Of a DNA stretch of 64,000 bases, positions 1 through 64,000 are shown piece after piece. How positions within the stretch are numbered: the stretch's first letter is position 1; every line of letters starts with the position of its first letter. Location of the stretch: contig NZ_CP031320.1 of assembly GCF_003355155.1 (NCBI RefSeq), positions 5,013,367 to 5,077,366 of the forward strand, given 5' to 3'. The notes under the pieces were generated by a model, which searched no databases, had not been told where the DNA came from, and saw only the letters and a list, made by a program, of their open reading frames with translations. The translations under genes were made by a program, and so were the position numbers. The stretch comes from Streptomyces armeniacus. Its GTDB lineage: Bacteria; Actinomycetota; Actinomycetes; Streptomycetales; Streptomycetaceae.

Positions 1-703
1 GGTCGGCCGGGTTGGCGGGCGGGAGGTAGTACAGGCCGTGCTGCCGCGCGTGCGCGGCGAACCGCCGCTGCCCCGGCGAGAGCTCCGAGGGGAGGTGGCC
101 CTGGGCGAGGACGACGGCGGATAGGCCGGCTATCCGGGTGCCGTCGGAGAGTTCGAGCAGCTGCGTCGTCGCCGCCTCCGCCGTCCCGCGGCCCGGCGCG
201 GTGGCCTCGTCCGACAGCCGTACGGCGCGCGCCGCGTGCACCCGTACGGTCACGGACTCGGGAGCGCGGCGCAGCACCTCGCCGAACACCCAGGCCAGAT
301 AGGCGCCGTAGAGCCGCCGCGTCGGGTAGTCGTCGGGGCCCAGCGGCGGGCGGTCCCGGTCCGGCGTACGGGTGCCGTCGGCGCCGGGCGCGCCGCTCTC
401 GTACCACTCGTGGAGGCTCGGCCCCGGCAGCACCGGCCCCTCCGCCGCCACGGTGGCGTCCGTGAACAGCGTCACCTGCGCGGCGACGGTGTTCATCAGC
501 AGCTCGTCCGGCTGGTCCGTACGCCACACGCGGCCCGGACCGGGCGGCTCCGGATCGACGACGTGGACGGTCAGCGGTACGGCCGGGCCGAGCCGGTCCG
601 GTACGGCCGCGCACAGCCGTTCCAGGACGCTCGTGCCGCGCGGTCCGGCGCCGACCACGGCGAGGGCATGGTGCAGGGCGGCCAAGAGTCGTCTCCCGTG
701 CAT
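1..703 (-). CDS. FAD/NAD(P)-binding protein (partial, C-terminus outside window)
   Basis: N-terminal part of a flavoprotein of the streptomycete FAD/NAD(P)-binding family. The start codon at 703 gives a short leader followed by a Rossmann nucleotide-binding motif (VVGAGPRGTSVLERL, about residues 16-30). This motif is typical of enzymes that bind FAD through a GxGxxG loop, here with the GPRGTS variant. The reading frame stays open to the window edge, so no stop is visible. Downstream of the motif come conserved segments such as DEPPGPGRVW-like text and DGTRIAGLSAVVLAQGH, consistent with an oxidoreductase fold. Substrate is unknown. It is encoded head-to-tail with the PhoD gene, about 110 bp away, so co-transcription is possible but not shown. 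Confidence 0.75.
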   Translation of the reverse strand, partial: MHGRRLLAALHHALAVVGAGPRGTSVLERLCAAVPDRLGPAVPLTVHVVDPEPPGPGRVWRTDQPDELLMNTVAAQVTLFTDATVAAEGPVLPGPSLHEWYESGAPGADGTRTPDRDRPPLGPDDYPTRRLYGAYLAWVFGEVLRRAPESVTVRVHAARAVRLSDEATAPGRGTAEAATTQLLELSDGTRIAGLSAVVLAQGHLPSELSPGQRRFAAHARQHGLYYLPPANPAD

Positions 704-812
704 GCGTGCGGCGCTGGTGCCTGCCTGCGGCTGCGTTCGTGCCTGCCTGCGGTGGCGGGTGCCTGCCGCGGCGCCGACCATCATGCCGCCTCGCACGGGC
801 CCTTCCGGACGA

Positions 813-2498
<1,686 letters not shown>

Positions 2499-2603
2499 CG
2501 CGGTCTCCCTCCATCGCCCCGTAACCGTACGGAACGACGGAGGGAGAACGGTAGTTTCCCGCGGACCCGGTGTGGGGGGTGTGTGAAGGCCCGCGGGGCC
2601 GGG

Positions 2604-3269
2604 TCAGCAGGCGCTCAGGACCTCGTCGAGCTTGCCCTTCTCGGCGGAGTCAGCGGTCATGTCGTAGGTGTGCTTCACCCAGACCCACATCTGCGCGTAC
2701 GTGCAGTGGTAGTCCGTGTTCGACGGCATCCACTCGGCCGGGTCCTTGTCGCTCTTCTCCTGGTTGGCGTTGTCGGTGACGGCGATCAGCTGCGCGACGT
2801 CCATGTCGTTCGCGAAGCCCTCGCGCTGCTCGTCCGTCCAGTCGGCGGCACCGGAGCGCCAGGCCTCGGCGAGCGGGACCATGTGGTCGATGTCCACGTC
2901 GGAGGGGTCGGTCCAGGTTTCCTTGTCGTACTCGCTGTACCAGCTGCCGCTCGTCGGGTAGCAGTCGCTGCCGGTCTCGACGCCTTCGCCGTCCCGCTTC
3001 AGCACCGCCTCGCGGGTGTCGCAGCTGTCGCCCTGGTTGCTCCAGTGCGGGAACTTGTCGCGGTCGTAGCCGTCCGACGAGCCCTCTTCCGCCTCGGTCA
3101 GCTCGCCGAGCATCGTCCGCGCCTCCGCGGCGCTCGGCGGAGTGGGCGGTGCGGCCGTCGCGGAACCGCCGCCGGCCAGCGTGACCGTGGCGCATACCGC
3201 GGCCAGAAAAGCGGCCGCTGTCGCGGTGACCGCGGAGCGACGCGCGTAGAACCTGCGTATGCCGTGCAT
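2604..3269 (-). CDS. secreted HNH endonuclease family protein (DUF1524-like)
   Basis: 221-residue secreted nuclease-like protein. The ATG at 3269 was chosen because GAGGGAG lies just upstream. An alternative upstream start at 3368 would add 33 residues lacking signal-peptide character. Residues 1-40 form a signal peptide (basic head, Ala-rich core, ending ATAA). The mature part contains DIDHMVPLAEAW (126-137), the HNH/DUF1524 catalytic region, and paired cysteines suggesting disulphides. Family members are extracellular nucleases that may scavenge DNA or act on neighbouring cells; the target here is unknown. Single gene, convergent-free, with about 240 bp to the next, divergent gene. Confidence 0.85.
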   Translation of the reverse strand: MHGIRRFYARRSAVTATAAAFLAAVCATVTLAGGGSATAAPPTPPSAAEARTMLGELTEAEEGSSDGYDRDKFPHWSNQGDSCDTREAVLKRDGEGVETGSDCYPTSGSWYSEYDKETWTDPSDVDIDHMVPLAEAWRSGAADWTDEQREGFANDMDVAQLIAVTDNANQEKSDKDPAEWMPSNTDYHCTYAQMWVWVKHTYDMTADSAEKGKLDEVLSAC

Positions 3270-3508
3270 ACGAACTCCCTCTTGGTGGGGGGACTTGGAG
3301 AGCACCATGCTCGAGCCGCCGGGTGTCGCCCCGGCGTTCGACAGGTAACAGCGTGCCGACGTGTGCACGTCACATCAAGACCCTGTTCGGCTGACTTGCC
3401 GCGACTCTGTGCGGCCGGACGGCCCGCCGGGCCGGCTGACGCGCCGTCAACCGGCCCGGCACGGCCGTGTGCTCCGGCCGCTACGGCCGTGCGCTCTAGG
3501 GTGAGCCC

Positions 3509-4297
3509 GTGCTCGCCGCCGATGCCCTGCTGCCCGTGAACCCCGTGCTCGGGGTCGTCCTCGGGGTGCTGCTGCTCGCCGCGATGGCGGTCGGGGCGTT
3601 CGCCCGGCTGGCGCACGACGGGCGCGGCCACGCGCGCGCCGTCGCGTTCGCCGGGCTGCGCGCCGCCGTCCAACTCGCCGCCGTCTCCTGGCTGATCGGC
3701 TGGGTGGTCGGCGCCGTACCGACCCTGCTGGGCTTCGTCGCGCTGATGTACGCGGTGGCCGTACGGACGGCGGGCCGCCGTATCACCGACAACGGCACCT
3801 GGTGGTGGACGTCCGTGCCGCTGGCCGCCGGGGTGTTCCCCGTGCTGCTGGTCCTGCTGCTGACCGGGCTGGTGCCGCTGGACGGCATCGCCCTCGTGCC
3901 CATCGCGGGCATCCTCATCGGCGGCGCCCTGACCGCCACGGTGCTCGCGGGGCGGCGCGCGCTGGAGGAGCTGCTGACCCGCCGGGGCGAGGTGGAGGCG
4001 GCGCTGGCGCTGGGAATGCCCGACCGCGAGGCGCGCCTGGAGATCGCGCGGCCCGCCGCGGCCGGCGCGCTGCTGCCCGGCCTCGACCAGACGCGCACCG
4101 TGGGACTCGTCACACTGCCGGGCGCGTTCGTCGGCATGCTGCTGGGCGGCGCGTCCCCGCTGCTGGCCGGTGCGGTGCAGCTGTTCGTCCTGGTCGCGCT
4201 GATGCTGGTGCAGGTGGTCGCGGTGGCCGCCGTGCTGGAGCTGATCGCGCGGGGCCGGCTGCATCGCGTACCCTTGGCGGCGTCTGAAGGGGAGTAG
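3509..4297 (+). CDS. FetB/UPF0014-family metal export permease
   Basis: 262-residue integral membrane protein of the UPF0014 (FetB/YbbM) family. In E. coli the homologue pairs with the ATPase FetA to export iron. The GTG start begins seven or so hydrophobic segments. The conserved cytoplasmic stretch with a Gly-Met-Pro (LALGMPDREA, about 165-175) followed by arginine-rich helices and TVGLVTLPGAFVGMLLGG (about 193-210) is characteristic. No FetA-like ATPase is adjacent: the gene upstream is a divergent nuclease. Its stop codon TAG lies inside the conserved 5' core of a manganese riboswitch that precedes the next gene, which suggests a metal-homeostasis pair (inference). Confidence 0.85.
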   Translation: MLAADALLPVNPVLGVVLGVLLLAAMAVGAFARLAHDGRGHARAVAFAGLRAAVQLAAVSWLIGWVVGAVPTLLGFVALMYAVAVRTAGRRITDNGTWWWTSVPLAAGVFPVLLVLLLTGLVPLDGIALVPIAGILIGGALTATVLAGRRALEELLTRRGEVEAALALGMPDREARLEIARPAAAGALLPGLDQTRTVGLVTLPGAFVGMLLGGASPLLAGAVQLFVLVALMLVQVVAVAAVLELIARGRLHRVPLAASEGE

Positions 4298-4400
4298 CTC
4301 TTCGCCGGACCGTCGACACACTGGGCAGCGCGTCTGCCCCGGCGCCCGGAGCGCGTACGGGTCTTCGACGCCCCGTTCGCGCCAGCGAGACCTTCGGCCG
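4284..4400 (+). ncRNA. yybP-ykoY manganese riboswitch
   Basis: The stretch carries both conserved halves of the yybP-ykoY aptamer. The 5' core GGGGAGTAGC is at 4289-4298 and the 3' core AGCGAGACCTTC is at 4384-4395. A 7-bp P1 helix can form between 4284-4290 (CTGAAGG) and 4391-4397 (CCTTCGG, one G-U pair). The variable arm between them is GC-rich. The family senses Mn2+ and usually precedes Mn exporters of the MntP or GDT1/UPF0016 type, exactly the gene that follows. Unusually, the stop codon of the upstream permease (4295-4297) is part of the conserved loop. I did not resolve the expression platform; about 110 nt separate the aptamer from the GDT1 start. Confidence 0.85.
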
Positions 4401-4511
4401 CAGTGTCCGTACGCATATCCGTATGCCGCGACGCTGTCGAGCCGAAGCGTGCGCGCTCCCGCGGACCCTCCGGCACGGCGGCCCGCGGCCCCGAATCACC
4501 GAAGGATCCCC

Positions 4512-5096
4512 GTGTTCAGCATCACTGTCGCCGCCGTCACGTTCGGCGTCGTCTTCCTCGCCGAGCTGCCCGACAAGACCGCGCTGGCCGGGCTGATGCT
4601 CGGCACCCGCTACCGCGCCTCGTACGTCTTCGCCGGCGTCGCCGCCGCCTTCGCCGTGCACGTGGCGCTGGCCGTCGCCGCGGGCAGCGTGCTGACGCTG
4701 CTGCCGCACCGGCTGGTGGACGGGGTGGTCGGGACGCTGTTCCTGGCCGGGGCGGCCGTCCTCTTCTTCAAGAAGGACGACCACGACGACGAGAACGCCA
4801 AGGCGCCCGCCGACCAGTCCTTCTGGAAGGTGGCGGCGAGCGGCTTCATGCTCATCCTGGCCGCGGAGTTCGGCGACCTCACCCAGATCATGACGGCGAA
4901 CCTCGCGGCGCGCTACGACGATCCGCTGTCCGTCGCCGTCGGCGCGCTGCTCGCCCTGTGGGCGGTCGCCGGGCTGGGCATCCTGGGCGGGCGCACGCTG
5001 ATGCGGTACGTGCCGCTGCGGCTGATCACGAAGGTGGCGGCGCTGCTGATGCTGGCGCTGGGGGTGTTCAGCCTGTACGAGGCGGTGTCGGGCTGA
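4512..5096 (+). CDS. TMEM165/GDT1 (UPF0016) family Mn2+/Ca2+ transporter
   Basis: 194-residue membrane protein of the UPF0016/GDT1 family, secondary cation exporters for Mn2+ or Ca2+. Two copies of the family motif E-x-G-D-(K/R)-(T/S) are visible. The first is ELPDKT (18-23), with Gly replaced by Pro, and the second is EFGDLT (119-124); both mark the pseudo-symmetric halves. A His/Asp-rich loop (KKDDHDDEN, about 88-95) separates the halves. GTG at 4512 was chosen: GAAGGA lies 6-11 nt upstream and the protein then begins directly with the first helix. Six helices are expected. The upstream Mn riboswitch strongly supports a role in relieving manganese excess. Confidence 0.88.
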   Translation: MFSITVAAVTFGVVFLAELPDKTALAGLMLGTRYRASYVFAGVAAAFAVHVALAVAAGSVLTLLPHRLVDGVVGTLFLAGAAVLFFKKDDHDDENAKAPADQSFWKVAASGFMLILAAEFGDLTQIMTANLAARYDDPLSVAVGALLALWAVAGLGILGGRTLMRYVPLRLITKVAALLMLALGVFSLYEAVSG

Positions 5097-5178
5097 CGCG
5101 CCCGCGCGTGCGCCGTACGAGCGGGTGCGCGCGTACGAGCGGGTGCGCGCGTACGGTCCGCCCGTGCGGCGCCCCGCC

Positions 5179-5853
5179 TCAGTCCCCGAAGTCCAGCCGC
5201 ACTGTGCCGCCTGTGCCGTCCGTGCTCGCCGTGACCCGTATCCGCGCCAGGTCGGGCACGGCCACGGTCGGCCCGTGCGCGCCCGCGCGCGGGCCGACGC
5301 CCACCACGCGCATCCCGGCGGCGAGCGCGGCGGCGATGCCCGCGCCGGAGTCCTCGAAGGCGACGCAGTCGGCCGGTTCGTAGCCCAGTTCGGCGGCGCC
5401 CTTGAGGAAGCCCTCGGGGTCAGGCTTGCTGGCGCTCACGCACTCCGCGGTGATGCGGGCTGCGGGCAGCGGCAGCCCGGCGGCGCCCATGCGGGCGGTG
5501 GCGAGCGCGGTGTCCGCCGAGGTCACCAGGGCGTGCGGGACGGTCGCGGCGGCGAGCGCGGCGAGGAACGCGGCGGCGCCGGGGATCGCCACGACGCCGT
5601 CGAGGTCGGCGGTCTCCTGGGCGAGGAGTTCGCGGTTCTCCGCGAGGTTGACCTCCGTCGGGCGGTCGGGGAGGAGCGCGGCCATGGTGGAGTGGCCCTG
5701 CCTGCCGTGCGCGACCTTCAGTACGTGGTCCGCGTCCATGCCCTTGGCGGCGGCCCAGCCGCGCCAGACGCGCTCGACGACGGCGTCCGAGTTGACCAGC
5801 GTGCCGTCCATGTCGAGGAGCAGGGCGCGGGTGGTGAGCGGGGCGTTCGGCAT
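5179..5853 (-). CDS. HAD-family phosphatase (phosphoglycolate/sugar-phosphatase-like)
   Basis: 224-residue haloacid-dehalogenase superfamily hydrolase, subfamily IA. Motif I DMDGTLV (14-20) carries the nucleophile Asp and acid/base Asp. Motif II is the Thr/Ser in LVTSAD (about 109-114). Motif III is the Lys in SKPDPEGF (about 142-149), and motif IV is EDSGAG (about 166-171). Such enzymes dephosphorylate small phosphosugars; the substrate cannot be read from sequence. About 95 bp upstream lies an AT-rich palindrome (5947-5967) that could be an operator for this gene. Confidence 0.85.
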   Translation of the reverse strand: MPNAPLTTRALLLDMDGTLVNSDAVVERVWRGWAAAKGMDADHVLKVAHGRQGHSTMAALLPDRPTEVNLAENRELLAQETADLDGVVAIPGAAAFLAALAAATVPHALVTSADTALATARMGAAGLPLPAARITAECVSASKPDPEGFLKGAAELGYEPADCVAFEDSGAGIAAALAAGMRVVGVGPRAGAHGPTVAVPDLARIRVTASTDGTGGTVRLDFGD

Positions 5854-5946
5854 GGCGTTCGGACTCCCGGTGCGACAGTGAAAGGTGGTCCCGCCCGCCG
5901 GTCAGGGACGCCCCATCCGTCAGGTGAGGGGCACGGGCGGAACCAC

Positions 5947-5967
5947 TTTGTTTCTACAAGATACAAA
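5947..5967. promoter_or_regulatory. AT-rich imperfect palindrome, putative operator
   Basis: Arms TTTGTTTC (5947-5954) and GATACAAA (5960-5967) are inverted repeats with one mismatch around a 5-nt spacer TACAA. It is conspicuously AT-rich in DNA of more than 70% GC. It sits in the 165-bp gap between the 3' end of the MFS gene and the 5' end of the HAD phosphatase gene, so the HAD gene is the likely target. The size fits a MarR, HxlR or TetR-type dimeric regulator. No regulator gene is adjacent, but the MFS exporter next door ends in a MarR-like domain. Confidence 0.5.
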
Positions 5968-6018
5968 ACGGGAGCCGTGCACGCCAGTGCCTATGGCACC
6001 CGACTCGTACGGGCTCAC

Positions 6019-8082
6019 TCACGCCATGCGCGTACGGGGGTTGCGTACGGGCGGCTCGGCGCGCGGGCACTCGCTCTCCGCGCCGCCGAGTTCGGCGTTC
6101 AACTCCCGTACCAGCTCGGTCAGTTCCTGCGGCCGGTCCGCCGACCACCAGTCGCCCAACAGCTCCGCGAGCGAGTCCTCGCGCGCCCGCGCGAGCCGTG
6201 CCGCGGTCCCGCTGCCCGCGGCGGTCAGCACGAGCGCCAGCCCTTCCCGTACGGCCAGGCCGCGCTCCTCCAGCTGGCGTGCCGCGTCCGCGATCACCGG
6301 GCGCGGGACCACGCCGTGGTCGGCGAGGAGTGCCGGTTCGACGGCTCCGTGCCGGGCGACGCGCAGCAGCATCCAGCACGCGGCGGGCCGCAGGTCCACG
6401 CCGGCGCGTGCGGCGATCCGCGCGTACAGGTCGCGGCGGCCCTGCCGGGTGCTCAGCAGCGACAGCGCGCGGCGCACCTCGTCGGCGGAGGAGCGTTCGA
6501 CGGGGTTGGCGGCCAGGGTCTCGCTCTCGTCGGGGGACAGCACGCTGCGGCGCAGAGGCTCCTCCTTGAGGAGGCACGCGAGGATGAACGCGATCAGCAC
6601 CACCGGCGCCGCGTACAGGAAGACGTCCGTGATCGCGGAGGAGTACGCGCGCAGCACCGCCTCGCGCGTGTCCGGCGGCAGGGTGCCCACCGCACGCGGA
6701 TCGTGCTGCAGGGACGTGGCCGAGACGCCCTCCGGCAGCTCCCGCCCGCGCAGCGCGGCGCCCAGGTAGTCGCCGAGTCGGCCGGTGAACACGGTGCCGA
6801 AGACGGCGACGCCGAACGACGCCCCGATGGAGCGGAAGAAGCTCGCGCCGGAGGTGGCGACGCCGAGGTCGGCGTAGTCCACGGCGTTCTGCACGGCCAG
6901 CACCAGCACCTGCATCACCAGGCCGAGGCCCAGCCCGAACACCGTGAAGTACGCGCTCATCTCCGCCGTCGAGCTGTGCTCGTCCATGCGGTGCAGCAGC
7001 ACCAGGCCCAGCCCGGTGACCGCCGTGCCGAGGACGGGGAACACCTTCCAGCGGCCCGTACGGCTCACCAGCTGCCCCGACAGCGTGGACGACACCAGCA
7101 TCCCGGCGACCATGGGCAGCATGTGCACGCCCGAGAGCGTCGGCGTGACGGCGTGCACGACCTGGAGGAACGTCGGCAGGTACGTCATCGCGCCGAACAT
7201 CGCGAAGCCGACGACGAAGCCGATCACCGAGCACAGCGTGAACGTGCGGATGCGGAACAGCTTCAGCGGCACGACCGGCTCCACCGCCCGCCGTTCCACC
7301 GCGACGAACCACACCAGCAGCACCGCGGCAAGCGCCGCGAGCCCGCCCGTCTGCACGGAGAGCCACGGCCAGCTGGTGCCGCCCAGCGACGCGATCAGCA
7401 CCAGGCAGGTGGCGACGCAGGCGATCAGGAACGTGCCGAGGTAGTCGATGCGGTGCCGGTGCGGGCGCGCGGGCAGATGCAGCACGGTGGCGACGACGAG
7501 CAGGGCGACGGCGCCGAGCGGCAGGTTGATGTAGAACACCCAGCGCCAGTCGAGGTGTTCGGTGAAGAACCCGCCCAGCAGCGGGCCCAGCACGCTCGAC
7601 ATGCCGAACACCGCGCCGAACAGGCCCTGGTAGCGGCCCCGTTCGCGGGGCGGCACCATGTCCCCGACGATCGCCATGGACAGCGTCATCAGCCCGCCGC
7701 CGCCCAGTCCCTGCACGGCGCGGAAGCCGATGAGCTGCGGCATGTCCTGCGCCACGCCGCACAGCGCGGAGCCGGCCAGGAACAGCGCGATGGCGGACTG
7801 GAACAGCCGCTTCCGCCCGTACTGGTCGCCCAGCTTGCCCCACAGCGGCGTCGCGGCGGTCGCGGCGAGCAGATACGCCGTGACCACCCACGACAGATGG
7901 TTCAGTCCGCCGAGTTCGCTGACGATGGTGGGCAGCGCCGTCGCGACGATCGTCTGGTCGAGCGCGGCCAGCAGCATCCCCAGCAGCAGGGCCCCCATGG
8001 GCAGCCACAGGGCGCGGCCGGACAGGGCGTCCCCGGCGCCGGGGGCTGAGGGCGCCGCGTCCGGCGCGTGCTGCGTCGCCAT
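6019..8082 (-). CDS. DHA2-family MFS multidrug exporter with C-terminal MarR-like domain
   Basis: 687-residue protein. The start ATG at 8082 is chosen for its GAGGAGGG site; a 16-residue upstream extension has none. Residues about 20-505 form a 14-helix EmrB/QacA-type drug:H+ antiporter. Landmarks are LDQTIVATALPTI in helix 1, GKLGDQYGRKR in the cytoplasmic loop, and a motif C-like GPLLGGFFTEH in helix 5. The remaining 180 or so residues are soluble and resemble a MarR-type winged helix (alpha-rich, ending LVRELNAEL). Such fusions occur in actinobacterial exporters. The tail may sense ligand or bind DNA, but no function is established here. Substrate unknown. Confidence 0.85.
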   Translation of the reverse strand: MATQHAPDAAPSAPGAGDALSGRALWLPMGALLLGMLLAALDQTIVATALPTIVSELGGLNHLSWVVTAYLLAATAATPLWGKLGDQYGRKRLFQSAIALFLAGSALCGVAQDMPQLIGFRAVQGLGGGGLMTLSMAIVGDMVPPRERGRYQGLFGAVFGMSSVLGPLLGGFFTEHLDWRWVFYINLPLGAVALLVVATVLHLPARPHRHRIDYLGTFLIACVATCLVLIASLGGTSWPWLSVQTGGLAALAAVLLVWFVAVERRAVEPVVPLKLFRIRTFTLCSVIGFVVGFAMFGAMTYLPTFLQVVHAVTPTLSGVHMLPMVAGMLVSSTLSGQLVSRTGRWKVFPVLGTAVTGLGLVLLHRMDEHSSTAEMSAYFTVFGLGLGLVMQVLVLAVQNAVDYADLGVATSGASFFRSIGASFGVAVFGTVFTGRLGDYLGAALRGRELPEGVSATSLQHDPRAVGTLPPDTREAVLRAYSSAITDVFLYAAPVVLIAFILACLLKEEPLRRSVLSPDESETLAANPVERSSADEVRRALSLLSTRQGRRDLYARIAARAGVDLRPAACWMLLRVARHGAVEPALLADHGVVPRPVIADAARQLEERGLAVREGLALVLTAAGSGTAARLARAREDSLAELLGDWWSADRPQELTELVRELNAELGGAESECPRAEPPVRNPRTRMA

Positions 8083-8181
8083 GCGCCCTCCTCGGCTCCC
8101 GCGTGGACGAAAGTGCCCTTCCATCGTCACCGCTGTACGCCGGAACGGCCTCCCGGCGTGTGCCCGGGCCCGTACGCCTGC

Positions 8182-8529
8182 CTACGCGGGCTTGGGCGGC
8201 GCCTGCTGCACGACCTCGAACGACCACAGCGCGGAACTCGCCGACACGGGCTTCGGGCGCTCGCCGCCGTCGCCGCTGCCGCTGCCGCCGCCTGTGCCGC
8301 GCTGGTGGGCGCTCTTCATCGGGCCCTCCATCCAGGCGCGGTACGACTCCTCGTCGCGCCACCGCGTGTACACCAGGTACTCGTCGGTGCCCTCCAGCGG
8401 GCGCAGCAGCTCGAACCACTCGAAGCCGTCCGCGCTCTCCACAGTCCCGGCCCGCGCGCCGAACCGCTGCTCGAACGTCTCGCGCTGCTCGGCGGGAACG
8501 GTCAGCACATTGATCTTGACGATGCTCAT
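8182..8529 (-). CDS. antibiotic biosynthesis monooxygenase (ABM) domain protein
   Basis: 115-residue dimeric alpha/beta-barrel protein of the ABM superfamily (haem-degrading or quinone-forming monooxygenases and many uncharacterised members). The start MSIVKINVLTV at 8529 gives the typical first beta strand. WFELLRPLEGTDEYLVYTRW and SYRAWMEGPMKSAH are core ABM sequence. A Gly/Ser-rich linker (about 82-92) is followed by a C-terminal strand. Related proteins act on haem or on polyketide substrates, but no partner gene is nearby. It is divergent from the LPMO gene; the 370-bp gap holds DasR-like sites. Confidence 0.75.
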   Translation of the reverse strand: MSIVKINVLTVPAEQRETFEQRFGARAGTVESADGFEWFELLRPLEGTDEYLVYTRWRDEESYRAWMEGPMKSAHQRGTGGGSGSGDGGERPKPVSASSALWSFEVVQQAPPKPA

Positions 8530-8672
8530 GTGCCCCATACTGCCGTGCCACCGCGCGCCGTCCGCCCCGCCCCCGCCTCGTCCGCCCGCCCCGTCCGCAC
8601 GCCTCGCCGAGTCCCGCGGCGGCGCGTCCGTACGCTGCATCGGTTTCCCCGGTCAACTTTCCCCGCGCCAAA

Positions 8673-8712
8673 GGTCTTGACCGCGCTCCGTCAAAAAGAT
8701 AGGTCTAGACCT
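8673..8712 (+). promoter_or_regulatory. promoter with DasR-type (dre) palindromes before LPMO gene
   Basis: Two palindromes with the GGTC-nn-GACC core occur: GGTCTTGACC at 8673-8682 and AGGTCTAGACCT at 8701-8712. The second is a full 12-bp palindrome matching the centre of the dre consensus (TGGTCTAGACCA) bound by DasR, the GlcNAc-responsive repressor of streptomycete chitin genes. A possible promoter (TTGACC at 8677-8682, 17-nt gap, TAGGTC at 8700-8705) would put one element on each promoter box. Located about 190 nt before the LPMO start, so the leader is fairly long. DasR control is inference from the motif and the chitin-active product. Confidence 0.6.
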
Positions 8713-8899
8713 GGCACACGTGATACCGACTCGCCACTTCGCGGCCGCAGTTCCGCATCACGCGGTCGTGTCCTCACCGTTGTCGGAGTGTCCGTTCTCG
8801 CGTTGCCGACGCTCGACCAGGCCGCCGTAAGGCACCTGCACTCCCGTGCCGGTGCCGACCCCCACCCTGACGGGCGGCCGCCATCGTGAAGGAGTTGGC

Positions 8900-9415
8900 A
8901 TGAACCGGAAACGCAAGCTCGCTGCCGTCATCGGCGCGGGGATCGCTCCCCTGCTCGTTGTGTCACTGCCGGCCAGCCCGGCCAGTGCGCACGGCTACGT
9001 CGACTCGCCCGCCAGCCGGCAGGCCCAGTGCGCCGAGGGCACGGTCGACTGCGGACCCATCAAGTGGGAACCCCAGAGCGTCGAGGGTCCCAAGGGCCTG
9101 AACAGCTGCAGCGGCGGCAACGAGCAGTTCGCAGAGCTCGACGACGACAGCAAGGGCTGGAAGGTCCACGACGTCGGCAGCTCGGCCAGCTTCAACTGGC
9201 GGCTGACCGCGCGGCACGCGACCAGCACGTGGCAGTACTTCGCGGGCGGCCAGAAGATCGCCGAGTTCGACGACGGCGGCGCGCAGCCCGGTGAGACGGT
9301 CACGCACCAGGTCGACTTCGGCGGCCTCTCCGGCCAGCAGAAGGTGCTCGCCGTCTGGAACATCGCGGACACGGCCAACGCGTTCTACGCCTGCATCGAC
9401 GTGAACGTGGGCTGA
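8900..9415 (+). CDS. secreted lytic polysaccharide monooxygenase (AA10, chitin/cellulose-active)
   Basis: 171-residue single-domain AA10 LPMO. ATG at 8900 follows GAAGGAG. The signal peptide (1-30) ends ASPASA, so cleavage exposes His31 as the mature N-terminus, the first ligand of the copper histidine brace. The second ligand is His106 in LTARHATS. DTANAFYACIDV near the C-terminus supplies the axial aromatic residue and a cysteine. Cys44/Cys51-type pairs suggest disulphides. There is no carbohydrate-binding module. The enzyme oxidatively cleaves crystalline chitin or cellulose outside the cell; short AA10 members of this type are usually chitin-active. The upstream DasR-like palindromes fit chitin regulation. 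Confidence 0.93.
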   Translation: MNRKRKLAAVIGAGIAPLLVVSLPASPASAHGYVDSPASRQAQCAEGTVDCGPIKWEPQSVEGPKGLNSCSGGNEQFAELDDDSKGWKVHDVGSSASFNWRLTARHATSTWQYFAGGQKIAEFDDGGAQPGETVTHQVDFGGLSGQQKVLAVWNIADTANAFYACIDVNVG

Positions 9416-9426
9416 CCCCCGCACCC

Positions 9427-9465
9427 GGGGCGGCCCGCGGGCACACGGTGTCCGCGGGCCGCCCC
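9427..9465 (+). terminator. strong hairpin terminator after LPMO gene
   Basis: A perfect 14-bp inverted repeat lies 12 nt after the LPMO stop. Arms are GGGGCGGCCCGCGG (9427-9440) and CCGCGGGCCGCCCC (9452-9465) around an 11-nt loop. There is no T-run, which is normal for streptomycete terminators. Confidence 0.8.
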
Positions 9466-9474
9466 TTCACACGG

Positions 9475-9827
9475 GTCCGCGCCGACCGCCGACGCGATCC
9501 CGCGCCGCCGGAACCCCGGCGGCACCGCCGCGCCCGCGAGCTGCACCAGCGCGACGGAGCGCAGGTCGTCCTCGCCGTCCGCGGCGCGCACGGTGACACC
9601 GTCCGGCGCGGGCGGCGTACGCAGGTCCGCCGCCGCGAGCGCCATCAGCGGCAGCCGCACGTCGACGGTGAAGCCCGCCTCGGCCAGCACCGCGTCGACG
9701 TACGGGGCCGGGCTGACGTACTCCAGCCGCGGCATACGCGCCCGCGCGGTGAACGCGGCCACCAGCTCCGCCACTTCGGATGGTGCGGGCCGCGCGCCCT
9801 CGCCGGGGACGGCGTAGTTGCGGAAGG
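9475..9827 (-). pseudogene. GNAT acetyltransferase relic with internal deletion
   Basis: On the minus strand the translation FRNYAVPGEG...PRLEYVSPAPYVDAVLAEAGFTV...RLPLMALA matches the N-terminal half of a streptomycete GNAT acetyltransferase. It then jumps from VALVQLAG straight to PPGFRRRGIASAV, the acetyl-CoA-binding segment. Around 60-70 residues that normally lie between are missing, and the C-terminal third is replaced by unrelated sequence. No good start codon precedes FRNYAVP. I therefore call it a decayed gene. It may still be read as part of a longer frame up to 10212, but that extension has no protein-like features. Confidence 0.65.
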
Positions 9828-9869
9828 GAACCGAGGAAGGACTTCGGGCCCGGCCGCCGGCCCGTACGG

Positions 9870-10360
9870 GCCACGGCGAACCGGCGCACGCGCGCGCCCT
9901 TACGCGGCAGGGTGCGCGACGGCCGGGAGTTCGGCCGGGAACAAAGTCACAGCCCTTCAGGCAGAGGCGTACGGACACGCGGCCCGCGTGCCGTACGGCC
10001 CGCGCTACGCCCCGACTTGGCGCACCGCACGGGAGTTGCGGCGGGTGCACCGCGGGGCCACGGCGGGTGCGCGGTGCGCCGGCGGTCCGGCTAGCGTTGC
10101 GGCGACCCTGGGTGCCGGTCCCCGCACGCGTGGTTTCCCGGTCCGCGTGCAAGCGTTTGCGTCCCTGGCCCGAATTCGTGGCATAGGCTGATGTCGGCCG
10201 GTTCTCGGCCATTTCGGCGTGCTTCGCCGCCCGTGGAGGCCGAATCGCCTGTTGACGGCCACTATCGGACCCGTGTCAGGTAGCCGGTGGGTGTCCCGCG
10301 TCTGACCACCGGGATGATGGAGCGGGACAGCACAGCGGATCGAACGGGAGACGGCGGCGC
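9870..10360. other. intergenic region without recognised gene
   Basis: About 490 bp between the GNAT relic and the GT87/PAP2 gene. I see no protein-like reading frame on either strand. Around 10150-10195 there is a lower-GC patch with TTGCGT and CATAGGCT about 20 nt apart, which could be a promoter for the downstream gene, but the spacing is poor. Confidence 0.4.
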
Positions 10361-12544
10361 GTGACGGCGGATACGTCAGGGGAACGGGCGGACAGGAACG
10401 CCACGGGGGTGCCACGGCCAGGCAGTCTCGCGGAGCAGCTGGGCTCGCGCGGGGGCATGGCGCTCATCGGGCTGTGGCTGCTCGCGGGCGCGCTGGCCGT
10501 ACGGCAGGCCGCCGCCGTGCTGCGGCAGCCCTCCGACGAGCGGCTGACCGATCTGCTCGGCTGGATCGGCGACAACGGCGTCCTGCGCGTGCGCGGTTCT
10601 TTCTACGACGGGGCGCACCCGTTCACCGGCACGCCCTTCGCGGGTCTCGTGCTGAAGCCGCTCACGCGGGCCGCCGAGCAGGGCCTCGGCGTGGCGTGGA
10701 CGTTCGGCACGCTGCTGCTCGTCGCGGCCGTCGGCGTGGTCGCGGCACGCGCGCTGCCCGGCCCGGTGTCGCGGCGCACGGCGCTGTTCGCCGTGCCGGT
10801 GGCACTCAGCCTGCTGACCGTGTCCGTGCCCGTACGCAGCACCTTCACCCTCGGCCAGACCAGCATCCTGCCCGTGCTGCTTGTCCTGCTGGGCTGGCTC
10901 CTGCGCGGTGAGGAGCGGCGGATCGGCGGCGTGCTGATCGGCCTGGCCGCCGCGCTGCAGCCGGCGGTGCTGCTGTTCGTGCCGCTGCTGTGGTTCACCG
11001 GGCGGCGGGCCGCCGCGGTCGGCGCGGGCGCCACGTTCGCGGCCTGCACGGCCGCCGCGTGGCTGGCGGTGCCGGGCGACTCGTGGACGTACTGGGTGCA
11101 CCACCTCGCGGGCGCCGGCCTCGGCGACCCGTCCGACGGGCTCGCCAACCAGTCCCTGCACGGCGCCCTCCTCCGGCTCGGTCTCAGCGGCCCCCTCGAA
11201 CTCGCCCTGCTCGCCGTCCTCGCCGTCGCCGTCTCCTGGTTCGCGCTGCGCCGCGCCGTGCGCTACACGCTGGACGGCCAGCCGCTGCTCGCCGCCGCGC
11301 TCGCCGGCTGCGCCGTCGTCGCCGTGTCGCCGACGGCCTGGCAGCACCAGCAGCTGTGGATCCTGCTCGCCGTCGTCGGCCGGGTCGGGCGGCGTACGGG
11401 CGACCGGCTGATGTGGCCCGTCGCCGTAGTCCTGGTGATGTCGCTGGAGAGCGGCGCGCTCGTGCCCAACATGCCCGGCCTGAAGCTGCTCGCCGACAAC
11501 GCGCCGCTGGCCGCCGCGGTGCTCGCGGCGTGTGTCATCCCGTTCCTGTCCCGTACGGCGGAGAGCTGGGCGAAGCCGGAGCCGTCCGGCCCGTTCAGCC
11601 GCCCGAACCTGCTCCTGGAACTGCTGCTGATCCGCGTCGGGTACTGGGCCTACTCGTACGTACGCGGCCACGCGGACCAGGGCGTCGCCACCGCCGAGGG
11701 GCACGGCAGCCAGATCCTCGACTGGGAGCGGGTGCTGCGGCTCGACTGGGAGTACGGGCTCAACCAGTTCACCGTCCGGCACCCCTGGCTCGAGGACTTC
11801 TGCAACTTCTACTACACGACATTCCACTTCCTGGTGCCGATCGCGCTGCTCGCGCTGCTCTACATCCGGCGCCCGCCGGGCTACCGCAAGGCGCGTACGG
11901 CGCTGAGCTTCGCCACGCTGCTCGGGCTCGTCGGCTTCTGGTTCTACCCGCTCGCGCCGCCCCGGCTGATGCCCGGCCTCGGCTACATCGACACGGCACA
12001 CGGCCCGCAGGACCTCAACGACCCGGACTTCGGCGCCCTGACGGAGCTGTCCAACCAGTACGCGGCGATGCCGTCGCTGCACGTGGGCTGGTCGCTGTGG
12101 TGCGCCATCGTGATCGTGCGGATGACCCCGAACGTGTGGCTGCGGGCGCTGGGTGTGCTCTATCCGCTGCTGACCACGTTCGTGGTGATGGCCACCGCCA
12201 ACCACTATCTGCTGGACGCGGTGGGCGGCGTCCTGGTGATCATGGCGGGCTTCGGGCTGCAACGGCTCCTGTCGCGGTATCTGCCGGGGCCGGGGGCCGC
12301 GGCGGAGGCGGAAGCGGAGACCGCCGCGCCGGATGCCGTTCCGGACGCCGGACCCGGACCCGGGCCCGGACCCGGGCCCGGGCCCGTAGCCGATGCCGTA
12401 CGGGACAAGGCCGCGGCCACGGTGCCGAAGCAGTCGGGGGAGCCGGGCGCGGAGCGCGCCCGGCCGGAGCCGTCCGCCGGACCGGACGAACCAGACGAAC
12501 CGGAGCCGTCCGGAGAGCCGGCGGCCCCGGCCCGGCACACCTAG
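10361..12544 (+). CDS. bifunctional glycosyltransferase 87 / PAP2 phosphatase membrane protein
   Basis: 727-residue polytopic membrane protein with two parts. Residues about 25-400 are a GT87 (DUF2029) polyprenyl-phosphate-mannose-type glycosyltransferase with about ten helices. Residues about 410-640 are a PAP2-type phosphatase with SxxH motif MPSLHVGWS (about 568-576) and a third motif around NHYLLDAVGG (612-621). The C-terminal 90 residues are a low-complexity Pro/Gly/Ala/Glu tail, including a (GP)n run encoded by a tandem repeat at about 12350-12390. GTG start at 10361. The fusion suggests assembly of a lipid-linked or cell-envelope glycan and recycling of the lipid phosphate. It stands alone, so the substrate is unknown. 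Confidence 0.85.
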   Translation: MTADTSGERADRNATGVPRPGSLAEQLGSRGGMALIGLWLLAGALAVRQAAAVLRQPSDERLTDLLGWIGDNGVLRVRGSFYDGAHPFTGTPFAGLVLKPLTRAAEQGLGVAWTFGTLLLVAAVGVVAARALPGPVSRRTALFAVPVALSLLTVSVPVRSTFTLGQTSILPVLLVLLGWLLRGEERRIGGVLIGLAAALQPAVLLFVPLLWFTGRRAAAVGAGATFAACTAAAWLAVPGDSWTYWVHHLAGAGLGDPSDGLANQSLHGALLRLGLSGPLELALLAVLAVAVSWFALRRAVRYTLDGQPLLAAALAGCAVVAVSPTAWQHQQLWILLAVVGRVGRRTGDRLMWPVAVVLVMSLESGALVPNMPGLKLLADNAPLAAAVLAACVIPFLSRTAESWAKPEPSGPFSRPNLLLELLLIRVGYWAYSYVRGHADQGVATAEGHGSQILDWERVLRLDWEYGLNQFTVRHPWLEDFCNFYYTTFHFLVPIALLALLYIRRPPGYRKARTALSFATLLGLVGFWFYPLAPPRLMPGLGYIDTAHGPQDLNDPDFGALTELSNQYAAMPSLHVGWSLWCAIVIVRMTPNVWLRALGVLYPLLTTFVVMATANHYLLDAVGGVLVIMAGFGLQRLLSRYLPGPGAAAEAEAETAAPDAVPDAGPGPGPGPGPGPVADAVRDKAAATVPKQSGEPGAERARPEPSAGPDEPDEPEPSGEPAAPARHT

Positions 12545-12574
12545 CGGCGGCCGGGAACCGGGACCGTACGCCCC

Positions 12575-14044
12575 CTACTGGCCCGGCATGAACGCCATGC
12601 CCTCCGTCGCGTTCACGATGGTGCCGTCCGGGCCGAAGAAGACCCGCACCTCGTAGAGCCCGTCCATCCCGCTCAGGAACTCGGGCATGCCGTGGTGCAT
12701 GACGTCCATGCCGAAGTGCTCGAAGTACGACGTCGCGACCGTACGCATCGTCTCCGCCCTGGTCCCGGCCGGCACCAGCCCGTTCAGCCAGCTGGCGCCG
12801 GCGCGTATGTCCTGCGTGGCCGCGCCCGGGTCGGTGCCGGGCGCGGGCAGCCGGTCGTCGGTGACCAGCAGGAACTGGTTGCCCAGCGAGGTGAACACGC
12901 CGCCGGCCACGTTCGCCGCCGTACGCGCCAGCAGGACGGCCGCCGACTCCGGCTTCGCGTACGGGGCCAGGCCGAGCCGTGCGCCGTCCAGTTCGGGCAC
13001 CGCCGCGTCCGCCGGCAGCCCGGCCTCCGCGCGGAAGCGGGCGCGTACGTCCTCGGTGCCAGGCGCCCACTCGAACCAGCCCTCCGCCAGGTCGTACCGG
13101 CCCAGCGCCCGCGTACGCAGCCCGCCACCCGGGAACCGGAGCAGCCCCGCCCCGGCGTCCCACTGCGGCATGGCGCCCACGAAGCCGAGCTCCTCGCCCG
13201 CGTACTCGATCATGCCGCCGGTGCCGCGTACCGACAGCGCCATGTGGCGCGCGGCCACCCGCAGCAGCGCCGCGGGGAACATGCCCTCGTCCGGCGCCGG
13301 CTGCGGCAACGCCGGCCGCCCCAGGGCCTGTTCGGGCACGCCGCCGTCCGCGGGCGGGCCGCCGTGCGGGCCCGTCACCGACACCCCGGTGACCGTACGG
13401 CCGCCGGTCACGTTCGCGGTGACGCCGCCGCCGTCCGGCAGCGTGGCCGACACCCGCCCCGGCCCGTACTGGGGCTCCATGCCGTGCCGCGCGCACCAGC
13501 CCTTCACGGCCTTCAGCTGCGGGACCTCGAGCTGCGCCACGACCTGGAGGTACTGCTCCAGCCGCCCGGCGCGCGGCGCGGCCGCCGGGACGGCGGGGTC
13601 GTCGGTGATCAGGAACACCGGCTCCTGCTGGTGGTTGCGGGTCACGAGGCAGCCGCGGGCGTCCAGCAGCCCCAGGCACATCGTGAGCAGCAGGTTGGCG
13701 GCGATCCTCGGGTCGGGGAAGCCGCTCAGGTCCAGCACGGGCCCGGCGAGTTCCCCGACGCCCTCGCGTGTGCCCAGCTCGCGCAGTTCCGCGGAGCGCG
13801 CCGCACCCGGCGTGTCCGACACGCGCCCGTCCGCCCACGCCCAGTGCCACGCGCCCGCGTTGTCCAGCGCGCCGATCTGGTGGGCGCGGAGGCTGATGCC
13901 GGAGCGTTCGGCCTTGGGCGTGTTCAGGTCGTAGGCGGTGGAGTCCAGCGGCACCAACTGGTCGAAGAGGTCCAGCTGTTCCAGGGACCAGAGCAGCCGG
14001 GGGCCCGCCAGGGTGAGCAGGGCATCGCTGAATTGAGCGTTCAT
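12575..14044 (-). CDS. DUF6882 protein with internally duplicated domain, last gene of B12 operon
   Basis: 489-residue cytoplasmic-looking protein of the DUF6882 type, function unknown. It contains two related halves. The first has WHWAWADG (about 66-73) and later FLITDD; the second has GWFEWAPG and FLLVTDD, both followed by sequence of similar length. This points to a tandem duplication. The ATG at 14044 overlaps the stop of the ECF S-component gene by ATGA, so translation is probably coupled. The protein is thus expressed with a transporter operon under a cobalamin riboswitch. It has no signal peptide or membrane segment. No catalytic motif is recognisable. Confidence 0.75.
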   Translation of the reverse strand: MNAQFSDALLTLAGPRLLWSLEQLDLFDQLVPLDSTAYDLNTPKAERSGISLRAHQIGALDNAGAWHWAWADGRVSDTPGAARSAELRELGTREGVGELAGPVLDLSGFPDPRIAANLLLTMCLGLLDARGCLVTRNHQQEPVFLITDDPAVPAAAPRAGRLEQYLQVVAQLEVPQLKAVKGWCARHGMEPQYGPGRVSATLPDGGGVTANVTGGRTVTGVSVTGPHGGPPADGGVPEQALGRPALPQPAPDEGMFPAALLRVAARHMALSVRGTGGMIEYAGEELGFVGAMPQWDAGAGLLRFPGGGLRTRALGRYDLAEGWFEWAPGTEDVRARFRAEAGLPADAAVPELDGARLGLAPYAKPESAAVLLARTAANVAGGVFTSLGNQFLLVTDDRLPAPGTDPGAATQDIRAGASWLNGLVPAGTRAETMRTVATSYFEHFGMDVMHHGMPEFLSGMDGLYEVRVFFGPDGTIVNATEGMAFMPGQ

Positions 14045-14973
14045 CGTGCAGTCCTTGAGATCGATTGCGGGGAATCGGTTTCAAGGACCCCGGGAGGGCC
14101 GCCGCGGTTCCCGCTCTGCTCCCGGCCGCCGGGCGCGGTGAAGGACACCGGTGCGTCGAAGGCCGCGCGGCGCGTCGCCCGGCGGAGGGCCTTGAGGACC
14201 GTACTGCCGAGGGTCAGCGTGAGAACGACCGTGAGCACCGCGCGCGGCAGGTCCCAGCCGAGTGAGGTGGCGAGGACGTAGGCGAGGAAGCGGGAGAGAT
14301 TCTCGCCGAGCGGATCACCGGGCACGAAGGAGATGCCGGAGCCGAGACCGGCGATGTACGTCCAGCCCTGCAGGTTCATCACCGTGCCGTAGAGGACGGA
14401 GGCGACGGCGCCGTAGCCGGCGAGCAGCAGCAGCTCGCGCCGCCCGCGCAGGGTGTCCGGGCGGGGCAGTAGCCCCGCGCCCATCGTCACCCAGCCCATG
14501 GACAGCATCTGGAACGGCATCCACGGTCCCACCCCGCCCGTGAGCAGCGCCGAGGCCAGCATCGACACCGCGCCCAGCACGAAGCCGAAGCCCGGCCCGA
14601 GCACCCGCCCGGACAGCACCATCAGGAAGAACATCGGCTCCAGGCCGGCGGTGCCCGCGCCCAGCGGCCGGAGTGCCGCGCCCGCCGCCGCGAGTACGCC
14701 GATCATCGCGATGGCCTTCGCGTCCATCCCGGTGTCCGCGATCGTCGCGACCACCACCGCGAGCAGCAGCGGCAGCAGCCCGGCGAACAGCCACGGCGCG
14801 TCACGGGAGTGCGCCAGCCCGGAGGCCGAGTCGGCCAGCAGCGGCCAGCCGAACGCGGCCACGCCCACCGCGGAGACCAGCGCGAGCGCCGCCACGGAGC
14901 GGGGCCCGAGGCGTACGGGCCGCACCTGCCGCACCGGGCGGGCGGCGGCGGGGGTCTCGCCGCGCGTGCTCAC
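14041..14973 (-). CDS. ECF transporter S component (predicted corrinoid-specific)
   Basis: About 310-residue membrane protein. GTG at 14973 overlaps the stop of the upstream ATPase gene (GTGA). After a basic N-terminal tail there are six hydrophobic segments. AGLEPMFFLMVLSGRVLGPGFGFVLGA and GGVGPWMPFQMLSMGW are typical of actinobacterial ECF S components of the cobalamin-linked group. Its position after EcfT and the fused EcfA ATPase, in an operon headed by a cobalamin riboswitch, makes vitamin B12 or a corrinoid precursor the likely substrate (inference). The C-terminal 40 residues are soluble. Confidence 0.82.
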   Translation of the reverse strand: MSTRGETPAAARPVRQVRPVRLGPRSVAALALVSAVGVAAFGWPLLADSASGLAHSRDAPWLFAGLLPLLLAVVVATIADTGMDAKAIAMIGVLAAAGAALRPLGAGTAGLEPMFFLMVLSGRVLGPGFGFVLGAVSMLASALLTGGVGPWMPFQMLSMGWVTMGAGLLPRPDTLRGRRELLLLAGYGAVASVLYGTVMNLQGWTYIAGLGSGISFVPGDPLGENLSRFLAYVLATSLGWDLPRAVLTVVLTLTLGSTVLKALRRATRRAAFDAPVSFTAPGGREQSGNRGGPPGVLETDSPQSISRTAR

Positions 14974-16691
14974 TCCCGCACCTCCTCGGCGTGCTTGAGT
15001 GCCGCCCGTACCTGCGGCACCGTCAGCCAGGGGCCGGGCGCCAGGATCTTGGCGACCTGCGGGGCGAACGCCGGGGAGGCCGTGACGACCTCGGGGGTAC
15101 GGCCGTCCGCCACGATGTCGCCCTCGGCCAGGATGACGACGCGGTGGGCGAGTTCGGCGGCGAGCTCCACGTCGTGCGTGGCGAGGACGATCGCGTGCCC
15201 GTCCGCGGCCAGTTCGCGGAGTACGCGGATCAGCCGCGCCTTCGCGGCGTAGTCCAGGCCGCGGGTCGGCTCGTCCAGGAGCAGCAGCGGGGGTGCGGCG
15301 GTCAGGATCACCGCAAGGGCCAGCGCCAGCCGCTGGCCCTCGGACAGGTCGCGCGGGTGCGTCGCGTCCGGTACGTCCGGCAGCAGCCGGGTGACCAGCG
15401 CGCGGCAACTGCCCGGCGGGGCGCCCGCGTCCGCGTCGGCCGCCGCGCACTCCGCGGCCACGGTGTCCGCGTACAGCAGGTCGCGCGGCTCCTGCGGGAC
15501 CAGCCCGACGTGGTGCAGCAGCTCGGCGGGCGGGGTGCGGTGCGGTACGACGGTCCGCGGCGGTGCGCCCGAGGGCGCGGGCGGGTTGCGGCGGGTGAGG
15601 CGCGCCAGCAGGCCCGTACGGGGCGCCGGTGCGGCGGCGCGGGCCGCCGGGCCCAGCCGTACGGAGCCGGAGGCCGGTTCGTGCATGCCGGTCAGCGTGC
15701 CCAGCAGCGTGGACTTGCCCGCGCCGTTGCGGCCCATCAGCGCCACCGCCTCGCCCGGACCGACCCGCAGGTCCAGGCCGCGCAGCACGTCGGTGCGGCC
15801 GCGGCGTACGGTCAGCCCCCGCAGCTCCGCCGCCGCGGGCCCGTCCGCGGTGTCCGCACGGTCCGGTTCCGGCGGCGCCGCCAGGCGGTCCCGCAGCGGT
15901 CCCGCGAGGCGGCGGGCGTCCCGTACGGACAGGGGGAGCGGCGACCAGCCGGCGAGCGCGCCGAGTTCGGCCACGGGCGGCCGCACCGGGGAGACCGGCA
16001 TGACGTCCTGCGGTGTGCCGAGCACCGGAGGCGTACCGGGCGCGGGCAGGAGCAGGACGCGGTCGGCGTACTGCACGACGCGCTCCAGCCGGTGCTCGGC
16101 CATCAGCACGGTCGTACCGAGGTCGTGCACCAGGCGCTGCAGCACCGCCAGCACCTCTTCGGCGGCGCCCGGGTCGAGCGCGGACGTCGGCTCGTCCAGC
16201 ACCAGGACGCGCGGGTGCACGGCGAGGACCGAGCCGATGGCCACGCGCTGCTGCTGGCCGCCGGAGAGCGTGGCGAGCGGCCGGTCGCGGAGCGCGGCGA
16301 GGCCGAGCAGGTCGAGTGTCTCCTCGACACGGCGGCGCATCACGTCGGGAGCGAGGCCGACGGACTCCATGCCGTAGGCGAGTTCGTCCTCGACGGTGTC
16401 GGTGACGAAGTGCGCGAGCGGGTCCTGGCCGACGCTGCCGACGACGTCGGCGAGTTCGCGCGGCTTGTGCGTACGGGTGTCGCGGCCGTCCACGGTGACC
16501 CTGCCGTGCAGGGTGCCGCCGGTGAAGTGCGGTACGAGCCCGGACACCGCGCCGAGCAGTGTCGACTTGCCGACTCCGGACGGGCCGACCAGCAGGCAGA
16601 GTTCGCCCTCGGGCACGGTCAGGTCCACTCCGTGCAGGGCGGGCGCCGGCGCGTCCTGGTAGGTCACGGAGACCTGCTCGAAGCGGATCAC
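14970..16691 (-). CDS. fused double ABC ATPase (EcfA-EcfA')
   Basis: 573-residue protein with two complete ABC ATPase domains in one chain. Domain 1 (about 1-235) has Walker A GPSGVGKST, signature LSGGQQQR and Walker B VLVLDEPTSALD. Domain 2 (about 280-560) has GRNGAGKST, the variant signature LSEGQRLALA and LLLLDEPTRGLD. This is the energising unit of an energy-coupling-factor transporter, with the two ATPases fused rather than separate. GTG at 16691 overlaps the EcfT stop (GTGA). It partners the EcfT and S component encoded on either side. Confidence 0.93.
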   Translation of the reverse strand: MIRFEQVSVTYQDAPAPALHGVDLTVPEGELCLLVGPSGVGKSTLLGAVSGLVPHFTGGTLHGRVTVDGRDTRTHKPRELADVVGSVGQDPLAHFVTDTVEDELAYGMESVGLAPDVMRRRVEETLDLLGLAALRDRPLATLSGGQQQRVAIGSVLAVHPRVLVLDEPTSALDPGAAEEVLAVLQRLVHDLGTTVLMAEHRLERVVQYADRVLLLPAPGTPPVLGTPQDVMPVSPVRPPVAELGALAGWSPLPLSVRDARRLAGPLRDRLAAPPEPDRADTADGPAAAELRGLTVRRGRTDVLRGLDLRVGPGEAVALMGRNGAGKSTLLGTLTGMHEPASGSVRLGPAARAAAPAPRTGLLARLTRRNPPAPSGAPPRTVVPHRTPPAELLHHVGLVPQEPRDLLYADTVAAECAAADADAGAPPGSCRALVTRLLPDVPDATHPRDLSEGQRLALALAVILTAAPPLLLLDEPTRGLDYAAKARLIRVLRELAADGHAIVLATHDVELAAELAHRVVILAEGDIVADGRTPEVVTASPAFAPQVAKILAPGPWLTVPQVRAALKHAEEVRE

Positions 16692-17866
16692 GGTGTCTCC
16701 TCGTCACGGTCGGCGGAGTGGCGTGCGGTGGGCGGCACCGGGGCGACGAACGCCGGCAGCAGCCCGAGCAGCACCGCCGCCGCGGGCCACAGCGGGAGTT
16801 CGGGCGCGGCCAGCGGCACGGCGGGCGGCTGGAGCGCCGCGGGCCACCGCCCGTCGGCCCAGACCAGCACCGCCGCCACGGCCGCCCCCGAACCGGCCGT
16901 CAGCCAGGCGCGCGGGCCCCAGCGGTCCGGCCGGTACCGGCTGCGTACGCTGCGCCGCCCGCCCAGCCGCAGCCCGGCCAGCGCGGCGGCCAGTCCGGCG
17001 AGCAGCAGCGGCGGCCCGTACGCGGCACCGCGCGCCGCCAGCAGCGCGTACGTGCCCGTGCAGACGCCCAGCAGCCCGCCGAGCACGAGCCCCGAGGTGG
17101 CGTGCCGTACGCCCGCGGGCACCTGTGCCGTACGCCCGTACCCGCGCGCGTCCATCGCCGCCGCCACCGCCACGGACCGCTCCAGCGCGCCCTCCAGGAC
17201 CGGCAGGCCGACCTGGAGCAGCGCCTTGACGCCGCGGTCCGCGCGGCCGCGCAGACGGCGGGCGGAACGGAGCCGCTGCACGTCGGCGACGAGGTTCGGC
17301 GCGAACGTCATCGCCACGACGACGGCGACGCCCGCCTCGTACAGCGCGCCCGGCAGCGACTTGAGCAGCCGGGCCGGGCTGGCGAGGGCGTTGGCGGCGC
17401 CGACGCAGATGAGGAGCGTGGCGAGCCGCAGCCCGTCGTACGCGGCGAACAGCATGCCCTCGGCGGTCACCCGGCCGCCGATGCGCACGCCCTGCGCCCA
17501 GTCCGGCAGCGGCACTTCGGGAAGCGTGACGAGGACGTGCGTGCCGGGGATGGGCGAGCCGAGGAAGAACGCGAACACCAGCCGGATCAGCAGCACCAGC
17601 AGTCCCAGCTTCAGGAACGCGACGTACGAGCGGGCCCACGGCGCGTCCGTACGGCGTGCCGCCACGACGTAGCCCGCGACCGCGATCAGCAGGGCGAGCA
17701 GCAGCGGGTTGGTGGTGCGGGTCGCGGCGGCGGCGAGGCCGAGTGCCCAGAGCCACCAGGCGCCGGCGTGCAGCGCGTTGCCGCGCGCCGCCTCGGGGGC
17801 GCGCAGCCGCGACGGGCGGCGCGGTCGCGACTGGCCGCGCGGTCGGCGCGGTCCGCGCGCGGTCAT
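16688..17866 (-). CDS. ECF transporter transmembrane component EcfT (CbiQ family)
   Basis: About 392-residue CbiQ/EcfT-type membrane protein. ATG at 17866 overlaps the preceding gene's stop (ATGA). It has an N-terminal basic region, helices at about 35-70 and a long loop. EcfT signature-like segments in the cytoplasmic coupling region include VQRLRSARRLRGRA and AAAMDARGYGRT; the Ala-Arg-Gly pattern contacts the ATPases. Two further hydrophobic segments at the C-terminus are an extension compared with minimal EcfT (about 260 residues). It belongs to the six-gene operon behind the cobalamin riboswitch. Confidence 0.9.
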   Translation of the reverse strand: MTARGPRRPRGQSRPRRPSRLRAPEAARGNALHAGAWWLWALGLAAAATRTTNPLLLALLIAVAGYVVAARRTDAPWARSYVAFLKLGLLVLLIRLVFAFFLGSPIPGTHVLVTLPEVPLPDWAQGVRIGGRVTAEGMLFAAYDGLRLATLLICVGAANALASPARLLKSLPGALYEAGVAVVVAMTFAPNLVADVQRLRSARRLRGRADRGVKALLQVGLPVLEGALERSVAVAAAMDARGYGRTAQVPAGVRHATSGLVLGGLLGVCTGTYALLAARGAAYGPPLLLAGLAAALAGLRLGGRRSVRSRYRPDRWGPRAWLTAGSGAAVAAVLVWADGRWPAALQPPAVPLAAPELPLWPAAAVLLGLLPAFVAPVPPTARHSADRDEETP

Positions 17867-18624
17867 CCGCGGCGGCGGCGGGTCTGCCAGAACGCTGCCG
17901 CCCCGAGGACGAGGACCGCGCCGGCACCGGCGGCGATGCCGAGACCGGCCGGCATGCCGCCGTCGGCGTCGCCCTCCGCCGCGTCCTCGCGGCCGGACTC
18001 CGCGCCGCCGTCCGAACCGCCCTTCCGCTTGCCCGAGATCTGCTCGCCGCAGCCCGACTCGGGGTAGCCCGCGATGGCGCACAGCAGCGCGTCGGAGTTG
18101 TAGCGCAGCGGCTTCGCCTCGGCGGCGAGCGCGTCGCCCGCGCTGCCGTCCTCGCCGATACGGGCGCAGGCCGTACGGGACTTGGGCGGCGTCTCGCCCG
18201 CGGGCGCGTCGGCGGCCGTACCGAAGTCGACGACCAGCGCGACGCGTTTGCTGCCCGGCTCCGGCTCCGTGTCCGCGCAGATGGTGCCGAACCCGGCCGC
18301 GCCGCGCGGCTTGGTGGCCTCGGCGGAGTCCTCGCTGACGGCGAAGCGGAAGCCGAGCACGGAGCCGTCGTCGGGGCGCAGGAAGGACGGGCCCTGCGAG
18401 GCGTACGCCCACGCGCCGTCCTTGCGCTCCCAGAACGACCAGTAGCGGTAGCCGGATTCGGCCTGCGCGGCGGCCGTCCGTACGCCAGCGGCTTCCGCCC
18501 GTACGCCCGCCGTGTCCCGTACGCCCGCCGCGTCCGCCGCAGGCGCGGGCGGCGCCACGGCGAGCAGCGCGGCCAGTGCCGCGAGCAGCGCCGGTACGGC
18601 CCCGCGGGCCATGCCCCTCGTCAC
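17863..18624 (-). CDS. SCO2322-family exported, membrane-anchored protein
   Basis: 253-residue protein of the SCO2322 family, uncharacterised. The start is GTG at 18624, overlapping the upstream stop (GTGA); ATG at 18612 is an in-frame alternative. An N-terminal signal peptide is followed by an extracellular domain beginning with GYRYWSFWERKDGAWAYAS. The domain carries several cysteines (ICAD, ACARI, LLCAIAGYPESGC), then a Gly/Asp-rich linker and a C-terminal transmembrane helix with an Arg-rich tail. It likely sits on the outer face of the membrane beside the ECF transporter. By position it could help capture or deliver corrinoid (inference). Confidence 0.8.
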   Translation of the reverse strand: MTRGMARGAVPALLAALAALLAVAPPAPAADAAGVRDTAGVRAEAAGVRTAAAQAESGYRYWSFWERKDGAWAYASQGPSFLRPDDGSVLGFRFAVSEDSAEATKPRGAAGFGTICADTEPEPGSKRVALVVDFGTAADAPAGETPPKSRTACARIGEDGSAGDALAAEAKPLRYNSDALLCAIAGYPESGCGEQISGKRKGGSDGGAESGREDAAEGDADGGMPAGLGIAAGAGAVLVLGAAAFWQTRRRRG

Positions 18625-19922
18625 AGGCCCTGCTGCTTCCGGCGGCCGCTGAGGAGGATGCCGACACCGGCACCCGCCGCCAGCCCCGCCACGACGAGCG
18701 AGACGGTCAGGACGGTGCTGCCGCCGCCGTCATCGTCGTCCCCCTTGCCGTCCTTGCCCGCCTCGTCCTTCGCGGCGTCCTTCGCCGGCGCGGAGCCCGT
18801 CGCGTTGAGCTGCTTCACGAGGTCCGTGCCGCCGAAGTCCCGTACGTCGCCGCCCGCCGCGTGCGTGGCCAGGACGAGCCCGCCGAGCGCCGCAGGGTCG
18901 GAGTCGAACTTGTCCCACTTCTTCGCGTTCTTCTCCAGCCACTCGAGCGCGCCGTCGGCCGCGTCGCCGTGGCCGCCCGCGGCGAGGGCGAGGACGGCGT
19001 CGGCGGTGTTGCTGTAGTCGGGCTGGTCCTTGGCGCCGGGCAGCGCGGAGGGGAGGTGCTGTCCGTTCTTCTTCAGCACCGCCGCCAGATACGCGGCGCC
19101 CGCCTCGGCCGCCTCGTCCGGCGACGCGTTCGCGCCCTTGTCCTGGTCGCCGCCCTCGCACTTCAGCGCGGCCGGCGCGCTGCCCTTGCCCTCCGCGGGC
19201 TCCACGGCCAGCCCTTCGCCGCGCGCCGCGAGCGCGGCCGCGGCCGTCGCGTCGTCGTTGGGGGCGAGGGCGCCCTTCTTGTCCGGCTGGTACGCGAACG
19301 CCCCGCGCTCGCCCGACTTGGCGCCGCAGCCGAGCTGGAGGCCGAGGAGCGCGTCGTACGGAGTCGCCTCGGCGTCCTTCGCCGCCTTCGCGGGAACGGC
19401 CTCGGCCGGGTCCTCACCCGCCGCGGCCAGCGCCCCGATGACGACGGAGACGGAGTTCGCGTCGGTGGGGCTGCCGGGGTTGTAGCCCCAGCCGCCGTCC
19501 TCGTTCTGCACCGACTTCAGCCACTTCACGGCGCTTTGCACGGCGTCGCTCTGTCCGCCGAGCGCCGAGAGCGCCTGGACGGCGGCGGCCGTGGCGTTCA
19601 CGTCGGGGACGGTCTTCTTGCCGCACTCCGCGCCCGTGTCCGCGCGGTACGCCGTGAACGAACCGTCGTCGCACTGCTGGTCCGCCAGCCACGCCACGGC
19701 CTTGTCCGTCGGGTCCACGCCCACGGTGTCCTGCGCGAGCAGCGCGACCGACTGCCGCCAGACGCCGTCGTACTTCGGATTGCCCTTCCCGTACAGCCCG
19801 TCGTCACCGGCCGCCGCTGCTGCCGCTTCCGGCGCTGCGGGGGCGGCGAATGCCAGCGGTGCCGCGGCCGTACACAGCACGGAGGCGGCGAGGAGCACGG
19901 CGCTGCGGCGCAGAGACGACAT
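18621..19922 (-). CDS. secreted alpha/alpha-barrel (prenyltransferase/squalene-oxidase repeat) protein, transcobalamin-like
   Basis: 433-residue exported protein. Residues 1-27 are a signal peptide. About 50-370 contain repeats of the prenyltransferase/squalene-oxidase type, such as KAVAWLADQQCDDGSF, SAVKWLKSVQNEDGGWGY and ADGALEWLEKN, predicting an alpha-6/alpha-6 barrel. A charged Lys/Asp linker (about 375-405) leads to a single C-terminal transmembrane helix with a basic tail. The same barrel fold is used by animal transcobalamin and intrinsic factor to bind B12. With a cobalamin riboswitch directly upstream and an ECF transporter downstream, I infer a cell-surface corrinoid-binding role rather than terpene chemistry. 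No catalytic DxDD motif is seen. Confidence 0.85.
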   Translation of the reverse strand: MSSLRRSAVLLAASVLCTAAAPLAFAAPAAPEAAAAAAGDDGLYGKGNPKYDGVWRQSVALLAQDTVGVDPTDKAVAWLADQQCDDGSFTAYRADTGAECGKKTVPDVNATAAAVQALSALGGQSDAVQSAVKWLKSVQNEDGGWGYNPGSPTDANSVSVVIGALAAAGEDPAEAVPAKAAKDAEATPYDALLGLQLGCGAKSGERGAFAYQPDKKGALAPNDDATAAAALAARGEGLAVEPAEGKGSAPAALKCEGGDQDKGANASPDEAAEAGAAYLAAVLKKNGQHLPSALPGAKDQPDYSNTADAVLALAAGGHGDAADGALEWLEKNAKKWDKFDSDPAALGGLVLATHAAGGDVRDFGGTDLVKQLNATGSAPAKDAAKDEAGKDGKGDDDDGGGSTVLTVSLVVAGLAAGAGVGILLSGRRKQQGL

Positions 19923-19999
19923 GACGGATGCCTTTCGGTGGGCGGGACGCAGCCGTGCACGGCCGTCCCGCCCCGCGGACGCGCTCCGCGCGGTGGCAC

Positions 20000-20205
20000 T
20001 CCGGGCTCAGCTCCGTATACCTCGACGGTGCCGGGGCCGCCGCTCCGCGCTGCGGCGGCGGGCGGCTCCGGGAGCCTTGCCGACGGCCGGGCGCTCCGGC
20101 TTGGCGGCCGTACGCGGTGCGTACGCGTACGGGGCGCCGTTCACGGTTGCGGGTCAGCGCCGGATTCGCACCGGCTTCCCCCGGTCGAGGGCAGTCTTCC
20201 GCGTC
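20000..20205 (-). ncRNA. cobalamin riboswitch
   Basis: Reading the minus strand from about 20205, the conserved cobalamin-aptamer core is clear. It contains GGGGAAGCCGGTGCGAATCC, then GCTGACCCGCAACCGTGA (the B12-box region, spanning about 20142-20182). Further on comes AAGCCGGAGCGCCCGGCC (about 20084-20103), the typical downstream conserved arm. It ends about 80 nt before the ATG of the barrel-protein gene, leaving room for an RBS-masking or terminating platform. High cobalamin is expected to shut off the six-gene transport operon. Confidence 0.95.
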
Positions 20206-20276
20206 CACTCTAAGGGAGCGCCGGCGTCGCGCCTCCAGCCGGGAGGGGCGGTACGCCCCGTACGCCGGTTCTCACG

Positions 20277-20927
20277 TCAGCGCGCCCCCGCGGTTTCCGT
20301 CGCCCCGCCGTCCCCGTCGACGCGATCGCTCGCGTGGTCGATCAGCGTGCACACCGTCTCGATGTCGACCCGCACCTGGGTGATCGAGGCGCGCCCCGAC
20401 AGCCAGGTGGTGAGCGCCGAGTGCCAGGTGTGCTCGATCACCCGCACCACGGAGAGCTGCCGCGGCGTGGGCGGCGCGTACTCCGGGCCCATCGCGTCCA
20501 GGATGATCGCCGTCGTCAGCCGCGAGACGGCGTCCACCTCGGCGCCGGCCGACCGGTCGGCGAACGTCAGGGCCCGCACCATCGCGTCCGCCAGCTGCGG
20601 TTCGCGCCGCATCGCGCGGAAGGCGCGCATCAGCGTCTCGGCGACCCGGGCCGCCGCGTCGGACTGCGCCGGCGGGTCCGTGTGCAGGCTGTCGCGCATG
20701 CGCTGGAGCTGGTCGTGCATGGTCGCGACGAGCAGGTGCACCTTGGACGGGAAGTAGCGATAGAGGGTGCCGAGGGCGACCTGCGAGAGCTCGGCCACCT
20801 CCCGCATCTGCACGGCCTCGAAACCGCCGCGCCGCGCGAGCCGCGTGCTGGCGCGCAGGATGCGCCGCCGCCGTGCCTCCTGGCGTGCGGTCAGCCGCGG
20901 CGGGGACGGCTTGGGGTGTGTCGTCAT
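20277..20927 (-). CDS. kstR: KstR-like TetR-family repressor
   Basis: 216-residue TetR-family regulator. The DNA-binding domain (about 20-70) reads ILRASTRLARRGGFEAVQMREVAE...VALGTLYRYFPSKVHLL. This is very close to KstR, the mycobacterial and rhodococcal repressor of sterol catabolism, whose ligand is a steroid-CoA thioester. The divergent gap holds an exact match to the KstR operator pattern TnnAACnnGTTnnA at 21073-21086, so autoregulation and control of the divergent operon are likely. No sterol-degradation genes adjoin it, although acyl-CoA dehydrogenase and MaoC genes occur further along. Confidence 0.82.
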   Translation of the reverse strand: MTTHPKPSPPRLTARQEARRRRILRASTRLARRGGFEAVQMREVAELSQVALGTLYRYFPSKVHLLVATMHDQLQRMRDSLHTDPPAQSDAAARVAETLMRAFRAMRREPQLADAMVRALTFADRSAGAEVDAVSRLTTAIILDAMGPEYAPPTPRQLSVVRVIEHTWHSALTTWLSGRASITQVRVDIETVCTLIDHASDRVDGDGGATETAGAR

Positions 20928-21072
20928 CGGCCCCGTTCCCTCCTCGGCGTGCCCTGCCCGTACCCGTGCCGGACGGGGCGGCGGGTGGCGGGAATCACCT
21001 GCTCCGGCCCGTCCGAGGAAGTGACCGGCCGGTAGATTCTTGCCCGTCGATGCGGCAGGATCGGCACAATCC

Positions 21073-21086
21073 TGAAACTAGTTCTA
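21073..21086. promoter_or_regulatory. KstR-type operator (TnnAACnnGTTnnA)
   Basis: TGAAACTAGTTCTA matches the published KstR inverted-repeat pattern TnnAACnnGTTnnA at all eight fixed positions, on both strands. It lies midway between the KstR-like gene and the divergent glycosyltransferase gene, in an AT-rich pocket. TAGATT at 21085-21090 could be the -10 box of the rightward promoter, so bound repressor would block it. Confidence 0.8.
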
Positions 21087-21141
21087 GATTAGCGTGGGCG
21101 GCTACGCTCCGGCCGATACGCAGTGAAGAAGGGGGCCGCGA

Positions 21142-22734
21142 GTGACCGCAGAGGCCGTACGGGACGCAGAGTCCGTCCCCGTGTCCGCGGACACCGCGGG
21201 CCCCGGCCCGGAGCCCGGCTCCGGGGTCGGTTCCGGGACCGGCACGGGCCCCGGTTCCGGGGACAGACCGCTGCGCGTCGCGCTGCTGAGCTACAAGGGG
21301 AACCCCTTCTGCGGCGGCCAGGGCGTCTACGTACGGCATCTGTCGCGCGAGCTGGTCCGGCTCGGGCACCACGTCGAGGTGATCGGCGCGCAGCCGTACC
21401 CGGTGCTCGACGAGGGCGTCACCCTCACCGAACTGCCCAGCCTGGACCTCTACCGGCAGCCGGACCCGTTCCGCACGCCGCGCAGGAGCGAGTACCGCGA
21501 CTGGATCGACCTCCTCGAGGTCGGCACGATGTGGACCGGCGGCTTCCCCGAACCCCTGACGTTCTCGCTGCGGGCCCGCCGCCATCTGGCCGCGCGGCGC
21601 GGCGCCTTCGACGTCGTACACGACAACCAGACGCTCGGCTACGGCCTGCTGGGCCTGCCCGCGCGTACGGGCGTCCCGCTGGTCACCACCATCCACCACC
21701 CCATCACCGTGGACCGGCAGCTGGAGCTGGACGCGGCCGAGGGCTGGAGCAGGCGCGCCTCCGTGCGCCGCTGGTACGGCTTCACGCGCATGCAGAAGCG
21801 GGTCGCGCGGCGGCTGCCGTCCGTGCTGACGGTCTCCGGCTCGTCCCGGCGCGAGATCACCGAGCACCTCCGGGTGCGCGAGGACCGGATCCGCGTGGTG
21901 CCGGTCGGCGCCGACACGCGGCTGTTCGCGCCCGACCCGGCGGTGGCGACGGTGCCCGGCCGGATCGTCACCACCTCCAGCGCGGACGTACCGCTCAAGG
22001 GCCTCGTGTATCTGGTCGAGGCGCTGGCGAAGGTGCGTACGGAACGCCCGTACGCGCACCTGGTCGTGGTCGGCCGGCGGCCCGACGAAGGGCCCGTCGC
22101 CGCCGCGCTGGAACGCTACGGGCTCTCCGACGCCGTCGAGTTCGTCAAGGGCGTCAGCGACGCAGAACTCGCCGACCTCATCCGCAGCGCGCAGGTGGCC
22201 TGCGTGCCGTCGCTGTACGAGGGCTTCTCGCTGCCCGCCGCCGAGGCCATGGCCACCGGCACGCCGCTCGTCGCGACGACGGGCGGTGCGATCCCCGAAG
22301 TGGCGGGCGAGGACGGCGAGACGTGCCTCGCCGTGCCGCCCGGCGAGGCGGGCCCGCTGGCCGCCGCGCTCGAACGGCTGCTGGGCGATCCGGAGTTGCG
22401 CGCCCGGCTGGGCACGGCCGGGCGGGAGCGGGTGCTGCGCCGCTTCACCTGGGAGCAGGCGGCACGCGGGACGGTGGAGTGGTACCGGGCGGCGATCGGT
22501 GCGGGCGCGGGTGCGGGTGCTTCGGGTGCGGGCGCTCCGGGTGCACCGGTGGCCGCGGGCGCCGCCGCCGGTCCCGGCGCCGGTCCCGCAGCCGTACGGG
22601 AGGCGCGCTCCGACGCCCGTACGTCCCGTACGTCCGGCACGTCCCGCACCGGCGCCCGTGGTGCCGCGCCCGTCGGCGCCGTACGGGCCGCCGGGGGCGG
22701 CGCCCGCAGCGAACCTCCCGGAGCGGGCGGCTGA
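21142..22734 (+). CDS. family 4 glycosyltransferase
   Basis: 530-residue GT4 (GT-B fold) enzyme. After a 40-residue Gly/Pro-rich N-terminal tail comes RVALLSYKGNPFCGGQGVYVRHLSREL, the typical GT4 glycine-rich acceptor loop. The C-terminal domain has the E-x7-E-like nucleotide-sugar motif in EGFSLPAAEAMA (about 363-374) and GVPIPEV-like GGAIPEVAG. A low-complexity Ala/Gly tail of 80 residues follows. GTG start at 21142 with a GAAGAAGGGGG site. First gene of a three-gene operon under the KstR-type operator. Acceptor unknown; a lipid or isoprenoid acceptor would suit the neighbouring barrel protein (inference). Confidence 0.88.
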   Translation: MTAEAVRDAESVPVSADTAGPGPEPGSGVGSGTGTGPGSGDRPLRVALLSYKGNPFCGGQGVYVRHLSRELVRLGHHVEVIGAQPYPVLDEGVTLTELPSLDLYRQPDPFRTPRRSEYRDWIDLLEVGTMWTGGFPEPLTFSLRARRHLAARRGAFDVVHDNQTLGYGLLGLPARTGVPLVTTIHHPITVDRQLELDAAEGWSRRASVRRWYGFTRMQKRVARRLPSVLTVSGSSRREITEHLRVREDRIRVVPVGADTRLFAPDPAVATVPGRIVTTSSADVPLKGLVYLVEALAKVRTERPYAHLVVVGRRPDEGPVAAALERYGLSDAVEFVKGVSDAELADLIRSAQVACVPSLYEGFSLPAAEAMATGTPLVATTGGAIPEVAGEDGETCLAVPPGEAGPLAAALERLLGDPELRARLGTAGRERVLRRFTWEQAARGTVEWYRAAIGAGAGAGASGAGAPGAPVAAGAAAGPGAGPAAVREARSDARTSRTSGTSRTGARGAAPVGAVRAAGGGARSEPPGAGG

Positions 22735-22821
22735 CGACGCCGCCCCGCGTCCCGTACCGCCAGGACAGTGCTCCGCGCTCCACCGCATCACCGCACCGCC
22801 ACCGCCCGAAAGGCAGACCAC

Positions 22822-23616
22822 GTGCTGACCGTCGACTTCTCCCGCTTCCCCCTCGCCCCCGGAGACCGCGTACTCGACCTGGGGTGCGGGGCGGGGCGGC
22901 ACGCCTTCGAGTGCTACCGGCGGGGCGCCCGGGTCGTCGCGCTCGACCGGAACGGCGCGGAGATCCGCGAGGTCGCCACCTGGTTCGCGGCGATGAAGGA
23001 GGCCGGTGAGGCCCCCTCCGGCGCGACCGCGACCGCGATGGAGGGCGACGCGCTCGCGCTGCCCTTCCCCGACGACAGCTTCGATGTCGTCATCATTTCC
23101 GAGGTCATGGAGCACATTCCGGACGACAAGGGTGTACTCGCCGAAATGGTACGGGTGTTGCGCCCTGGCGGCCGGATCGCCGTGACCGTTCCCCGCTACG
23201 GCCCCGAGAAGGTCTGCTGGGCACTCAGCGACGCGTACCACGAGATCGAGGGCGGCCACATCCGCATCTACCGCGGCGACGAACTCCTGGACCGTATGCG
23301 CGAGGCCGGCCTCCGCCCGTACGGCACCCACCACGCGCACGGGCTGCACTCGCCGTACTGGTGGCTCAAGTGCGCCTTCGGCGTGCACAAGGACGGGGAC
23401 GAGGCGGCGCTGCCCGTCCGCGCGTACCACAAGCTGCTGGTCTGGGACATCATGAAGAAGCCACTCGCCACCCGGGTCGCGGAACGCGCCCTGGACCCGC
23501 TCATCGGCAAGAGCTTCGTGGCGTACGCGACGAAGCCGCACGAGCCGCACGCGCCGGAGATCACGGATGCCGGCGAGGCCGCGCCGGAGGCCGCCGCGCC
23601 GCTGGGGCGGGCGTGA
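22822..23616 (+). CDS. class I SAM-dependent methyltransferase
   Basis: 264-residue Methyltransf_11-type enzyme. GTG at 22822 was chosen because GAAAGG lies upstream and the protein then begins just before motif I, VLDLGCGAGRHAFE (about 16-29). ALDRN gives the motif II acidic residue, and GDALALPFPDDSFDVVIISEVMEHIPD is a textbook motif III/IV. It follows the glycosyltransferase gene after 87 nt and overlaps the barrel-protein gene by GTGA. A UbiE/sterol-methylase-like small-molecule substrate is plausible but unproven. Confidence 0.88.
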   Translation: MLTVDFSRFPLAPGDRVLDLGCGAGRHAFECYRRGARVVALDRNGAEIREVATWFAAMKEAGEAPSGATATAMEGDALALPFPDDSFDVVIISEVMEHIPDDKGVLAEMVRVLRPGGRIAVTVPRYGPEKVCWALSDAYHEIEGGHIRIYRGDELLDRMREAGLRPYGTHHAHGLHSPYWWLKCAFGVHKDGDEAALPVRAYHKLLVWDIMKKPLATRVAERALDPLIGKSFVAYATKPHEPHAPEITDAGEAAPEAAAPLGRA

Positions 23617-24680
23617 CCAGCCCCGGGCGTACGGAACGGCTCGTGCTCCCCGGCGTGCTGACCGCCGGACAGGCCGCCGAGACGGTCGCGGGCATCGCGG
23701 CCGTACAGCGCGCGGACGGCGCCATTCCGTGGTTCCGCGGGCACCATCTCGACCCCTGGGACCACGTCGAGGCGGCGATGGCGCTGGACGCCGCGGGCGA
23801 ACACGCCCGCGCCGAGGCCGCGTACCGCTGGCTCGCCGTCCACCAGCTGCCGGACGGCTCCTGGTACGCGGCGTACGCCGACGGGGACGCCGCCCGCCCC
23901 ACCGACCGGAGCCGCGAGAGCAACTTCTGCGCGTACGCCGCCGTCGGCGTCTGGCACCACTACCTCTCCACCCGCGACGAGTCGTTCGCGGAACGGATGT
24001 GGCCCGTGGTGGCGCGCGCCATCGGGTGGGTGCTGGCGCTCCAGCAGCCCGGCGGCCAGATCGGCTGGAAACGCGAACCCGACGGCACGGTCGTCCCGGA
24101 CGCCCTGCTCACCGGCTCCGCCTCGATCTACCAGTCGCTGCGCTGCGCCCTCGCCCTCGCCGAGCACCGCGGCGAGCCGCAGCCCGACTGGGAGTTGGCG
24201 GCGGGCTGGCTCGGACACGCCGTACGGCAGCACCCGGAACGCTTCCTGGACAAGAGCCGCTACTCCATGGACTGGTACTACCCGGTCCTCGGCGGCGCCC
24301 TGCGCGGCGCCGCCGCGGAGGAGCGCATCGCGGCGGGCTGGGACCGCTTCGTCGTACCCGGACTCGGCGTCCGCTGCGTCGTACCCAACCCGTGGGTGAC
24401 GGGCGGTGAGAGCGCCGAACTCGCCCTGGCGCTCTGGGCGCTGGGCGACACCGGCCGCGCCGTCGACATCCTGCAGTGGATCCAGCACCTGCGCGCGGAC
24501 GGCGGCCTGTACTGGACCGGCTACGTCTTCGAGGACGACGCCGTCTGGCCCCGCGAGCAGACCGCCTGGACCGCGGGCTCCCTCCTCCTCGCGGTCGCGG
24601 CGCTGGGTGGGGACAAGCCGACGGCCACCGTGTTCGACGGCGAGTCCTTGCCGCGCGGCCTCGAACCGCGCTGCTGCTGA
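23613..24680 (+). CDS. prenyltransferase/terpene-cyclase-like alpha/alpha-barrel protein
   Basis: 355-residue cytoplasmic protein with prenyltransferase/squalene-cyclase-like repeats: AVQRADGAIPWFRG, AYRWLAVHQLPDGSWYAAY, WVLALQQPGGQIGWKRE and QWIQHLRADGGLYWTGY. There is no signal peptide, unlike the barrel protein of the preceding operon, and no DxDD cyclase motif. HHLDPWDHVEAAMAL near the N-terminus is a strongly conserved-looking patch. GTG at 23613 overlaps the methyltransferase stop. As the third gene of the KstR-controlled operon it may bind or process an isoprenoid or steroid-like substrate (inference). Confidence 0.8.
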   Translation: MTSPGRTERLVLPGVLTAGQAAETVAGIAAVQRADGAIPWFRGHHLDPWDHVEAAMALDAAGEHARAEAAYRWLAVHQLPDGSWYAAYADGDAARPTDRSRESNFCAYAAVGVWHHYLSTRDESFAERMWPVVARAIGWVLALQQPGGQIGWKREPDGTVVPDALLTGSASIYQSLRCALALAEHRGEPQPDWELAAGWLGHAVRQHPERFLDKSRYSMDWYYPVLGGALRGAAAEERIAAGWDRFVVPGLGVRCVVPNPWVTGGESAELALALWALGDTGRAVDILQWIQHLRADGGLYWTGYVFEDDAVWPREQTAWTAGSLLLAVAALGGDKPTATVFDGESLPRGLEPRCC

Positions 24681-24687
24681 AGCACCA

Positions 24688-24856
24688 AGCCCGTCCGGCG
24701 TTTGAGGACGGACCTCGGCCCATTCCCGGGCCGCGCTTGCGTACGAGGCGGTGACCGCGTACCGGCGTCTGCTGCCCGTCCCCGGCTGAGGGTCGTCCTC
24801 AAGCGCCGGACGGGCTGGAGTGTGGCTGGGGTGCGTCCTCAAGCGCCGGACGGGCT
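24688..24856. repeat. cluster of three dispersed 22-bp REP-like repeats
   Basis: The 22-mer GTCCTCAAGCGCCGGACGGG-CT occurs at 24795-24816 and again at 24835-24856. An inverted variant with TTTGAGG instead of CTTGAGG lies at 24688-24709. A further copy lies at 38311-38332. The facing copies can fold into hairpins. This element is a familiar dispersed intergenic repeat in streptomycetes; here it fills the gap after the barrel-protein operon. Confidence 0.75.
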
Positions 24857-24911
24857 GGGGCGCGGGACGGGCTGAAAGGCGCGGCGCAGGAGGCGTCCAT
24901 ACGCTGCTGTC

Positions 24912-26429
24912 ATGCTGAACCCTGACGAACTGACGCCGCCCGAGCGCGCGTTGTGGAACGCCTTCCCCGTCGGCGAGCACATTGATCTGCGGACGGGGCG
25001 TCCCGAGGACGACGCCCTCGACGCCGGTCCGCGCCGCGGCCCCGCGCGGACCGTGCGGGCCGCCGTACTGGCCGCGCTGCTGCTCGGCGGCAACGAGGAG
25101 CGCCGCGGTGCCGTCCCCGCGCTGCGGCTGTCCGGGGCGCGGATCACCGGGCATCTGACGCTGGACGGCGCGGAGATCCGGCATCTGCTGCGCCTGGAGG
25201 ACTGCTGGTTCGAGGAGGCCGTGAGCCTCGAGGGCGCGTCCACGCTGGCGCTCGTCCTCACCCGCTGCCGGATACCCGGACTGCTGGCGCCCGCCGCGCG
25301 TATCGAGGGCCGCCTCGACCTGCGCGGCTCGCTGATCGAGCAGGTGGAGCGGCGGAACGCGCTGCGCCTCACGCACGCGCAGATCGGCGGCGGGCTGCGG
25401 CTCGACGGGGCGACGCTGTGGGCGCCCGGCGATCTCGCGCTGTCCGCGGGCGGCATCGTCATGTCGGGCGCGGTCATGTGCGAGAACGGCTTCCGTGCGC
25501 GCGGCGAAGTCGCGCTCCCGGGTGCGCAGTTGCCGGGCGGGCTGTTCATGCGGGGCGCGCGGCTGGAGAACCCGGAGGGCATCATCGCGTTGCAGGCGGA
25601 CAACGTGACGGCGTCCACCATCCGGTGCTCGCGCGGCTTCCACAGCGAGGGGAAGATACGGCTCCGCGGTGCGCAGACCGCGGATCTGCTGACCTTCGAG
25701 GGCGCCACCCTGCGGGATGCGGGCAACGAGGGCCGCAGCGTCCTCGTGGGCATCGGGATGCGCACGGCGGAACTCGACCTGCGGTTCGCGGAGCCGCCGC
25801 AGGGTGCGGTGGTCCTCCGGAACACGCACACCGGCTGGTACCAGGACGAGGAACGCAGCTGGCCCGCGGCCATACGCCTGGAGGGCTTCACGTACGACGC
25901 CCTGCGCGACGCGGAGCCCGGGGCCGCCCGCCAGGACGTGGCACGGCGGCTCGCCTGGATTCGGCGCAACCCGCGCTACTCGCCGCAGCCGTACGAGCAA
26001 CTGGCCGCCTGCTACCGGCGGATCGGCCACGACGACGACGCCCGTCGCGTACTGCTCACCCGGCAGCGTGACCGCCGGCGCACGCTGCGCCCCGCCAGCC
26101 GCGCGTGGGGCTACCTGCTGGACGCCACCGTCGGATACGGCTACCGCCCCTGGCTGGCCGGTGTCTGGCTGGCGGCACTGACGCTGCTCGGCACGCTGGC
26201 GTTCCGTACGCAGGAACCGCGCCCGGTGAAGCCGGGGGAGGGGCCGGCGTTCCAGGCGTTCGTCTACACCCTGGACCTGCTGATCCCCATCGGCGGCCTC
26301 GGCCAGCGCGGCGCGTGGCACTGGGCGGGCGGCGGCGCGCAGTGGCTGGCGTACGGGCTGATCGGCGTGGGCTGGCTGCTGACGACGGCGGTGCTGGCGG
26401 GAGTGAGCCGGACGCTGGCGAAGCAGTAG
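24912..26429 (+). CDS. beta-helix repeat protein with C-terminal membrane segments (unknown function)
   Basis: 505-residue protein. Residues about 60-310 consist of short repeats like ALRLSGARITGHLTLDGAEI, SLEGASTLALVLTRC and LRLDGATLWAPGDLALSAGGI. These predict a right-handed beta-helix, similar in rhythm to pentapeptide-repeat or bactofilin-like proteins. About 320-400 form an alpha-helical region (NPRYSPQPYEQLAACYRRIGHDDDARRVL, resembling a TPR-like turn). Two or three membrane helices follow at about 415-500. Homologues are common in Streptomyces, often labelled membrane-associated oxidoreductase without evidence. Likely a peripheral scaffold held at the membrane. Confidence 0.7.
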   Translation: MLNPDELTPPERALWNAFPVGEHIDLRTGRPEDDALDAGPRRGPARTVRAAVLAALLLGGNEERRGAVPALRLSGARITGHLTLDGAEIRHLLRLEDCWFEEAVSLEGASTLALVLTRCRIPGLLAPAARIEGRLDLRGSLIEQVERRNALRLTHAQIGGGLRLDGATLWAPGDLALSAGGIVMSGAVMCENGFRARGEVALPGAQLPGGLFMRGARLENPEGIIALQADNVTASTIRCSRGFHSEGKIRLRGAQTADLLTFEGATLRDAGNEGRSVLVGIGMRTAELDLRFAEPPQGAVVLRNTHTGWYQDEERSWPAAIRLEGFTYDALRDAEPGAARQDVARRLAWIRRNPRYSPQPYEQLAACYRRIGHDDDARRVLLTRQRDRRRTLRPASRAWGYLLDATVGYGYRPWLAGVWLAALTLLGTLAFRTQEPRPVKPGEGPAFQAFVYTLDLLIPIGGLGQRGAWHWAGGGAQWLAYGLIGVGWLLTTAVLAGVSRTLAKQ

Positions 26430-26568
26430 TGGCGGGCGGACGGGCCGCGTTGGCGAACGCGGCCCGGACAACCGCCGGACCGCGACAGTGGTGGCATCGC
26501 GGCCCGGCGATCATGGGGTACGGGGCGGGGTACGGACCGTGCGGCGCGGTCCGTACTCCCGGGGACGG

Positions 26569-26865
26569 TCACCTGCGGCGGATGCGGGTGGCCACGGCGT
26601 GGCCGACGAGGAGGTACACGACGGCGGCGACGCCGTAGTTGACGACCACGCGCAGCCAGTCCCGTGAGAACGAGAACAGGTCGTGGGACCAGGCGGCCAG
26701 CCAGCGGGCGGCGTCGTGTGCCGTGCTGACCAGGTCGTTGGAGGGGTTGGCGTCCAGCAGGTAGAGCAGCACCCACAGGGCGATGATCCCCGCGACGAGG
26801 TCCGCGACGAGCCGTACGGCCGCGGCGGCCTGGTGGGTTCCGGAGCGTCTCGCTGCGGTGGACAT
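26569..26865 (-). CDS. small conserved membrane protein
   Basis: 98-residue protein with two hydrophobic segments (about 16-42 and 72-92) separated by an amphipathic stretch (LVSTAHDAARWLAAWSHDLFSF). A basic tail RIRRR completes it. The pattern (short loop, aromatic-rich helix) is seen in a conserved streptomycete family of unknown function. ATG at 26865. No operon partner: the flanking genes are on the opposite strand or separated by a terminator-like hairpin. Confidence 0.65.
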   Translation of the reverse strand: MSTAARRSGTHQAAAAVRLVADLVAGIIALWVLLYLLDANPSNDLVSTAHDAARWLAAWSHDLFSFSRDWLRVVVNYGVAAVVYLLVGHAVATRIRRR

Positions 26866-27023
26866 AACGATCGGATAACCGATATCGGGGAGCGCAAACC
26901 AACTCGTCCGTTATGCACGGACTTTGCACGCCGTTCGCACCGGCGCCGCGCGGCGCCCACGCGAACTCACGCGCACGCACACGAACTCGCGCGGCGCCCG
27001 CACGAACTCACGCACGCACACGA

Positions 27024-27067
27024 AACGGCAGCGGCCCCCTCCCGTAAGGAAGAGGGCCGCCGCCGTT
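27024..27067 (-). terminator. hairpin terminator downstream of DUF5336 gene
   Basis: Long inverted repeat. The left arm AACGGC-a-GCGGCCC-c-CTC starts at 27024 and the right arm GAGGGCCGC-c-GCCGTT ends at 27067, around a 10-nt loop with single-base bulges. It lies about 65 nt past the DUF5336 stop on the minus strand. Confidence 0.65.
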
Positions 27068-27131
27068 GCTGCTCGCTCGGACACTCGGCCCGTCAGCTGT
27101 GCTGCACTGTCACTGCTCGGCTACCCGGCCG

Positions 27132-28043
27132 TCAGCCGCGCTGGATGCCGGAGCTGTCCTGCAGGACTCCGCGCCGTCCGTCCTGTGTCTGCGCGACAAG
27201 CGCCTGGCCGCGCTGCTCCACGGCGAGGTACCAGGTGCCCGGCGCCAGTTCGGCCACCGGGTTCGGCGAACCGTCCTCCGGGAAGAGGGGGCGCGCCACC
27301 GGCACCGCGAACCAGAACGGCTGGAAGTCGCCGCCACCCGGCGCGTGCTGACCCGGCTGCGGCTGGGCCTGCTGCGGCGCACCCGGCTGCGGCTGCTGCC
27401 CGGGGCCCGGCTGGCCCGGCTGGGCGCCGTACGGCTGGGGCTGGCCCGGCTGGCCGCCGTACGGCTGGGGCTGGCCCGGCTGCTGGCCCGGGTAGCCGTA
27501 ACCGCCCTGCGGCTGCGGCTGACCGGGCTGGCCCGGCTGGCCGCCGTAGGGGGCGCCCGGCATCGGGGCACCGCCACCGCCCATGAGGGGTGCCTTCAGG
27601 GCGGGCACCGTCTCGGTCAGGAGCGCCACGACCGCCAGGACGAGCCCTGCCAGCACCGAAATGATGAGCCCCATGCCGAACTCGAGGTCCGCACCCTCGT
27701 TGTCGGGCTTGGTGAACAGCAGTCCGAGCGAGCTGAAGCCCGTGGCGAGCGCGAAACCGAGGCCCAGCTGCGACGGCACGATGCCGAACAGTTTGACCTG
27801 CGGCGGCAGGGCGCGCCCGAACACGATGGCGCCAACGGCGAAAAGCCCGAGGAGGGTGACCGCGAAGGGGGCCACCCCCGCACCCTCGCTCATGTCCCAC
27901 ATCGTGGGAAAGTCCGGCTTCGAGCTGTCTGGCACGCCATCGGGAATGTCAGCGGTGAAGACCTCGAGGAACGAGGCGATGAGGAGCAGGACGGCTGCTC
28001 CGATCATCACTGCGTCGCCTCGGGTGAGCGAGCGGATGTTCAA
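27132..28043 (-). CDS. DUF5336 membrane protein with Pro/Gly/Gln-rich tail
   Basis: About 303-residue protein. A TTG start at 28043 is chosen: AAGGA precedes it and LNIRSLTRGD is the family start; the upstream extension is charged and unlike the family. Four transmembrane helices (about 10-150) make the DUF5336 region. A low-complexity linker of GQPQPYG-type repeats (about 165-245) and a small C-terminal globular part (about 250-303: FWFAVPVARPLFPED...GTWYLAVEQRGQALVAQTQDGRRGVLQD) follow. Mycobacterial relatives are called 34-kDa antigen-type proteins. Function unknown; probably envelope-associated. Confidence 0.75.
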   Translation of the reverse strand: MNIRSLTRGDAVMIGAAVLLLIASFLEVFTADIPDGVPDSSKPDFPTMWDMSEGAGVAPFAVTLLGLFAVGAIVFGRALPPQVKLFGIVPSQLGLGFALATGFSSLGLLFTKPDNEGADLEFGMGLIISVLAGLVLAVVALLTETVPALKAPLMGGGGAPMPGAPYGGQPGQPGQPQPQGGYGYPGQQPGQPQPYGGQPGQPQPYGAQPGQPGPGQQPQPGAPQQAQPQPGQHAPGGGDFQPFWFAVPVARPLFPEDGSPNPVAELAPGTWYLAVEQRGQALVAQTQDGRRGVLQDSSGIQRG

Positions 28044-28284
28044 CGTGGGGTCCTTAGTCGGTCTTGTCTGTCCGTGTTTCTGTCTGCCGGGGGTGAGCAC
28101 CCCATCGTACGGGCGACACTATGGCCTGATGTGGCGGGCCGTCTTCTTCGTTTCCGTTCTGTGCCAGTTCTCGCGGCTGTGTGTCTGATCACGTCGGCGG
28201 TGCGCGCCGTGTTCGCCCTGTTCGCCGATTTCGCGTTGTCGGCCGGCAGCGGTGAGTGCCCGGGCGGCGTCCTTCCGTGAGCGG

Positions 28285-29250
28285 TCAACGTCCTTCCGTG
28301 AGGAAGTCGGTGATGCCCTGCGCGATCCCGTACGCGGCGCGCCCGCGCCACTCGGGGTCGGTGAATTGGGCGGCGTCTCCCGCGTCCCGCATGTTGCCGC
28401 ACTCGAGGAACACCTTCGGCACCTTGCTGAGATTGAGTCCGCCGAGGTCGTCGCGGGTGACGTAACCCTTCTCGGCGTCGATGTAGTTGGACTTGCGGGC
28501 GCCCTCGACCTTGTCGAACGCGGCCGCCAGCGAGGTGCCGAGGCGCCGCGAGGGCGCGCTGATCGCGGTGGTGTCCGCGTCTCCCGCGCGCAGCGAAGCG
28601 GGAACGATCACGTGGAACCCGTGGCCGCCCTGCGCGGCGCCGTCCGCGTGCAGCGAGACGACCGCGTCGGCCTTCGCCGTATTGCCGATTTCCGCGCGCT
28701 CGTCGATGCACGGGCCGTAGGAACGATCTCCGTCCTGCGTGAGTTTCACGGAGGCGCCCTGCTTTTCCAGATCCGTACGGACGCGCCGGGCGAGATCCAG
28801 CGTGAAGGAGGCTTCGGCATAACCGGAGTTCGTTTCGGTGCCGGTGGTGTCGCAGGCTTTCTTGTTTGTGCCGATATCCACGAGTCGGTTGATTTTGTCC
28901 GGGTGCTTCCGATTGTTCGGATTGTGCCCGGGGTCGAGCACGACCGTCATGCCCTCGAGTGGATCTCCCTTTTGGCCCCGATTGCCGTTCTCTTTCCCGC
29001 CCTTGTCCGGTTGGGGGGATTTCCCCCGCTTATCCGGTGCGCCCGGTTTCCCGCCGTCCGGCCCCTCGGACCCGTCCGACCCGTCCGATCCGGACGGGCC
29101 CGGCATCAGTGCGGGCGGCGAGTCCGAGCCCTCGTCGGCCGACCCCCGCGCCGACTGCCACACGAGCCAGCCCGCGAAGCAGAGCGGCACCAGCGAGGCG
29201 AGGACGATGACCAGGGTCCCGCCGCGGCGGGACGGGGTTCGGTAGGACAC
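28285..29250 (-). CDS. N-acetylmuramoyl-L-alanine amidase (Amidase_3)
   Basis: 321-residue membrane-anchored or secreted peptidoglycan amidase. Residues 12-32 are a hydrophobic anchor/signal, followed by an acidic Ser/Gly/Asp-rich linker. The Amidase_3 domain runs from about 100 to the end. VLDPGHNP carries the first zinc His, a Glu lies in NSGYAEASFTLDLA, SLHADGA carries the second His, and FLECGNMRD carries the catalytic Glu. It cleaves the amide between MurNAc and L-Ala during cell-wall remodelling. Encoded as a single gene, followed after a 240-bp gap by the DUF5336 gene in the same direction. Confidence 0.9.
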   Translation of the reverse strand: MSYRTPSRRGGTLVIVLASLVPLCFAGWLVWQSARGSADEGSDSPPALMPGPSGSDGSDGSEGPDGGKPGAPDKRGKSPQPDKGGKENGNRGQKGDPLEGMTVVLDPGHNPNNRKHPDKINRLVDIGTNKKACDTTGTETNSGYAEASFTLDLARRVRTDLEKQGASVKLTQDGDRSYGPCIDERAEIGNTAKADAVVSLHADGAAQGGHGFHVIVPASLRAGDADTTAISAPSRRLGTSLAAAFDKVEGARKSNYIDAEKGYVTRDDLGGLNLSKVPKVFLECGNMRDAGDAAQFTDPEWRGRAAYGIAQGITDFLTEGR

Positions 29251-29274
29251 GGTTCGCGATCGTAGCGCCGCGCG

Positions 29275-29943
29275 TCACCCGCCGGGGCGGTTGTGCCGCA
29301 GAACGCGGAGCGAGCGCGTGGCCGAGACCTCCGTGAAGGCACCCGACTCCAGCGCCCGCCGGTGGATCCGGTACGGCGCCTGGCCGCCGTCCGCCGGGTC
29401 CTCGAACACGTCGTGGATCACGAGCAGTCCGCCGTCTGCGAGGTGCGGCACCCAGCCCTCGTAGTCGGCGCCGGCGTGCTCGTCGGTGTGCCCGCCGTCG
29501 ACGAAGACCAGCCCCAGCGGGCCGCCCCAGACCGCCGCCGCCTGCGGCGACCGCCCGACGAGCGCGACGACGTGCTCCTCCAGGCCGGCGGCGTGCAGCG
29601 TACGGCGGAACGCGGGCAGCGTGTCCATCATGCCGGTCCCGGGGTCGACGAGCGACGGGTCGTGGTACTCCCAGCCGGGCTGCTGCTCCTCGCTGCCGCG
29701 GTGGTGGTCCACGGTGAGGACCGTCACGCCGGCCGTGCGGGCGGCGTCCGCGAGGAGGATGGTCGAACGCCCGCAGTACGTGCCGACTTCCAGCAGCGGC
29801 AGCCCGAGCCGCCCGGCGGCGTCGGCGGCGGCCGCGTACAGGGCGAGTCCCTCGTCCTCGGGCATGAACCCCTTGGCGGCCTCGAAGGCGGCGAGCGCGG
29901 CGGGGGAGGGTGCGGGGGCGGGCTGGGGCTGCGGCTGGTGCAT
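29275..29943 (-). CDS. class I SAM-dependent methyltransferase (Methyltransf_24 type)
   Basis: 222-residue methyltransferase. The motif I region LLEVGTYCGRSTILLADAA (about 50-68) has the EVGTYCGRST form of the O-methyltransferase-like Methyltransf_24 group. DHHRGSEE supplies the acidic loop, and GLVFVDGGHTDEHAGADYEGW is the conserved post-motif segment. The first 20 residues are Pro/Gln-rich and look disordered. It is 24 nt upstream of the amidase gene on the same strand, so the two are probably co-transcribed; a link to envelope glycans is possible but unproven. Confidence 0.85.
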   Translation of the reverse strand: MHQPQPQPAPAPSPAALAAFEAAKGFMPEDEGLALYAAAADAAGRLGLPLLEVGTYCGRSTILLADAARTAGVTVLTVDHHRGSEEQQPGWEYHDPSLVDPGTGMMDTLPAFRRTLHAAGLEEHVVALVGRSPQAAAVWGGPLGLVFVDGGHTDEHAGADYEGWVPHLADGGLLVIHDVFEDPADGGQAPYRIHRRALESGAFTEVSATRSLRVLRHNRPGG

Positions 29944-30150
29944 CGTGCTGGCTGTCCGGCTTCTCGGGAGGAGTACGGCGGCTTGCGGCGGCGTACGCGG
30001 CGTACGGCGGGTGCGGTCTGCGCGGCCTTCCGCGCCGCCCCGGGGGGTGTTCGCGCGTGCCGGCGACTATACGATCGCACGGAATCGATGATCGCCCATG
30101 GGACCAGTACGGCGTCGAGGCACCGCACGCCGAGAGGGCCGGGAGCCGGG

Positions 30151-31302
30151 ATGACCGACGACGCGCACGCACCGGAGCCGACGCCGTCGCGCCTGGCCCG
30201 GTGGCGCGGTACGGCACGGTGGCGCCGTATGGGCCGGGGCAAGCCCGGCACCGCCCTCGCCGCGGCCGTCGTCGGCGCCCTGCTCGGCGCCGGGCTCACC
30301 GCGTGGCAGGCCGGAGTCACGCCGTTCTCCGGCGAAGCGGCCTGCTGGGGCTCCCTCGACGACCGCGACCTCGAGGAACTGCCCCTGGGCAGCGGCGACA
30401 TCGGCGCGCAGGAGCAGCCGCCCGGCGACGGCACGGCGGCCGACGGCAGCTGCCGCCTCATCGGCGGCGAGGACCGCGGCTGGGAGGTGAACGTACGGGT
30501 GCACACGCCCACCGGCCCGTACGCCCGCGAGTCCGACGGCTGGCACGAGAAGTTCCTCGCCTCCGACATGAGTCCGCTGGGCGGTGAACTGACCGGCATG
30601 GCCTCGGCCGCCCGCTCCTGGCTGGCGCTCCCCGCCGAGTGCACGGGCGCCGCCTCGTACGCGCCGCCTACCGTCGTCGACGTCGACACCGGCGGGAACG
30701 GCGTCGGCGAACCGGAGCAGGACCGCGAGATGCGCGCCGTCCTCGCCCGGGTCGTCACCCGGCTCGCCAACGGCACGCTGGCGAAGCTCGGTTGCGACGA
30801 CCGCTTCGAGGAGCCGGAGCGGCTCCCCGCGCTCCCGCAGCCGCGGGACGCGAGCCCCGCAGCCGTCTGCGGAATCGACGGGCTCACCGTGCCGCCGTCG
30901 GCGAAGAGCACACCGGAGCTGGAACGCCGCTCGACCGGCGACGGCCCCGTCCGCAGCTGCGACCTCGGCTACAGCGACCACGACGTGGACGACCTGCGCC
31001 TCCTCACCGTCGACGACCCCGGGCTCGCCCGCATCCTCGACCCCGTGGTGCGCGACTCGGGCATCCCCGTCACGGTGCCCGAGGGCGCACCCGAGGGCTA
31101 CGGGACGCTGGGCTCCACGCAGTCGGCGTTCCGTACGGAGTGCAAGGGCGTGTACGTGGTCTTCCTGCTGCGCCAGCACGAGATCGCCGACAACCCGCTG
31201 CGGACCGCCCGTACGCTGCTGCCCCGCTACGTACGCGCCGAGACCGAACGGCTGGGCTGCGCCCGTGCGGACATGCGGGTGCCGCCGGGCCCGGCGGCCT
31301 GA
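30151..31302 (+). CDS. membrane-anchored extracellular protein of unknown function
   Basis: 383-residue protein not assigned to a known family. ATG at 30151 follows GGGAGCCGGG. A basic N-terminal region with RWRRMGRGK is followed by one transmembrane helix (about 34-52, TALAAAVVGALLGAGLTAW), placing the rest outside. The exterior part has evenly spaced cysteines (AACWGSL, SCRLIGG, AECTGA, LGCDDR, VCGIDG, SCDLGYS, ECKGVY, LGCARA), suggesting four disulphides. Two halves each contain an ALPAE/ERLPALP-like segment, so an internal duplication is possible. Streptomyces-type lineage protein; role unknown. Confidence 0.7.
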   Translation: MTDDAHAPEPTPSRLARWRGTARWRRMGRGKPGTALAAAVVGALLGAGLTAWQAGVTPFSGEAACWGSLDDRDLEELPLGSGDIGAQEQPPGDGTAADGSCRLIGGEDRGWEVNVRVHTPTGPYARESDGWHEKFLASDMSPLGGELTGMASAARSWLALPAECTGAASYAPPTVVDVDTGGNGVGEPEQDREMRAVLARVVTRLANGTLAKLGCDDRFEEPERLPALPQPRDASPAAVCGIDGLTVPPSAKSTPELERRSTGDGPVRSCDLGYSDHDVDDLRLLTVDDPGLARILDPVVRDSGIPVTVPEGAPEGYGTLGSTQSAFRTECKGVYVVFLLRQHEIADNPLRTARTLLPRYVRAETERLGCARADMRVPPGPAA

Positions 31303-31345
31303 GCGCGCCGCCGACCGGGACCGACCTGACCATTACGGTGCGGCC

Positions 31346-33664
31346 ATGGGGATCGCGATCACGCAGGAGCAGCAGGCGCTCGCCGAGACCGTACGGGACT
31401 GGGCCGCGCACGCCGTACCGCCCGAGGCGCCGCACCGCGCGCCGGACACGTCCACGGGCGCCGCGCGGCCGCCGTACCGGGACGGGCTCGCCCGGCTCGG
31501 GCTGCCGGGGCTGCGCGCGCCGGAGGCGTACGGCGGGGGCGGCGGCACGGTGGCCGACCTGGCGGTCGCGCTGGAGGAGACGGGCCGTGCGCTGCTCCCC
31601 GGGCCGTACGTGCCGACCGTCCTCGCCGTGGAACTGCTGCTGCGCGGCGCGCAGCCGGGGCCCGGCGACGCGGCGGACGCCGGGCGCCCGCCCGAACCTT
31701 CCCGGGCCGTACGGGCCGTACGGTCCCGGCTCGTACGGCAGCTGGCCGAGGGTGCTCGTACGGCCGCCGTCGCGCTCGGCACCGGCTCCCTCACCGCCGA
31801 GCCCGCCCCGGACGGAGGCCACGTCCTGCACGGCACCGCGCCTCCCGTCCTCGGCGCCGCCGGAGCCGAACTGCTCGTGCTGGCCGCCGAGTCGCCCGGC
31901 CACGGCACCGTCTGGCTGGCGGTCGACGCGGACGCGCTGACCGTACGCGCCCGGGACAGCGCCGACCCGCTGCGCCCCGTCGCCGACGTGCTCGCCGAAC
32001 GGGTCACCGTGCCGGCCGCGCGCACCCTCGCCGTGGACACCGCCCTCGTACGCGACCTGGCCGCCGTCCTGTTCTCCGCCGAGGCGTGCGGCGTCGCCGC
32101 CCGCGCCCTGGACACGGCGGCCGGACACGCGGTGGTGCGCGAGCAGTTCGGGCGGCCCGTCGGCAGCTTCCAGGCGGTCAAGCACGGCTGCGCGGAGATG
32201 CTCGTACGCCTCGCCCAGGCCCGCGCCCTCACCTGGGACGCGGCGCGCGCGGTGGACGAGCCCGCGCCCGTACGGGGGTTGGCGGCGGCGCTGGCGGCTT
32301 CCGTGGCGCTGGAGGCGGCGTACGAGGGCGCGAAGGACTGCGTGCAGCTCCTCGGCGCCACCGGCTTCAGCCGGGAACACGACGCGCATCTCGCGCTGCG
32401 GCGCGCGCTGACCGTACGGCAGCTCCTCGGCCCCGGACACCGGCACCGGCTGCGGGCCGCGCGCCTCGCGGCGGACGGGGGCACGCGGCGCGCGCTGCGG
32501 CTCGGCCCGGGGCTTGAGCTGGGGCTCGAACTGCCGCCGGACGCGCGAGCGGAGGCCGATACGTTCCGCGCCCGCGCGCGCGAGGCCGCCGACGGCGCGC
32601 GGGGGCTCGACCCGGCGGAGGCGCGGCGGCGCCTCGCCCCGGACGGGTACGCGGAACCGCACCTGCCGCCGCCGTACGGCCTGGGCGCGGGCCCCGTACA
32701 GCAGCTGGTGGTGGGGGAGGAGCTGCGCGCGGCGGGCGTACGGGTCAGCGAACTCGGCGTCACCGCCTGCGCGCTGCCCGCCCTCGTCACGTACGGCACG
32801 GAGGCCCAGCGCGCACGGCACCTGCCCGGCACGGTGAGCGGTGAGACGGCGTGGTGCCAGCTGTTCTCCGAGCCCGACGCGGGCTCGGACATGGCGGCGC
32901 TGCGCACGCGGGCGGAACGGGTCCCCGGCCGTGGGAGTGGTGCGGGCGGTGGCGGCTGGCGGGTCAACGGGCAGAAGGCGTGGATCTCGGCCGCGCAGTC
33001 GGCGGACTGGGGCGTGCTCCTCGCCCGTACGGACCCGGAGGCGCCCACGGAGCGCGCGTTGACCTTCTTCCTCGTCGACATGCGGAACACCCCCGGCCTC
33101 GAGGTGCGGCCCGTACGGGACATCGCGGGCGGCACACCGTTCGGCGAGGTCTATCTGGACGGCGTACTGCTCCCGGAGGACGCCGTGGTCGGCGAGGTGC
33201 ACGACGGCTGGGCGGTCGCTCGGCACACGCTCGGCAACGGCCGCGTGGACTGGACCGACCGGCCGGACTTCGGCCCCGGCCTGGAAGCGCTGCTCGCGCG
33301 CTGCCCGTACGGGGACGACGCGGGCCCCGTACGGGAGCGCCTCGGCGCGCTCGCGGCGGAGGCGCACGCCCTCGGCTGCCTCGCACTCCGTACGGTGCTC
33401 CGGCGCGCCGCGGGCCAACAATCCGGCGCGGACCCCGGCGTACACCGCCTCCTGCGCGCCCGGCACCAGCAGCGGGTGGCGGAACTGGCCCTGGAACTCC
33501 TCGGCCCGCCGGGCGCGCTGACGGACGAGGGCGGCGCGGTGGACACGTTCCTCACCTCACGCGGCGCCACGCTCTCCGGCGGCACCACGCAGATCCAGCT
33601 GAACGCCCTCGCCGAAACCCACCTGTCCCTCCCCCACGACCCGGAACCCCGCCCGCTGCTGTGA
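31346..33664 (+). CDS. fused double acyl-CoA dehydrogenase
   Basis: 772-residue protein made of two acyl-CoA dehydrogenase-like modules. Module 1 (about 1-380) contains EACGVAARALDTAAGHAVVREQFGRPVGSFQAVKHGCAEM, the FAD/CoA-binding helical region. Module 2 (about 390-772) contains WCQLFSEPDAGSDMAALRTRA and VNGQKAWIS, the flavin-facing beta-domain, and ends with TLSGGTTQIQLNALAE, the usual C-terminal motif. Separate genes encode alpha2-beta2 sterol or bile-acid side-chain dehydrogenases in mycobacteria, so a fused heterodimer is a fair reading. Some catalytic bases may be confined to one half. Substrate unknown; a bulky acyl-CoA is likely. Confidence 0.85.
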   Translation: MGIAITQEQQALAETVRDWAAHAVPPEAPHRAPDTSTGAARPPYRDGLARLGLPGLRAPEAYGGGGGTVADLAVALEETGRALLPGPYVPTVLAVELLLRGAQPGPGDAADAGRPPEPSRAVRAVRSRLVRQLAEGARTAAVALGTGSLTAEPAPDGGHVLHGTAPPVLGAAGAELLVLAAESPGHGTVWLAVDADALTVRARDSADPLRPVADVLAERVTVPAARTLAVDTALVRDLAAVLFSAEACGVAARALDTAAGHAVVREQFGRPVGSFQAVKHGCAEMLVRLAQARALTWDAARAVDEPAPVRGLAAALAASVALEAAYEGAKDCVQLLGATGFSREHDAHLALRRALTVRQLLGPGHRHRLRAARLAADGGTRRALRLGPGLELGLELPPDARAEADTFRARAREAADGARGLDPAEARRRLAPDGYAEPHLPPPYGLGAGPVQQLVVGEELRAAGVRVSELGVTACALPALVTYGTEAQRARHLPGTVSGETAWCQLFSEPDAGSDMAALRTRAERVPGRGSGAGGGGWRVNGQKAWISAAQSADWGVLLARTDPEAPTERALTFFLVDMRNTPGLEVRPVRDIAGGTPFGEVYLDGVLLPEDAVVGEVHDGWAVARHTLGNGRVDWTDRPDFGPGLEALLARCPYGDDAGPVRERLGALAAEAHALGCLALRTVLRRAAGQQSGADPGVHRLLRARHQQRVAELALELLGPPGALTDEGGAVDTFLTSRGATLSGGTTQIQLNALAETHLSLPHDPEPRPLL

Positions 33665-34020
33665 CGCCGGCCGGGGCCGCCCCGACCGCCCGTGACACCG
33701 GCGTGCGGCACATGAGCCGTACGCCGGTGCCCGCGTGGCCCAACTCGCGCGCGGAGCAACGTGTGCCGGGATGGCAAGTGGCCCAGGAGACGGCATTCCC
33801 GTTAATCGGCCGCTCATTGAGCGTTCGCTCCGTGAATACACTTGAAACACATCGCTGAACTGCAGCGATAGCGAACTGCGGCCAGCGGTACTAGGAGCGG
33901 AGTAGAAGCAGATACTCCCCGCAGAGTACGCCACCACGAACTTGATTGCATAGGATCTCCACTCACAGAAGGGAAACAGTCTCGCCGCTGGCGGACTTGC
34001 TCGAAAAAGGGAGAGGGGAT
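33665..34020. other. lower-GC intergenic region before SH3-like genes
   Basis: About 355 bp with base composition clearly below the neighbours from about 33780 on. It holds a small hairpin (ATCGCTG at 33851-33857, CAGCGAT at 33863-33869) and TAGGAT at 33951-33956, a good streptomycete -10 box. No convincing -35 lies 17 nt upstream. I see no gene in it. Confidence 0.45.
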
Positions 34021-34437
34021 ATGTCACGTGTGAAGCGAACGGTGGCTGGGTTAGCGGCTGCTGTGGTTCTGGGCGGAGCAGGGGCTGTCGCTACCGCCTT
34101 GCCCGCTCAGGCTGACGGCCCGGCATTCACGGCATCAACGGAAAACAACGAACCGGCCTCCGGATCCACGCCGAAGGCTGCGCCCTCGTCCCATTCGACA
34201 GAGGCCGCGCTGTCCAGTCCCGGGCGTTACTTGGTCGACGGAGCGCGGATCCGCACCAACCCCAGCACCTCGGCCACCGTGGTCGGCTATGGCTACCGGT
34301 CCCACGACGCCACGGTCCACTGCCGGCGGGTCGTCGCCAACACCGAGTGGTACTACCACAAGAACAACACCACCGGAGTCTCCGGATGGTCCCGAGTCGA
34401 CGTACTCATTCCCCTCATCCAGGTTCGGAACTGCTGA
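34021..34437 (+). CDS. small secreted SH3-like protein 1
   Basis: 138-residue secreted protein. ATG at 34021 follows GGGAGAGGGGAT. Signal peptide 1-31 (ends LPAQA). A Ser/Pro/Thr linker (32-66) precedes a bacterial SH3-type domain (about 67-138): YLVDGARIRTNPSTSATVVGYGYRSHDATVHC...WSRVDV. Two or three cysteines could form disulphides. Such SH3 domains bind peptidoglycan or protein ligands; free-standing small ones are poorly characterised. Codon use is less GC-biased than in neighbours. A second similar gene follows after 20 nt, so the two form a pair. Confidence 0.8.
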   Translation: MSRVKRTVAGLAAAVVLGGAGAVATALPAQADGPAFTASTENNEPASGSTPKAAPSSHSTEAALSSPGRYLVDGARIRTNPSTSATVVGYGYRSHDATVHCRRVVANTEWYYHKNNTTGVSGWSRVDVLIPLIQVRNC

Positions 34438-34457
34438 GAGGCACACGGGGAGGAAAC

Positions 34458-34805
34458 GTGCTCAGGATCGCGAACAGAGTAGCCGTCGTCGCCGCAGTCA
34501 TAGGTGCGATGTTGACGAGTGGTGCGGTGGCTTCCACCGCCGAATCCGCTTCAGCCGCGCAGCGGTCTCAAGTGGGAGTGCAAAGTCGGGCAGGGTATTT
34601 TCTGGGCGACGGCATTAACATCCGCAACGCCCCCAACGGTCCCGTCATCCTGGGCAAAGGGTACCGGGGTGAGACGTTCACCGCCCATTGCTGGAACGGC
34701 AATGGGCTTTGGATCTATCTGACGGCTCATCGCGGCAACGTCACCGGGTGGGTGAGCGTCAGTTGGGTCTTCTACACGAACAACGGCCCCATGGGCTACT
34801 GCTAA
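34458..34805 (+). CDS. small secreted SH3-like protein 2
   Basis: 115-residue secreted protein. GTG at 34458 follows GGGGAGGAAAC. Signal peptide about 1-34 (ends ESASA). The mature part is a single SH3-type domain: YFLGDGINIRNAPNGPVILGKGYRGETFTAHCWNGNGLWIYLT...TGWVSVSWVF. Domain order and the RxNP motif (IRNAP here, IRTNP in gene 1) show the two are paralogues, although overall identity is low. Probably co-transcribed with gene 1. Confidence 0.8.
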   Translation: MLRIANRVAVVAAVIGAMLTSGAVASTAESASAAQRSQVGVQSRAGYFLGDGINIRNAPNGPVILGKGYRGETFTAHCWNGNGLWIYLTAHRGNVTGWVSVSWVFYTNNGPMGYC

Positions 34806-34900
34806 CGCGCGCTTCCTCCCCCCGGGCACCTGACCGGAGGGGAAAGATGCGCGGCCGTACAATGCGATCCGATCAACTGCGTGCGCTGCCCTATTGAGCC

Positions 34901-35345
34901 TCTTTCAACCTCGCGTGGGTGATGGGGCGTTGGGCTGACAGCGCGGTGAAGCCTCTGGCTATAGATGGGTTTTCGACCGAGAGAACCGTCTTCACCAGAG
35001 GCTTCGCGTGCTTGTCCACCCGTCCGGGATCGACGTGTCCAGCTCCGCCCGGCGCTTCCCGTCCGCCCGGCTGCGGGAGCATCGCCGGCAACGCGGCACC
35101 TGCTGGAGGCGGCTGACCCCCGGGCGCGGCTTCCTGGTGCGACTGGCCCTGCTGACGGCATGAACGTGCAGGTCATCACCGACCCGGCGGGACGGCTGCC
35201 ACGGGCATCCCCGGCACTGCCCGGAGCCGTCCACGTCATCAGGGCCGCGCGAACCCGCGGCATCATCGACGCCCTGGAAGAAGCCGCCGCGGAGTGCGGG
35301 GCCGACCACCACCAGCCTCGTCCAAGCCGTCCTCACCCTGCGCCT
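34901..35345 (+). pseudogene. IS5-family transposase relic with internal deletion and 33-bp filler
   Basis: From GTG at 35008 the translation VLVHPSGIDVSSSARRF...LREHRRQRGTCWRRLTPGR is the N-terminus of a streptomycete IS5-superfamily transposase. After a break, 35160 onward reads MNVQVITDPAGRLPRASPALPGAV...ARTRGIIDALEEA, a downstream part of the same protein around the DDE region. The middle (helix-turn-helix and first catalytic Asp region) is gone. Between the parts lies 35119-35151, an exact 33-bp copy of 36454-36486 in the nearby ATPase gene. The frame closes at a TGA soon after. The leader 34901-35007 with an 11-bp hairpin (34948-34958/34995-35005) belongs to the same element. No intact terminal repeats were identified. 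Confidence 0.8.
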
Positions 35346-35360
35346 GACCTGCTCAGGCAC

Positions 35361-36119
35361 TCACGCCTCGATGTCGTACTCCAGCACGTAGGCCGCCGCG
35401 TCGAGCGTCATCTCGTTCAACTCCACGGCCCGGCCGTCGCCGTCGAACGCGGTGCGGCAGATGCGCATGACCGGTGTGCCCGCCGAGAGCTCCAACTGCC
35501 GTGTCTCGGCGGCACTCGGCATCCGCGACCGCACTTCCTCCCGGAACCGGACGGGCTTGTGCCCGAGTTCGGCGAGCCGCGCGTACGTGCCGCCGGGGCC
35601 GGTGTCCTCCTGGGTGACCGGCGAACCGGCCACGAGTTCCGCCGGGAGATGGGACACGGACAGGAGCACGGGCTTGCCGTCGAGGACGAACCGGCGGTGG
35701 CGCGTACAGACCGCTGCGCCGGGTTCCAGCCCGAGCACGCGGGCGACCGGCTCCGTGGCCGGTGCCTCACCGACCTCGATCCCGTCCACGACGAGGTCCC
35801 GGTCCGCCGCGTCATCCGCCCACACCGACCGCCCGGAACCCCACACCTCCTGCGACAGCCGCTGCACCCCGCGCCGCCGGACGGGACGGAACGCCCGGAC
35901 GAACACGCCCTTGCCCTTGCGGGATTCGGCGATGCCCTCGTTCTTGAGCACGTCCAGAGCCTGCCGCGCGGTCATCAGGGCGACCTGGTGGGTCTCCTTG
36001 AGCTGGTTCTCGCCGGGCAGTTGATCGCCGGGCCCGTACTGCCCCGACTCGATCGCCGCCCTCAGCTCCGCCGCGATCCGCTGGTACTTGGGCAGCTCGC
36101 CCGCGCCCTGCTTGGCCAT
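35361..36119 (-). CDS. GntR-family regulator with UTRA domain
   Basis: About 252-residue HutC-subfamily GntR regulator. ATG at 36119 is chosen (GGAGG 8 nt upstream); GTG at 36122 is an alternative. The N-terminal winged helix (about 10-75) reads KYQRIAAELRAAIESGQYGPGDQLPGENQLKETHQVALMTARQALDVLKNEGI. The C-terminal UTRA ligand domain (about 100-250) ends with AVELNEMTLDAAAYVLEYDIEA. Palindromes TCTCTAGA(G/C)A upstream and in the divergent promoter are likely its own operators. The ligand is unknown. Divergent from an anti-sigma-like ATPase gene. Confidence 0.9.
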   Translation of the reverse strand: MAKQGAGELPKYQRIAAELRAAIESGQYGPGDQLPGENQLKETHQVALMTARQALDVLKNEGIAESRKGKGVFVRAFRPVRRRGVQRLSQEVWGSGRSVWADDAADRDLVVDGIEVGEAPATEPVARVLGLEPGAAVCTRHRRFVLDGKPVLLSVSHLPAELVAGSPVTQEDTGPGGTYARLAELGHKPVRFREEVRSRMPSAAETRQLELSAGTPVMRICRTAFDGDGRAVELNEMTLDAAAYVLEYDIEA

Positions 36120-36134
36120 CACACGTCCCTCCGT

Positions 36135-36246
36135 CCTCTCTAGACACCCTAAGGGGGAGGGCTGGAGAGCGCACAGTTGTACGCTGCGCGAGGTTCGGTT
36201 GACATCTCTAGAGAGGATGCGTCAGTATGAGCAACGTCTCTAGAGA
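36135..36246. promoter_or_regulatory. divergent promoter with three TCTCTAGAGA-type operators
   Basis: TCTCTAGAGA occurs at 36205-36214 and 36237-36246, and the variant CTCTCTAGACA at about 36136-36146. A rightward promoter is clear: TTGACA at 36199-36204, an 18-nt gap, and CAGTAT at 36223-36228. One operator lies between its boxes and another just after the start region. The third lies over the probable leftward start region near TAGGGT (minus strand, about 36147-36152). The divergent GntR protein is the obvious candidate to bind these. Confidence 0.7.
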
Positions 36247-36282
36247 TGTGTGCCGTGTGGCAGAAACCGAAGGGGGCCCGCC

Positions 36283-36678
36283 GTGCCCGAAGCGACGCAG
36301 AGGTTCTTCGACCCCAGGCCCGAAGCCGTCCGAATGGCGCGGGAGTTCGCCTGCCTCTCCCTCGCCTCGTGGAGACGTGCCGCCGAGCCGGTCGAGACCG
36401 TCCGGCTGTGCGTGTCCGAGCTGGCGTCCAACGCGCTGCTGCACGGCGCCGAGCCCGGGCGCGGCTTCCTGGTGCGACTGGCCCTGGCCGACGACGTCGT
36501 ACGTCTGGAGGTGCACGACAGCCGCGAGGTGCGGCCCGAGCCGCGCCGTCCCTCCGCCTTGGACACCGCCGGGCGCGGGCTGCTGCTCGTCGCCGAACTC
36601 GCCGACGACTGGGGCGTCGCGGACCGGGAGCCGTTCGGCAAGATCGTCTGGGCCCGGATCAAGGCGCCGCGCAGATGA
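36283..36678 (+). CDS. ATP-binding protein, anti-sigma/RsbW-like HATPase
   Basis: 131-residue HATPase_c_2 protein. GTG at 36283 follows GAAGGGGG. N-box CVSELASNALLHGAE (about 44-58) and G-box TAGRGLLLVAELADDWG (about 97-113) are conserved, with RxxAxAF-like entry at the start. Hundreds of such small ATPases occur in streptomycetes, most as presumed anti-sigma factors or WhiJ-like accessory proteins. Expression is probably repressed by the GntR protein. Bases 36454-36486 (residues PGRGFLVRLAL) also occur as an exact copy inside the nearby transposase relic. Confidence 0.85.
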   Translation: MPEATQRFFDPRPEAVRMAREFACLSLASWRRAAEPVETVRLCVSELASNALLHGAEPGRGFLVRLALADDVVRLEVHDSREVRPEPRRPSALDTAGRGLLLVAELADDWGVADREPFGKIVWARIKAPRR

Positions 36679-36705
36679 CGGAAGTCTGACGGTCCGGCGT
36701 CGGGT

Positions 36706-37524
36706 ATGGCGTCCCGGCGGGGGTGGTGCTCGAATCGGGGGGTGGACCTCGTACAGGGCAATTCCGGCGGGCCGGACGGGCCGGCCCGGCCGGATGGGCA
36801 GGATCCCGCCGACGGGCAGGGCGCGCCCGTCGGGCGGCGGCTGCTGCTGGGCACGCTCGCGCTCGGGGCCGCCGGGCTGGCGGCCGCGCCATCTCTGCAG
36901 CGCGGGATGGAGAACGCGCTCGGGGCCGTCGCGGGCAAGGACCCCACCGGCTTCACCGGGCTGCTGCCGAACGGCGGCGGGTTCCGGTACTACTCCGTCG
37001 TCTCCTCCGTCCCGCACAAGGGCCCCGACGACTACCGCCTCACCGTCGACGGCCTCGTCGACCGCGAGGCCGACTACACCCTCGCCGAGTTGCGCGCGCT
37101 GCCGCAGACGCGGCTCGTACGGGATGTGCAGTGCGTCACCGGGTGGCGGGTGCCGGAGACGCCGTTCAAGGGGGTACGGCTGTCGCGGCTGCTGGACGCG
37201 GCCGGGGTGCGGAGTGAGGCGAAGGCCGTACGGTTCACCTGCTTCGACGGCGCGTACAGCGAGAGCCTCACGCTCGAACAGGCCCGCCGCGCCGACGTGC
37301 TGGTCGCGTTGGAGATGCAGGACAAGCCGCTGAGCCACGACCACGGCGGGCCCGCGCGGCTGTACGTCGCGCCCATGTACTTCTACAAGTCCGCGAAGTG
37401 GCTCTCCGGCATCACCCTCACCCGCGACGTACGGCCCGGCTACTGGGAGAAGCGCGGCTACGACGTCGACGCCTGGGTCGGCCGCTCGAACGGACGCGAC
37501 GGCGATGTCCCCACCGCCGCCTGA
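36706..37524 (+). CDS. MsrP/YedY-like molybdopterin oxidoreductase
   Basis: 272-residue protein of the sulphite-oxidase (YedY/MsrP) fold. GRRLLLGTLALGAAGLAAAP (about 43-62) resembles a Tat signal with RR and a hydrophobic core. The molybdenum-ligating cysteine is in VQCVTGWRVPETPFKGV (about 140-156). GGPARLYVAPMYFYKSAKWLSGI is the typical cofactor-contacting segment. The ATG at 36706 is uncertain; GTG at 36742 is also plausible. It overlaps a cytochrome b gene by 20 nt, which would be its membrane electron donor, as MsrQ is for MsrP. Substrate probably oxidised sulphur compounds or methionine sulphoxide (inference). Confidence 0.88.
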   Translation: MASRRGWCSNRGVDLVQGNSGGPDGPARPDGQDPADGQGAPVGRRLLLGTLALGAAGLAAAPSLQRGMENALGAVAGKDPTGFTGLLPNGGGFRYYSVVSSVPHKGPDDYRLTVDGLVDREADYTLAELRALPQTRLVRDVQCVTGWRVPETPFKGVRLSRLLDAAGVRSEAKAVRFTCFDGAYSESLTLEQARRADVLVALEMQDKPLSHDHGGPARLYVAPMYFYKSAKWLSGITLTRDVRPGYWEKRGYDVDAWVGRSNGRDGDVPTAA

Positions 37525-38260
37525 CGCCCCCCGAGCAGCCGCACGAGGCGCGGTCCGCGGCGCTGCCCGAGTCGCGGCTGGAGGCGCGGTCCGCCGCGCC
37601 GAACGCCCGCAGGGCGTCCTGCGTTTCACGCTCGGGGAGCGGTGGGTGCACCACTCCACGGCGCTGCTGATGGGCGTGTGCGTGTTCACGGCGGCGTGCC
37701 TGTATCTGCCGCAGCTCGCCCAACTCGTCGGCCGCCGCGCCCTGATGGTCACCCTCCACGAGTGGTCGGGCCTGCTGCTGCCCGCGCCGTTCCTGCTGGG
37801 GCTGGCGTCGCGCGCGTTCCGGGCTGACCTGCGGCGCCTGAACCGTTTCGGGCCGCACGACCGCGACTGGCTGACAGCCGCTCTGCGGCGGCGCCGGTAC
37901 GGCCGGGAGTCCGGCAAGTTCAACGCGGGGCAGAAGGTCTGGGCCGCCTGGATCGCGGGCGCGGTGCTGGTGATGACCGCGACCGGGCTCATGATGTGGT
38001 TCACGGACCTGGCGCCGCTGGTGTGGCGTACGGCGGCGACGTTCGTACACGACTGGCTGGCCCTCGCCATCGGCGTCGTGCTCATCGGGCACGTGCTGAT
38101 GGCCGCAGGCGACCCGGAGGCGCGGCGCGGGATGCGTACGGGGCGGGTCGCGCCGGACTGGGCCCGACGCGAGCACCCGCTGTGGCGGCCCCCGGCGGAG
38201 GCCGATGCCGATGCCGATGCCGATGCGGACGCGGGCGCGGGCGCGGACGCCCGTCCGTAG
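37505..38260 (+). CDS. cytochrome b/b6-domain membrane protein (partner of Mo oxidoreductase)
   Basis: 251-residue four-helix di-haem-type cytochrome b. Haem-ligand candidates are His in RWVHHSTALLMG, LHEWSGLLLPAPF, VHDWLALAIGVVLIGH and the GH at the end of that helix. The N-terminal 35 residues are Ala/Arg-rich. The C-terminal tail is an Asp-Ala repeat (ADADADADAGAGADA) made by a GCCGAT hexamer tract at about 38200-38240. It overlaps the Mo oxidoreductase gene. Probably passes quinol electrons to the exported Mo enzyme. Confidence 0.88.
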   Translation: MSPPPPDAPRAAARGAVRGAARVAAGGAVRRAERPQGVLRFTLGERWVHHSTALLMGVCVFTAACLYLPQLAQLVGRRALMVTLHEWSGLLLPAPFLLGLASRAFRADLRRLNRFGPHDRDWLTAALRRRRYGRESGKFNAGQKVWAAWIAGAVLVMTATGLMMWFTDLAPLVWRTAATFVHDWLALAIGVVLIGHVLMAAGDPEARRGMRTGRVAPDWARREHPLWRPPAEADADADADADAGAGADARP

Positions 38261-38482
38261 CCGCGGGTGGCCGCTATACGCCCACCGCCCCGCCGCTGTG
38301 GCTGAGGGCCGTCCTCAAACGCCGGACGGGCTGGTTTCGGTGGCCCTCGCCGTACGGATCCCGCCGGACGGGCTGGATTCGGCGGGCCCAGCCGTACGGG
38401 ACCCGGCTCGCGGGCCTAGGACCGACGTCCCGCCGCAGGTGGGCGGATATCCCGGTGTGCCCCGCCGAGGGCGGGTGGCAGC
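38261..38482. repeat. intergenic REP-like repeat region
   Basis: Holds a copy of the dispersed 22-mer (38311-38332) and a partial second copy (CGCCGGACGGGCTGGATTCGG, from about 38361). No gene is seen; the MFS gene start follows at 38483. Confidence 0.6.
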
Positions 38483-40027
38483 ATGTCCGGCATGGTCCAG
38501 TCCCCTCCTGCCCCCGACGTCTCCAGCGGTTCCAGCGGAGACCGCGTTGCCCGCCCCCGTCTGTGGGCCGTCGTGCTCGCGGCGTGCGCCGGGCAGTTCC
38601 TCGTCGTGCTCGACGTGTCGGTGGTCAACGTGGCGCTGCCGTCGATGCGTTCGGACCTGGGGCTGAGCGAGACAGGGCTGCAGTGGGTGCTGAACGCGTA
38701 CACGCTCACGTTCGCCGGGTTCATGCTGCTCGGCGGCCGGGCCGGTGATCTCTTCGGCCGGAAGCGGATGTTCCTCGTCGGGCTGGGCCTCTTCGTCGCG
38801 GCCAGCCTTGCGGGCGGGCTGGCGCAGGAGGGCTGGCAGCTGATCGCCGCGCGCGCCGTGCAGGGCATGGGCGCGGCGGTGCTGGCGCCGGCCACGCTGA
38901 CCATTCTGACCACCAGCTTCCCGGAGGGCCCGGCCCGTACCCGCGCCATAGGGACGTGGACGGCCGTCGGCGCGGGCGGCGGCGCGGCGGGCGGGCTCGT
39001 CGGCGGCCTGCTGACCGGCGGGCTGTCCTGGCGCTGGGTGCTGCTGATCAACGTCCCGGTCGGCGCCGTCGTCCTCGTCGCCGCCACCCTGTGGCTCGCC
39101 GAGAGCCGCGGCAGTGTGGGCAGGAAGCTCGACGTGCCGGGCGCGCTGCTGGTCACGGCGGGGCTCGGGGCGGTGGCGTACGGGATCGTGGAGACGGAGT
39201 CGTCCGGGTGGACGGCGGCGGCCGCGCTCGTACCGCTCGCCGTCGGGCTGGTGCTCCTGGGCGCGTTCGTGGCGGTCGAGGCGCGTACGCGGGCGCCGCT
39301 GGTGCCGTTGAAGCTGTTCCGGCTGCGGGCCGTGTCGTCGGCGAACGCGGCGATGTTCGTCAACGGCGCGGCGCAGTTCTGCATGTGGTACTTCGTGTCG
39401 CTCTACATGCAGAACGTGCTGGACTACTCGCCCGTCCAGGCCGGTCTCGGCTTCATACCGCAGTCACTCAGCATCGTCTTCGGCTCGAAGCTCGCACCGC
39501 TGCTGATGCAGCGCATCGGCCCCCGCCACCTGGCGATCATCGGCACCTCCATCGCGGGCAGCGGCTGCCTGTGGCAGAGCACGATGCACGCGGGCGGCGG
39601 CTACGCGGACACCGTGCTGGGCCCCGGCGTACTGATCGCGCTCGGCGCCGGACTGTCCGCCACCCCGCTCGCGTCCCTCGCCACGCGCGGCGCCGCGCCG
39701 GGGGACCAGGGCCTCGTGTCCGGCCTGATCAACACCTCCCGCACGATGGGCGGCGCCCTCGGATTGGCGGCGCTCTCCACCGTCGCCGCGGCCCGGATCG
39801 GCGACGACCACGGGCCGGCGAGCCAGGCGCAGGGGTACGGTCTGGCCTTCCAGACGGGGGCCTGGATACTGCTCGGGAGTGTGCTGCTGATGTTCCTGAC
39901 CCTGCCGCGCGGCGACGGACGGGCGGACGACTCCGCCCCGGAGGACGAGGCCGCCGCGGAGGACGAGGCCGCCGCGGACGGCCCCGTGAAGGAGCGGGCG
40001 GACGAGGGGGCGGTCACGCGTGACTGA
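38483..40027 (+). CDS. DHA2-family MFS exporter
   Basis: 514-residue, 14-helix EmrB/QacA-type transporter. Landmarks are LDVSVVNVALPSM (helix 1), GGRAGDLFGRKRMF (motif A), and a motif C-like GGAAGGLVGGLLTG. The acidic C-terminal tail (EDEAAAEDEAAADGPVKERADEGA) contains a short duplicated unit. Unlike the first MFS protein in the window it has no MarR-like domain. Its stop lies 8 nt inside the SDR gene, so the two are co-transcribed with the MaoC gene possibly as third member. Substrate unknown. Confidence 0.88.
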   Translation: MSGMVQSPPAPDVSSGSSGDRVARPRLWAVVLAACAGQFLVVLDVSVVNVALPSMRSDLGLSETGLQWVLNAYTLTFAGFMLLGGRAGDLFGRKRMFLVGLGLFVAASLAGGLAQEGWQLIAARAVQGMGAAVLAPATLTILTTSFPEGPARTRAIGTWTAVGAGGGAAGGLVGGLLTGGLSWRWVLLINVPVGAVVLVAATLWLAESRGSVGRKLDVPGALLVTAGLGAVAYGIVETESSGWTAAAALVPLAVGLVLLGAFVAVEARTRAPLVPLKLFRLRAVSSANAAMFVNGAAQFCMWYFVSLYMQNVLDYSPVQAGLGFIPQSLSIVFGSKLAPLLMQRIGPRHLAIIGTSIAGSGCLWQSTMHAGGGYADTVLGPGVLIALGAGLSATPLASLATRGAAPGDQGLVSGLINTSRTMGGALGLAALSTVAAARIGDDHGPASQAQGYGLAFQTGAWILLGSVLLMFLTLPRGDGRADDSAPEDEAAAEDEAAADGPVKERADEGAVTRD

Positions 40028-40868
40028 CCAGTACGAGCCGCAGCCCGACCAGCCCGACCAGCCCGCGCGCTCCGCGAGCGGTTTCCCCGCCACCGGCCGC
40101 CGCGTGCTCGTCACCGGCGCCTCCCGCGGCCTCGGCCGCGAACTCGCCCGCGCCTTCGCGCGCAACGGCGACCGCGTCGCCGTCCACTACGGCACCCGCC
40201 GCGAGGACGCCGAGGAGACCCTCGCGGCACTGCCGGGCGAGGGCCACGTGCTGGCGACGGCGGACGTGTCGCAGCCGGCCGAGGCGGCGCGGCTGGCCGA
40301 GGAGGCCGCCGACGCGCTCGGCGGCCTCGACGTGCTGGTCAACAACGCCGCCGTCAACTTCCCGCATCCGCCCGCCTCGACGTCGTACGACGACTGGACG
40401 ACAGCGTGGCGCCGCCACACGGATGTGAACCTCCTGGGCACCGCCCACCTCTCGCACCAGGCCGCGCAGCGGATGATCGCCCAGGGGGCGGCGGGCGGAG
40501 ACCAAGAGGGTCACGGCGGCCGTATCGTCAACATCGGTTCGCGCGGCGCCTTCCGCGGCGAACCGGACCACCCCGCGTACGCCGCCACCAAGGCCGCCGT
40601 CCACGCGCTCGGCCAGTCGCTGGCGGTGGCGCTCGCGCCGTACGGCATCGCGGTCGCGTCCGTCGCGCCGGGCTTCTTCGAGACCGAACGCGTCGCGCAC
40701 CGGCTGCGCGGCGAGGAGGGCGCGGCGATCCGCGCGCAGAGCCCGTACGGCCGCGTCGGGCGGCCGGAGGAGGTCGCGGAGGCGGTGCTGTGGCTGGCCT
40801 CGCCCGCGGCGGAGTGGAGTTCCGGCGCGGTGCTGGACCTGAACGGCGCGTCGTACCTCCGTACGTGA
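40020..40868 (+). CDS. SDR-family oxidoreductase (3-oxoacyl-ACP-reductase-like)
   Basis: 282-residue classical short-chain dehydrogenase. TGASRGLGRELARAF is the cofactor-binding TGxxxGxG, NNAAVNF the NAG-like motif, and IGSRGAFRG...YAATKAAVHAL supplies catalytic Ser, Tyr and Lys (YxxxK). It prefers NADP(H) judging by the Arg after the second beta strand (GTRREDAEE). GTG start at 40020 overlaps the MFS stop. A MaoC hydratase gene follows, suggesting successive steps on an acyl-CoA or acyl-ACP substrate. Confidence 0.9.
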   Translation: MTDQYEPQPDQPDQPARSASGFPATGRRVLVTGASRGLGRELARAFARNGDRVAVHYGTRREDAEETLAALPGEGHVLATADVSQPAEAARLAEEAADALGGLDVLVNNAAVNFPHPPASTSYDDWTTAWRRHTDVNLLGTAHLSHQAAQRMIAQGAAGGDQEGHGGRIVNIGSRGAFRGEPDHPAYAATKAAVHALGQSLAVALAPYGIAVASVAPGFFETERVAHRLRGEEGAAIRAQSPYGRVGRPEEVAEAVLWLASPAAEWSSGAVLDLNGASYLRT

Positions 40869-40989
40869 CCCGCCGTACGCGGGCCGACGTACGTGGACCG
40901 CCGCGTACGCGGGCCGACATACGCGGACCGACGTACGTGAACGGCCCCGGCCCGCCCCGACCGCCAGCCCTCACCATCACGGAGCCCCC

Positions 40990-41868
40990 ATGCCCATCGA
41001 CACCGCTGCGGCACTCGCCGCCCCGCCCCGCACCATCGAGATCAGCTGGGACCACAAGGACGTCCAGCTCTACCACCTGGGCCTGGGCGCAGGCGTTCCC
41101 GCCACCGACCCGCTGGAGCTCCGCTACACCCTGGAGAGCCGCCTCCACGTCCTCCCCAGCTTCGCGACCGTCGCGGGCGGCGGCGTGGGCGTGCTGGACG
41201 GGCTGTCCGCGCCCGGCGTCGACGTGGATCTCGCGGCCGTCCTGCACGGCGGCCAGCACGTCACGCCGCACCGGCCGCTGCCCGTACGGGGTGAGGCGAC
41301 GCGGAGTTCGCGGGTGGAGGCCGTGTACGACAAGGGCAAGGCCGCCGTCATCGTGCTGCGTACGGAGGCGGCCGACGCCGACGGCCCGCTGTGGACGTCG
41401 CACACGGAGCTGTACGTACGTGGCGAGGGCGGTTTCGGCGGCGAACGCGGCCCGTCCGTACGGCCGTCCACGCCCGTACGCGAGCCGGACCGCGTCGTGG
41501 AGCGCGCGATCCGGGAGGACCAGGCACTGCTGTACCGGCTTTCGGGCGACTGGAACCCACTGCACGCCGACCCCGACTTCGCCCGTCTCGCGGGCTTCGA
41601 ACGGCCGATCCTGCACGGGCTGTGCTCGTACGGGGTGGCGCTGAAGGCCGTTGCCGACACGCTGCTCGACGGGAACGTGGCACGGGTGCGCGGTTACGGC
41701 ACGCGCTTCACCGGGGTCGTCTTCCCGGGCGAGACGCTGCGTATCGCCATGTGGCGGGAGGGGGAGGACGGTTCGGGCGGCGGCGGCGTGGCGCGGCTGG
41801 AGGCGGTGGCCGTCGAACGGGACGGCGCACCGGTGCTCGGCGACGCGGTGGTGACGTACGGCCCCTGA
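40990..41868 (+). CDS. MaoC-type 2-enoyl-CoA hydratase (double hot-dog)
   Basis: 292-residue hydratase with two hot-dog folds. The C-terminal half carries the hydratase-2 motif DWNPLHADPDFARLAGFERPILHGL (about 184-208), with catalytic Asp and His. The N-terminal half lacks it, as in eukaryotic-type MFE-2 and mycobacterial enzymes. ATG at 40990. Such enzymes hydrate trans-2-enoyl-CoAs with bulky chains, including sterol side chains. The SDR upstream could oxidise the product. About 120 bp before it is an imperfect repeat rich in CGTACG. Confidence 0.9.
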   Translation: MPIDTAAALAAPPRTIEISWDHKDVQLYHLGLGAGVPATDPLELRYTLESRLHVLPSFATVAGGGVGVLDGLSAPGVDVDLAAVLHGGQHVTPHRPLPVRGEATRSSRVEAVYDKGKAAVIVLRTEAADADGPLWTSHTELYVRGEGGFGGERGPSVRPSTPVREPDRVVERAIREDQALLYRLSGDWNPLHADPDFARLAGFERPILHGLCSYGVALKAVADTLLDGNVARVRGYGTRFTGVVFPGETLRIAMWREGEDGSGGGGVARLEAVAVERDGAPVLGDAVVTYGP

Positions 41869-41967
41869 CGCCGGGCCGGGCGGCGCCTCGCGTACGCCGC
41901 GCCGCGTACGCCGTACGCCGACGGTTCCGCGCCCGTACGCCCGCAGGCCCGTGCGCCCCCCCCCGGC

Positions 41968-42429
41968 TCAGGCGCGCCGCTGTGCCGCGGGCGAGAAGCG
42001 GCTGACGTAACGCCGCTGCCAGGGCGTCTCCACGGCGCGCGGTGCGTAGTGCTCCCGCACGTACGCGACCGCCTCGGCGTTCGGCACGCCGTCCAGCACG
42101 GCGAGGCAGGCGAGCGCGGTCCCGGTCCGGCCGACCCCGGCGCCGCAGGCGACCTCCACGCGCTCCGTAACGGCGCGCTCCCACGCCTCGCGCAGCGCGT
42201 CGGCGGCCGCCTCCCGGTCGGCAGGCAGCCGGAAGTCGGGCCAGCGCACCCAGCGCGACTCCCAGTCGACGGCGGGCGGTTGGCGGCCCAGCAGATACAG
42301 CGCGAAGTCCGGCACCGCGCCGGGCGGCAGCGGACGGCGCAGCCCGCGGCCGCGCACGAGACGCCCCGAGGGCAGCCGCAGCACACCCGCCGCGGCCGGT
42401 TCCCACGAGGAGGCAGGGGAAGCGGTCAT
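41968..42429 (-). CDS. protein-tyrosine-phosphatase family protein
   Basis: 153-residue dual-specificity/tyrosine-phosphatase-like protein. ATG at 42429. The P-loop is C95-GAGVG-R101 followed by TG, matching C-x5-R-(S/T), and WPD (63-65) supplies the general acid. This is the minimal cytoplasmic type common in streptomycetes. No partner kinase is nearby. The gene's upstream region runs into sequence that may be assembly artefact from about 42650 on, so promoter analysis is unsafe. Confidence 0.85.
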   Translation of the reverse strand: MTASPASSWEPAAAGVLRLPSGRLVRGRGLRRPLPPGAVPDFALYLLGRQPPAVDWESRWVRWPDFRLPADREAAADALREAWERAVTERVEVACGAGVGRTGTALACLAVLDGVPNAEAVAYVREHYAPRAVETPWQRRYVSRFSPAAQRRA

Positions 42430-42435
42430 ACGGCG

Positions 42436-42735
42436 AGCGTAGCCGCGCGGGGCCCGCGCCGGATGCCGTACGGAAGCCCCGTACACACCCACGCGGGCCC
42501 CGCCCTCGGGGCTAGTCTCCCGATCCGCCGGTGCCGGCGGGCCCGAACCGGGCGGCGGCAGCGCGGACTTGGGCACGGACACGGGCACGAGGGCGCTTAC
42601 GGGCGCGGGTGGCGGCCCCGGCGCCGGCCTGCGGCTGCCCGCCGGGGCCTTCCTTTTTCTTTTTTTTGTGACGCTCCCGCACCCCCCCCACAGTCGTATA
42701 GGAGTCGGCAGCATCAGACGTGTATAGGAGAGGAG
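42436..42735. other. probable sequencing-adapter artefact / misjoin
   Basis: Positions 42702-42734 match the Nextera Read-1 adapter plus mosaic end at 25 of 33 bases, including unbroken TCGGCAGC (42705-42712) and GTGTATA (42720-42726). To its left come an 8-nt index-sized stretch, a C-run-rich degraded P5-like segment and a T-rich block (42650-42667). This is the order expected when a read runs through a short fragment, past the P5 end. Sequence 42436-42649 looks like normal high-GC DNA but no gene is recognised there. Confidence 0.8.
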
Positions 42736-43758
42736 CCAGGGGCGGAGGGCCGACCGCTCCTCGCGCCAGGCCGACAGCAGCCGTTCGCCGAGCCTGTCCT
42801 CGAGCAGCCCCGTGGCCTGGATGCCGAGGGCGACGTCGGGTGCCAGCCATGGCTCTGCCTCGAGCAGGCCGCCCACCACGTCCCGCCGGACGATCTGCTC
42901 GTGTACGGCGTCGGCTTCCACGTGCTCGTCGTAGAAACGCTGGGCAGCGGGACCGGCACCCGCGCGGCGCATCGCCTCGGCCATGCGCCGCGCGCCCGGC
43001 GACGAGGTCACCTCGACCGTCGCGAAGTGCCCCACCAGGGCTCCGCGCAGCGCACGGTGCAGGCCGCACAGGGACATGAGGTTGACGGTCGCGAGCGCCT
43101 CGGCGGGGGCCGCGTCGAGATAACGGCCGTAACGGGAGTCCAGTCCGAGATCGTCCATCAGCTCGGCGAACAGCCGCGCGTGCATGTCCTCCGCGCGCCC
43201 GGCGCCGAACTCGTCGAACTCCACCGCCGTCATGGCCGCCTTGGCCCGGCCCCGCAGGCGGGGGATGACCCAGGCGTGCGGGTCGGCTTCCTTCAGGTGG
43301 TAGAGGGAACGCACGGCGGCGTACTCGCGCAGCTGCCACCACGCGCCCGTGCGCTTCAGATGATGGGACACGCCGTCTCCGGCGTCCTCCACGGGTTCGC
43401 GGAGCAGGCCGGCCAGCAGTCCGTCCACGTCCGTCGTACGGTCCGTAGCCGAGCGCACTGCCGTCAGGAACCGTTCCTCCGCGTCACCGCGCAGCAGCAG
43501 CAGTTCCGGGTTCCACTCCTGGCGGTCGGTGACTCCCTCGAACCCGTGGTAATGGAGCTCGTACAGCACGTACAGGGCAAGCTGGAGATCGTCGCCGTAC
43601 GGGTCGGCGCGGCCGACCTCGGCGCTGCCGGGCAGGTGGCTCCCGGTGCCGCGCAGATACGCCAGCACGGCCGCCGAGATGTCTCCCCGCGACCGGGGCA
43701 GTTCGGGCGACACGGCCATGGGAGCGGGGGCCGGCCCCGCTTCCCCGTCACCATTCAT
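42736..43758 (-). CDS. iron-containing redox enzyme (haem-oxygenase-like fold), 3' end corrupted
   Basis: About 340 residues are readable from ATG 43758 to the point where the frame enters adapter sequence near 42735. The protein belongs to the iron-containing redox enzyme family with a haem-oxygenase-like di-iron helical bundle. His/Glu ligand candidates are in LYELHYHGFEG, EFDEFGAGRAEDMHARLF and FYDEHVEADAVHEQIV. Beyond SALRPW the frame continues into adapter-derived codons, so the native C-terminus and stop are unknown. It overlaps the CDGSH gene by ATGA and is third in an operon with the CDGSH and methyltransferase genes, a common streptomycete trio. Confidence 0.85.
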
Positions 43759-44078
43759 GACTCCGGCCTCTCGGTCTCGTCTCGCTCACCGCTCCCGTCC
43801 CCCGGCTTCTTCCCGTCCCGTGTGCCGGGCACGTCCCCGGCGCCCCCGGGCACGTCCGTCCGCCGGCCGTCCTCCGGCCGCGGGCGGGAACGCCGCCGGT
43901 GGCTGGTGTCACACCACGGGTACGTACGGCTGCGCCGGCACTGGCAGACGGCGACGGTGAACCGGTCCGAGGAGACGACGGTGCCGTCCTGCAGCTCGAA
44001 CTCCACCGGCCCCTCGATCAGCAGCGGACCCTCGCGGTCCTGGGCGACGCGGCGCGGGCGTTCAGATCTTCTCGGCAC
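43755..44078 (-). CDS. CDGSH iron-sulphur domain protein
   Basis: 107-residue protein. The CDGSH motif reads CQCRRSRTYPWCDTSH (about 45-60): three Cys and one His ligands for a 2Fe-2S cluster. Thr stands where the consensus has Gly (CDTSH for CDGSH). N-terminal strand-like text EGPLLIEGPVEFELQDG is standard; the charged Gly/Asp tail is unusual. It overlaps the methyltransferase gene by about 17 nt and the di-iron protein gene by 4 nt. Redox or cluster-transfer role is likely, probably serving the neighbouring di-iron protein (inference). Confidence 0.85.
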   Translation of the reverse strand: MPRRSERPRRVAQDREGPLLIEGPVEFELQDGTVVSSDRFTVAVCQCRRSRTYPWCDTSHRRRSRPRPEDGRRTDVPGGAGDVPGTRDGKKPGDGSGERDETERPES

Positions 44079-44751
44079 GGATGACCACCAGTTCCTCCTG
44101 GTTCTCGGCGGCGTCGTCCACGAGCCCGTTCTCCCGGAGCCACGGCAGCCGCGCCGAGAGAACGGGCCCGAAGGGAACGGTCGCGCGGTCGCTGATCTCT
44201 GCCACGAGCCCGAGCGCGGCCAGTCTCCGCACGGTGGTCTCCGGCGCGCTGAGCGCCGAGTGCACCATCAGCAGCACCCCGCCGGTACGGAGCGCGGACG
44301 GGGAGGCGTCGCACACCCGGTCCACGAACGCCCTGCCGTCCCACCCCGCGTCCCACGAACGGGCCCGGCCGCGGCGCGGCGGGAACTCGGCCGGGGAGGG
44401 GACGTACGGCGGGTTGCTGATGAGCATGTCGAACGTCCGGTCCGGGGGGAGCGCGCTGAGCAGATCACCGCGGCGTACGACGACGCGGCGGGCGGCGAGC
44501 AGCGCGTTGAGCCGCGCGGTCAGCACCGCCCTGCGGCCGATGTCCACGGCTGTCACGCACGCGCCCAGCCGGGCCGCGTAGACCGCGAGCGCCCCACTGC
44601 CCGTACAGACGTCGAGCAGATCGGAGCCCGGCACTCGGCGCTCGCGGCGCACCGCGTCGGCGAGCAGCAAGCTGTCCGCCTGGGGCGCGTAGACGCCGGG
44701 CAGGGTCACCGCGCGGCCCAGTTCCGGCAGCGGTGCGCACGTGGTCGTCAC
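44062..44751 (-). CDS. HemK2/MTQ2-family methyltransferase
   Basis: 229-residue class I methyltransferase. Motif I LLDVCTGSGALAVYAARLG (about 45-63), motif IV NPPYVPSPAE (about 114-123). The NPPY motif marks N-methylation of glutamine, as in HemK/PrmC release-factor methylases, or of related amide nitrogens. It lacks the N-terminal domain of PrmC. First gene of the trio with CDGSH and di-iron proteins; the true target is unknown. Confidence 0.88.
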   Translation of the reverse strand: MTTTCAPLPELGRAVTLPGVYAPQADSLLLADAVRRERRVPGSDLLDVCTGSGALAVYAARLGACVTAVDIGRRAVLTARLNALLAARRVVVRRGDLLSALPPDRTFDMLISNPPYVPSPAEFPPRRGRARSWDAGWDGRAFVDRVCDASPSALRTGGVLLMVHSALSAPETTVRRLAALGLVAEISDRATVPFGPVLSARLPWLRENGLVDDAAENQEELVVIRAEKI

Positions 44752-44878
44752 AGGTCAGCCTCCACGCTCAGCGGGTGGATCCGCCTCAGACCGGGTCACC
44801 CGGCCGTCACGATGGAAACGTGCTGCCTGCGCGCCGCCGCTCGTGCGGGCCCTCTCAGCCGCTTCGGCCCCGGCTCCC

Positions 44879-45346
44879 TCAGCCCGCGTCCGGGGCGGGC
44901 GGCAGGGTGAGGAAGAGGGGCTCGCCCGGTGCCGGCACGCCGTGGCCGCGGGCGACCACCGTGTCCCGGAAGACGGCCTCCAGTCTGCGCGCGTACCGCT
45001 CCCCCGGCCCCGCCGCGCCCGTGAACGTCCCGCGCAGCAGCCAGCCCGGCCCGTCGCAGCCGGCGAACCGCACCGCGACCTCCCCGCCGGGGGACTCCAC
45101 GTCGCGGAGCACGGCGCCCGGTTCGGGGCCGAGCGGCCCGTCCACGCGCGCGAGGGACCCGCCGCCCGCGCTCAGGCCCTCGGCCATGCGCGCGCTCACC
45201 TGCTCCCACAGGCCGCCGCAGGCGTCCGCGGCGAACGCCTGAAGCTGTACGGAGGCCGCGCCCCCGCCGAGCGACACGGTGGCGGCCACGACGCGCTCGG
45301 GGTTGCCGGGCGCGCCGTCCTCGCGGAGGCCGTCCGCGCGGATCAG
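44879..45346 (-). CDS. short DUF3710 protein, probable CTG start
   Basis: About 155 residues match the C-terminal two-thirds of DUF3710: RVVAATVSLGGGAASVQLQAFAADACGGLWEQVSARMAEGL...GPGWLLRGTFTGAAGPGERYARRLEAVFRDTVVARG. The usual 60-70-residue N-terminal part (acidic tail plus LRIPPVEG motif) is missing. In this frame no ATG, GTG or TTG lies near the natural start. A CTG at 45346-45344 overlaps the phoX stop as CTGA, the same geometry as other coupled genes here. Either a rare CTG start is used or this is a 5'-truncated relic. Confidence 0.6.
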   Translation of the reverse strand: MIRADGLREDGAPGNPERVVAATVSLGGGAASVQLQAFAADACGGLWEQVSARMAEGLSAGGGSLARVDGPLGPEPGAVLRDVESPGGEVAVRFAGCDGPGWLLRGTFTGAAGPGERYARRLEAVFRDTVVARGHGVPAPGEPLFLTLPPAPDAG

Positions 45347-46776
45347 AGCGCGCCGCGCGCCCAGGGGCCGGTGATCGCGAACGTGATGCCGGGGGTCTGG
45401 ATGTTCACGAACAGCCACTTGCCGTTCTTCGGCTCGAAGACGGAGCCGGCCCACTCGGAACCCCTGTGGTCCGCGGCCGGTACGTCCTTGCCCGCCGTAC
45501 CGCCGCGCAGGTCGGCGTTGTTGGCGGCGAAGCGGAAGATCTCGCCGTCCGTGGTCAGGCCGTGCACGTACTCGGTGCCGCCGCCGTCCTCGCACAGCAC
45601 CAGGCCGCCGCGCGGGCTGACACACATGTTGTCGGGCGCGTTGAGCACGTCGGCGCCCGGGGAGGCGAAGAGGACGCGGAACTCGTCGGTGGCCGGGTCG
45701 AGTTCGAAGACCTGGCCCTGGCCGGCGGGGCCGCCGTCGGTGGTGATGACGTAGATGCGGTCGTTGCCGTACCAGGCGCCCTCGAGGCGGCTGAACACCG
45801 CGGCGCCGTTCGCCTGCGCCTGGAGCCGCACCGTGTCCTCCGCCGGGTCTACGTCGTCGACGGGCACCCAGGAGACGGTGCCGTACGACCGCGCCCCGCC
45901 CGTCCCTTCCGCGTCGTGCGCCCCGTCGCGGCGGGTGTCGTACGTCGTGCTGCCGATGCGCAGCGCCTCCAGCCGGCCGCCCTTGGCCAGGTCGCCGGGC
46001 ACCGCCGGCACGAACCGGTACAGCGACGCGTCGCCCCGGTCCTCGGTCTCGTAGACATGGCCGGTCGCCGGATCGACGGCGACGGCCTCGTGGTTGAACC
46101 GGCCCATGGCGGTGTACGGCTCGGGGTTGCCCTTGCCGCGCGACGCCACCTCGAAGATGTAGCCGTGCCGCTTGCCGGCCGTGGTGGAGAAGGTCTCCTC
46201 GCAGGTGAGCCAGGTGTTCCAGGGGGTGGGCCCGCCGGCGCAGTTGCGGATGGTGCCGCCGAGGCTGCCGTACGACTCCAGCCACTCGCCGGCGTCCGGG
46301 TCGAAGACCAGGGTGGTGGTGCCGCCGCCGGCCTGCGGGTTGTAGGCGGGGGCGGTGAACGCGGGCCCGGCGCCGCGCTCGTGGTTGCGTACGACGTGCA
46401 CCCGGTCGCCGTACCGGAACGCGGCCATGCCGTCGTGCGCGGAGGGGGTGCGCGCCCCGTCGTCCATGAGGTCGTTGGTCCAGCCGTACGAGAGGTACTC
46501 GAAGCCGCGCGGCAGGTGCAGCAGCTCCAGGCCCGTGGCCTGATCCCGTACGGGGCTCAGCGGGCCGTAGCCGGCGTCGAACGCGAACTTGACGGGGGCG
46601 GCCGCCGCCGTCCGCGCCGTCAGCGCCTGGAACGGCACGGACGCGGCCGCGGCCACCGCCGCACCGCGCAGGAGAGTGCGTCGCTCGAAACCAGAGCCGG
46701 GACCGGAATCGGAACCAGAACCAGAACCGGAACCGGAACCGGAACCGTTCGTGCTGCCGGCGGACTTGCCTGTCAT
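45343..46776 (-). CDS. PhoX-family (DUF839) exported phosphatase
   Basis: 477-residue PhoX/DUF839 protein. A (GS)n tract (residues about 12-28, encoded by hexamers at 46684-46745) precedes a Tat signal ERRTLLRGAAVAAAAS. The mature beta-propeller-like region has family motifs YGPLSP, NHERGAG, GGTIRNCAGGPTPWNTWLTCEETF, GRFNHEAVAVDP and ALNAPDN-like DVLNAPDNMCVSPRGGLVLCEDG, supplying Ca/Fe ligands. It releases phosphate from organophosphates outside the cell. I could not see a convincing PHO box upstream. Downstream it overlaps the DUF3710 frame. Confidence 0.9.
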   Translation of the reverse strand: MTGKSAGSTNGSGSGSGSGSGSDSGPGSGFERRTLLRGAAVAAAASVPFQALTARTAAAAPVKFAFDAGYGPLSPVRDQATGLELLHLPRGFEYLSYGWTNDLMDDGARTPSAHDGMAAFRYGDRVHVVRNHERGAGPAFTAPAYNPQAGGGTTTLVFDPDAGEWLESYGSLGGTIRNCAGGPTPWNTWLTCEETFSTTAGKRHGYIFEVASRGKGNPEPYTAMGRFNHEAVAVDPATGHVYETEDRGDASLYRFVPAVPGDLAKGGRLEALRIGSTTYDTRRDGAHDAEGTGGARSYGTVSWVPVDDVDPAEDTVRLQAQANGAAVFSRLEGAWYGNDRIYVITTDGGPAGQGQVFELDPATDEFRVLFASPGADVLNAPDNMCVSPRGGLVLCEDGGGTEYVHGLTTDGEIFRFAANNADLRGGTAGKDVPAADHRGSEWAGSVFEPKNGKWLFVNIQTPGITFAITGPWARGAL

Positions 46777-46932
46777 GGGGAGCCCTTTCGATGCTGCGGA
46801 AGGGGGGCGGCGCGAGTCACCCTAGGAGCGGGGCCCCGTTCCGGTTCCCAACGGAACGTGAGCATTGGGCGAACGCTTTCGGCCACCGGCCGGCTGCCCC
46901 CGGGATCGGCTCTCCGGATCGCCTCCTGCGGC

Positions 46933-47424
46933 TCAGCTGACGCGGACAGGGGCGGCGTCGGGGCCGTCGTCGTCCAGGGCCGTGCGGGCGGCGGCGACGA
47001 ACGCCAGGCGGGCCCGTTCGAGATCGTCGAGGGAGGCGGTGGCGGTCCCCCGCAGGCAGCCGAGCAGATCGCGGGCAGCGCCCGCGGCGTCGTCCGGGCC
47101 CTCCAACAGGACTGCGCCGTAGGCGCGTTGCAGGGCGGCACGGTCGTCCGCGTGCCCCTCGCCGGTCGTGCGGGTCAGGATCGCGGTCTCCGCGGCGTCC
47201 AGGAAGCGGACGTACGTCTGCCGCCGCTGGTCCAGCGTCCGTACGGCGCGCTGCTCCTCCAGCGTCATCCGTACGGTGTCCAGCAGCGCGTCCGCCTGGC
47301 GGTCGCCCGCGTGCCGGGCCGCGGCGGCCTGCCTGCTGCCCGCGCTGCGCGTGAACCACCCCGTGACCAGACTGCCCGCGACCGCCGAGCACGCCGCGAC
47401 CAGCGCGATTCCCCACTCACCCAT
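46933..47424 (-). CDS. small membrane-anchored coiled-coil protein (unknown)
   Basis: 163-residue protein. ATG at 47424 gives a short N-terminal helix WGIALVAACSAVAGSLVTGWF, a likely membrane anchor. A helical, charged region (about 30-160) with heptad-like spacing follows (ADALLDTVRMTLEEQRAVRTLDQRRQTYVRFLDAAE). Streptomycete proteins of this shape are common and uncharacterised. Longer upstream starts give no protein-like sequence. Confidence 0.6.
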   Translation of the reverse strand: MGEWGIALVAACSAVAGSLVTGWFTRSAGSRQAAAARHAGDRQADALLDTVRMTLEEQRAVRTLDQRRQTYVRFLDAAETAILTRTTGEGHADDRAALQRAYGAVLLEGPDDAAGAARDLLGCLRGTATASLDDLERARLAFVAAARTALDDDGPDAAPVRVS

Positions 47425-47583
47425 GGCGCGCATTCTCCCCGCCGGCGGCCGGCCGCGGGCGGGATCGGCCCATACGGCGGCCGGTACGATCGGCACATGC
47501 CGTCCGACGCACCCCCGCGAACCCCATCTGATCTGGGGAAACGAGCCTCCATGCGGAAGCGGGCGCACTAGGATGAACACTCT

Positions 47584-47700
47584 GGGCGACGGGCGACGGG
47601 CGACGGGCGACGGGCGACGGGCGACGGGCGACGGGCGACGGGCGACGGGCGACGGGCGACGGGCGACGGGCGACGGGCGACGGGCGACGGGCGACGGGCG
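47584..47700. repeat. heptanucleotide tandem repeat (GGGCGAC)n, about 16.7 copies
   Basis: An unbroken run of the 7-mer GGGCGAC occupies 47584-47700 (117 nt) and ends 11 nt before the GTG start of the next gene. Three units (21 nt) translate as GDGRRAT. Because 7 is not a multiple of 3, gain or loss of units shifts reading frame. An ATG at 47573 lies 139 nt from the GTG; deletion of one unit would put it in frame. Confidence 0.95.
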
Positions 47701-47711
47701 CTCGTCGCAGG

Positions 47712-49466
47712 GTGCTGTTCGCCGCCCGTTCGGCGACCGCCCTGCACCGGCTGCTCGACGTGCTCCCGGTGTTCGCCGGTGACGAGCGGATCACGCGCGT
47801 CTTCACCCTCGTCCCCGGCTCCGACTTCGACCTCGACGCCCTGGCCGCCGTCGAACGCGCGGGAGCCCGAACCGTCGCGTGGGCCACGGCACTCGACGGC
47901 ACGTACGACCTGATACTGGCGGCCAGCCCCAAGGGACCCGTCACCGAGCTGCGTGGCCCCCTCCTGCTGCTTCCGCACGGTGCGGGCTTCAGCAAGAGCG
48001 TGCCGGGCGAAGGCGCCGAGGGAGCACCGTCCGGGCTCGACCCGGGGTTCCTGGTGCGCGACGGCCGGGCCGTGGCTGATTTCCACGCGCTCGCGCACCC
48101 GCGGCAGTTGGCGCGGCTCACGTCGCTTTCTCCGCAGGCCGCCGCCCGTGCCGCCGTCGTCGGCGACCCGACGCTGGAGCGCGTCCTCGACTCGCGCGGC
48201 CACCGGGACCGCTACCGCGCGGCCCTCGGCACCGGCGCGCGGCGGCTGGTCGTCCTCACGTCCACGTGGGGCCGCGAGTCGCTGCTCGGGCGGCGCCCCG
48301 TGCTCCCCGCCGAGCTCGCGCTCGGCCTCCCCCACGACGCGTACCAGCTCGCGCTGACGCTCCACCCCAACGAGCGCAGCGGCGCGGGCGAGCTGGACCT
48401 CGCGCAGTGGCTGGAGCCCGCGCTGGGCGCCGGGCTGGTGCTCGCGGAGCCGTACGAGGAATGGGCGGCCGTCCTGGCCGCGGCCGACGCGGTGGTCACC
48501 GACCACGGTTCGACAGCTCTGTACGCGGCCGCCCTCGGGTGCCCGGTGGTCGGTGCGTACGACGGTGGCGAGGAGCTCATCCCCGGCAGCCCGATGGCCG
48601 AACTCCTCGCGCGCAGCCCGCACCTGGCCCCGGACCGGCCCTTCGACGGACTGCCGGCGGCGCTCGGCGCGTGCGAGCCGGAGACCGTACGGGAGGTCGC
48701 GGACTCGGCGTTCGCGGGGCAGGGGCGTGTGCTGCGGCGGCTCCGTACGGAGGCGTACGTGCTGCTCGGCCTCCGTACGCCGCCGGGCGCGGCGGAGCCC
48801 CGTACGCTCCCCGCGCCCCGTACGCCGGGCCGCGCGCCCGCCGCGTTCGCCGTACGGGTGCGTCTGCGGGCGGAGGGTGGCGCGGGCGGCGGCACCCGTA
48901 TCGCCGTCGAACGCTTCCCGGCAGGCACCGACGCCTCCGCGGCACACCATCTCGCCGCCGAACAGGGCACTGCCGGTGAACGGCACGCCCAGACCGCCGC
49001 GCTGCTCTACCGCCGGCGCGCACCGTACGGCGCCGACTCCCCGCACCAGGCGGCGTGGACGGCCGCCGGCTGGACCGCGCACGCGCTGGAGACGTACCCG
49101 GCGTGCCGTACGGCGGCCGTCGTGCTCTCCGACCGGATGTGCGTCGTACGTGCGCACTCGGGCGCGCTGCTGACCGTCCACGTCGAGCCGGACCGGACGA
49201 CGGACGGGCGCGTCGTACGCGCCGACCCGGCCGCCGCACTGAGCGCCGTGCACGGCTGGCTGTCCGCCGCCTCGCCCGCGCCTCCGGAGCCGCCTGCCGA
49301 GTTCACGTGCGACGTGGGCGGGATCGCGTTCCGTACGGTGGTGCGTGCCGCGACGGATGACGAGGCGGACAGCTCCGTACAGGGGCCGCCCGACTCCGTA
49401 CAGTGGGCGCCCGCCGCGGACCCCGGCGGAACCGGCGGAACCGGCGGAACCGGCGGAACCGTGTAG
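47712..49466 (+). CDS. large conserved protein, GT-B/CDP-glycerol-transferase-like, unknown function
   Basis: 584-residue protein. Residues about 1-330 look like a GT-B or CDP-glycerol glycerophosphotransferase fold: GTYDLILAASPKGPVTELRGPLLLLPHGAGFSK, VVLTSTWGRESLLG and DAVVTDHGSTALYAAALGCPVVGAY (the nucleotide-sugar-binding style segment). The C-terminal 230 residues are Arg/Ala-rich and less conserved. They end in (GGT)n encoded by a 9-bp repeat at about 49429-49461. Homologues in streptomycetes are often mislabelled translation initiation factor 2. The GTG start at 47712 has only a weak upstream site, and the heptamer tract immediately precedes it. Start choice is therefore uncertain. Confidence 0.65.
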   Translation: MLFAARSATALHRLLDVLPVFAGDERITRVFTLVPGSDFDLDALAAVERAGARTVAWATALDGTYDLILAASPKGPVTELRGPLLLLPHGAGFSKSVPGEGAEGAPSGLDPGFLVRDGRAVADFHALAHPRQLARLTSLSPQAAARAAVVGDPTLERVLDSRGHRDRYRAALGTGARRLVVLTSTWGRESLLGRRPVLPAELALGLPHDAYQLALTLHPNERSGAGELDLAQWLEPALGAGLVLAEPYEEWAAVLAAADAVVTDHGSTALYAAALGCPVVGAYDGGEELIPGSPMAELLARSPHLAPDRPFDGLPAALGACEPETVREVADSAFAGQGRVLRRLRTEAYVLLGLRTPPGAAEPRTLPAPRTPGRAPAAFAVRVRLRAEGGAGGGTRIAVERFPAGTDASAAHHLAAEQGTAGERHAQTAALLYRRRAPYGADSPHQAAWTAAGWTAHALETYPACRTAAVVLSDRMCVVRAHSGALLTVHVEPDRTTDGRVVRADPAAALSAVHGWLSAASPAPPEPPAEFTCDVGGIAFRTVVRAATDDEADSSVQGPPDSVQWAPAADPGGTGGTGGTGGTV

Positions 49467-49491
49467 CGCACCGGGGACGTCCGTTGCGGGC

Positions 49492-49869
49492 ATGAGCGGC
49501 AGCGCGAAGCGGCGGGATGCGGACGGCGCGGCGGGGGCAGTGGGCCGGACCGGCGCCGGGTGCCTTCTCGCCTGCGTCGGCGCGGTGGCCGCGCCGCTGG
49601 TGTGGGCGCCGCGTGCGGCGCCCGGCATCGACGGCGGGTTCGAGGGCCACGCGCGGGACCTGAGCGTGCTCTACGTCGACCTGCCGCTCATCGTGCTCGG
49701 CGGCGCTCTGCTGCCGCCGGCCGTCTGGGCGTTGGCCGCGCGCCTGGTGCCGCGCCCCTGGATCGCGATGCTCGTGGCCGTGGCCGCGCTCGCGGGCGGG
49801 CTGTGGGGGCTCACCGAATGGTGGACTCCCCGCACGGAGCCGGATCCCGGTTACGGGCCCGGGATCTGA
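49492..49869 (+). CDS. small membrane protein
   Basis: 125-residue protein with three hydrophobic segments (about 20-42, 62-82 and 88-105). ATG at 49492. The C-terminus WTPRTEPDPGYGPGI is exposed. No family recognised. It follows the large GT-like gene after 25 nt and may be co-transcribed. Confidence 0.6.
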   Translation: MSGSAKRRDADGAAGAVGRTGAGCLLACVGAVAAPLVWAPRAAPGIDGGFEGHARDLSVLYVDLPLIVLGGALLPPAVWALAARLVPRPWIAMLVAVAALAGGLWGLTEWWTPRTEPDPGYGPGI

Positions 49870-49904
49870 GGGCCGCGGGCCCCCACAGCACCCCCCGGGT
49901 GGCG

Positions 49905-51887
49905 TTACTCCGTGGCGCCCGCAAGCCCGTTCCGGGCGCGGACCGTCTGTGCCGCCGCGCGGTGGGCGGCCGCGCCCGCCGCGTCTCCCGTCTCCTCGGC
50001 CAGCGCGGTGAGCGCGTCCAGGGAGCGCAACTCCTCGCGTTCGGAACCGCGTTCGCGTGCACCCGCCAGTGACGCCTCGTACAGTGCACGTGCCGCGCCG
50101 TGGTGCCCGAGCCGTTGCCGTACGCCGCCGAGCGCCAGCCCGGTGCGTGCCGTCATCCGGGCGCGGCCCTGGTCGGCGGCGCTCGCGTGCGCACGTGTCA
50201 GCAGTTCGGCCGCACGTGTCAGTTCGCCGAGGGCGGCCATCGCCTCGCCCAGACGGTACGTCTGGAGCAGCGCGCCGTACGCGTTCCCGATCTCCTCGTG
50301 TACGCGGCGGGAGGCGTCGAAATCCGCCGCCGCCTCGGCCCATTGGCCGCGCGCCGTACGGAGCATCCCGCGCGCCTCCAAGGCGGACGCGCCGAGCTTG
50401 CGGTCGAGGGCCCGCACCGGCTGCTCCTCCGGCACGGCCAGCGCCCGTACGGCGTCCAGCGCCTGCTCCACCTCCCGTTCGGCGTCGTCCAGCAGCCCCT
50501 GCTCCCACAGGGGGCGGGCCAGCATGCAGCGCATACGGAGCGCGGCGCGCGGATGCCCGGCGCGCTGCGCCGCGGCGAGCCCGGTACGGAAGGCGTCGAT
50601 GACGTCGGCGTAGTGCGGGTGGTCGAGGAACAGCGTCCACAGCGGCTCGCACAGGGCCCAGGCCTCGGCGTCCAGCCCGTACGCGTACGCCGTCCGTACG
50701 GAGTCGAAAAGCGCGTGCCGTTCGGCCTCCAGCCAGCGCACCGCACCCGCCTTGCCCGCGAACGGCACGTCAGGCGCGCCCTGTTGCGGCGGCTCCTCGG
50801 CGGCGAGCGTCATACGGGGGCCCGCCGCGGTGACGTCCGCGCGCTGCGCCTGCCGCAGAATCCACCGCAGGGCGCGGCGTCGTCCGTCCGCGGCCTCCGT
50901 CTCGCCGCCGTCCTCCCGCGCGCGCCGCCGTGCGTGCGCGCGGAGCAGGTCGGGCAGCCGGATGCGCCGCTCGCGCCAGACCAGCAGGCCCGCACCGTCG
51001 AGCTCCTCCAGCGCCGTGTCCGCCGGGTCCTGGCCGCGCCCGAGGAGCGCGGCGGCGCCCTCCCGTCCGACACCGCTGCCGGGTGCGGTGGCGAGCAGCC
51101 GGTAGAGGCGGGCGGCGTCGGGGCCGAGGGACCGATACGCCGCGTCCCACACCTTCTCGACCACGGGGAGGCCCTGTTCGTCGAACTCCGCGGTGAGTTC
51201 ACCGAGGAGCCGGGACAGCGGACGGATGTGGTGCCGGCGGATCCAGCGCCCGGCGACGTGTACGGCGGCGGGCAGCCCTGAGCACAGCCGTACGAGGCCG
51301 TCCGCCGCGTCCGGTTCGGCGGCCAGCCGGCCGTCGTCGGCGACGCGGCGCAGCAGGTCGGCGACGTACGGCTCGTCCAGCGGTGACAGGGGGAGCTCGA
51401 TGGCGGCGCCGCTCTCCAGGTCGTAGAGCGGGCCGTGGCTCACGACGATCGCCAGGGAGGCGCCGGAGGCGGGCAGGAGCGGCAGCACCTCGGTGCCGTA
51501 GCGGGCGTTGTCGATCACGACGGCGAGCCGCTTCTGCTCGGTCAGCTCCCACCACTGCTTGCGGCGCGCCGCGAACGAGGGCGCCAGCAGCTCAGAGGGC
51601 ACACCGAGCGCGCGCAGCAGCTGTCCGAGCACGTCGGCGGTCTCGACCGCGCCGTCCCGGCGGTAGTCGTCCAGGTCCTCGTAAAGGACGCCGTCGGGGT
51701 AGCGGTCGCGCAGCCCGCGGGCGATACGGAAGGCCAGCTCCGTCTTTCCGGCGCCGCCCAGCCCGTTCAGCGCGAGACACAGCGGGCGGGACCGCTCGCC
51801 CCACTCCGCGACCGCACGGAAGGCGCGCGCCTGCTCGTCGTCCCGGTCCACGAAGTGGGGCGGTTCGGGCGGCAACTGGTAGGGCAT
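49905..51887 (-). CDS. STAND (NB-ARC) ATPase with TPR repeats
   Basis: 660-residue protein. ATG at 51887 is used because the product then starts at YQLPPEPPHFVDRDDE, the normal family start. The NB-ARC domain has P-loop GLGGAGKTELAFRI (about 43-56) and Walker B RLAVVIDNARYG. AGLL-x-winged-helix follows (about 290-330). About 420-650 contain TPR-like helical pairs (RAGHPRAALRMRCMLARPLWEQGLLDDAEREVEQAL, LGELTRAAELLTRAHASAADQGRARM). No DNA-binding or enzymatic effector domain is fused, unlike SARP-type relatives. It probably acts as a signalling switch with an unknown partner. Confidence 0.85.
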   Translation of the reverse strand: MPYQLPPEPPHFVDRDDEQARAFRAVAEWGERSRPLCLALNGLGGAGKTELAFRIARGLRDRYPDGVLYEDLDDYRRDGAVETADVLGQLLRALGVPSELLAPSFAARRKQWWELTEQKRLAVVIDNARYGTEVLPLLPASGASLAIVVSHGPLYDLESGAAIELPLSPLDEPYVADLLRRVADDGRLAAEPDAADGLVRLCSGLPAAVHVAGRWIRRHHIRPLSRLLGELTAEFDEQGLPVVEKVWDAAYRSLGPDAARLYRLLATAPGSGVGREGAAALLGRGQDPADTALEELDGAGLLVWRERRIRLPDLLRAHARRRAREDGGETEAADGRRRALRWILRQAQRADVTAAGPRMTLAAEEPPQQGAPDVPFAGKAGAVRWLEAERHALFDSVRTAYAYGLDAEAWALCEPLWTLFLDHPHYADVIDAFRTGLAAAQRAGHPRAALRMRCMLARPLWEQGLLDDAEREVEQALDAVRALAVPEEQPVRALDRKLGASALEARGMLRTARGQWAEAAADFDASRRVHEEIGNAYGALLQTYRLGEAMAALGELTRAAELLTRAHASAADQGRARMTARTGLALGGVRQRLGHHGAARALYEASLAGARERGSEREELRSLDALTALAEETGDAAGAAAHRAAAQTVRARNGLAGATE

Positions 51888-52178
51888 GCGGCGGGCTCCG
51901 GTGTCTGTCCTGGGGGTCTCGACGGGGCCGTGGGTCCCGTACGGGCGCGGCACCTCGTACGGGCGGTGCGTCCCGTACGCGCCGTACGCGCCGTACGCGC
52001 CGTGCGTCCCGTACGGCGTCCGGTACGCGTGACGGCCCCCGGCCGCCCGGACCCGCTCCTGTCGTCACGCGGCAACTCTACGTGAACTCGGCCTGCCGCC
52101 AACCGCGTTGCACCGCCCGTACGGGACCCCGCGCACACTTCGGCCGCGGCCGAACCGAACGCGCCGCACCATGGGCGT
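51888..52178. other. divergent intergenic region with CGTACG-rich short repeats
   Basis: About 290 bp between the STAND and ArsR genes. 51960-52025 has tandem TACGCGCCG units and repeated CGTCCCGTACG. No gene or clear promoter is visible. Confidence 0.5.
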
Positions 52179-53024
52179 ATGGACGCACCACGAGGGCACG
52201 CAGCGCGAGGGGCCGCACCACGAGGGCACGCAGCACCCGCCGCCTCCGGCACGGCGCTCGCCCGGCTGGCCGGGCTGCTGGCCGACGAGACGCGGGCGCG
52301 GTTCTGCCTGGCCCTGCTGGACGGGCGCGCGTGGACGGCGGGCGAGCTGGCGCGGTCGGCCGGGGTGGCGGCTCCCACGGCCAGCGGGCACCTCGACCGG
52401 CTGGTCGCGGGCGGCCTGCTGGAGGAGGTACGGCAGGGGCGGCACCGCTACGTACGGCTGGCCGACCCGCAACTCGCCCAGCTGATCGAGGACATGGCCG
52501 CGCACGCCGGCCCGCCGCCCGCCCCGCGCGGGCTCCGGCACGCCTCCGCGAGCGCGGCCATGACGCGGGCCCGCACCTGCTACGACCATCTGGCGGGCGG
52601 CCTCGGCGTCGGGGTCACCGACGCCCTGCTGCGGCGCGGGCTGCTGCAGGAGTCGACGGGGTTCGCCCTGACGGACGCGGGCCTGGCGTGGTTCCGGCAG
52701 CGCGGCATGGACCCGACGCCGCGCCGGGGCAGCCGCCGCCCGGTCGCCCGCGCGTGCCTGGACTGGACGGAGCGCCGTACGCACCTCGCGGGCCTCGCGG
52801 GCGCCGCGCTGTGCGCACACGCCCTCGACGAGGGCTGGTGCGAACGGATCGGCTCCCGGCGCGCCCTGCGCGTGACCGCACGGGGCCGGGACGCGCTCGG
52901 CGCGCTGGGCGTGGCACCGGAGGCCCTGGCCGCTGCGGAGGCGCGTACGGAGCCACGTACGGAGCCACGCGGCGGCCCGCATACGGACGCGCGTACGGCG
53001 TCGTCCCGGCGGGGTGCGGCGTGA
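52179..53024 (+). CDS. ArsR-type winged-helix regulator
   Basis: 281-residue regulator. The winged helix (about 25-95) reads ALARLAGLLADETRARFCLALLDGRAWTAGELARSAGVAAPTASGHLDRLVAGGLLEE...HRYVRLADPQ. A long C-terminal ligand or dimer domain contains LLQESTGFALTDAGLAWFRQRG and CLDWTERRTHLAGLAGAALCAHALD, as in YczG-like ArsR proteins. A 30-bp direct repeat at the 5' end (GCACCACGAGGGCACGCAGC at 52185 and 52215) encodes RGHAARGAAPRGHAA, so the true start may be later. Overlaps the PEP-mutase gene by GTGA. Confidence 0.82.
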   Translation: MDAPRGHAARGAAPRGHAAPAASGTALARLAGLLADETRARFCLALLDGRAWTAGELARSAGVAAPTASGHLDRLVAGGLLEEVRQGRHRYVRLADPQLAQLIEDMAAHAGPPPAPRGLRHASASAAMTRARTCYDHLAGGLGVGVTDALLRRGLLQESTGFALTDAGLAWFRQRGMDPTPRRGSRRPVARACLDWTERRTHLAGLAGAALCAHALDEGWCERIGSRRALRVTARGRDALGALGVAPEALAAAEARTEPRTEPRGGPHTDARTASSRRGAA

Positions 53025-53920
53025 ACGCCCCGGGCGCGGACGGGCGTACGGGACCGGGCGCGGGCCCGCGTACGGACGCGGCGGCGGGCGCCCCGCCCGC
53101 TGAAACGCCGCCCGCCGAACCGCCGCTCGCCGCCGCCTTCCGCACCCTCCACCTCCGCGGCCGCCCGCTCCTCCTGCCGAACGCTTGGGATCGCGCCTCG
53201 GCCGTCGCGCTCTGCCGGAGCGGCTTCCCCGCCGTCGGCACGACCAGCCTCGGTGTCGCGGCCGCGGCGGGGCTGCCCGACGGGACAGGGGCGGCGCGGG
53301 CCGAGACGCTCGCGCTGGCCCGCGGGCTGGCGCGGCTGCCGGTGCCCGTGAGCGTCGACATCGAGGGCGGCTTCGGCGACGAACCGGCCGACGTCGCGGA
53401 CTTCGCCGCGCGGCTGGCGCGTGCGGGCGTCGCCGGGATCAACATCGAGGACGGCCGTCCCGACGGCACCCTCGCCGACCCGGCGCTGCAGTGCGCGCGG
53501 ATCAGCGCGGTGAAGGAGGCCGCGCCCGGCCTGTTCGTCAACGCCCGTACGGACACCCACTGGCTCGCCGCCGACCCCACCGTCCCGGCAGCGCTGCGCC
53601 GGGCACACGCGTACGTGGCGGCAGGCGCCGACGGCGTGTTCGTCCCCGCCCTGACGGCGGAGGAGGACATCGCCGCGCTGGCCGGGGAGCTGGAGGCGCC
53701 GCTCAACGTCCTGTTCGCGCCCGGCAGGCACACGTACGAGCGGCTGGCCGAGCTGGGCGTACGGCGCGTCAGCTGCGGCTCGCTGCTGTTCCGCGCCGCC
53801 GTACGGCACGCGGTGGACCTGGCCCGGTCGGTGCTGCGCCCTGGCGCGGAGCCGGGGCCGCTGCCGGGCTACGCCGAAGCCCGGTCGTGGGCGGAGGACT
53901 CCGCACCGCCGGACCGATGA
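53021..53920 (+). CDS. isocitrate lyase / PEP mutase superfamily enzyme
   Basis: 299-residue TIM-barrel enzyme. After a 40-residue Pro/Ala-rich tail: LLLPNAWDRASAVALCRSGFPAVGTTS, VPVSVDIEGGFGDE, GINIEDGRPDG (Mg ligands) and LFVNARTDTHW. The usual catalytic KKCGH loop of isocitrate lyase is not present, as in many PEP-mutase-like phosphonomutases and oxaloacetate or methylisocitrate-type lyases. GTG start overlaps the ArsR stop, so the ArsR protein probably regulates it. Substrate unknown. Confidence 0.85.
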   Translation: MNAPGADGRTGPGAGPRTDAAAGAPPAETPPAEPPLAAAFRTLHLRGRPLLLPNAWDRASAVALCRSGFPAVGTTSLGVAAAAGLPDGTGAARAETLALARGLARLPVPVSVDIEGGFGDEPADVADFAARLARAGVAGINIEDGRPDGTLADPALQCARISAVKEAAPGLFVNARTDTHWLAADPTVPAALRRAHAYVAAGADGVFVPALTAEEDIAALAGELEAPLNVLFAPGRHTYERLAELGVRRVSCGSLLFRAAVRHAVDLARSVLRPGAEPGPLPGYAEARSWAEDSAPPDR

Positions 53921-53969
53921 GTTTCGCGCGGCCCGCCCGTCTGTCTCCTCGAAAGCCCGAACGGCGAAA

Positions 53970-53986
53970 GCCCGCACAGCGCGGGC
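53970..53986. terminator. short hairpin after PEP-mutase gene
   Basis: GCCCGC (53970-53975), 5-nt loop, GCGGGC (53981-53986). It lies 50 nt after the stop and could act as a weak terminator before the VOC gene. Confidence 0.35.
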
Positions 53987-54007
53987 CCGGAGAGAGATGA
54001 GCACCCG

Positions 54008-54427
54008 ATGTCCAAGATGATCTTCGTGAACCTGCCCGTGAAGGACCTCGCCCGCTCCCGCGAGTTCTTCGGGAAGCTCGGCTTCACCTTCAACGAGGAG
54101 ATGTGCGACCAGAACGCGGCCGCGATGGTGATCGACGAGGAGAACGGCATCTTCACGATGCTGCTCGTGGAGCCGTTCTTCCAGACCTTCACGACGAAGG
54201 ACGTCGCCGACGCCACCAAGACCACGGAGGCCACGGTGGCGCTGGGCGTCGAGAGCCGGGCGGCGGTCGACGAGCTCGCCGACAAGGCGCTGGCGGCGGG
54301 CGGGGAGGCCGTACGGGAGCCGATGGACGAGGGCTTCATGTACGGCCGTGCCGTGTACGACCTGGACGGCCACCTCTGGGAGTTCATGTGGATGGACCCG
54401 GCGGCGGCCCCCGGCAAGCAGTCCTGA
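54008..54427 (+). CDS. VOC-family protein (glyoxalase/bleomycin-resistance fold)
   Basis: 139-residue protein. MSKMIFVNLPVKDLARSREFFGKLGFTFNEEM is a standard first beta-alpha-beta module, and GRAVYDLDGHLWEFMWMDP the last. The lower-GC codon choice and length match the YaeR/PhnB-like VOC group. Metal ligands are less obvious than in glyoxalase I. Role unknown. Confidence 0.85.
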   Translation: MSKMIFVNLPVKDLARSREFFGKLGFTFNEEMCDQNAAAMVIDEENGIFTMLLVEPFFQTFTTKDVADATKTTEATVALGVESRAAVDELADKALAAGGEAVREPMDEGFMYGRAVYDLDGHLWEFMWMDPAAAPGKQS

Positions 54428-54439
54428 CCGCGGCCGGCC

Positions 54440-54838
54440 CTAGTCCAGCACCGCGATGCCGTCCAGCTCCACCAGCGCCTCCTCGTCCCACAGGCGCACC
54501 ACCCCGACAAGGGCCATCGCCGGGTAGTCGCGCCCGGCGTGCGCGCGCCAGACGCGGCCGAGTTCGCGGGCCTGCTCCCGGTACGCGGCCACGTCCGTGG
54601 TGTAGACGGTGACGCGCGTGAGGTCGGCGGGCGTGCCGCCGGAGGCGCGCAGCGCGGCCAGCAGGTTGCCCAGCGCCCGGTCGAACTGGGCGGTGAGGCC
54701 CTCGCCTTCGATGCTGCCCGCCTCGTTCAGCGCGGTCTGCCCGGCGAGGAACACCAGCCTGCCGCCGGTGGCGGTGACCGCGTGCGAGAAGCCGGCGGGC
54801 GGCGCGAGGCCGTCGGGGTTGGTGCGGTGGAGAGTCAA
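54440..54838 (-). CDS. RidA-family enamine/imine deaminase
   Basis: 132-residue RidA/YjgF/UK114 protein. TTG at 54838 overlaps the acyl-CoA dehydrogenase stop (TTGA). Conserved text GGRLVFLAGQTALNEAG, QFDRALGNLLAALRASGGTPADLTRVTVYTTDVAAYREQ ends with YPAMALVGVVRLWDEEALVELDGIAVLD. RidA hydrolyses reactive enamines and imines to ketones and ammonia. In the aminobenzoyl-CoA pathway ring reduction leaves an amino or enamine group, so this enzyme likely completes deamination (inference). TTG start is weak, giving low stoichiometry. Confidence 0.88.
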   Translation of the reverse strand: MTLHRTNPDGLAPPAGFSHAVTATGGRLVFLAGQTALNEAGSIEGEGLTAQFDRALGNLLAALRASGGTPADLTRVTVYTTDVAAYREQARELGRVWRAHAGRDYPAMALVGVVRLWDEEALVELDGIAVLD

Positions 54839-56118
54839 CGGTAGAGCTCCTTCGCGATGATCGAACGCTGCACCTCGGTGGCCCCCTCGTAGATGCGGGG
54901 GGCGCGGACCTCGCGGTAGAGGTGTTCGAGGAGATGTCCCCGCTGGAGGGCGGCCGCGCCGTGGATCTGGACGGCGGTGTCGACGACGTACTGCGCGGTC
55001 TCGGTGGCGAGCAGCTTGGCCATCGCGGCGCGCTTGGCGATGCCCGCGTCCCCGCGGTCGTACGCGGCCGCCGCCGCGTACACGAGCAGCCGGGCCGCCT
55101 CCACGCGCGTGGCCATCTCGGCCAGCTGGTGGGAGACCGTCTGCAGGTCGCGGAGCACGCCGCCGAAGGCCGTACGTCCGGCGGCGTGGCCGAGCGCGGC
55201 GTCCAGGGCGGCCTGTGCCATGCCGACGGCGAAGGCGCCGACGCTCGGCCGGAACAGGTTCAGGGTGCGCATCGCGACGCCGAAGCCCTCGCCGGGTGTG
55301 CCCAGGACGTCCGCCTCCGTGACCGGCACCCCGTCGAAGTGGAGGGTGCCGATCGGGTGCGGGGAGAGCATGTCGAGGGGTTCGCCGGTGAGGCCCGGCC
55401 GGTCGGCGGGCACCAGGAACGCGGTGATGCCGCGGGGGCCCGGCGCCTCGCCGGTGCGGGCGAAAACGGAGTAGACGTCGGCGTACGGCGCGTTCGAGAT
55501 CCAGGTCTTCGTGCCGGTCAGCCGCCAGCCGCCCGTGCCGGAACCGGCCCCGGAACCGCCGGCGGAGCCTCCGGAACCGCTCGTGGAGGCGCCCGCGGAA
55601 CCGTCCGGTTCCGCCGCCAGCGCGAGCGCGGCGGCGTCGGAGCCCGCGCCGGGCTCGCTGAGCGCGAAGGCGGCGACGGCGCGCCCCGCGGCGACGTCCG
55701 GCAGCCAGCGGTCCCGCTGCTCCTCGCTGCCGGACTGGGCGATCGGGTACGCGCCGAGGCCCTGCAGGGCGAGCGCGGTCTCGGCCTCCGTGCAGCCGTA
55801 CGCCAGCGACTCCCGCAGCAGGCACAGGTCCAGCGCGGAGGCTGCGGCGCCGTCCGGCGGGAAGACGCGGGCGAGCAGCCCGTGCTCACCGAGCGCCGCG
55901 ACCAGCGGCCGGTTCACCCCATTGCCGCCGTGCCCGTCGTGCCCGTCCTTCCCGTGCCTCCCGTCCTGCCCGTCCTGCCCGTCCTGCCCGTCCTGCCCGT
56001 CCTTCCCGTCCTTCCCGCCGTGCCCGTCCTCGGCGAGCGGCCGGAGCCGCTCCGCGGCCAGCGTACGCAGCTCCCGGCACCAGTCGTGCTGCTCCGGTTC
56101 CAGCGCGAAAGCCCGCAT
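54835..56118 (-). CDS. acyl-CoA dehydrogenase with collagen-like Gly-x-Asp insert
   Basis: 427-residue acyl-CoA dehydrogenase. ATG at 56118 lies 9 nt after GGAGG; TTG at 56124 is too close. FAD/substrate segments AFALSEPGAGSDAAALAL, TGTKTWISNAPYADVY and IYEGATEVQRSIIAKELYR (catalytic Glu) are normal. Residues about 33-63 are a (GKDGQD)-like tract encoded by 9-bp repeats at about 55925-56020, inserted in the first helical domain. A second Gly/Ser-rich insert (about 180-197) follows the flavin motif. Part of the aromatic-CoA cluster, probably acting on a ring-derived acyl-CoA. Overlaps RidA. Confidence 0.88.
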   Translation of the reverse strand: MRAFALEPEQHDWCRELRTLAAERLRPLAEDGHGGKDGKDGQDGQDGQDGQDGRHGKDGHDGHGGNGVNRPLVAALGEHGLLARVFPPDGAAASALDLCLLRESLAYGCTEAETALALQGLGAYPIAQSGSEEQRDRWLPDVAAGRAVAAFALSEPGAGSDAAALALAAEPDGSAGASTSGSGGSAGGSGAGSGTGGWRLTGTKTWISNAPYADVYSVFARTGEAPGPRGITAFLVPADRPGLTGEPLDMLSPHPIGTLHFDGVPVTEADVLGTPGEGFGVAMRTLNLFRPSVGAFAVGMAQAALDAALGHAAGRTAFGGVLRDLQTVSHQLAEMATRVEAARLLVYAAAAAYDRGDAGIAKRAAMAKLLATETAQYVVDTAVQIHGAAALQRGHLLEHLYREVRAPRIYEGATEVQRSIIAKELYR

Positions 56119-56166
56119 GGGCAACGCCCTCCTTTATCGCGGACCGTTGACTGTCGTCACCAAGAC

Positions 56167-56180
56167 GATACGCTCATCGG
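56167..56180. promoter_or_regulatory. candidate PaaX operator (shared motif copy 1)
   Basis: GATACGCTCATCGG at 56167-56180 in the divergent promoter region resembles GATACGTTCATGG on the minus strand at 62724-62736, just upstream of the hydratase gene. Ten of eleven core bases are shared. Both lie in promoter positions of the cluster's two main operons, so binding by the local PaaX regulator is plausible but untested. Confidence 0.45.
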
Positions 56181-56288
56181 CACGTCCCCTGCCTCCGGCG
56201 GGGAGACCCCATTTCCGCCGCCGGCGGGGTACCCCATCGCACGCCGGGAACCAGCGCCTTCTGGACCGCCGAAGGGGGCACGACCGTT

Positions 56289-57947
56289 ATGCAGCTCAGC
56301 CCGTCAGCCCACGTCGACACCTTCGCCCGGGACCATCTGCCGCCGCCCGGCGAGTGGCCGCTGCTGTCGTTCGACCTGCCCGAGCTGCGCTACCCCGAAC
56401 GGCTCAACTGCGGCGCGGAACTTCTCGACGGCACCATCGAGCGGCTCGGCGGCGACCGCCGCGCGTTCGTCGGCGGCGGCGAGAGCTGGACGTACGACGA
56501 GCTGCGCGGCCGCGTCGACCGGATCGCGCACGTCCTCACCGACGAGCTCGGCGTGCGGCCCGGAAACCGCGTCCTGCTGCGCGGCGCGACGACGCCGCAG
56601 CTCGCCGCCTGCTGGCTGGCCGTGATGAAGGCGGGCGCCGTCGCGGTCACCGTGCTGGCCGCGCACCGGCCGCAGGAACTGCGCACCATCTGCGAGATCG
56701 CGCGGGTGAGCCACGCCCTGTGCGACGCGCGCGCCCTCGACGACCTGGTCAAGGCGGAGGCGCCGGGGCTGCGCGTGACGGCGTACGGCGGCGAGGCCCC
56801 GGACGACCTGCTGCGCCGCGCGGAGCGGCAGCCGGACCGGTACGAGGCCGTGCCGACGGCGGGCGACGACGTGGCGCTCATCGCGTTCACGTCCGGCACC
56901 ACCGGCCGTCCGAAGGGCTGCATGCACTTCCACCGCGACGTGCTGGCCATCGCGGACACCTTCTCGGAGCGGCTCGTACGGCCGCGCACGGACGACCTGT
57001 TCGCGGGCAGCCCGCCGCTGGGCTTCACGTTCGGGCTGGGCGGCCTGGTGATCTTCCCGCTGCGGGCGGGCGCCGCGTCGCTGCTGGAGCAGTGGAGCGG
57101 TCCGGCGCAGATGCTGGAGGCGGTGCAGTCGTACGGCATAAGCGTCCTGTTCACGGCGCCGACCGCATATCGCGGCATGCTCGCCAAGCTCGACGACCCG
57201 GACGGGGGCGGGGACGCGTACGACATCTCGTCGCTGCGCCGCTGTGTCTCCGCCGGCGAGAACCTGCCCGTCGGCACCTGGGAGGCCTGGCACGAGCGGA
57301 CCGGGCTGCGGCTGATCGACGGCATCGGCGCCACCGAGATGCTGCACATCTTCATCTCCGCCGCCGACGACGCGATCCGGCCCGGCCGCACGGGCGTGCC
57401 CGTGCCGGGCTTCGAGGCGCGGGTCGTGCAGGAGGACGGCGTGACGCCGGTGCCGGACGGCGAACCGGGCCTGCTCGCCGTACGCGGCCCCGTCGGCTGC
57501 CGCTACCTCGCTGACGAGCGGCAGCGCGAGTACGTGCGCGGCGGCTGGAACATCACCGGGGACACGTACGTACGGGAGCCGGACGGCTACTTCCGGTATC
57601 TCGCACGCGCCGACGACATGATCATCTCCGCCGGCTACAACATCGCCGGGCCCGAGGTCGAGGACGCCCTGCTGCGCCACCCCGACGTGCTGGAGGCCGC
57701 CGTCGTCGGACGGCCCGACGCGCGGCGCGGCCAGTCGGTCGTGGCACACGTGGTGCTGCGTGCGGGCACCCCCCGTGGGAGTGAAATGGCGGACCGGCTA
57801 CGGGAGTTCACCACATCGGAGCTGACGCCCTACAAATGCCCGCGGGAGATCGTCTTTGCCGACTCCCTGCCCCGTACGCCGACCGGGAAGCTCCAGCGGT
57901 TCCGGCTCCGCGGGGCCGGAGCGGCCCCCGGAGCCGATCTAGAGTGA
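56289..57947 (+). CDS. 2-aminobenzoate-CoA ligase (benzoate-CoA-ligase family)
   Basis: 552-residue ANL-superfamily enzyme of the benzoate/2-aminobenzoate-CoA ligase group. AMP-binding motif FTSGTTGRPKGCMHFH (about 200-215) and A8 region GDTYVREPDGYFRYLARADDMIISAGYNIAGPEVED. PTGKLQRFRLR holds the catalytic lysine. Near-identical family start HVDTFARDHLPPP supports the ATG at 56289. It would activate anthranilate (or a related benzoate) with ATP and CoA, feeding the monooxygenase/reductase encoded nearby. Divergent from the acyl-CoA dehydrogenase gene; a possible PaaX site lies between. Confidence 0.88.
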   Translation: MQLSPSAHVDTFARDHLPPPGEWPLLSFDLPELRYPERLNCGAELLDGTIERLGGDRRAFVGGGESWTYDELRGRVDRIAHVLTDELGVRPGNRVLLRGATTPQLAACWLAVMKAGAVAVTVLAAHRPQELRTICEIARVSHALCDARALDDLVKAEAPGLRVTAYGGEAPDDLLRRAERQPDRYEAVPTAGDDVALIAFTSGTTGRPKGCMHFHRDVLAIADTFSERLVRPRTDDLFAGSPPLGFTFGLGGLVIFPLRAGAASLLEQWSGPAQMLEAVQSYGISVLFTAPTAYRGMLAKLDDPDGGGDAYDISSLRRCVSAGENLPVGTWEAWHERTGLRLIDGIGATEMLHIFISAADDAIRPGRTGVPVPGFEARVVQEDGVTPVPDGEPGLLAVRGPVGCRYLADERQREYVRGGWNITGDTYVREPDGYFRYLARADDMIISAGYNIAGPEVEDALLRHPDVLEAAVVGRPDARRGQSVVAHVVLRAGTPRGSEMADRLREFTTSELTPYKCPREIVFADSLPRTPTGKLQRFRLRGAGAAPGADLE

Positions 57948-58774
57948 CGGCGTGGCACAGCACCCCTCCCCCCGGCTCCCTGATCGTCACGTTCTACGGT
58001 GCGTACGGGCGCGAGTTCGACGACGGCACCGTTCCGATCGCCGCGCTGATCCGCCTGCTCGGCGCGGTCGGCGTCGACCCGCCCTCCGTACGGTCCGCCG
58101 TGTCGCGGCTGAAACGCCGCGGGCTGCTCGTCCCCGCGCACGCCGGGAGCAAGTCCGCCGGGTACGCGCCCTCCGCCGCCGCGCGGCAGCTGCTGGAGGA
58201 CGGCGACCGGCGGATCTACTCGCGGCCGAGGCCGGACGGCAGCTGGCTGCTCGCGGTGTTCTCCGTGCCGGAGAGCGAGCGCAGGCGGCGCCACGTGCTG
58301 CGGTCGCGGCTGGCCCGGCTCGGCTTCGGGAACGCGGCACCGGGCATCTGGCTCGCCCCCTCGCATCTGGAGGAGGAGACGCGGCACACGCTGCAGCGGC
58401 TCGAACTCACCGCGTACGTCGACCTGTTCCGCGGTACGCACGCCGGCTTCGAGCCGACCGCCGAGGCCGTCGCCCGGTGGTGGGACCTGGCGGCGATCGG
58501 GGAGCTGCACCGGGCGTTCCTGGAGACCCACGAGCCGGTGCTGCGCTCCTGGGCGCGGCGCCGCCGCGTACCGCCGGAGGAGGCGTACCGGGACTACCTG
58601 CTGGCGCTGGACGCCTGGCGCAGGCTGCCGTACGCGGACCCGGGGCTGCCCGCGTCGCTGCTGCCGCCGGACTGGCCGGGCGAGCGGGCGGCGCGGGTCT
58701 TCGCCGGGCTGCACGCCAGGCTGCGGGACGCGGGCGCCGAGTACCCGGCGCTGCTGCGAGGGGCGGCGGGCTGA
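57944..58774 (+). CDS. PaaX-family regulator
   Basis: 276-residue PaaX-like repressor. GTG at 57944 overlaps the ligase stop (GTGA). N-terminal winged helix SLIVTFYGAYGREFDDGTVPIAALIRLLGAVGVDPPSVRSAVSRLKRRGLLV, central PaaX domain RIYSRPRPDGSWLLAVFSVPESERRRRHVLRSRLARLGFGNAAPGIWLAP, then the C-terminal domain ending RRLPYADPGLPASLLPPDWPGERA. PaaX proteins sense aryl-CoA thioesters, fitting a regulator of 2-aminobenzoyl-CoA or related thioester degradation. Confidence 0.92.
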   Translation: MTAWHSTPPPGSLIVTFYGAYGREFDDGTVPIAALIRLLGAVGVDPPSVRSAVSRLKRRGLLVPAHAGSKSAGYAPSAAARQLLEDGDRRIYSRPRPDGSWLLAVFSVPESERRRRHVLRSRLARLGFGNAAPGIWLAPSHLEEETRHTLQRLELTAYVDLFRGTHAGFEPTAEAVARWWDLAAIGELHRAFLETHEPVLRSWARRRRVPPEEAYRDYLLALDAWRRLPYADPGLPASLLPPDWPGERAARVFAGLHARLRDAGAEYPALLRGAAG

Positions 58775-58808
58775 CCGCCGTGCCTCCCCGGCGCCGTACG
58801 CTGGAGTC

Positions 58809-59009
58809 GTGTACGCACGGCGGCGCAGGCGCTACTTCACGCTGATGGCGGTCTGCCTGACCCTCTTCGTCAGCGCCTGGGCGTTCGTGCGCCTGTGGTC
58901 GGTGCCGGTCGCGGTGGCGATGTGCGTGATCGCCATGGTGATCCCGCCGGCGGCGGCGATCGTCGGCAACCGGCGCGGGCCCGACGACCGCTGGTGGGAC
59001 GAGGAGTAG
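58809..59009 (+). CDS. DUF3099 small membrane protein
   Basis: 66-residue protein with two helices, RRRYFTLMAVCLTLFVSAWAFVRLWSVPVAVAMCVIAMVIPPAAAIVGN, and ending RGPDDRWWDEE, the DUF3099 signature. GTG start. Conserved small protein in streptomycetes, role unknown. Confidence 0.85.
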   Translation: MYARRRRRYFTLMAVCLTLFVSAWAFVRLWSVPVAVAMCVIAMVIPPAAAIVGNRRGPDDRWWDEE

Positions 59010-59075
59010 CGCGGGCGTGTACGCGTTCCGCAACAGCGGCGGCCCCGGACGGGCGGCGCTGGCTACACTCCGCCC

Positions 59076-59495
59076 ATGGTTGAAGCTCCCCCGCCGGTCG
59101 TCGCGCTCATCGGCTTCAAACGCAGCAAGATGGCCCTGGTCGGCCGCATGGGCGTGCTGGTCATACGCGACGGCACCGTTCGCGTGCTGGGCCGCAAGGG
59201 CAGTGTCCCGCTCGATGCCGCCGTCGGTGCCCTGACCGCGCGGCTGACGAAGACGGGAAGTGTCGAACTCGCCGCTGACGGCCAGTCGATGGTCATCTAC
59301 GGGGTGGCGGATCTGGGCAATGTCCACCAGGAGCTGCAGCAGATCATCATCGACGAGAGCCACGGCGCGGAGCTGATCGGCCCCGCGCCGACCGGCGTGC
59401 TCGGCGTCTACTCGCTGAAGGCCGTCACCGGGCCCGCGAAGATCAGCCGCGCCCTCACCGAGGCCCTGCACGCGCGCGGCGCCGGACAGGGCTGA
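59076..59495 (+). CDS. conserved hypothetical protein
   Basis: 139-residue soluble protein. ATG at 59076. Mixed alpha/beta text VVALIGFKRSKMALVGRMGVLVIRDGTVRVLGRKGSVPLDAAVGALTARLTKTGSVELAADGQSMVIYGVADLGNVHQELQQIII. No domain recognised; short conserved homologues exist in related actinomycetes. Convergent with the monooxygenase/reductase gene. Confidence 0.65.
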   Translation: MVEAPPPVVALIGFKRSKMALVGRMGVLVIRDGTVRVLGRKGSVPLDAAVGALTARLTKTGSVELAADGQSMVIYGVADLGNVHQELQQIIIDESHGAELIGPAPTGVLGVYSLKAVTGPAKISRALTEALHARGAGQG

Positions 59496-59545
59496 ACGGC
59501 ACCGCCCCACACGGCGGTTCGCGGCTCACAGCGTGAGACGGGGGC

Positions 59546-61870
59546 TTACAGCGTGAGCCGGGGCTTGGGCCCCTCGGTGCGGCCCGTCGGCGGCTTGCGG
59601 CTGCCCGCGCCGTACTGCCGCGGCCAGGGCGCGCCCGGACCCTGGTACTCCTGGTCGGCGGCGGCGTGCAGGGTCCAGTGCGGGTCGTAGAGGTGCGGCC
59701 GGGCGAGCGCGCACAGGTCGGCGCGGCCCGCGAGGATCAGCGAGTTGACGTCGTCCCAGGAGGAGATGGCGCCGACGGCGATGACGGGCACGCCGAGGGT
59801 GTTGCGTATGCGGTCGGCGTACGGCGTCTGGTACGAGCGCCCGTAGTCGGGCTGTTCGTCGGGGACGACCTGGCCGGTGGACACGTCGACGGCGGCGGCG
59901 CCGTGCTCCGCCATGGCGGCGGCGATGGCGACGGCGTCCTCGCCCGAAGTGCCGCCCTCCGCCCAGTCGGTTGCGGAGATGCGTACGGTCAGCGGGCGCT
60001 CGCCGGGCCACACCTCGCGTACGGCGTCCAGCACCTCCAGCGGGAAGCGGAGCCGTCCCCCGAGGTCGCCGCCGTAGGCGTCGGTGCGCTGGTTGGTGAG
60101 CGGGGACAGGAAGCTGGACAGCAGGTAGCCGTGCGCGCAGTGCAGCTCCAGCAGGTCGAACCCGGCGGTGGCCGCGCGCCGCGCCGCGTCGCGGAACTCG
60201 TCCCGGATCGCGGCCAGTTCGGCGCGCCCGAGCGCGCGCGGTGTCTGGCTGACGCCCTGCCGGTACGGCAGCGGGGACGGGGCGACGAGCGGCCAGTTGC
60301 CGTCCGGGAGGGGGTCGTCGATGCCCTCCCACATCAGCCGGGTGGAGCCCTTGCGGCCCGAGTGCCCGAGCTGGACGCCGATCGCGGTGCCGGGCGACTG
60401 CGCGTGTACGAAGTCGGTGATCCGCCGCCAGTGCGCCGCCTGCTCCGGGGTCCACAGGCCCGTACAGCCCGGCGTGATGCGGCCCTCGGGCGAGACGCAC
60501 ACCATCTCGGTCATCACCAGCCCGGCGCCGCCCAGCGCGCGGGCGCCGAGGTGCACGAGGTGGAAGTCGCCGGGTACGCCGTCCTCCGACGAGTACATGT
60601 CCATGGCGGAGACGACGACGCGGTTCCGCAGCGTCAGTCCGCCCAGCCGGAACGGCGTGAACATCGGCGGCGTGCCCTCCGGCACGCCCTCCGCGCGCTC
60701 CACCTCGGCGACGAAGCCCGCGTCGCGCAGCCGCAGGTTGTCGTGGGTGACCCGGCGGCTGCGGGTGAGCAGGTTGAACGCGAACTGGTGCGACGGCTGC
60801 CCGACGTACGTCGCCAGGTCCTCGAACCACTCCAGGCTGGCGCGCGCCGCGCGCTGCGTGGACTGCACGACGGGGCGCCGCTCCGCCTCGTACGCCGCCA
60901 GCGCGGCCGGTACGTCCGGCTGCTCCTGGAGGCACGCGGCCAGCGCGAGGGCGTCCTCGACGGCGAGCTTGGTGCCGGAGCCGATCGAGAAGTGGGCGGT
61001 GTGCGCGGCGTCGCCGATGAGCACGGTGTTGCCGTGCGACCAGCGGTCGTTGACGACGGTGCGGAACGCGATCCACTGCGAGTTGTTGCCGCGCAGCGGG
61101 CGGCCGTCGAGGGTCTCGGGGAACAGCTTCGCGCAGTACGCCGCCGACGCCGCCTCGTCGAGCCGGTCCAGGCCGGCGGCACGCCAGACCTCCTCGCGCA
61201 TCTCGACGATGACGGTGGAACCGTCCCCCGCATACGGATAGGCGTGGAGTTGGGCGACGCCGTGCGGGGTCTCGGCTATCTCGAAGCGGAACGCGTCGAG
61301 GGCGAAGTCGGCGGCGAGCCAGATATAGCGGCAGCGGTGCGTGGTGAGCCGCGGCCGGAACGCGTCCGCGTACGCCTCGCGGGTGGCGCTGTGCACGCCG
61401 TCGGCGGCGATGACCAGGTCGTGCTCGCGGGCGAGTTGCTCGGCGGGCGGTGCCTCCGTACGGAACCGGAGCCGTACGCCCAGCTCCCGGCAGCGCTCGT
61501 GCAGCACCGCGAGCAGCCGCCTGCGGCCGAGCGCGGAGAAGCCGTGGCCGCCGGAGGTGAGGGTGCGTCCGCGGTGCACGATCTCGATGTCGTCCCAGCG
61601 GACGAACTCCTCCTGAAGCGCCGCGTACACGGCCGGGTCCGCGTGCTCGATGCCGCCGAGGGTCTCGTCGGAGAGGACGACGCCGAAGCCGAACGTGTCG
61701 TCGGGCGCGTTGCGTTCGAAGACGGTGATGTCGCGGGACGGGTCGAGGCGCTTCAGGAGGGCGGCGGCGTAGAGGCCGCCGGGGCCGCCGCCGACCACGG
61801 CGACACGCGCCGCCGTGCCCGCCGCCGCCTGCCCCGCCGCCGTACCTGCCGTCACTGGCCCCGCCGTCAC
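59546..61870 (-). CDS. fused 2-aminobenzoyl-CoA monooxygenase/reductase (or salicylyl-CoA 5-hydroxylase/oxidoreductase)
   Basis: 774-residue two-domain flavoprotein. GTG at 61870 overlaps the hydratase stop. Residues about 18-395 are a group A FAD monooxygenase with VVGGGPGGLYAAALLKR and GDAAHTAHFSIGSGTKLAVEDA. Residues about 405-765 are an old-yellow-enzyme-type reductase beginning MFTPFRLGGLTLRNRVVVSAMDMYSS, with the catalytic HCAHGYLLSSFLSP segment and C-terminal ALARPHLYDPHW. The fusion matches 2-aminobenzoyl-CoA monooxygenase/reductase of Azoarcus, which hydroxylates and then dearomatises the ring using NADH and O2. With an aminobenzoate-type ligase and RidA in the cluster this assignment is preferred over salicylyl-CoA. 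Confidence 0.9.
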   Translation of the reverse strand: MTAGPVTAGTAAGQAAAGTAARVAVVGGGPGGLYAAALLKRLDPSRDITVFERNAPDDTFGFGVVLSDETLGGIEHADPAVYAALQEEFVRWDDIEIVHRGRTLTSGGHGFSALGRRRLLAVLHERCRELGVRLRFRTEAPPAEQLAREHDLVIAADGVHSATREAYADAFRPRLTTHRCRYIWLAADFALDAFRFEIAETPHGVAQLHAYPYAGDGSTVIVEMREEVWRAAGLDRLDEAASAAYCAKLFPETLDGRPLRGNNSQWIAFRTVVNDRWSHGNTVLIGDAAHTAHFSIGSGTKLAVEDALALAACLQEQPDVPAALAAYEAERRPVVQSTQRAARASLEWFEDLATYVGQPSHQFAFNLLTRSRRVTHDNLRLRDAGFVAEVERAEGVPEGTPPMFTPFRLGGLTLRNRVVVSAMDMYSSEDGVPGDFHLVHLGARALGGAGLVMTEMVCVSPEGRITPGCTGLWTPEQAAHWRRITDFVHAQSPGTAIGVQLGHSGRKGSTRLMWEGIDDPLPDGNWPLVAPSPLPYRQGVSQTPRALGRAELAAIRDEFRDAARRAATAGFDLLELHCAHGYLLSSFLSPLTNQRTDAYGGDLGGRLRFPLEVLDAVREVWPGERPLTVRISATDWAEGGTSGEDAVAIAAAMAEHGAAAVDVSTGQVVPDEQPDYGRSYQTPYADRIRNTLGVPVIAVGAISSWDDVNSLILAGRADLCALARPHLYDPHWTLHAAADQEYQGPGAPWPRQYGAGSRKPPTGRTEGPKPRLTL

Positions 61871-62694
61871 TTGCCCTGCCACTTCGGAGACCGCTTCTCG
61901 CCGAACGCCGCGTGGAACTCGGCGTAGTCCTCGCTGTTCATCAGCAGCGCCTGCGTCGCCGCGTCCATCTCGACGGCGGCGGCCAGCGGCATGTCCAGCT
62001 CGGCCGTCAGCAGCGCCTTCGTCTGCGCGTGCGCGAGGGCCGGGCCGTCCGCGAGCCGGCGGGCCAGCCCGTCGGCGGCTTCGTGTACGCCGCCCTCGTC
62101 CGCCAGCTGGCTGATCAGGCCGATGCGTTCGGCCTCCGCCGCCCGCACGGGCTCCCCCAGCATGAGGATGCGGGTCGCGTGCCCGAGCCCGACGACGCGC
62201 GGCAGCAGGTACGCGGCGCCCATGTCGCCGCCGGACAGCCCGACGCGGGTGAAGAGGAACGCGAACCGGGCGGTCGGGTCGGCGACCCGGAAGTCCGCGG
62301 CGAGCGCCAGCACGGCGCCCGCGCCCGCGGCCACGCCGTGTACGGCGGCGACGACGGGGAACGGCGCCTCGCGGAGGGCGCGGACGACCTGGCCGGTCAT
62401 CCGGTTGAAGTCGAGAAGTTGACCGGTGTCCATCGACAGGGTGGCGCCGATGATCTCGTCGACGTCGCCGCCGGAGCAGAAGCCGCGGCCCTCGCCGCCG
62501 AGCACGAGCGCGCGGGCGCGCTTCGTACGGGACAGCTCGGCGAGCAGATCCCGCAGGTCGGCGTAGGCCTCGAAGGTGAGCGCGTTGAGTTTGCCGGGCC
62601 GGTCGAGCGTGACGGTGACGGTGCCGTCGTCCTCCGTGACCCTGATGTGCTCCCACCGCTCTGCGGCGTGTACGGAACCGGTGAACGGGCTCAT
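61867..62694 (-). CDS. enoyl-CoA hydratase/isomerase family protein
   Basis: 275-residue crotonase-family enzyme. ATG at 62694 chosen (AAAGG upstream); an upstream start at 62727 adds 11 residues without RBS. Oxyanion-hole segments LVLGGEGRGFCSGGDVDEII and VHGVAAGAGAVLALAADFRVAD are typical; the catalytic Glu region reads TRVGLSGGDMGAAYLLPRVVG. Overlaps the monooxygenase/reductase start, so they are coupled. In the Azoarcus pathway a hydratase and dehydrogenase perform the beta-oxidation-like ring cleavage steps. A possible PaaX site lies 30 nt upstream. Confidence 0.9.
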   Translation of the reverse strand: MSPFTGSVHAAERWEHIRVTEDDGTVTVTLDRPGKLNALTFEAYADLRDLLAELSRTKRARALVLGGEGRGFCSGGDVDEIIGATLSMDTGQLLDFNRMTGQVVRALREAPFPVVAAVHGVAAGAGAVLALAADFRVADPTARFAFLFTRVGLSGGDMGAAYLLPRVVGLGHATRILMLGEPVRAAEAERIGLISQLADEGGVHEAADGLARRLADGPALAHAQTKALLTAELDMPLAAAVEMDAATQALLMNSEDYAEFHAAFGEKRSPKWQGK

Positions 62695-62723
62695 GCTGCC
62701 CTGCCTTTCACGCGTGGCCTGCA

Positions 62724-62736
62724 CCATGAACGTATC
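62724..62736 (-). promoter_or_regulatory. candidate PaaX operator (shared motif copy 2)
   Basis: Minus-strand GATACGTTCATGG just upstream of the hydratase gene, matching the copy at 56167-56180 in ten of eleven core bases. Nearby GTCGTCAC (62750s) also occurs near copy 1. Supports co-regulation of the two operons. Confidence 0.4.
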
Positions 62737-62963
62737 ACCGTTTCGTGACCGTCGTCACGGGCGCGCGATAGATACCGGCCGCAGGGCCGCACGGACCGGC
62801 CGGATGGCGGCCGGATGGCGGCCGGCCCCGGACAGCCGGACGCCCCGGCCCGTTCCCGGGCAGGGGCGTCGCAGTCCTCGGTCTCAGTCCGTCCCGGACG
62901 GATTCAGTCCGTCCCGGTCCGCCGTACGGTGCTCACCGTCGCGGTGCCCCACCGTCGCGGTGC

Positions 62964-63977
62964 TCACTCCGTGCCGACGAGCGCCGCCCACGTCTGCGGG
63001 CCGACCACGCCGTCCACGGCCAGCTTGTGGCCGCGCTGGAAGTCCTTGACGGCCGCGACCGTACGGTCGCCGAAGCTGCCGTCCACCTCGAGGCCGTGCC
63101 CGTACACGTTCAGCTGGGTCTGCGCCGCCTTGACGGCGCCGCCCGTCGCGCCCCGCTCGACCGTCTTGACCAGCTCGGGCCAGGTCTTGGGGCCGATCAC
63201 GCCGTCGGACACGAGGCCCCGCGAGCTCTGGAACGCCTTGACCGCCGCGACGGTCTTCGGGCCGTAGCCGCCGTCCGCCGCCGTCGTGTGGCCGCGGGCG
63301 CCGAGGAGGTACTGCGCGGCCGTGACGTCCGCGCCCTCGCTGCCGTTCTTGAGCACCGGCCACTCCGCGCCGGGCGGCGTCGTGGGCGGGGCCTCGCCGG
63401 ACAGCTTCACCGGGCGGTACGGCTTGTACTCGCTGCCGGAGTCCAGCCCGTAGTCGAGCACGCGGTGGTCGGTGCCGTGGCCGCCGCGCTGCTCGTACGC
63501 CGAGTACGCGGTGTGCGAGGAGTCGGTCCACCCCTCGAAGATCACCACGTGGCGGGTGGTGTTGGAGCCGTCGGCGTCGATGAGCAGGTCACCGGCCCTG
63601 AGGTCGCCGAGCGAGATGGGGGTGGTCAGGTCGCGGCTCTCCGCGAGGCCCACGGTGTTCGGGCCGGGCTTGGACAGTCCGAGCGTCATGGAGACGTAGC
63701 CGGAGCAGTCCTGCCGGTACCCGTCCGACCAGGTCTCGGTCTGGCTGTACGGCACCTGGGAGCCGCCGTTCGCGGTGAGCCAGGTCTCGGCCCGCGCGAG
63801 CATCTCCTTCGGGGTGAGTTCGGCCTGTGCCGTGGCCTGCTGGCTGGAGCCGCTCTGGGTGGGGGCGGGGGTGGCGGCGGCGGGTATGACCACGGCGCCG
63901 GCGGCGATGAGGCCGCCGGCAGCGAGCGAGGCCAGGGAGATTCTGGCGCGGCGGCTCATGTTCGCGAGCAGAGACAT
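62964..63977 (-). CDS. secreted NlpC/P60-like protein with two peptidoglycan-binding domains
   Basis: 337-residue secreted protein. Signal peptide 1-35. An NlpC/P60-like region (about 55-195) contains QDCSGYVSMTLGL (candidate Cys nucleophile) and TTRHVVIFEGW (candidate His). Two PG_binding_1 domains follow (about 205-265 and 270-335): LLGARGHTTAADGGYGPKTVAAVKAFQSSRGL and LNVYGHGLEVDGSFGDRTVAAVKDFQRGHKLAVDG. It probably cleaves or crosslinks peptidoglycan peptides in the wall. Only 23 nt of upstream sequence is in the window, so regulation (often by a ydaO-type riboswitch in this group) cannot be judged. Confidence 0.85.
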   Translation of the reverse strand: MSLLANMSRRARISLASLAAGGLIAAGAVVIPAAATPAPTQSGSSQQATAQAELTPKEMLARAETWLTANGGSQVPYSQTETWSDGYRQDCSGYVSMTLGLSKPGPNTVGLAESRDLTTPISLGDLRAGDLLIDADGSNTTRHVVIFEGWTDSSHTAYSAYEQRGGHGTDHRVLDYGLDSGSEYKPYRPVKLSGEAPPTTPPGAEWPVLKNGSEGADVTAAQYLLGARGHTTAADGGYGPKTVAAVKAFQSSRGLVSDGVIGPKTWPELVKTVERGATGGAVKAAQTQLNVYGHGLEVDGSFGDRTVAAVKDFQRGHKLAVDGVVGPQTWAALVGTE

Positions 63978-64000
63978 GGCGCCTCCTTCGTGTGTGGGGG

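What the first reader, a model, noticed from the sequence alone, without database searches (positions are those of the whole stretch)
14970..20205. Cobalamin-riboswitch operon encoding a transcobalamin-like surface protein plus ECF transporter
A clear B12 riboswitch precedes overlapping genes. They encode a secreted, membrane-anchored alpha/alpha-barrel protein, an SCO2322-family exported protein, EcfT, fused EcfA-EcfA' and an S component. The barrel fold is the one animal transcobalamin and intrinsic factor use to hold B12. This suggests a bacterial surface capture device handing corrinoid to an ECF transporter, distinct from BtuBCDF.
Basis: partly seen in the sequence, partly recalled or inferred. 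Interest (0 to 1): 0.78.

Follow-up and report, generated by a model that had tools for sequence, protein, structure and literature searches.

The report
Split, rewired transcobalamin-like B12 uptake operon
Streptomyces carry a vitamin-B12-sensing RNA switch in front of genes for what is probably a B12 importer, with two cell-surface proteins that resemble the two halves of our own B12-carrier protein but are separate and each circularly rearranged.

Summary
On the minus strand a cobalamin riboswitch (20198-20073) precedes five genes overlapping by 4 nt: SCO2321-family alpha/alpha barrel, SCO2322-family protein, EcfT, EcfA-EcfA', and an S component ending at 14041, beyond the given range. Rfam scores the riboswitch just below its cut-off (30.2 vs 31.5 bits), but a model from 36 related leaders finds it at E 2.6e-17 and in 43 of 44 further leaders. 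In 53 Actinomycetota genomes, 35 of 55 S genes have a same-strand cobalamin riboswitch hit within 12 kb upstream (16 over Rfam's cut-off). A few relatives place CobU after S or fuse barrel and beta domain in one protein.

Best reading: a corrinoid importer fed by a transcobalamin-like surface pair, a design predicted for low-GC Gram-positives in 2007 (PMC1796856). New here: in Streptomyces it is split into two anchored proteins, each a circular permutation of other actinobacterial versions; reversing the halves in silico raises profile scores in 36 of 36 beta and 38 of 38 barrel proteins. Corrinoid binding is inferred, not shown; homology of the barrel to transcobalamin is not shown by sequence.

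The parts
20207..20212 (-). -10-like box TAGAGT
   Evidence: read from the sequence; a TAnAGT box stands in the same place just 5' of the aptamer in most of the orthologous leaders printed
20073..20198 (-). cobalamin riboswitch aptamer, short form beginning at P3 (P1/P2 not recognised)
   Evidence: RF00174 30.2 bits, below gathering 31.5; own covariance model E 2.6e-17; covariation
20010..20028 (-). conserved leader element CCGTCGAGGTATACGGAGC, able to form a small hairpin, role unknown
   Evidence: read in the window; in 80 related leaders 51 match a strict pattern and 28 are near-matches holding GTCGAGG; absent in L048
18621..19922 (-). SCO2321-family exported alpha/alpha barrel with hydrophobic N- and C-terminal segments (433 aa)
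19146..19796 (-). barrel part P1 (residues 43-259), first in Streptomyces, second in most relatives
18795..19145 (-). barrel part P2 (residues 260-376), second in Streptomyces, first in most relatives
17863..18624 (-). SCO2322-family exported, C-terminally anchored beta-domain protein (253 aa)
   Evidence: NF040672 219.1 bits; hydropathy
18325..18453 (-). beta-domain half A (residues 58-100, GYRYWSFWE..DGSVLGFRF)
18043..18252 (-). beta-domain half B (residues 125-194, VALVVDFG..LLCAIAGYP)
16688..17866 (-). EcfT transmembrane component (392 aa)
   Evidence: PF02361 37.7 bits; ARG motif at residue 240
14970..16691 (-). fused EcfA-EcfA' ATPase (573 aa)
   Evidence: PF00005 172.9 bits, two stretches; two Walker A, signature and Walker B motifs
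14041..14973 (-). S component (310 aa), GTG start overlapping the ATPase stop
   Evidence: PF12822 33.5 bits, cut-off 30.7; family matched in 57 of 198 Actinomycetota genomes at E <= 0.001

Best explanation
This is a cobalamin-riboswitch-controlled corrinoid uptake operon. When coenzyme B12 is scarce the leader lets the five overlapping genes be expressed. SCO2321 (alpha/alpha toroid) and SCO2322 (beta domain) are exported and held at the membrane by C-terminal helices. They work like the two domains of transcobalamin: together they sandwich an extracellular corrinoid (cobalamin and probably cobinamide) and present it to the S component, which topples and releases it into the cell when the EcfT-EcfA-EcfA' motor hydrolyses ATP. 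In the Streptomyces lineage the device is split into two polypeptides and each is a circular permutation of the form found in most of the other actinobacterial relatives examined. Shown here by computation: riboswitch, operon anatomy, conserved gene set, anchor-like segments, permutation, linkage to cobalamin riboswitches across the phylum and, in a few loci, to salvage genes. Inferred: corrinoid as substrate, binding by the pair, hand-over to S.
For: Riboswitch with covariation, in the 36 model-building leaders and 43 of 44 others. S genes have a same-strand RF00174 hit (E <= 0.001) 0-12 kb upstream in 35 of 55 cases in 53 genomes, 16 of the 35 over Rfam's cut-off; about 0.15 expected. CobU lies directly after S in 3 of 136 loci (L112, L170, L171), with CobS too in L112. 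In 20 loci picked by their S hit among those not fetched before, barrel found in 13 and beta domain in 13; 6 of the 7 without a barrel are cut by a contig end close upstream. Barrel and beta domain are fused in one frame in L172, L176 and L185, L185 with three CWB2 cell-wall repeats. Barrels with SLH in 2 of 23 and CWB2 in L109. Of 20 loci fetched for DUF4430, 12 hold an S relative, 9 a barrel and 12 of 18 scanned a cobalamin riboswitch family. The genome carries CobN, CbiB, CobQ and a separate cobalt ECF (CbiM, CbiQ) behind other cobalamin riboswitches. Permutation: 37 of 37 SCO2322 rows A-B, 39 of 39 SCO2321 rows P1-P2; reversing the halves in silico raises the score in 36/36 and 38/38.
Against: No binding or transport datum. 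The barrel profiles match terpene cyclases in the PDB, not transcobalamin, among rows shown; transcobalamin is not among the 50 rows. SCO2322 has no DUF4430 hit and no credible PDB fold match; its unpermuted relatives align to DUF4430 only weakly (probability 8.8%), and Pfam's DUF4430 does not hit the three fusion proteins at E up to 0.1. The S family finds no solved S component, CbrT included. 20 of 55 S genes show no upstream riboswitch. 3 of 20 DUF4430 loci (L141, L146, L149) hold no barrel, S or ECF hit. The genome carries B12 biosynthesis genes and a further candidate corrinoid importer, so the need is not obvious. No barrel was found beside S in L167 or L112.
Confidence: 0.68

Rival explanations
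1. The operon imports a corrinoid, but the two surface proteins do not bind it; they are structural or receptor-interacting accessories, and S alone captures substrate.
For: CbrT binds cobalamin by itself (binding studies mentioned in passages of PMC5997447). The barrel lacks sequence similarity to transcobalamin. L112 has S and a beta protein but no barrel was detected.
Against: Barrel and beta domain found in 13 of 20 S-centred loci each; fused in three loci; a DUF4430 profile built here scores weakly on the same region of the fused L185 protein; both proteins have export and anchor-like segments.
Confidence: 0.15
2. A B12-regulated importer for a B12 precursor other than a corrinoid, for example alpha-ribazole or dimethylbenzimidazole (CblT-like) used in nucleotide-loop assembly.
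For: CobU and CobS beside S also fit salvage of the lower-ligand side; passages of PMC8123684 list 'cblTS' for DMB uptake; that CblT is an ECF S component is recalled.
Against: A roughly 330-residue toroid plus beta domain would be an oversized receptor for a small base; transcobalamin-type pairs bind whole corrinoids (passages of PMC1796856).
Confidence: 0.08
3. A cobalt ECF transporter under B12 control.
For: EcfT belongs to PF02361 CbiQ; in this genome a CbiM/CbiQ cobalt ECF is itself behind a cobalamin riboswitch.
Against: That separate cobalt system already exists; the window S component is not CbiM; cobalt needs no large surface receptor (general knowledge).
Confidence: 0.05
4. The barrel is a terpene cyclase or prenyltransferase-like enzyme that merely lies in the operon.
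For: Best sequence and fold matches are squalene-hopene and drimenyl-diphosphate cyclases.
Against: The DxDD[TS] motif is present in only 2 of 39 family members and 1 of 23 relatives; the protein looks exported and anchored; the operon is linked to cobalamin riboswitches.
Confidence: 0.03

Closest known systems
[quoted passage not shown] 2007, PMC1796856; passages read)
   Same: Secreted or anchored alpha/alpha toroid plus beta-grasp domain, encoded with CbiO/CbiQ-like ECF genes, predicted to scavenge B12 or precursors.
   Different: Here the two domains are separate proteins, each circularly permuted, in an actinobacterium with B12 biosynthesis genes; the beta domain escapes the DUF4430 model. 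The 2007 paper says its carriers usually lacked key B12 biosynthesis enzymes.
Animal transcobalamin / intrinsic factor
   Same: Two-part design: alpha/alpha toroid and beta domain; fusions of the two exist in relatives.
   Different: No PF01122 hit for the window barrel; split and permuted; membrane-anchored; coupled to an ECF transporter.
ECF-CbrT of Lactobacillus delbrueckii (PMC5997447, passages read)
   Same: ECF transport of cobalamin and cobinamide is a proven principle.
   Different: CbrT uses the same ECF module as FolT2; here S, EcfT and fused EcfA-EcfA' lie in one operon. No detectable sequence match of this S family to solved S components.
BtuG surface lipoproteins of Bacteroides (PMC6143338, passages read)
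   Same: Surface corrinoid capture feeding a transporter encoded in B12 loci.
   Different: Seven-bladed beta-propeller lipoprotein acting with BtuB, unrelated fold.
CbiMNQO cobalt ECF transporter
   Same: EcfT of the CbiQ Pfam family, riboswitch control.
   Different: S component is not CbiM; a genuine CbiM/CbiQ locus exists elsewhere in the genome.

Membership tests
Cobalamin riboswitch (RF00174) | score at or above Rfam gathering score | tested here: not met
   30.2 bits vs 31.5; the window's own site is the weakest of 7 in the genome
Cobalamin riboswitch (RF00174) | conserved core (P3, P4, P5, P6) with covariation | tested here: met
   24 pairs, 10 with compensatory change, P4 invariant; family model E 2.6e-17 in the window
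Cobalamin riboswitch (RF00174) | binds adenosylcobalamin and switches expression | not testable with these tools
   needs in-line probing or a reporter
ECF transporter with its own module | EcfT, two EcfA ATPases and S component in one operon with intact ATPase motifs | tested here: met
CbrT-type cobalamin S component | sequence relationship to CbrT | tested here: inconclusive
   profile search of solved structures lists no S component
Transcobalamin-like toroid + SLBB proteins | alpha/alpha toroid domain | tested here: met
Transcobalamin-like toroid + SLBB proteins | match to Eukaryotic cobalamin-binding protein PF01122 | tested here: not met
   no hit for the window barrel; 1 of 23 relatives below cut-off
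Transcobalamin-like toroid + SLBB proteins | DUF4430 / transcobalamin beta-grasp domain in SCO2322 | tested here: not met
   not among the families matched by 37 members at E up to 5; none in the genome at E <= 0.001; weak profile link through unpermuted relatives
Transcobalamin-like toroid + SLBB proteins | corrinoid binding | not testable with these tools
   needs protein
Class II terpene cyclases | DxDD motif | tested here: not met
   DxDD[TS] in 2 of 39 family members and 1 of 23 relatives
CbiMNQO cobalt transporter | CbiM substrate component | tested here: not met
   window S hits PF12822, not CbiM; CbiM lies at another locus

The most novel reading that the evidence does not exclude
Streptomyces turned a one-chain transcobalamin-like receptor into two separately membrane-anchored half-receptors and re-cut both at new termini, so that the C-terminal anchors leave each half at a different point and the open corrinoid-binding face is aimed at the S component. 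The corrinoid would be clamped between two tethered proteins only at the transporter mouth: a membrane-assembled transcobalamin, nearly universal in a genus known to make B12 itself.
Probability: 0.35. Interest if true: 0.78.

Novelty: new variant of a known kind. Interest (0 to 1): 0.62.

Why it matters
SCO2321 and SCO2322 are functionally unnamed Streptomyces proteins; SCO2321 is over its family cut-off in 143 of 150 Streptomyces genomes. A testable role as the two halves of a bacterial transcobalamin would fill a gap in Gram-positive B12 acquisition and give an evolutionary counterpart to the animal B12 carriers. It would also be an unusual case in which both partners of a two-part ligand receptor have been circularly permuted. 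Streptomycetes are described as able to make cobalamin de novo (PMC4991794, passage), so a conserved uptake operon would suggest that B12 producers also retrieve corrinoids competitively.

Tried and rejected
Rfam at gathering threshold on the window found nothing; resolved with a permissive scan and an own covariance model. A first pattern for the B12 core was wrong and found 0 of 80; the corrected one found 72 of 80, and the model, built on 36 of the 80, found 43 of the other 44. PDB fold searches of the SCO2322 model gave no credible match; a permuted fold would defeat sequential aligners, so this is uninformative. Transcobalamin is not among the 50 rows shown for the barrel, which does not exclude it. 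The best PDB row for my DUF4430 profile was not transcobalamin but a putative metal-binding protein (3u7z, E 0.022), with transcobalamin-1 second (E 0.26) and transcobalamin-2 sixth (E 1.7). Profile-profile comparison of the unpermuted beta domain with DUF4430 is weak, so I do not claim SCO2322 is a DUF4430 member. The S profile found no solved S component. DUF6882 (12575-14044) and the KstR-like TetR gene (20277-20927) were considered as operon members and rejected: DUF6882 matches occur in 2 of the 80 loci, distant from the operon, and the TetR gene lies at varying places or is absent. In one search I used 55 of the 63 match rows, dropping the own genome, four fragments of G032, one fragment of G194, G081 and G017; 19 of the 35 positive riboswitch hits are below Rfam's cut-off; 20 of the 55 had no upstream hit, some on short contigs (such as G108, G040, G058, G070) and three in Streptomyces (G193, G023, G107) under the stricter filters of that search. 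The chance figure assumes a mean genome of 4.2 Mb. Of the 20 loci fetched, 18 were scanned for riboswitches (L155 and L159 were not). In L111, L117 and L118 the riboswitch over cut-off is not directly upstream of the ECF genes on their strand. In one search two relatives (L103, L118) came out P1-P2, but their weak P2 hits overlap the P1 hit; four others had only one part found; L142 repeats the gene of L111.
Full report
OBSERVATION. The window lies in an 8.08 Mb single-contig genome; the 80 relatives fetched with the barrel are all Streptomyces or Streptomycetaceae. On the minus strand five genes overlap by 4 nt at each junction: SCO2321 family (19922-18621), SCO2322 family (18624-17863), EcfT (17866-16688), EcfA-EcfA' (16691-14970), S component (14973-14041). 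SCO2321 and SCO2322 have hydrophobic N-terminal stretches, as signal peptides do, and C-terminal hydrophobic segments followed by basic residues. One paper uses the signal sequence of S. coelicolor SCO2321 as source of a delivery peptide and calls the protein hypothetical (PMC9237094, passages).

RIBOSWITCH. Rfam at gathering threshold reports nothing in the window; the permissive scan gives RF00174 at 30.2 bits, 1.3 below the cut-off. Comparative evidence settles it. In the 80 loci a corrected core pattern finds 72. A covariance model from 36 leaders, without the window, finds the window site at E 2.6e-17 and 43 of the 44 remaining loci, missing L046. RNAalifold on 45 leaders gives 24 pairs, 10 with changes on both sides; P3 and P6 covary while P4 is invariant. 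A -10-like TAGAGT box lies just upstream, so the transcript probably begins close to P3, which would explain the low Rfam score (inference).

REGULON. Of seven RF00174 sites in this genome, others precede CbiM and CbiQ (cobalt ECF), CbiB and CobQ, CobN, class Ia NrdA, and an ABC permease with a substrate-binding protein whose best models are putative F420-0 transporter parts, with BtuC next for the permease, below cut-offs. The site near the chromosome end (L160) was not assigned. So the strain has B12 biosynthesis genes (the whole pathway was not checked), a separate cobalt ECF and another candidate corrinoid importer, which argues against a cobalt role for the window operon.

CONSERVATION. 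SCO2321 is over its cut-off in 143 of 150 Streptomyces genomes. All five genes are in order in 60 of 61 loci long enough to test. In the phylum the S family is matched in 57 of 198 genomes. Of 55 S genes in 53 genomes, 35 have a same-strand RF00174 hit (E <= 0.001; 16 over Rfam's cut-off) 3.4-9.0 kb upstream, against a crude expectation of about 0.15 in total. Of 20 loci picked by S hit among those not fetched before, 13 have the barrel and 13 the beta domain. Some relatives carry SLH or CWB2 domains, one a sub-threshold LPXTG-anchor match, on the barrel protein. CobU follows S directly in L112, L170 and L171 (the latter two matched over the kinase part, 34-35% identity), with CobS in L112 (136 loci examined).

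TRANSCOBALAMIN ANATOMY. In L172, L176 and L185 barrel and beta domain lie in one frame; L185 also carries three CWB2 repeats. The L185 beta region scores 75 bits with the profile of unpermuted relatives and 14.9 bits with a DUF4430 profile built here, though Pfam's own DUF4430 model does not list it at E up to 0.1. DUF4430, described as a C-terminal domain of transcobalamins (PMC4350170, passage), occurs in 34 of 198 actinobacterial genomes. Of 20 loci fetched around it, 12 hold an S relative and 9 a barrel, while L141, L146 and L149 show neither nor ECF genes; 12 of the 18 scanned have a cobalamin riboswitch family. In L140 riboswitch, DUF4430, barrel, beta protein, EcfT and EcfA are contiguous. 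The DUF4430 profile weakly picks transcobalamin-1 (E 0.26) and transcobalamin-2 (E 1.7) in the PDB, the former behind one unrelated-looking protein and the latter among further weak rows.

CIRCULAR PERMUTATION. SCO2322 half A (GYRYWSFWE..GSVLGFRF) precedes half B (VALVVDFG..LLCAIAGYP) in 37 of 37 Streptomyces rows and in L112. In 5 of the other 12 relatives both halves are found in the order B-A; in the remaining 7 only half A is detected, with B upstream by alignment. SCO2321 parts run P1-P2 in 39 of 39 rows, whereas 29 of 31 distinct relatives in which both parts are found run P2-P1; the two exceptions have weak overlapping hits, and four relatives show only one part. Reversing the halves in silico raises the best-domain score against the unpermuted profile from a median of 34 to 72 bits for the beta domain (36 of 36; 38 to 103 of 105 columns) and from 144 to 209 bits for the barrel (38 of 38; 176 to 280 columns). 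The AlphaFold model of SCO2322 has three strands, then two strands and a helix, as expected for a beta-grasp domain cut before its third strand (inference from the fold description in PMC1796856 and PMC1949818, passages). One Streptomyces genome (G171) carries both a permuted and an unpermuted system.

MECHANISM. Most likely a corrinoid is captured outside the membrane between SCO2321 and SCO2322 and handed to S, then imported by the EcfT-EcfA-EcfA' motor; expression is off when B12 is plentiful. Shown by computation: anatomy, regulation element, conservation, linkage, permutation. Inferred: ligand, sandwiching, hand-over.

PRIOR WORK. Burroughs et al. 2007 (PMC1796856; passages) already predicted toroid + SLBB surface proteins beside CbiO/CbiQ genes as B12 scavengers, mainly in low-GC Gram-positives; the words Streptomyces and 'permut' do not occur in its main text. 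CbrT showed that an ECF transporter imports cobalamin and cobinamide (PMC5997447, passages). A review lists CbrUVT as uptake genes (PMC8123684, passages). In S. coelicolor B12 riboswitches are reported for nrdABS and eight other genes or clusters (PMC4991794, passages, citing a paper I could not read); a S. lividans paper reports two (PMC8079986, passages). A search for SCO2321-SCO2325 found only the peptide paper named above. The rows listed by searches (several of them capped lists) hold no title on this operon. Only open-licence papers are searched, so absence there is weak evidence.

VERDICT. Observation confirmed with corrected ends. It is a new variant of a predicted kind, with the split and double permutation as the new element.

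Noticed in passing
window 20010-20028 (-): A leader element (CCGTCGAGGTATACGGAGC) between aptamer and start codon has a strict match in 51 and a near-match in 28 of 80 related leaders and can form a small hairpin; its role (expression platform, kissing loop or other) is unexplained.
   Followed up: partly
L046, L031, L033, L057, L078 upstream of the barrel: In a few Streptomyces the aptamer is not found (L046) or looks degraded while the operon is kept, suggesting loss of B12 control.
   Followed up: partly
L111 (G171): A Streptomyces genome carries a second, unpermuted barrel-beta-ECF system with a DUF4430 gene close downstream, besides the permuted operon.
   Followed up: partly
L113 (G204): Two barrel-beta pairs stand in tandem before the ECF genes, with four cobalamin riboswitch hits within 18 kb.
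   Followed up: no
L109: Two long barrel-like proteins with CWB2 cell-wall-binding repeats stand in tandem before the ECF genes.
   Followed up: no
L160 (own genome, 8070000-8080600): The highest-scoring cobalamin riboswitch of the genome lies near the chromosome end among frames that by eye look like pieces of polyketide/peptide synthases and CysD; its target gene was not identified.
   Followed up: partly
window 12575-14044 (-): A DUF6882 protein overlaps the end of the S gene by 4 nt but DUF6882 matches occur in only 2 of 80 related loci, so it is probably a recent neighbour.
   Followed up: partly
window 20277-20927 (-): A TetR regulator related to KstR (181.5 bits, below the equivalog cut-off 280) lies just upstream on the same strand; not a conserved direct neighbour.
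   Followed up: partly
S. coelicolor SCO2321 signal sequence (literature): A 2022 paper derived a transdermal delivery peptide from the signal sequence of SCO2321, the first gene of this operon's family, and calls the protein hypothetical (PMC9237094, passages).
   Followed up: yes
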